Below are positions 1 to 14,944 of a DNA stretch of 14,944 nucleotides, in pieces. This stretch comes from Clostridia bacterium. GTDB lineage: Bacteria; UBA6262; WVXT01; JAUXBS01. Both the position numbers and the translations under genes were made by a program. The DNA lies in contig JAUXDE010000034.1 of assembly GCA_030618495.1 (NCBI GenBank), positions 1 to 14,944 on the forward strand, read 5' to 3'. Position 1 is the stretch's first letter. Every line of letters begins with the position of its first letter. The notes under the pieces were generated by a model. It did no database searches. It saw nothing but the letters and a program-made list of their open reading frames with translations, and was not told where the DNA came from.

Positions 1-52
1 AGACACCTATTTCAATTGACATTATATAAATAATAGGTGTCTGTCCCTATTT
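1..52. repeat. REP-like palindromic element, left arm cut by window edge
   Basis: Positions 1-11 (AGACACCTATT) and 32-42 (AATAGGTGTCT) are a perfect 11-base inverted repeat with a 20-base loop. The loop contains TTGACA at 16-21. The right arm continues as GTCCCTATTT (43-52), and the same ten bases end the right arm of the complete element at 11616-11677. The matching left extension (AAATAGGGAC) would lie just upstream of base 1, so the element is probably truncated by the window. It sits 12 bases before the start codon of the first gene and could act as a terminator for whatever lies upstream. Confidence 0.7.
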
Positions 53-64
53 GGAGGCAATAAC

Positions 65-1531
65 ATGAATAAAATGGAGCGGCTTCATAAGCTGTTGAAG
101 CATGCGGACCTTTTTGCATCGTTGAATGAAAAATCATTAAGGCTGATGGAAAAGAAGATGAAACTGGTTTCCTTTAAACCCGGGCAGGTTATCTGCAAAG
201 AGGGTGGGGAAGGCCATGTCATGTACCTTGTTGACACCGGAAAGGTAAGAGTGCTCAAGAAGAACAAAGCCGGAAAAGAAGTTGAAATCACAATTCTTAA
301 CCCGGGCGAAGTTGCGGGCATCATGAGCCTTTTTGAAAAGGATGTCAGGTCGGCGACATTAAAGGCAGTCGGAAGCGCCGGGATATGGGAACTGGACAAG
401 GAAGTGTTCTGGCACCTGCTTGAAGAAAATCATGCTTTCAACCAATCCATGCTTAAGGTCTTAAGCAAGTACCTGCGCAGGGAGGGCAGGATTGTCGCGG
501 AACTCCGTTCCTTCGATGATGAAAAGAGGCTGAAGGTTGCGGTATTTGATACGAAGCCCTATACGGAAAGGATATTCAACCGGCAGAACAAGGACCGCTA
601 CGCTTTGAAATTCTATGAGCCGCGTCTTAATACCGATACTGTTTCTCTTGCTTCGGGGTTCAAGGTTGTATGTGTATTCGTCAATGACAATGTTAACGCG
701 GCCGTTGTCAAGCAGTTAAGCCGGCTGGGTGTGGAGCTGGTAGCGCTGAGGTGCGCCGGTTACAACAACGTTGATGTCAAGGCGTGCGCCGCGCACGGGA
801 TAAGCGTTACCCGTGTTCCCGCTTATTCTCCTTACGCGGTTGCGGAACACACCGTTGCCCTTATGATGGCGTTGAACCGCAGGATTTTCAAGGCGCACTC
901 CCGCGTGAGGGAGAGCAACTTCTCATTAAACGGCCTGGTGGGTTTTGATATGCATGATAAGACCGTGGGGGTTATAGGCACCGGGAAGATAGGGAAGTGC
1001 CTTGTTAATATCCTGCGCGGTTTTGGCTGCAGGGTCCTGGCTTTTGATAAGTTTCCCGATAAGGCGCTGGCGTCAACGGGGCAGGTTAAATACGTGAAGC
1101 TTAACGATTTATTTAAAAAATCCGATATTATTTCGCTTCATGCGCCGCTGACCAGGGAAAGCCATCACCTCATAGACAGGGAAGCCATAAACAAAATGAA
1201 GAAGGGGGTAATGATAATAAATACCAGCAGGGGAGGGCTCATAGATACCAGGGCGTTAATCAAGGGATTGTTAAACGGCCGGATTGGATACGCCGGGCTT
1301 GATGTTTACGAGGAAGAAAGCAAGTACTTCTTCGAGGACTTCTCCGATAGCGTAATACACGACGAGGTCCTGGCGCGCCTTACGACATTTAACAACGTGT
1401 TGATAACCAGCCACATGGCGTTTCTCACAAAAGAGGCGCTGGTTAATATCGCCGATACGACCTATGATAACATCGGGGAATATGAATCCGGCAAGCGGGG
1501 CGGCGAACTTGCCAATGATGTAATAAAATAG
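65..1531 (+). CDS. Cyclic-nucleotide-binding domain fused to D-lactate dehydrogenase (LdhA-like)
   Basis: A 488-residue two-domain protein. Residues about 8-135 form a Crp-type cyclic-nucleotide-binding beta roll. The phosphate-binding cassette is recognisable: G81-E82, then SLF, then R95-S96-A97, matching the Gly-Glu and Arg-Ser pattern of CRP. No helix-turn-helix follows. Residues about 156-488 are instead a full-length D-2-hydroxyacid dehydrogenase very close to E. coli LdhA. Shared features are FVND, the LRCAGxNNVD block, VPAYxPxAVAEH, the Rossmann motif GVIGTGKIG (302-310), and the NTSRG, DVYE and AFLTxEAL blocks. The catalytic triad is intact as R389, E418 and H450, with the E-to-H spacing of 32 seen in the family. 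The expected reaction is NADH-dependent reduction of pyruvate to D-lactate in the cytoplasm. GGAGG at 53-57, seven bases before ATG 65, supports the start. Gating by cAMP or a related ligand is inferred from the fusion. I am sure of the domains, not of the ligand. Confidence 0.93.
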   Translation: MNKMERLHKLLKHADLFASLNEKSLRLMEKKMKLVSFKPGQVICKEGGEGHVMYLVDTGKVRVLKKNKAGKEVEITILNPGEVAGIMSLFEKDVRSATLKAVGSAGIWELDKEVFWHLLEENHAFNQSMLKVLSKYLRREGRIVAELRSFDDEKRLKVAVFDTKPYTERIFNRQNKDRYALKFYEPRLNTDTVSLASGFKVVCVFVNDNVNAAVVKQLSRLGVELVALRCAGYNNVDVKACAAHGISVTRVPAYSPYAVAEHTVALMMALNRRIFKAHSRVRESNFSLNGLVGFDMHDKTVGVIGTGKIGKCLVNILRGFGCRVLAFDKFPDKALASTGQVKYVKLNDLFKKSDIISLHAPLTRESHHLIDREAINKMKKGVMIINTSRGGLIDTRALIKGLLNGRIGYAGLDVYEEESKYFFEDFSDSVIHDEVLARLTTFNNVLITSHMAFLTKEALVNIADTTYDNIGEYESGKRGGELANDVIK

Positions 1532-1555
1532 AGATTCTTATTTCAGAGGACACAT

Positions 1556-2521
1556 ATGAAAAGAAGGGTTAGGTCAACAAGTAGGATCCTAATAGTTATT
1601 ATTATGGTTTCAATTTGCGTGTCTTCATTATACGGTGCAGAGAAAAAGGATTTAGAGAAAGCTAAAAGAGCTATAGCGGAAGCTTTAAAGAAAATAAATA
1701 TGAGGATTGCAAAAATTGAGTTAAAGGAAGGAAAGCTGGAAATTACCAGGGGAACTGTTAACCCGGCAGTAAAAGAAAAAATGGAATTAATAAGGAAGAA
1801 GGGTTTATTAGAAGCTGCCAGGCAGGAGCTTGATGTTTACTTATCAAATATGAAAGATGAAATAAATGCAAAGATTCAGAATTTCGTTAGTTATGGTTTG
1901 GCAAATTATCTTGAGAGTTTTGACAGGGATAAAAAAACTGATTATTATGCGGGTATAGAGTATTCCTTCTTGGATAGCATGGTTCTCGATGGCTCAGGAC
2001 TGATACCGCGACAGGGGCTGCCATTGCTCAGATTTGGATTTGGGCAGATAGACGCCTTCAGGTTGGAAATAAGATACCCGCTCAGTAGAGTGGCGTGTGA
2101 TGTTGAAGAAGGACCTGCGATTTCCTGGGATCATGGAGATAATTCTTTTGAGCAGTTGAGCTATAACTGGGGGAGTTTCAACATGAAATATATTAGGCAG
2201 ATCACTAATGATATCATGCCGTATATACATTTAGGTTTTCACTTGTCTGATTTTATAGCGGATGAGCAGAATAGATTTGGTATGTTTGGAGCCAGTTATG
2301 GGGTAGGAATTGACATGAGGTTGTTCAAATACTTCATGTTTGAATTCAATTATACCGGAACTTACCAGAGATTTGATGGGGGATCTTCTGATGGTGAACG
2401 TTTAGCGCCTAATACCAATGAAATGTTTTTAATAAGTCATTCACTAAATGTCGGCTTGTTCCTGAGTGTTCAGTTTTCAACAGAAAAAGTTGATAAATTT
2501 TTTAATGTAGGTAACAGATAA
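1556..2521 (+). CDS. Exported coiled-coil and predicted outer-membrane beta-barrel protein, unknown function
   Basis: I do not recognise a named family in this 321-residue protein. A basic N-terminus and hydrophobic core (residues 11-25) followed by LYGA at 25-28 make a convincing signal peptide with cleavage near residue 28. Residues about 29-120 are charged and helical, probably a periplasmic coiled coil. From about 128 to the end the sequence alternates polar and aromatic or hydrophobic residues in amphipathic strands (for example YYAGIEYSF and FMFEFNYTGTYQRF), as in small outer-membrane barrels. AGAGGA at 1545-1550 supports the ATG. The gene starts 24 bases after the dehydrogenase fusion and ends 14 bases before the DNA glycosylase gene, so co-transcription is likely. 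It looks more AT-rich than the gene before it, which may mean a separate origin. Barrel topology is inferred from strand pattern only. Confidence 0.75.
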   Translation: MKRRVRSTSRILIVIIMVSICVSSLYGAEKKDLEKAKRAIAEALKKINMRIAKIELKEGKLEITRGTVNPAVKEKMELIRKKGLLEAARQELDVYLSNMKDEINAKIQNFVSYGLANYLESFDRDKKTDYYAGIEYSFLDSMVLDGSGLIPRQGLPLLRFGFGQIDAFRLEIRYPLSRVACDVEEGPAISWDHGDNSFEQLSYNWGSFNMKYIRQITNDIMPYIHLGFHLSDFIADEQNRFGMFGASYGVGIDMRLFKYFMFEFNYTGTYQRFDGGSSDGERLAPNTNEMFLISHSLNVGLFLSVQFSTEKVDKFFNVGNR

Positions 2522-2535
2522 AAAGGACAACAAAC

Positions 2536-3231
2536 ATGCCCACATTAACTCAACTAAAGAATGAATTAAAGAAACTGTCCGACCCCTCGCAGGCAAAGAT
2601 CCTCCAGCGGTTTTTCAAGACGGGGAAAGGGGAATACGGCGAAGGGGATGTTTTCCTTGGAATAAAAGTGCCCGTTCTAAGGAAGATAGCCGGGAAGTAC
2701 AGGGACCTTTCATTAAAGGATACCGAAGCACTCCTTAACAGCGGGATTCATGAACACAGGATGGTTGCGATTTTTATTCTTGTCAGAAAATATAACAGGG
2801 AAGAAAACAAAAAAGAAATATTTAATCTTTACCTTGCCAATACCGATAATATCAACAACTGGGACCTGGTTGACCTTTCTGCGCCGCATATTGTAGGTGA
2901 TTATCTGCTTGATAAACCAAGAGGGATTCTTTATAAACTGGCAAAATCAAGAAAATTGTGGGAAAAAAGAATATCAATACTTTCAACATTTACCTTTATA
3001 AGAAACGGCCGGTATGAAGATACCCTAAAAATATCTGAAATACTCCTTTTTGACAGTCATGACCTGATACACAAGGGCGTGGGCTGGATGTTAAGGGAAT
3101 TAGGCAAAAGGGACCGGGATACGGAAGAAGCATTCCTGGACAAATACTATAGGAAAATGCCCAGGACCATGCTCAGGTATGCCATAGAAAAGTTTGATGA
3201 AGAAAGAAGAAGGCATTACCTTGCTAAATAA
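2536..3231 (+). CDS. AlkD-type DNA alkylation repair glycosylase (HEAT-like)
   Basis: A 231-residue all-helical protein of the DNA alkylation repair (AlkC/AlkD) family, which excises N3- and N7-alkylated purines without base flipping. It aligns along its length with Bacillus cereus AlkD. The residues lining the lesion pocket of that enzyme have counterparts here: W109 and D113 in NINNWDLVD, R145 in WEKRISIL (R148 in AlkD), and W184 in GWMLRELGKRD (W187 in AlkD). The N-terminal KVPVLRKIA segment and the C-terminal basic patch (MPRTMLRYAIEKF, ERRR) are also typical. The length is normal and the key residues are intact, so activity is expected. AAAAGGA at 2521-2527, eight bases before ATG, supports the start. 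It follows the barrel gene by 14 bases, and nothing in the neighbourhood suggests a dedicated alkylation response operon. Confidence 0.93.
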   Translation: MPTLTQLKNELKKLSDPSQAKILQRFFKTGKGEYGEGDVFLGIKVPVLRKIAGKYRDLSLKDTEALLNSGIHEHRMVAIFILVRKYNREENKKEIFNLYLANTDNINNWDLVDLSAPHIVGDYLLDKPRGILYKLAKSRKLWEKRISILSTFTFIRNGRYEDTLKISEILLFDSHDLIHKGVGWMLRELGKRDRDTEEAFLDKYYRKMPRTMLRYAIEKFDEERRRHYLAK

Positions 3232-3283
3232 GAACGACACAGCAAGGACTTAATAGGTGATTTAAAGATAAAAGGAGATTAAG

Positions 3284-3523
3284 ATGCCCATATACGAGTA
3301 TAGCTGCAAAAAATGCCGGGGAGTAACCGATTTTCTTGAAGGTGTCGGCGCAGGCGAGGAAAAAAAGGTATGTAAACATTGCGGTAGCAGTCAGCTGGTC
3401 AGGATACCTTCGGTATGTAGTATTTCTTCTTCGGATAACAGGGCTGGCGATTTGCCCTGCTGCGGCAGCGCCGGGAACTGTGATACCCTTCCCTGTTCCG
3501 ACAGGGGAGTTTGTGAGAAGTGA
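3284..3523 (+). CDS. FmdB-type zinc ribbon protein with cysteine-rich tail
   Basis: A 79-residue protein opening with MPIYEYSC, the hallmark of FmdB/CxxC zinc-ribbon proteins. C8-C11 and C30-C33 form the two zinc knuckles. The family is usually annotated as putative regulatory proteins, and its true role is poorly defined. The C-terminal tail, about residues 45-79, carries six more cysteines (C45, C59, C60, C66, C71, C77) including a CC pair, which is more than the ribbon needs. AAAGGAG at 3271-3277, six bases before the ATG, supports the start. A stable stem at 3488-3509 (CCCTGT, TCCG loop, ACAGGG, plus outer pairs) lies inside the last codons. Confidence 0.88.
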   Translation: MPIYEYSCKKCRGVTDFLEGVGAGEEKKVCKHCGSSQLVRIPSVCSISSSDNRAGDLPCCGSAGNCDTLPCSDRGVCEK

Positions 3524-3526
3524 TTC

Positions 3527-3548
3527 CACGAGACTCGTGATTATTTTC
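3527..3548 (+). terminator. Weak candidate terminator after the zinc ribbon gene
   Basis: Four bases after the stop codon, CACGAGACTCGTG (3527-3539) is a perfect short palindrome that can fold into a five-pair stem with a three-base loop. It is followed by the T-rich ATTATTTT. The stem is short and the T tract is interrupted, so termination would be partial at best. Confidence 0.3.
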
Positions 3549-3592
3549 AATTGATTATAGCGTAATCTTCAAATAATAAAGGAGGACAAAAA

Positions 3593-3823
3593 ATGGAAAA
3601 TGACAAAAATCCACAAGCAAAAGAAGCGTGTTGTATCCCGAAAAAGAAAGCAGTAAAATGTAATGATGTTACAAGCGCCGTTTACTGTATGGGTTTTATC
3701 GGTTCGGCTGTTTATTTCATTCAGCATGCAACTTCGTTCTGGAACGGGGTGTTAGGTGTATTAAAAGCTATTGTCTGGCCTACCATTCTTGTATACAAGT
3801 TATTGGAATTGCTGAAGATGTAA
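3593..3823 (+). CDS. Small membrane protein, conserved hypothetical
   Basis: A 76-residue protein with a very good ribosome binding site (AAAGGAGG at 3578-3585, seven bases before the ATG). The N-terminal third is polar with a CC pair (C13-C14) and C23. The rest has two hydrophobic segments, about residues 29-46 (VYCMGFIGSAVYFIQHA) and 52-72 (GVLGVLKAIVWPTILVYKLLE). The AVYFIQHATSFWxGVLGxLKAxVWP pattern is one I recall from small uncharacterised proteins of environmental bacteria, without a known function. It lies 69 bases after the zinc ribbon gene and 69 bases before the 161-residue gene, and shares with both a vicinal cysteine pair. Confidence 0.72.
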   Translation: MENDKNPQAKEACCIPKKKAVKCNDVTSAVYCMGFIGSAVYFIQHATSFWNGVLGVLKAIVWPTILVYKLLELLKM

Positions 3824-3892
3824 ATAAAACAGATGATTTTCTAATCTGTAGTGAAGTCTAATAATTGAAGTAAATATTATGGGAGGTATAAA

Positions 3893-4378
3893 ATGGATAA
3901 GCCTAATGAAGTGCCGGAAACGGGTTGTTGCCCGAAGTTCAATCCTGAACCATGGCAGGACAAGGAAGTGGTATGGGACAACAAACTATTTCTTAAAGAC
4001 CGCGTCAGGAGTTTTATGCACATTCCATTAAATTTTGGCAAGGTTATGGTAAGAAGCATGAAGAAGATTGAGTCAGCAGGCAGCCGCAGCCCTCAACAAC
4101 TCGTACTCTCTGATGAGGAATCTCCATGGGGAGCAAATGTTTGGGTTTCTGTCAGCAAGGAAGTTCCGGGAGCAGAAATGGATAAGATGTCGGGAACTTT
4201 TCTTTCAAGGGTGTTTGAAGGTTCATATAAGGATATGGGAAAATGGACCCGGGAAATGAAGAGTCATGTCAAATCAAAAGGCAAAGAAATTCAGAAGATG
4301 TATTTCTTCTATACTACCTGTCCGAAGTGCGCCAAGGTTTACGGCAAGAATTATACTGTTATCCTTGCAAAGGTTTAG
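3893..4378 (+). CDS. Conserved 161-residue protein, CxxC motif, function unknown
   Basis: A single-domain cytoplasmic protein with no signal peptide. Its N-terminus has a CC pair (C12-C13) in GCCPKFNPEPW, the middle has HIPLNFGKVMVRSM and SDEESPWGANVWVSVSKEVPGAEM, and the C-terminus has YFFYTTCPKCAKVYGKNY with a CxxC pair (C143, C146). I recognise this as a conserved family often labelled only 'hydrolase' or hypothetical. The compact alpha/beta pattern with a FEGSYKDMGKW segment recalls GyrI-like small-molecule-binding proteins, but that is a guess. GGGAGG at 3881-3886, six bases before ATG, supports the start. The four cysteines could bind a metal or form a redox pair. Confidence 0.82.
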   Translation: MDKPNEVPETGCCPKFNPEPWQDKEVVWDNKLFLKDRVRSFMHIPLNFGKVMVRSMKKIESAGSRSPQQLVLSDEESPWGANVWVSVSKEVPGAEMDKMSGTFLSRVFEGSYKDMGKWTREMKSHVKSKGKEIQKMYFFYTTCPKCAKVYGKNYTVILAKV

Positions 4379-4480
4379 TTTGTGGCGGCTGGGATGAAGA
4401 AGACATGAAAATTTCTAGAAAATACGGAAAAATCCGCCCGCCAGAAAGGATACGGGACAGTAACATTCCCGGGTGGTGAA

Positions 4481-4711
4481 GTGTTAACGATTAACGATTA
4501 TGATATTGAGATAGGAGCAAACGGGCCCATCAGCGGAACAATTACCACCACCAAAACCGACGGTTTCACAACAACCATGACATACAGCAGTGACGGAACT
4601 TCCTCCGGTAAAGTTTACAAAGACGGTAATTTTGTCGCAGATATCTTCTTAGACGCTGACGGCACAGGTACCTATATGGATTCTTTTGGAATGATATATC
4701 CGATATATTAG
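4481..4711 (+). CDS. Small beta-rich hypothetical protein, start uncertain (possible 5' frameshift)
   Basis: The open frame encodes 76 residues from GTG 4481, rich in Thr, Gly, Asp and Ser. Short strand-like units (GTITTTKTDGFTTTMTYSS, GKVYKDGNFVADIFLDADGTGTYMD) suggest a small beta-sheet or beta-repeat protein. No family is recognised. GTG 4481 has only a poor ribosome binding site (GGGTGG at 4471-4476, four bases away). The same frame stays open and protein-like upstream to 4409 (ARQKGYGTVTFPGGEV) but has no start codon there. ATG 4405 precedes it in another frame, and removing one A from the AAAA run at 4407-4411 would join them. The true gene is therefore probably 4405-4711 with a one-base frameshift or sequencing error. 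Confidence 0.55.
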   Translation: MLTINDYDIEIGANGPISGTITTTKTDGFTTTMTYSSDGTSSGKVYKDGNFVADIFLDADGTGTYMDSFGMIYPIY

Positions 4712-4762
4712 CGCATGGCGCCGTGAAGAGGACTTGCTCCGGCCGGCCAGCTTACTTTCCTG

Positions 4763-6106
4763 TTATATCCTCAGAACCAGGGTGGCAATGTAGAAATAGA
4801 TAAATAAACCGGAAACATCGGCAATTGTCGACATGAGGGGATTGCTTGCCACGGCAGGATCCATCTTAAGTTTTACCAGCAGGAACGGTAACAGCATTCC
4901 TATGATGTTTGACACAAGGACTATGGTTATCATTGTCAGCCCTACTATCAATCCAAGCTGGAATCCGCCTCTTGCCAGCCCGATTCCGTAGCTGATCAGT
5001 CCGAGTGAACCGCCCAGAAGTAACCCGACGCTCAGTTCCTTTACAAGAATTCTTGTCCAGTGGGACAGTCTTACATCACCTGTGACCAGGGCGCGTATCA
5101 TCAGGGTTGCCGACTGGGAGCCCGTGTTTCCACCGCTGCCTATCAAGAGCGGGATAAACAGCACCAGTCCGATTGCGGCGGTGAGGGTGCGTTCATAGGC
5201 GGCGATTATTCCCGATGATGCCAGGCTCATGAGCACAAGTATTACCAGCCAGCCTATCCGCTTGGTGTATAGCCGCCATATACTGGCGCTGTGATAGTTC
5301 ATTTCCAGCGGAGACAGTGATGCGGTCTTATGCATATCCTCGGTGGTTTCCTCTTCAGCCACGTCCATGACATCGTCAACGGTTACGATACCCAGCAGTA
5401 TACCGTCGGAATCCACCACGGGCAGCGCTACGAGGTCGGACTGTTTCATTTCATGAACGGCCTGCTCCCTGTCATCGAATGCCGACAAGCTCCGATAGGA
5501 ATAATCCATGATTTGCTTAATTTTAACGGAAGGCTCGGAAAGCAGTAAGAGGCGCAACCTTATATCATCAAGGAGCTTTCCGGAGTTGTCTACGACATAA
5601 ATCATGTTTATTGTTTCACTGTCCTTCCCGTGCTTGCGGATTTCTTCAAGCGCCTGTTTTATCGTCCAGTCCGGCTGCACGGCTATGTAATCCGGGGTCA
5701 TAAGTCTTCCAACGCTTTCTTCGGGGTAGCCCAACAGCTGCCGCGCCTCTTCAATGTCTTCCGGGTTCAGCTGTGTAAGCAGCCTTTTTGTCATTGCCGC
5801 AGGAAGTTCTTCCAGCAGCGCCGTGCGGTCATCGGGACTCAAGCTTCCAAGTATCTGGCGTGTTTCCTGGTCAGTCATGTTATACAGAAGGTCGTCCTGG
5901 TCTTCCGGGTCCAGGTGGGAAAAAACTTCCGAAGAAAGCTGCCGGGACAGTGAACGAAAAAACAGGAACCGCTCTGAAATGTCCATGTCCAGCAGTAACT
6001 CGGCTATTTCCGGGGGGTCCCAGTCGACAAGGGATTCCCTTAATGTAGCCCAGTCGCGTTTTTCTATCAGTTCCTTGATTTCCGGTTTCATTATATGCTT
6101 TAACAT
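4763..6106 (-). CDS. mgtE: MgtE-type magnesium transporter
   Basis: A 447-residue inner-membrane protein of the MgtE/SLC41 family, a Mg2+-gated magnesium channel that works as a dimer. The domains follow the standard order. A superhelical N domain spans about residues 20-130 (repeated DPED and SPDDR loops). Paired CBS domains cover about 137-255 and sense Mg2+. A connecting helix leads to five membrane helices from about 284. The pore motif GSGGNTGSQSATLMIRAL is at 323-340, and the conserved DPAVASNPLMSTIAD block at 416-430 contains the acidic pore residue region. The length is typical and nothing is missing. CCTCCT at 6113-6118 (AGGAGG on the coding strand), six bases before the ATG, supports the start. 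It is convergent to the small beta protein and divergent from the FKBP gene. Confidence 0.97.
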   Translation of the reverse strand: MLKHIMKPEIKELIEKRDWATLRESLVDWDPPEIAELLLDMDISERFLFFRSLSRQLSSEVFSHLDPEDQDDLLYNMTDQETRQILGSLSPDDRTALLEELPAAMTKRLLTQLNPEDIEEARQLLGYPEESVGRLMTPDYIAVQPDWTIKQALEEIRKHGKDSETINMIYVVDNSGKLLDDIRLRLLLLSEPSVKIKQIMDYSYRSLSAFDDREQAVHEMKQSDLVALPVVDSDGILLGIVTVDDVMDVAEEETTEDMHKTASLSPLEMNYHSASIWRLYTKRIGWLVILVLMSLASSGIIAAYERTLTAAIGLVLFIPLLIGSGGNTGSQSATLMIRALVTGDVRLSHWTRILVKELSVGLLLGGSLGLISYGIGLARGGFQLGLIVGLTMITIVLVSNIIGMLLPFLLVKLKMDPAVASNPLMSTIADVSGLFIYFYIATLVLRI

Positions 6107-6131
6107 GTTATTCCTCCTGAACGTTTAATAG

Positions 6132-6159
6132 TGTGTAATTATAACAACTTTGTTACACA
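6132..6159. promoter_or_regulatory. Palindromic operator candidate over the mgtE promoter
   Basis: TGTGTAA (6132-6138) and TTACACA (6153-6159) are a perfect seven-base inverted repeat. The half-site centres are 21 bases apart, about two helical turns. One half abuts the -10 box of mgtE and the other lies in its -35/-10 spacer, the geometry expected for a dimeric repressor. The regulator is unknown. Confidence 0.4.
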
Positions 6160-6166
6160 TAATCAA
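6138..6166 (-). promoter_or_regulatory. Sigma70-like promoter for mgtE
   Basis: On the minus strand there is TTGATT (complement of 6161-6166), a 17-base spacer, and a perfect TATAAT (complement of 6138-6143). Transcription would start near 6131, leaving a leader of about 25 bases before mgtE. That is too short for an M-box magnesium riboswitch, so control is more likely at initiation, possibly through the palindrome overlapping this promoter. Confidence 0.65.
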
Positions 6167-6221
6167 ATATATATTTTTAAAGATAGAGAAGCATTATTTT
6201 AATGTTTTAAGAAACTAATTA

Positions 6222-6230
6222 TGCTATAAT
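6222..6230 (+). promoter_or_regulatory. Extended -10 promoter for the FKBP gene
   Basis: TGCTATAAT (6222-6230) is a perfect extended -10 element. No good -35 box lies 16-18 bases upstream (the sequence there is AATGTTTT), which fits an extended -10 promoter. Initiation near 6237 would give a leader of about 36 bases ending in AAAGGAG (6261-6267). Confidence 0.55.
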
Positions 6231-6272
6231 GCATTATTAATCTTTGTTAAGGTTCAGATAAAAGGAGAAATA

Positions 6273-6977
6273 ATGAAAAAGAATCTTGTTGTTTTTGCTG
6301 TAATGCTTTTTGTTGTCGGGCTGGCCCTTGTGGAATCAGGGTGCGCAAAACAATCACTGAAAACCAAGAAGGATAAGGTGAGTTATTCCATCGGGTGGGA
6401 TATTGGAAGCAGTTTCAAGAAACAGTCTATTGACATGAATTTTGATGCTCTTCTCATGGGAATCAAGGGGGCGGCCGGAGATGCAAAATCGTTGCTGACG
6501 GAAGATGAAATAAAAGATGTTTTACAGGAATTCCAGGTAGAACAGCGGGAAAAAATGACGAAACAGAGGAGTGAGTCGGAAGGGAAGAATAAGAAAGAAG
6601 GAGAGGAATTCCTTGCGAAGAATAAAAAGGAAAAGGGCATAAAAGTTACTTCAAGCGGACTGCAATACAGGGTAATAAAGGAAGGAAAAGGCGCTAAGCC
6701 CGGAAAAAATGATAAGGTAACGGTTCATTATGAAGGCAAACTGATTGACGGAACCGTGTTTGACAGTTCCTATGACAGGGGAAGCCCGGCAACGTTTCCC
6801 GTCGGCGGGGTAATTCCCGGATGGACTGAAGCGCTGCAGCTCATGAAGGCCGGTTCAAAATGCGAATTATTTATCCCATCTGAGCTTGCCTATGGTACAA
6901 GAGGGGCGGGAGGCAATATAGGGCCCAATGCCACCCTTATTTTTACGGTGGAGCTTATTTCTATAGAAAAGAAGTAA
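6273..6977 (+). CDS. Exported FKBP-type peptidyl-prolyl cis-trans isomerase (FkpA/Mip-like)
   Basis: A 234-residue envelope foldase that catalyses cis-trans isomerisation of Xaa-Pro bonds in secreted proteins. An N-terminal signal sequence (hydrophobic residues 5-20) ends in ESGC24, suggesting a lipoprotein, although Glu at -3 is unusual for a lipobox and simple secretion is possible. Residues about 33-120 are the helical FKBP N-terminal dimerisation domain with a Lys/Glu-rich linker (TKQRSESEGKNKKEGEEF). Residues about 147-232 are the FKBP catalytic domain. The pocket residues are all present: Y153, F163-D164, W184, Y207 and F224, corresponding to Y26, F36-D37, W59, Y82 and F99 of FKBP12. 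AAAGGAG at 6261-6267 supports the start. It has its own promoter and is divergent from mgtE. Confidence 0.94.
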   Translation: MKKNLVVFAVMLFVVGLALVESGCAKQSLKTKKDKVSYSIGWDIGSSFKKQSIDMNFDALLMGIKGAAGDAKSLLTEDEIKDVLQEFQVEQREKMTKQRSESEGKNKKEGEEFLAKNKKEKGIKVTSSGLQYRVIKEGKGAKPGKNDKVTVHYEGKLIDGTVFDSSYDRGSPATFPVGGVIPGWTEALQLMKAGSKCELFIPSELAYGTRGAGGNIGPNATLIFTVELISIEKK

Positions 6978-7019
6978 CACCAAGATTAACGGCTTGAAGT
7001 AAGAACGCGCAGAGTTCTG

Positions 7020-7280
7020 ATGAAAAACCGTAAACTACTACAGCAATTTATTACCGCAGGCGTTGCGCTGTTTTTAGGGTTAGTTTTTGTTTCATACCTG
7101 GCAACTACTTCCGGATTTCTGACCACGCCGCCGCAGGTTATCATAAAATCAATTCTAAAGGATAAGAACTCACTGATGTTAATAGGGGGATTTCTTGAAA
7201 AACATACAACACCCGTTTACAGCGACAGGTGGACGGTTGTCTACAGGTTAAATCCCTTATTAAGCGGCGGTTCGGGGTAG
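7020..7280 (+). CDS. Small membrane-anchored or exported hypothetical protein
   Basis: An 86-residue open frame with a basic N-terminus and one strong hydrophobic segment (residues 11-27), which is either a signal peptide or an N-terminal anchor. The remainder, about residues 38-86, is soluble and unrecognised. There is no good ribosome binding site before ATG 7020. Instead AGAAC (7002-7006) and GTTCT (7014-7018) form a short inverted repeat right where one would be expected. The gene follows the FKBP stop by 42 bases and precedes the PP-loop gene by 57, so it may be read from the FKBP promoter. The signal-like N-terminus argues that it is real. The missing ribosome site argues for caution. 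Confidence 0.5.
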   Translation: MKNRKLLQQFITAGVALFLGLVFVSYLATTSGFLTTPPQVIIKSILKDKNSLMLIGGFLEKHTTPVYSDRWTVVYRLNPLLSGGSG

Positions 7281-7337
7281 AACGGGGACTATGTAGGAAA
7301 GCAATATACCAAAATTATTAAGGAGCAAAATATAATC

Positions 7338-8708
7338 ATGGTAAAAAAAACAGGAATTACCGGCAGGTTGGTTTTCAGCGGCCGGAAGAAAGGGTTCCAG
7401 GCAAGTTTTCGCGCCAGGAAGTTCAGGCTGATTTATCCGGACGGGATTTGGGAATCATACCCCGCCGGGTCAAGGGATTTCCTTCTTGATAACCTCGCGT
7501 TCCTCGGGACGCTCAGTATGCCGCTTGTTTCCGGCGCGAAGGAAGTGGAGTACAACACTTCGCCGCCGGTACTGGGCCAGTTCTTCCGTAACATGGTGAT
7601 AAGGAACATTCCCTCTGCGATTGAGGATTACAGGCCATCCACTTCAAAAACCATCAGCCATTTCATGAGCATCAGGTATAAGTTCCGGGATAACCTGATG
7701 AAAATGCCGTTCTATAAAGGGAAGACCGTAAAAAACAGGGTGGTCATTCCCTTTTCCTGCGGGAAGGACAGCCTGCTTACCCTCGCAGTGTGCAGGGATA
7801 TTGGGCTTGACCCTGTCTGTGTTTATATTAATGATACGGTAAGTCCCGATGAGAACAGGTTAAAACTTGAATGCATAAAGAGGATATCCCGTCAATTCGG
7901 ATTAAAAGTCCTGGTGGTGACCAACGAGCTTGAAAACCTTAACGATTTTGAGTACTGGGACACCGAGGAGAGCTGCGCGGGCTATGCCCACATGATTACC
8001 GGTTTCTGCTTCGCTGCTCTTCCCGTTGCGCATTATTTCAAGGCGGGATGGGTAGTGCTGGGGAACCAGCATAACATGAATTACTCTTTTATTAACAAGG
8101 ACGGCTACCTTGCGTACCCTTCTTATGACCAGAGCGCGGAGGGGACAATGCACCTGAGCGGCGCCCTGGGACTTGCGACGGAAGGGAAAGTCGGTGTCAC
8201 AAGTTTTATAGAGCCCTTGAGCAACATCGCTATTATCAAACTGCTTCACCGCAGGTACGCCGCCTACGGCAGGCATGAAATATCCTGCGACTGCATAAAC
8301 ACCACGCGCTTGAAGCGGAGGTGGTGCTGCGCGTGCAATAAGTGCGCCAGGCTTGCCCTCATGATGAGGGCGGTCGGGGTGGACCCTGCTGCCTGTGGTA
8401 TAAACAAGAGTATGCTGGACAGGAACTCCGAGCCGCTTTACACGCTGTTTAAGGGTAGCCAGAGGGACTGTTACGAGAAGAGCGGTGAGGCGAGGGACGA
8501 ACAGCTCTTTTCCTTTTACCTTGCGTATAAGAACGGTACAAGAGGATATTTAATTGATAAGTTCAAAAAGAAGTTCTTAAATGAGGCAAGGGCAAGGGAG
8601 AAATACCTGCACGGAAAGTTCATGACAATACAGAGCAGGGACACCCTACCCGCGGAGTATAGGCGGAAGGTGCTTTCTATATACAGCAGTGAACTGAAAA
8701 AAAAGTAA
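7338..8708 (+). CDS. PP-loop ATPase resembling MurL (UDP-MurNAc-L-Ala-L-Glu epimerase)
   Basis: A 456-residue cytoplasmic protein. The P-loop of the N-type ATP pyrophosphatase (PP-loop) superfamily is clear at residues 138-147: PFSCGKDSLL, with S140, G142, K143, D144 and S145. It is a variant of SGGKDS with Cys in place of the first Gly. The C-terminal part has a GNQHN block at 242-246 and a FIEPLSNIAIIKLL stretch at 290-303. A cysteine-rich segment follows (C317, C319, C330, C331, C333, C336, in the pattern RWCCACNKCARLALMM). This order matches what I recall of MurL, which uses ATP to epimerise the terminal L-Glu of UDP-MurNAc-L-Ala-L-Glu to D-Glu. The partner ligase MurD2 is not in the window, so another adenylation substrate is possible. 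AGGAG at 7321-7325 is 12 bases from the ATG, longer than usual, but no other start codon fits better. Confidence 0.75.
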   Translation: MVKKTGITGRLVFSGRKKGFQASFRARKFRLIYPDGIWESYPAGSRDFLLDNLAFLGTLSMPLVSGAKEVEYNTSPPVLGQFFRNMVIRNIPSAIEDYRPSTSKTISHFMSIRYKFRDNLMKMPFYKGKTVKNRVVIPFSCGKDSLLTLAVCRDIGLDPVCVYINDTVSPDENRLKLECIKRISRQFGLKVLVVTNELENLNDFEYWDTEESCAGYAHMITGFCFAALPVAHYFKAGWVVLGNQHNMNYSFINKDGYLAYPSYDQSAEGTMHLSGALGLATEGKVGVTSFIEPLSNIAIIKLLHRRYAAYGRHEISCDCINTTRLKRRWCCACNKCARLALMMRAVGVDPAACGINKSMLDRNSEPLYTLFKGSQRDCYEKSGEARDEQLFSFYLAYKNGTRGYLIDKFKKKFLNEARAREKYLHGKFMTIQSRDTLPAEYRRKVLSIYSSELKKK

Positions 8709-8774
8709 AAACCATTCTTTTTTTGTCTTTAAATACCGGCTTGAATATGCTTAAATTAAACAGGAGGTACTATT

Positions 8775-9497
8775 ATGGCAAAACAACAGTTTTCCACGAA
8801 TGAGGCGATAAATTTCGGATGGAAGACGATGAAGGATAATATCGGTTTCTTCATCGGTTTTCTGGTTGTAGCGGGATTGTTATACGCTATCCCGGCGGCT
8901 GCGCAGGAGTTTTTCAAGAATAGAAGCCCTGTATTGTATTCCGTAACCATTCCTATCACACAGGTTATATCGACAATACTTGGGATGGGGTTGTTAAGGA
9001 TTTCGCTTCGCTACTGCGACAACGAGAAAGGTAAGTTTTCCGATTTGTTTTCCCGTGTCCACCTGTTTTTTAAATACGTTACCGGCTCAATTCTTTATTT
9101 TCTCATAGTTTGCGGCGGTCTACTGCTTCTGGTTGTGCCGGGAATTGTCTGGTCGTTCAAATACCTGTTTGTCAGTTACCTGATTATTGATAGGGGAGTT
9201 GGCCCCGTGGAGGCGCTTAGGAAAAGCGCCGAGCTGACAAAAGGCGTGAAGTGGGAGCTGGCTACCTTATACGGGTTACTTATACTTATTAACTTACTTG
9301 GCGCGCTCTGTTTCGGGATAGGGTTATTTGCAACTATACCTACGTCAATGATTGCCATGGCATTTGTTTACCGCAAGCTGCTTGACCAGGCGGAAACAGT
9401 AAAGATTCCCGGAAAGCCTGATGTATCAGGCGCGCCGGAAGAGCCTGAAGTTCCTAAAACAGATGAAGTCAAAGAGGTGCCTCCGGAAGAAATATAG
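8775..9497 (+). CDS. Polytopic membrane protein, DUF975/YciC-like
   Basis: A 240-residue integral membrane protein with about five or six hydrophobic segments (roughly residues 23-43, 57-76, 103-121, 123-138, 162-180 and 181-198). The motif VPGIVWSFKYLFVSYLIID followed by GPVEALRKSAELTKG (143-157) is the signature shared by DUF975, YciC and the GlpQ-associated membrane domain. No enzymatic activity is established for any of these. The C-terminal 35 residues form a hydrophilic Pro/Glu-rich tail (PEEPEVPKTDEVKEVPPEE). AGGAGGT at 8762-8768, six bases before the ATG, supports the start. It lies 66 bases after the PP-loop gene and 136 bases before the next promoter region. Confidence 0.85.
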   Translation: MAKQQFSTNEAINFGWKTMKDNIGFFIGFLVVAGLLYAIPAAAQEFFKNRSPVLYSVTIPITQVISTILGMGLLRISLRYCDNEKGKFSDLFSRVHLFFKYVTGSILYFLIVCGGLLLLVVPGIVWSFKYLFVSYLIIDRGVGPVEALRKSAELTKGVKWELATLYGLLILINLLGALCFGIGLFATIPTSMIAMAFVYRKLLDQAETVKIPGKPDVSGAPEEPEVPKTDEVKEVPPEEI

Positions 9498-9541
9498 TTC
9501 CAAACCTCAAAATTTAGAAACTATAAATCTAATAAAAGCAA

Positions 9542-9588
9542 TTAATACTATTATAGTTGACTTTAATTTAGTTATTATATAGTATTAA
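9542..9588. repeat. 10-base inverted repeat spanning a promoter
   Basis: TTAATACTAT (9542-9551) and ATAGTATTAA (9579-9588) are perfect inverted copies separated by 27 bases. A second overlapping pair, AACTATAA (9519-9526) and TTATAGTT (9551-9558), is also perfect. The right arm of the first pair covers the predicted -10 box, so the arms could be regulator half-sites. The region is very AT-rich, which raises the chance of coincidence. Confidence 0.4.
9557..9585 (+). promoter_or_regulatory. Sigma70-like promoter for the dehydrogenase/ATP-grasp operon
   Basis: TTGACT (9557-9562), a 17-base spacer and TAGTAT (9580-9585) resemble a sigma70 promoter. TATAGT at 9578-9583 is an alternative -10 with a shorter spacer. 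Initiation near 9592 gives a leader of about 42 bases containing CTTAAT-ATAG-ATTAAG (9590-9605), a small hairpin, then AAGGAT (9619-9624) nine bases before ATG 9634. Confidence 0.55.
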
Positions 9589-9633
9589 ACTTAATATAGA
9601 TTAAGTGTTCTGGATAATAAGGATATAATAACA

Positions 9634-10554
9634 ATGAAAATAGGAATCGCAAAAGAAAGGGAACTGGCAGGTCCTCACAAGAGGGCCGTACTGCTTCCTG
9701 ATGACGTAAGGAAGGTCGTAAAGGCAGGCCACGAGGTTTTAGTGGAGAAGGACCTTGGTGAGGGCATCTTTATTGATGATTCAAAATATATAAAGGCAGG
9801 GGCTACGATAGTGAGTGACCCGCAGGATGTTTTTTCGCAGAAGATGATTATAAAACTAACAGCGCCTTCGGATAACGAGTTCCTGATGATGAAAAACTGT
9901 ATACTTTTCAGCATGCTGCATCTTGAGCAGAATACCCACAGGATCAAGATAATAAAGAAACAGAAGATAAAAGCCATAGCAATGGAAAGAATTGTCAATG
10001 ACTATGACGAAAGGACTGTAGACTGCACTGACATGACAGGGGAACAGGCAATGCTATTCGGTTTCAATCTTGTCTTGAAATCACCCAGGGAGTGCGGGGT
10101 GCTGATACTGGGCTACGGAAGAGTTTCAAGCGGGGCAATAAACATTGCTAATAGATTGGGCGCAAAAGTGAAAATATTAAGGAAGGATGAATACAGGTGC
10201 GTTAAGTATCATCTGAAAAATAAGGATATCCTGGTTAACGGAATTAAATGGCCGAAATACCACAGGATGAGGAGGGACTACGTTATCACGAGGAAGATGC
10301 TAAAACTGCTTAACCCCGGAGCGGTTATTGTTGATATCTCGGTTGATTCCCCGAACCCGATTGAAACCTGCAGGCAGACCTATCCGAATGACCCGTGGTT
10401 TGAAATAGACGGTATCAAGCATGTCTGTATTTACGGTTATCCTGCCCTGGTTCCCATCTCAAGTTCACGAAGGTATTCCAAACAACTGCTGCCGCTTGTT
10501 CTTGATATAGCAAAAAACGGCAACCTGACTATTTTGAATTTATCCAGGAACTGA
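9634..10554 (+). CDS. Alanine dehydrogenase/transhydrogenase-fold dehydrogenase, N5-(carboxyethyl)ornithine synthase-like
   Basis: A 306-residue cytoplasmic NAD(P)H-dependent enzyme of the AlaDH/PNT fold. The N-terminal domain begins MKIGIAKERE with KRAVLLPDD (R17). K74 in IIKLTAP and H96 in MLHLEQN correspond to the catalytic Lys and His of alanine dehydrogenase. The nucleotide-binding loop is GYGRVSSG (160-167). A late block, VIVDISVDSPNPIET (231-245), then HVCIYGYPALVPISSSRRYSKQLLPLVL, matches the family's C-terminal substrate region. It is about 60 residues shorter than typical alanine dehydrogenases. That length is closer to N5-(carboxyethyl)ornithine synthase, which reductively condenses pyruvate with ornithine. 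Its stop overlaps the start of the next gene (TGATG at 10552-10556), so the two are translationally coupled. The family assignment is firm. The exact reaction is inferred and could be another opine-type condensation. Confidence 0.8.
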   Translation: MKIGIAKERELAGPHKRAVLLPDDVRKVVKAGHEVLVEKDLGEGIFIDDSKYIKAGATIVSDPQDVFSQKMIIKLTAPSDNEFLMMKNCILFSMLHLEQNTHRIKIIKKQKIKAIAMERIVNDYDERTVDCTDMTGEQAMLFGFNLVLKSPRECGVLILGYGRVSSGAINIANRLGAKVKILRKDEYRCVKYHLKNKDILVNGIKWPKYHRMRRDYVITRKMLKLLNPGAVIVDISVDSPNPIETCRQTYPNDPWFEIDGIKHVCIYGYPALVPISSSRRYSKQLLPLVLDIAKNGNLTILNLSRN

Positions 10555-11615
10555 TGAATAAACCAGAACCCTTTCGTAAAAAAACAATTCTTGTAATCGG
10601 AGACCATAGTGATAGAAAGTCTTTCCTGAAATTTAAGAGAAAAAGAAATGTTTTTATTAACAAAAATATTGACTTCAGGACAGTACGGTACAATACTGTC
10701 ATTAATGGCAACCTTCCGGATATAAAATCAAATAAAATCATGATACTTCTTTTTTTCCCCCTTGATTACTGGGACAATGAAATAGAGAAACGTTTTGTGA
10801 AGGGACGTGTGTACGGGGATAGAAAATGCATTGAAATGTTTCATGATTACCTGGACAGGATAAGGGAAACAATCAGGAAAAAATACCGCGGCAAGGAAAT
10901 GAGTTATGTGAACTCGTTTGCAGCCGTTAAAATTGACAGGGACAAGGAATTAACGAAAAAGGTTATTAAGAAATCCGGTGTGCCCGTTCCAAGAAGTTAT
11001 TCTACAAGAAAATACAATGACATTATCGGGTTGTTAAACAAGGGAAAAAAACTCTATCTTAAAGTGAATTTCGGCGCCAATGGCAAGGGTATTACAAGGC
11101 TTGAGAAGGGAAAGTGGCTTACAAATTTCATATACAGGGGCGGCAGCATTGTAAGCAGGAAGGGCGATTACGGGTGGAGGTTTAAAGATATTACCGGAAA
11201 CAGCGGTTTCTTGAGGAAACTGCTCGGGAAGGACCTGGTAATTGAAGAAGCTATAAGCCCATATATGATAGACGGCAAGAAATTCGATATAAGGTATTAC
11301 GTGATTTACGGAAAGGTAAAACACGTAATAATAAGAAGCGCCGCGGCAGGCCGGGTTGTAACCAATATAACGCAGGGTGGCGCCAAGGAGAAGACGGGTT
11401 TCATAAAAACGATCCCTGCTATGTACGTAAACCGCGCTGAGAAATACGCGGTGAGGGCCGCGAAGGCGTTGAACCTTAACCTGGCGGGTATTGACGTGAT
11501 GTTTTCAAAAAATGGAATACCTCGCGTGATTGAAGCCCAGTCATTTCCCGAATTTCCTGAAAGTAAGTATAATATGTCGGGAAAAATAACCAGGGAAATA
11601 TTGAAAAAATGGTAG
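10554..11615 (+). CDS. RimK-like ATP-grasp carboxylate-amine ligase
   Basis: A 353-residue cytoplasmic ligase. Residues about 1-115 form a pre-ATP-grasp region I do not recognise. The ATP-grasp core follows, with LYLKVNFGANGKGI (K170 and a flexible Gly-rich loop), the VIEEA hinge (229-233), FDIRYYVIYGKVK (D245, R247), R261, N271-ITQGG, and D314 in AGIDVMF. The metal site ends in VIEAQSFPEF, so the usual E-x-N is E327-x-Q329. Such enzymes activate a carboxylate as an acyl phosphate and join it to an amine. The ATG shares one base with the preceding stop and no separate ribosome site is needed. The partner is the opine-type dehydrogenase, whose product would be a plausible substrate. The substrate cannot be read from the sequence. 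The gene stops directly at the edge of the REP-like hairpin. Confidence 0.87.
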   Translation: MNKPEPFRKKTILVIGDHSDRKSFLKFKRKRNVFINKNIDFRTVRYNTVINGNLPDIKSNKIMILLFFPLDYWDNEIEKRFVKGRVYGDRKCIEMFHDYLDRIRETIRKKYRGKEMSYVNSFAAVKIDRDKELTKKVIKKSGVPVPRSYSTRKYNDIIGLLNKGKKLYLKVNFGANGKGITRLEKGKWLTNFIYRGGSIVSRKGDYGWRFKDITGNSGFLRKLLGKDLVIEEAISPYMIDGKKFDIRYYVIYGKVKHVIIRSAAAGRVVTNITQGGAKEKTGFIKTIPAMYVNRAEKYAVRAAKALNLNLAGIDVMFSKNGIPRVIEAQSFPEFPESKYNMSGKITREILKKW

Positions 11616-11677
11616 AAAAATAGGGACGGTTCTGATTTTCTTGACAGTAATCAAAAATCAGAACCGTCCCTATTTTT
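11616..11677. repeat. Complete REP-like hairpin, likely bidirectional terminator
   Basis: Positions 11616-11639 and 11654-11677 are a perfect 24-base inverted repeat around a 14-base loop containing TTGACA (11641-11646). Both ends are A or T runs, so a transcript from either side forms a long stem followed by U residues. It fills the whole gap between two convergent genes: the ATP-grasp stop ends at 11615 and the flavoenzyme stop starts at 11677. The outer ten bases of each arm (AAATAGGGAC, GTCCCTATTT) are shared with the element at the window start, so this is a dispersed repeat and not only a local terminator. Confidence 0.85.
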
Positions 11678-12756
11678 TAAAGGTTGGCTTCCGCTTCCTC
11701 TTTCAGTTCTTTTACGAGTTCTTTCACCGATATTATCTTATTCACCCTGTAGGCGGTTGAGCCGGCGAATACAAAACCGCCTTCTAATTTTCCCTCGGAA
11801 GCGTTAATCAATGCATCGGCGATGCAGTAAGGCGATTTTTTTGGGTTGCATGTTTTCAGACACTGGTAGTGGCACTTGAATTTAATCTCTCCTTTTTCCG
11901 CCTTGGCAAGGAATTCGTTGCGTAATGCCCTGCCTGGCATGCCTACGGGGCTCTTAATAACAATAATGTCTTCTTTTTTCGCGTTTATATACGCCTGCTT
12001 GAACTCTTCTGCCGCGTCGCATTCATGAGTACACACGAACCTTGTGGCCATCTGTACTCCGGATGCGCCCAACTTGATTACTCTGGCGATATCCTTGCCG
12101 TCAAATATGCCTCCGGCGGCGATTACGGGTATTTTTTTGCCGTGTTTGCCGGCGTATTTTTCCGCAACTTTAATGGTTTCGACAAGCTTGTCTTCAAGCT
12201 TTGGCATCGTATTTTCATTTTTAAGTTCTTCGGGTTTAAAGCCAAGGTGTCCCCCGGCAAGCGGCCCTTCAACAACGATACCATCGGGGAGACGGTTGTA
12301 TTTTCTTGACCAATTCCTGCAGAGCAGTTCCGCTGCCCTTCCTGACGATACGATGGGGCATATTTTGGTTTTAGTTCCCTCAACGAGCTTAGGCAGGTCC
12401 ATCGGCAGTCCCGCTCCCGAAAAAATTATGTCTACACCGTGCTTCGCAGCCGCGCTCACGAGCGCGGAGTAATTCGTGACGGCAACCATAACGTTCACCG
12501 CAATTACCCCCGCAGTAATTGTTCTTGCCACGTCTATCTGTTCAAGCATTTCCTTTATATCGGAGGTTTTTGATTCAATAAGTGACAGGTGGCTCTTGAT
12601 ACCGCCAATAAGAGCGGTTGAAATGATACCCACAGCCCCTTCGTTGGCAACTGCGGAGGCCAGTTTTGGGCCTGATATCCTTACACTCATTCCTCCCTGA
12701 ATAAACGGAGGGTTTATTTTCAAATCTCCGATAATCAAGTCTGGTAATTTTGTCAT
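11677..12756 (-). CDS. Nitronate monooxygenase / FabK-like FMN-dependent enzyme with C-terminal cysteine cluster
   Basis: A 359-residue TIM-barrel flavoprotein of the 2-nitropropane dioxygenase/nitronate monooxygenase family, which also includes enoyl-ACP reductase FabK. Clear motifs are PFIQGGMSVRISG near the N-terminus (17-29), EGPLAGGHLG with the family's conserved His (H170), PVIAAGGIFDG (210-220) and GASGVQMATRF (230-240), which together build the FMN phosphate site. After the barrel, residues 295-311 carry C295, C299, C303 and C311 in FKCHYQCLKTCNPKKSPYC. That cluster is not part of the basic fold and could hold a metal or Fe-S centre. AAGGA (complement of 12764-12768), seven bases before the ATG, supports the start. 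The physiological substrate (nitronate detoxification or fatty-acid enoyl reduction) is not decided by sequence. Confidence 0.9.
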   Translation of the reverse strand: MTKLPDLIIGDLKINPPFIQGGMSVRISGPKLASAVANEGAVGIISTALIGGIKSHLSLIESKTSDIKEMLEQIDVARTITAGVIAVNVMVAVTNYSALVSAAAKHGVDIIFSGAGLPMDLPKLVEGTKTKICPIVSSGRAAELLCRNWSRKYNRLPDGIVVEGPLAGGHLGFKPEELKNENTMPKLEDKLVETIKVAEKYAGKHGKKIPVIAAGGIFDGKDIARVIKLGASGVQMATRFVCTHECDAAEEFKQAYINAKKEDIIVIKSPVGMPGRALRNEFLAKAEKGEIKFKCHYQCLKTCNPKKSPYCIADALINASEGKLEGGFVFAGSTAYRVNKIISVKELVKELKEEAEANL

Positions 12757-12789
12757 AACGTTTTCCTTAATTATTAATTACGAAAGCGA

Positions 12790-12818
12790 ATTATACATAA
12801 GTGCGTAAACAATGTAAA
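12790..12818 (-). promoter_or_regulatory. Sigma70-like promoter for the nitronate monooxygenase-like gene
   Basis: On the minus strand there is TTTACA (complement of 12813-12818), a 17-base spacer and a perfect TATAAT (complement of 12790-12795). Initiation near 12783 gives a leader of about 27 bases to the start codon, with AAGGA inside it. Confidence 0.65.
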
Positions 12819-12896
12819 GGAAAAAAAGAATATTTATTTATTTTAGTAAGGTCTTTGGGGGTAGTCCTGATTCCGAAGGCTTCAGGAAAGAATCAC

Positions 12897-12927
12897 TTGA
12901 AATATAAGTTTAAATATGGTTTAAATA
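12897..12927 (+). promoter_or_regulatory. Candidate promoter and direct repeats before the CsgG-vWA gene
   Basis: TTGAAA (12897-12902) and TTAAAT (12921-12926), 18 bases apart, make a moderate promoter. Two copies of GTTTAAATA (12908-12916 and 12919-12927) overlap it with an 11-base period, so they would lie on the same face of the helix and could be regulator sites. A short inverted repeat CCTGA/TCAGG (12866-12870, 12882-12886) lies just upstream. GGAG at 12941-12944 is the ribosome site. Confidence 0.4.
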
Positions 12928-12950
12928 AGAAGACCGTTCGGGAGATAATA

Positions 12951-14944
12951 ATGAATTATAAAAAAAAGATGATTTTGCCAATAATGGTTCTTCTTGTTCT
13001 TGCTGCGGGACAGGTTTTGACATATGCGGCCGGGGAGGTAAACATTGCCGTTCTTAAGTTCCAGAACCTTACGGGCAAGAATAAGTATTACGTACTTGAG
13101 GAGACGGTTCCCAATTATATTATTACGGAACTTCTCGGGGAATCAAGGATAAAGGTTATTGAGAGAGAGAGGCTTAATAAAATTCTTGATGAACACAGGC
13201 TGGTTCTTACCGGACTGATAGAGCAGGAGGAGATTAAAAAACTGGGAGAACTGCTTCCGGTCAGTCACCTTCTTCTCGGCTCCATTAGCCTGTCGGGCGG
13301 CAGGATACGCATTGATTCACATTTGCTTAATGTTAAAACAGGTGAAATAGCGGCAGCTCAGAAAGCTTATATCTATAAGATAAACCTTGCGGACGGAGTT
13401 TGTGAAATTATGGGAAGGAAGATAATCAGGAGCCTGTATCCCGCCGAAGACCCGGATGAGCCGGAGGTAACCCCTCCCCCGGAAGGAAAGACCATAAACC
13501 TTGAACTTATCCCCGACAACTCGTACTGCCTGGCAGGCGCTAAGAAGCCAGTATACCTTCAGATTATCCTGCAGAGCGGAAAGAGGGGCAGGACGGGGAA
13601 GAAGGTTCCTCTTAATATTTCTTTTGTCATAGACAAGAGCGGCTCAATGGGCATCCAGGGCAAACTGGAGTACGTGAAGGAGGCCGTCATGGAGGCGGTT
13701 GACAACCTTTCCGGCAAAGACGTTGTTTCCATCGTGGCTTACGATTCAAGTGTTAACGTTCCGCATAAAGCTTCCGGGGTTAAAAACAAGGATGAAATAA
13801 GAAAAATAATTCAAGGGCTTACCCCGGGTTCTTCAACCAATCTTCACGGGGGGCTGATGAAGGGCTATGAGGAGGTGGGGAAGAATTTTTCGGAAAAATT
13901 CATTAACAGGGTCATCCTTCTTTCGGATGGACTTGCCAACAAGGGCGAGAGAAGGCCGGAAGTCCTGTGCCGGATTGCCGAGGATCGCGGTGGGCAGGGG
14001 AAAACCCTGACAACGATGGGAGTGGGACAGTCCTACAACGAGCAGTTAATGCTGGATTTGTCTGAATTCGGGGAAGGGAATTATTATTTCATTGATACCC
14101 CCGAAAGGGCTACGGAAATATTTGCCAATGAATTCAGGGGATTGTTGAAAGCGGTAGCCACCAATATAAACCTGAGTATCAGGCCCGGGGTGGGCTGCAG
14201 GGTGAAGAGGGTTTTCGGTTATGAGACGAAGAAGGACGGTAACGATGTTTTTTTCGGCATATCTTCGCTTTCCGAATGGGAAAAGAGGTCCATCATAGTA
14301 GAACTCCTCCCGCCAAAAAATGGGAAGGGTGAAATCCGGCTTGCTGAAGTTACGGTTGAGTACGGGGACACGGGAAGTACCGAGAAACAGGTTATAGAAA
14401 TCCAGGCCGTGAAACTGGAAATGACAAAGGATAAAAAGATATGGAGAAGCGGTGTTGATAGAAAAGTGAAGAGAGAGGCGGAACTGATAAAATCGGCCGA
14501 GGTTATGAAGACCGCCTCGGAGATGATGAGTAAAGGGAAGAACGAGGAAGCCAGGGAACTGATTTTAAGTCAGGCTTCCGTGGTGATGGAGGAATCCGCC
14601 AGGCAAAGGGATGAGAAATTATTAGAAAGTTCAAACTCGCTTATGCAGGCGTACAGCAAGATAAATGCGGCGGTAGATGAGAAAAAGAAAATAGAGATGG
14701 AGAAATATGTGCCTTCCGGGGTTTACTCGAACCAGTTATCAAAGAAGGCTATCCGTAAATCCGTTCAGCAGTCAGGCTATGCAAGGATGAAGGGTAAATC
14801 CGTCGGCAGGGCGGTAATGGATATAAACAGTGAAAAGGCTGATAAATATCTTTCTGAGGGAAACCAGCTTTACATGAAGGGCAGGACAAAAGAGGCGATT
14901 TCCAACTGGCAAAAGGTCATTGTAGTTGACCCGGACAATGAAAT
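12951..14944 (+). CDS. CsgG-domain / von Willebrand A / TPR exported protein, 3' end beyond window
   Basis: At least 664 residues, still open at the window end. Residues 1-27 are a signal peptide (hydrophobic 8-19, then TYAAG). Residues about 30-165 match the CsgG/TolB-N-like fold: VNIAVLKFQNLTG, an IITELL helix, VIERERLNKILDEH and LLLGSISLSGGRIRIDSHLLNVKTGEI. After a Pro-rich linker, residues about 220-400 are a von Willebrand A domain with a complete metal-ion-dependent adhesion site: D228-K-S230-G-S232, T296 and D326. Residues about 403-490 look like a beta domain and about 505-585 are helical. A TPR unit begins near 629 (ADKYLSEGNQLYMKGRTKEAI) and runs to the edge. GGAG at 12941-12944, six bases before the ATG, supports the start. 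The expected location is periplasm or outer membrane, with a role in metal-dependent protein binding or assembly. The function is inferred from domains. Confidence 0.88.
   Translation, partial: MNYKKKMILPIMVLLVLAAGQVLTYAAGEVNIAVLKFQNLTGKNKYYVLEETVPNYIITELLGESRIKVIERERLNKILDEHRLVLTGLIEQEEIKKLGELLPVSHLLLGSISLSGGRIRIDSHLLNVKTGEIAAAQKAYIYKINLADGVCEIMGRKIIRSLYPAEDPDEPEVTPPPEGKTINLELIPDNSYCLAGAKKPVYLQIILQSGKRGRTGKKVPLNISFVIDKSGSMGIQGKLEYVKEAVMEAVDNLSGKDVVSIVAYDSSVNVPHKASGVKNKDEIRKIIQGLTPGSSTNLHGGLMKGYEEVGKNFSEKFINRVILLSDGLANKGERRPEVLCRIAEDRGGQGKTLTTMGVGQSYNEQLMLDLSEFGEGNYYFIDTPERATEIFANEFRGLLKAVATNINLSIRPGVGCRVKRVFGYETKKDGNDVFFGISSLSEWEKRSIIVELLPPKNGKGEIRLAEVTVEYGDTGSTEKQVIEIQAVKLEMTKDKKIWRSGVDRKVKREAELIKSAEVMKTASEMMSKGKNEEARELILSQASVVMEESARQRDEKLLESSNSLMQAYSKINAAVDEKKKIEMEKYVPSGVYSNQLSKKAIRKSVQQSGYARMKGKSVGRAVMDINSEKADKYLSEGNQLYMKGRTKEAISNWQKVIVVDPDNE

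Follow-up and report, generated by a model that had tools for sequence, protein, structure and literature searches.

The gene at positions 65–1531 (+ strand) of the window, by which we mean the whole 14,944-nucleotide stretch of Clostridia DNA analysed here, raises the question of whether a D-lactate dehydrogenase (LDH) carries its own cyclic-nucleotide-binding (CNB) sensor and, if so, what that sensor binds. The reading frame runs unbroken from an ATG at 65 to a stop at 1529–1531 in the list of open reading frames and encodes 488 amino acids. A Pfam search of the protein gave a CNB domain and both 2-hydroxyacid dehydrogenase domains, in line with the first-pass annotation: PF00027 (cNMP_binding) at residues 35–122 (E = 6e-20, 71.4 bits against a cut-off of 27.5), PF00389 at residues 158–478 (E = 5e-31) and PF02826 at residues 264–452 (E = 4e-53). 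The CNB part is also matched by the NCBIfam model NF058543 (mycobacterial Pat). Pfam found no helix-turn-helix, and the C-terminal part is a 2-hydroxyacid dehydrogenase, so the protein is not a CRP/FNR transcription factor; the proposal that an LdhA-type enzyme had taken the place of the DNA-binding half was therefore upheld. Judged by the match scores, chance domain matches are excluded, and the predicted product combines a CRP/PKA-type sensor and a D-lactate dehydrogenase in one chain.

All parts of the fusion lie on the + strand. From PF00027 and an AlphaFold model we assign residues 1–122 (65–430), comprising N-terminal helices and a beta-barrel, to the CNB domain; alignments to PKG/PKA and CRP place the phosphate-binding cassette within it at residues 85–96 (GIMSLFEKDVRS; 317–352). 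Residues 123–155 (431–529), delimited by the CRP alignment and the model, correspond to the B/C-helix, the dimerisation and signal helix of CRP, with a short junction into the LDH. The LdhA-type enzyme itself occupies residues 156–486 (530–1522; phmmer, alignment and model).

The closest solved structures to residues 154–477 are fermentative LdhA-type D-LDHs (5z20, 4cuj and 5z1z; E about 1e-104 by phmmer), and fusion residue 156 pairs with residue 1 of chain 4cuj_A, which indicates that the enzyme is complete and follows the sensor with almost no linker. In a maximum-likelihood tree the LDH domain sits inside the LdhA-type family, and in the full-length AlphaFold model most of it has a pLDDT above 90. 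The catalytic residues R389, E418 and H450 were found where the first-pass annotation had put them and are invariant across 29 aligned sequences; the reading of the active site as intact holds up at this level. The enzymes of E. coli (5z1z), P. aeruginosa (5z20) and Fusobacterium (5z21) share the whole catalytic unit, the catalytic Arg/Glu/His and the 2-hydroxyacid dehydrogenase fold, but LdhA-type D-LDHs begin at the fusion's residue 156, and examined relatives outside the fusion clade have no CNB domain. At residue 451 (1415–1417), where LdhA-type enzymes have a near-invariant Gln beside the catalytic His, the window has Met; this residue may modify substrate preference or kinetics. Met is also present in the copy from the same genus described below, and Gln in the copy from another phylum. 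The statement that D-LDHs are normally controlled by substrates or transcription proved incomplete, since tetrameric LdhA-type enzymes also show homotropic and heterotropic allostery, involving fructose 1,6-bisphosphate, Mg2+ and oxamate (PMC4230899).

The same architecture is present elsewhere, as it should be if the fusion is real. A congener (genome G001, locus L008) carries it at 84% identity from its contig's first base on, and a bacterium of a different phylum (G255, L094) carries it at 56% identity over residues 6–486; the open frame there has 520 codons. Together with the window's genome (G000), these are the only three carriers among about 390 distinct genomes covered by phylum-, family- and relatives-wide searches, which makes the fusion rare in a sample with 6 genomes from the window's phylum and 7 from that of G255. 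In both the window and L008 the contig opens at the 5' end of the fusion gene, as might be expected if assembly or annotation had merged two adjacent genes. Such an artefact is nevertheless extremely improbable: the frame is single and clean, the fused sequences form a single clade, and the independent copies, one of them well inside a 271,705-base contig, rule it out. Because both contigs start at this point, the pattern suggests repeats at the gene's 5' end. A palindromic REP-like element (AGACACCTATT...AATAGGTGTCTGTC) lies just 5' of the gene at window positions 2–45, and the 14-mer AATAGGTGTCTGTC has 12 genomic copies, often two close together in inverted orientation, against 0 for the reversed control.

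A maximum-likelihood tree built from 46 LDH domains groups the three fused ones in a single clade (support 100/97), present in all 200 bootstrap trees sampled, which points to a single origin of the fusion as far as sampled. None of the 79 other LdhA loci fetched had in-frame room for a CNB-sized domain; no place in plasmid records covered 80% of the query, and no CNB relatives were found in viral contigs. We also considered a hidden CNB domain upstream of other LdhA genes, because the alignments of L009 and several Treponema loci begin at residues 117–140; we rejected it, since the N-termini concerned are short, resemble the fusion only by chance and have no frame of CNB length. In G255 the fused gene and two open reading frames (271 and 136 amino acids, no Pfam match) fill about 3.1 kb between rplT and pheS (L116:4827–7901), whereas in its sister species G118 (pheS 98% identical) the rplT–pheS gap is 384 bases and lacks the insert. 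The LDH of G118 is unfused and belongs to another branch; in the G255 genome, which is 92% complete, there is no second strong LdhA match. This pattern fits a horizontal gain by which G255 would have obtained the fused enzyme in place of the ordinary LDH, perhaps with the same job as the unfused one of G118; loss in G118 could also account for the difference.

The Crp-like nature of the sensor was borne out by modelling. An AlphaFold model of residues 1–160 (pLDDT 81) adopts a predicted CNB fold that superimposes on 5j3u with Z 19.5 and an rmsd of 1.6 A over 120 residues, and cAMP- and cGMP-bound structures are among the top matches; the modelled fold is uninformative as to the ligand. A helix spans residues 123–139, and from residue 142 on the model confidence is under 50. 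In the full-length model the CNB domain has a pLDDT below 55, because just two aligned sequences span it, and only the LDH is resolved. A comparison of the window gene with L008 gave a dN/dS of 0.17 for the CNB domain (residues 3–122) and of 0.15 for the LDH, so that the sensor is under purifying selection as strong as that on the enzyme.

The ligand cassette had first been read as G81, E82, R95 and S96. R95 and S96 stand, but G81 and E82 are out of register: alignments to PKG/PKA chains and to CRP put the cassette Gly and Glu positions at G85 and I86. In the aligned stretch LNPGEVAGIMSLFEKDVRSAT, G81 and E82 match the Gly-Asp that precedes the cassette, E82 being at the place of the Asp of E. 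coli CRP 'GDFIGEL'; the PDB chains of PKG/PKA yield the identical register. Ile86 in the window protein therefore replaces the ribose-binding Glu, and the canonical Gly-Glu...Arg cassette is broken at that residue. The anion-binding half (G85, R95 and S96) is kept, with the phosphate-binding Arg and its small neighbour in place, as is the beta2-beta3 glycine, G50. In the CRP alignment, Tyr136 occupies the column of the base-capping CRP Arg123. The congener has Ile86 and His136; the copy from the other phylum has Glu86 and His136 and a complete Gly-Glu...Arg-Ser core. G85, R95, S96 and much of the cassette are invariant in all three fusions. For reference, cAMP is contacted at the ribose by Bd1971 Glu58 and CRP Glu72, at the phosphate by Arg67-Ser68 and Arg82-Ser83, and capped at the base by Arg108 and Arg123, respectively (PMC6717892).

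Is a cyclic nucleotide likely to be at hand? Immediately after a CRP gene whose product includes a helix-turn-helix, the host genome encodes a class III nucleotide cyclase (PF00211, E = 1e-31) with CHASE2, and G001 has the same pair. The cyclase carries Lys in DKFMGD, Asp in MDYTVIGD and Asn/Arg in VNLTSR, which we take to denote a cAMP-type product, and from these motifs it would make cAMP. With a class III cyclase beside a true CRP, cAMP is probably available in the host. The CRP and cyclase genes follow one another at L003:1267–2163 and L104:88–2055, preceded by what by eye looks like an ornithine carbamoyltransferase-like gene, and the congener has the same arrangement (L090, L106). Neighbouring genes at G000:C72:660–1615 (L004, L005) encode two stand-alone CNB proteins, each of about 170 amino acids and with a canonical cassette, and a similar adjacent pair occurs in G001.

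The surroundings of the fusion gene differ in all three genomes, and the flanking genes give no operon hint and no link to cAMP metabolism. Within the window, positions 9634–11615 encode an alanine dehydrogenase/PNT-like protein and a YheC/D-type ATP-grasp ligase whose frames share one base; the two may form a small biosynthetic pair. Positions 7338–8708 encode a 456-residue protein with no Pfam match, whose SCGKDSLL resembles, by eye, a PP-loop ATP pyrophosphatase motif.

These observations bear on the proposal of direct gating by a cyclic nucleotide, of which one part fared better than the other. The idea of a small-molecule switch is supported by the conserved architecture, the selection on the CNB domain, the allosteric LDH class and the cyclase; cAMP or cGMP is plausible as its ligand, but the cassette residues do not support it. 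Canonical second-messenger gating, in which cAMP or cGMP would bind the CNB domain at physiological affinity and switch the LDH, draws on the retained G50, G85, R95 and S96, on the cyclase and CRP of the host and on the full core in the other-phylum copy. A missing Glu need not abolish binding, as Epac has Gln at that position and is yet a cAMP-dependent factor (PMC2246266 Table 1). What speaks against such gating is the pairing of Ile86 with Tyr136 in the window, and with His136 in its congener. Moreover, Gly-Glu is kept in the other CNB domains examined in the window genome (L003, L004/L005, L006 and L007), so the Glu loss is specific to the fusion protein. We consider this reading possible but doubtful.

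The window cassette, GIMSLF...R, is instead close to the NtcA consensus GVLSLL...R, in which a hydrophobic residue replaces the Glu (PMC2246266 Table 1), and NtcA holds the carboxylate of 2-oxoglutarate through the cassette Arg and Gly (PMC12937710). By this precedent the pocket would bind an anion other than a cyclic nucleotide, such as a 2-oxo acid or a glycolytic carboxylate or phosphate, and the LDH would sense carbon status, which agrees with continued purifying selection on the CNB domain after the Glu was lost. NtcA, however, also needs a C-helix Arg and Glu, and these are absent from the window, where the corresponding columns, aligned through CRP only, hold Tyr136 and Gly141. We consider a change of ligand, too, possible but doubtful. 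The loss of two contact residues could also mean that the domain binds nothing and serves as a structural or dimerisation module, like the ligand-free, non-allosteric CRP/FNR relatives whose cavities are filled by side chains (PMC12937710). Pure structure, though, would not need the R95, S96, G85 and much of the cassette that are invariant in the three fusions, and we think this explanation unlikely. Between weakened cyclic-nucleotide sensing and a changed ligand the balance is about even, and the structural module takes a smaller share. A speculative extension is that members of the fusion family differ in ligand: the other-phylum relative would have kept the cyclic nucleotide, the window genus would have exchanged it for a metabolite anion, and the result would be a fermentation enzyme that senses a metabolite directly through a CRP-type sensor; we rate this as rather doubtful.

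An N-terminal CNB domain before an enzyme is also the layout of mycobacterial Pat (CNB-acetyltransferase), whose output is a GNAT domain that controls protein acetylation, not fermentation. CNB-enzyme fusions are indeed an already known class that includes Bd1971, PKG, Pat and a group of CNB-pyridine nucleotide oxidoreductases noted in 2007 (PMC2246266). Bd1971 of Bdellovibrio, a proven cAMP-switched CNB-EAL phosphodiesterase, dimerises by a CRP-like C-helix (PMC6717892); there, as is predicted for the fusion, an N-terminal CNB domain and C-helix control a C-terminal enzyme. It differs in its EAL output and in keeping Glu58, Arg67/Ser68 and Arg108, where the fusion has Ile86 and Tyr136 at the ribose and base-cap positions. 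The 'Bact_Pyrredox' family likewise joins CNB to an NAD(P)-linked redox enzyme, a pyridine nucleotide-disulphide oxidoreductase, but with tandem CNB domains, another enzyme superfamily and order, and the canonical cassette GEMGLISGRRRGATVRA (PMC2246266 Table 1). CRP and NtcA share the CNB fold, the C-helix and the Gly/Arg anion site with the fusion, and NtcA also the hydrophobic residue at the Glu position, but their output is DNA binding, whereas in the fusion an enzyme follows the C-helix. A CNB domain on a lactate or 2-hydroxyacid dehydrogenase was found neither in the literature searched nor among the 30 families of PMC2246266; the first-pass annotation, too, knew of no characterised example.

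On balance we lean slightly towards an allosteric switch built into an LDH whose tetrameric type is allosteric in its own right, the switch being ancestrally responsive to cyclic nucleotides and its ligand uncertain in the window genus. In its favor are the retention of both halves, the single fusion origin and the purifying selection on sensor and enzyme alike; the fold of the CNB-only model, with cAMP- and cGMP-bound structures among its top matches; and the allosteric LdhA-type class, the Bd1971 precedent and the cyclase and CRP pair in the genome. It is weakened by the replacement of two of the cAMP-contacting residues of CRP and Bd1971 and by a neighbourhood unconnected to cAMP metabolism. 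The fusion protein would assemble as a homotetramer, as known for LdhA-type LDH, and its CNB C-helices would pair as in CRP. A small anionic ligand would be held in the CNB domain by the G85 backbone and the R95 and S96 side chains, and the C-helix it moves would tip the attached catalytic domain towards a less or a more active state. Since CRP and Bd1971 act through the C-helix, which here leads straight into the catalytic domain, a movement of this helix that biases the LDH states would be the simplest mechanism, and an intracellular signal could thereby directly switch the reduction of pyruvate to D-lactate. Ancestrally, the sensor probably bound a cyclic mononucleotide, because the other-phylum copy keeps the Gly-Glu...Arg-Ser cassette; the Glu-to-Ile replacement and the lost capping Arg in the window genus suggest that it now binds either a cyclic nucleotide weakly or another anion.

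The carriers with and without the cassette Glu (G255 and the window genus) form a natural pair that offers a clean test of ligand change in a CNB domain. If ligand control is true, an enzyme at the end step of fermentation would stand under a direct CRP-type sensor, and carbon signalling would be tied to redox balance without transcription.
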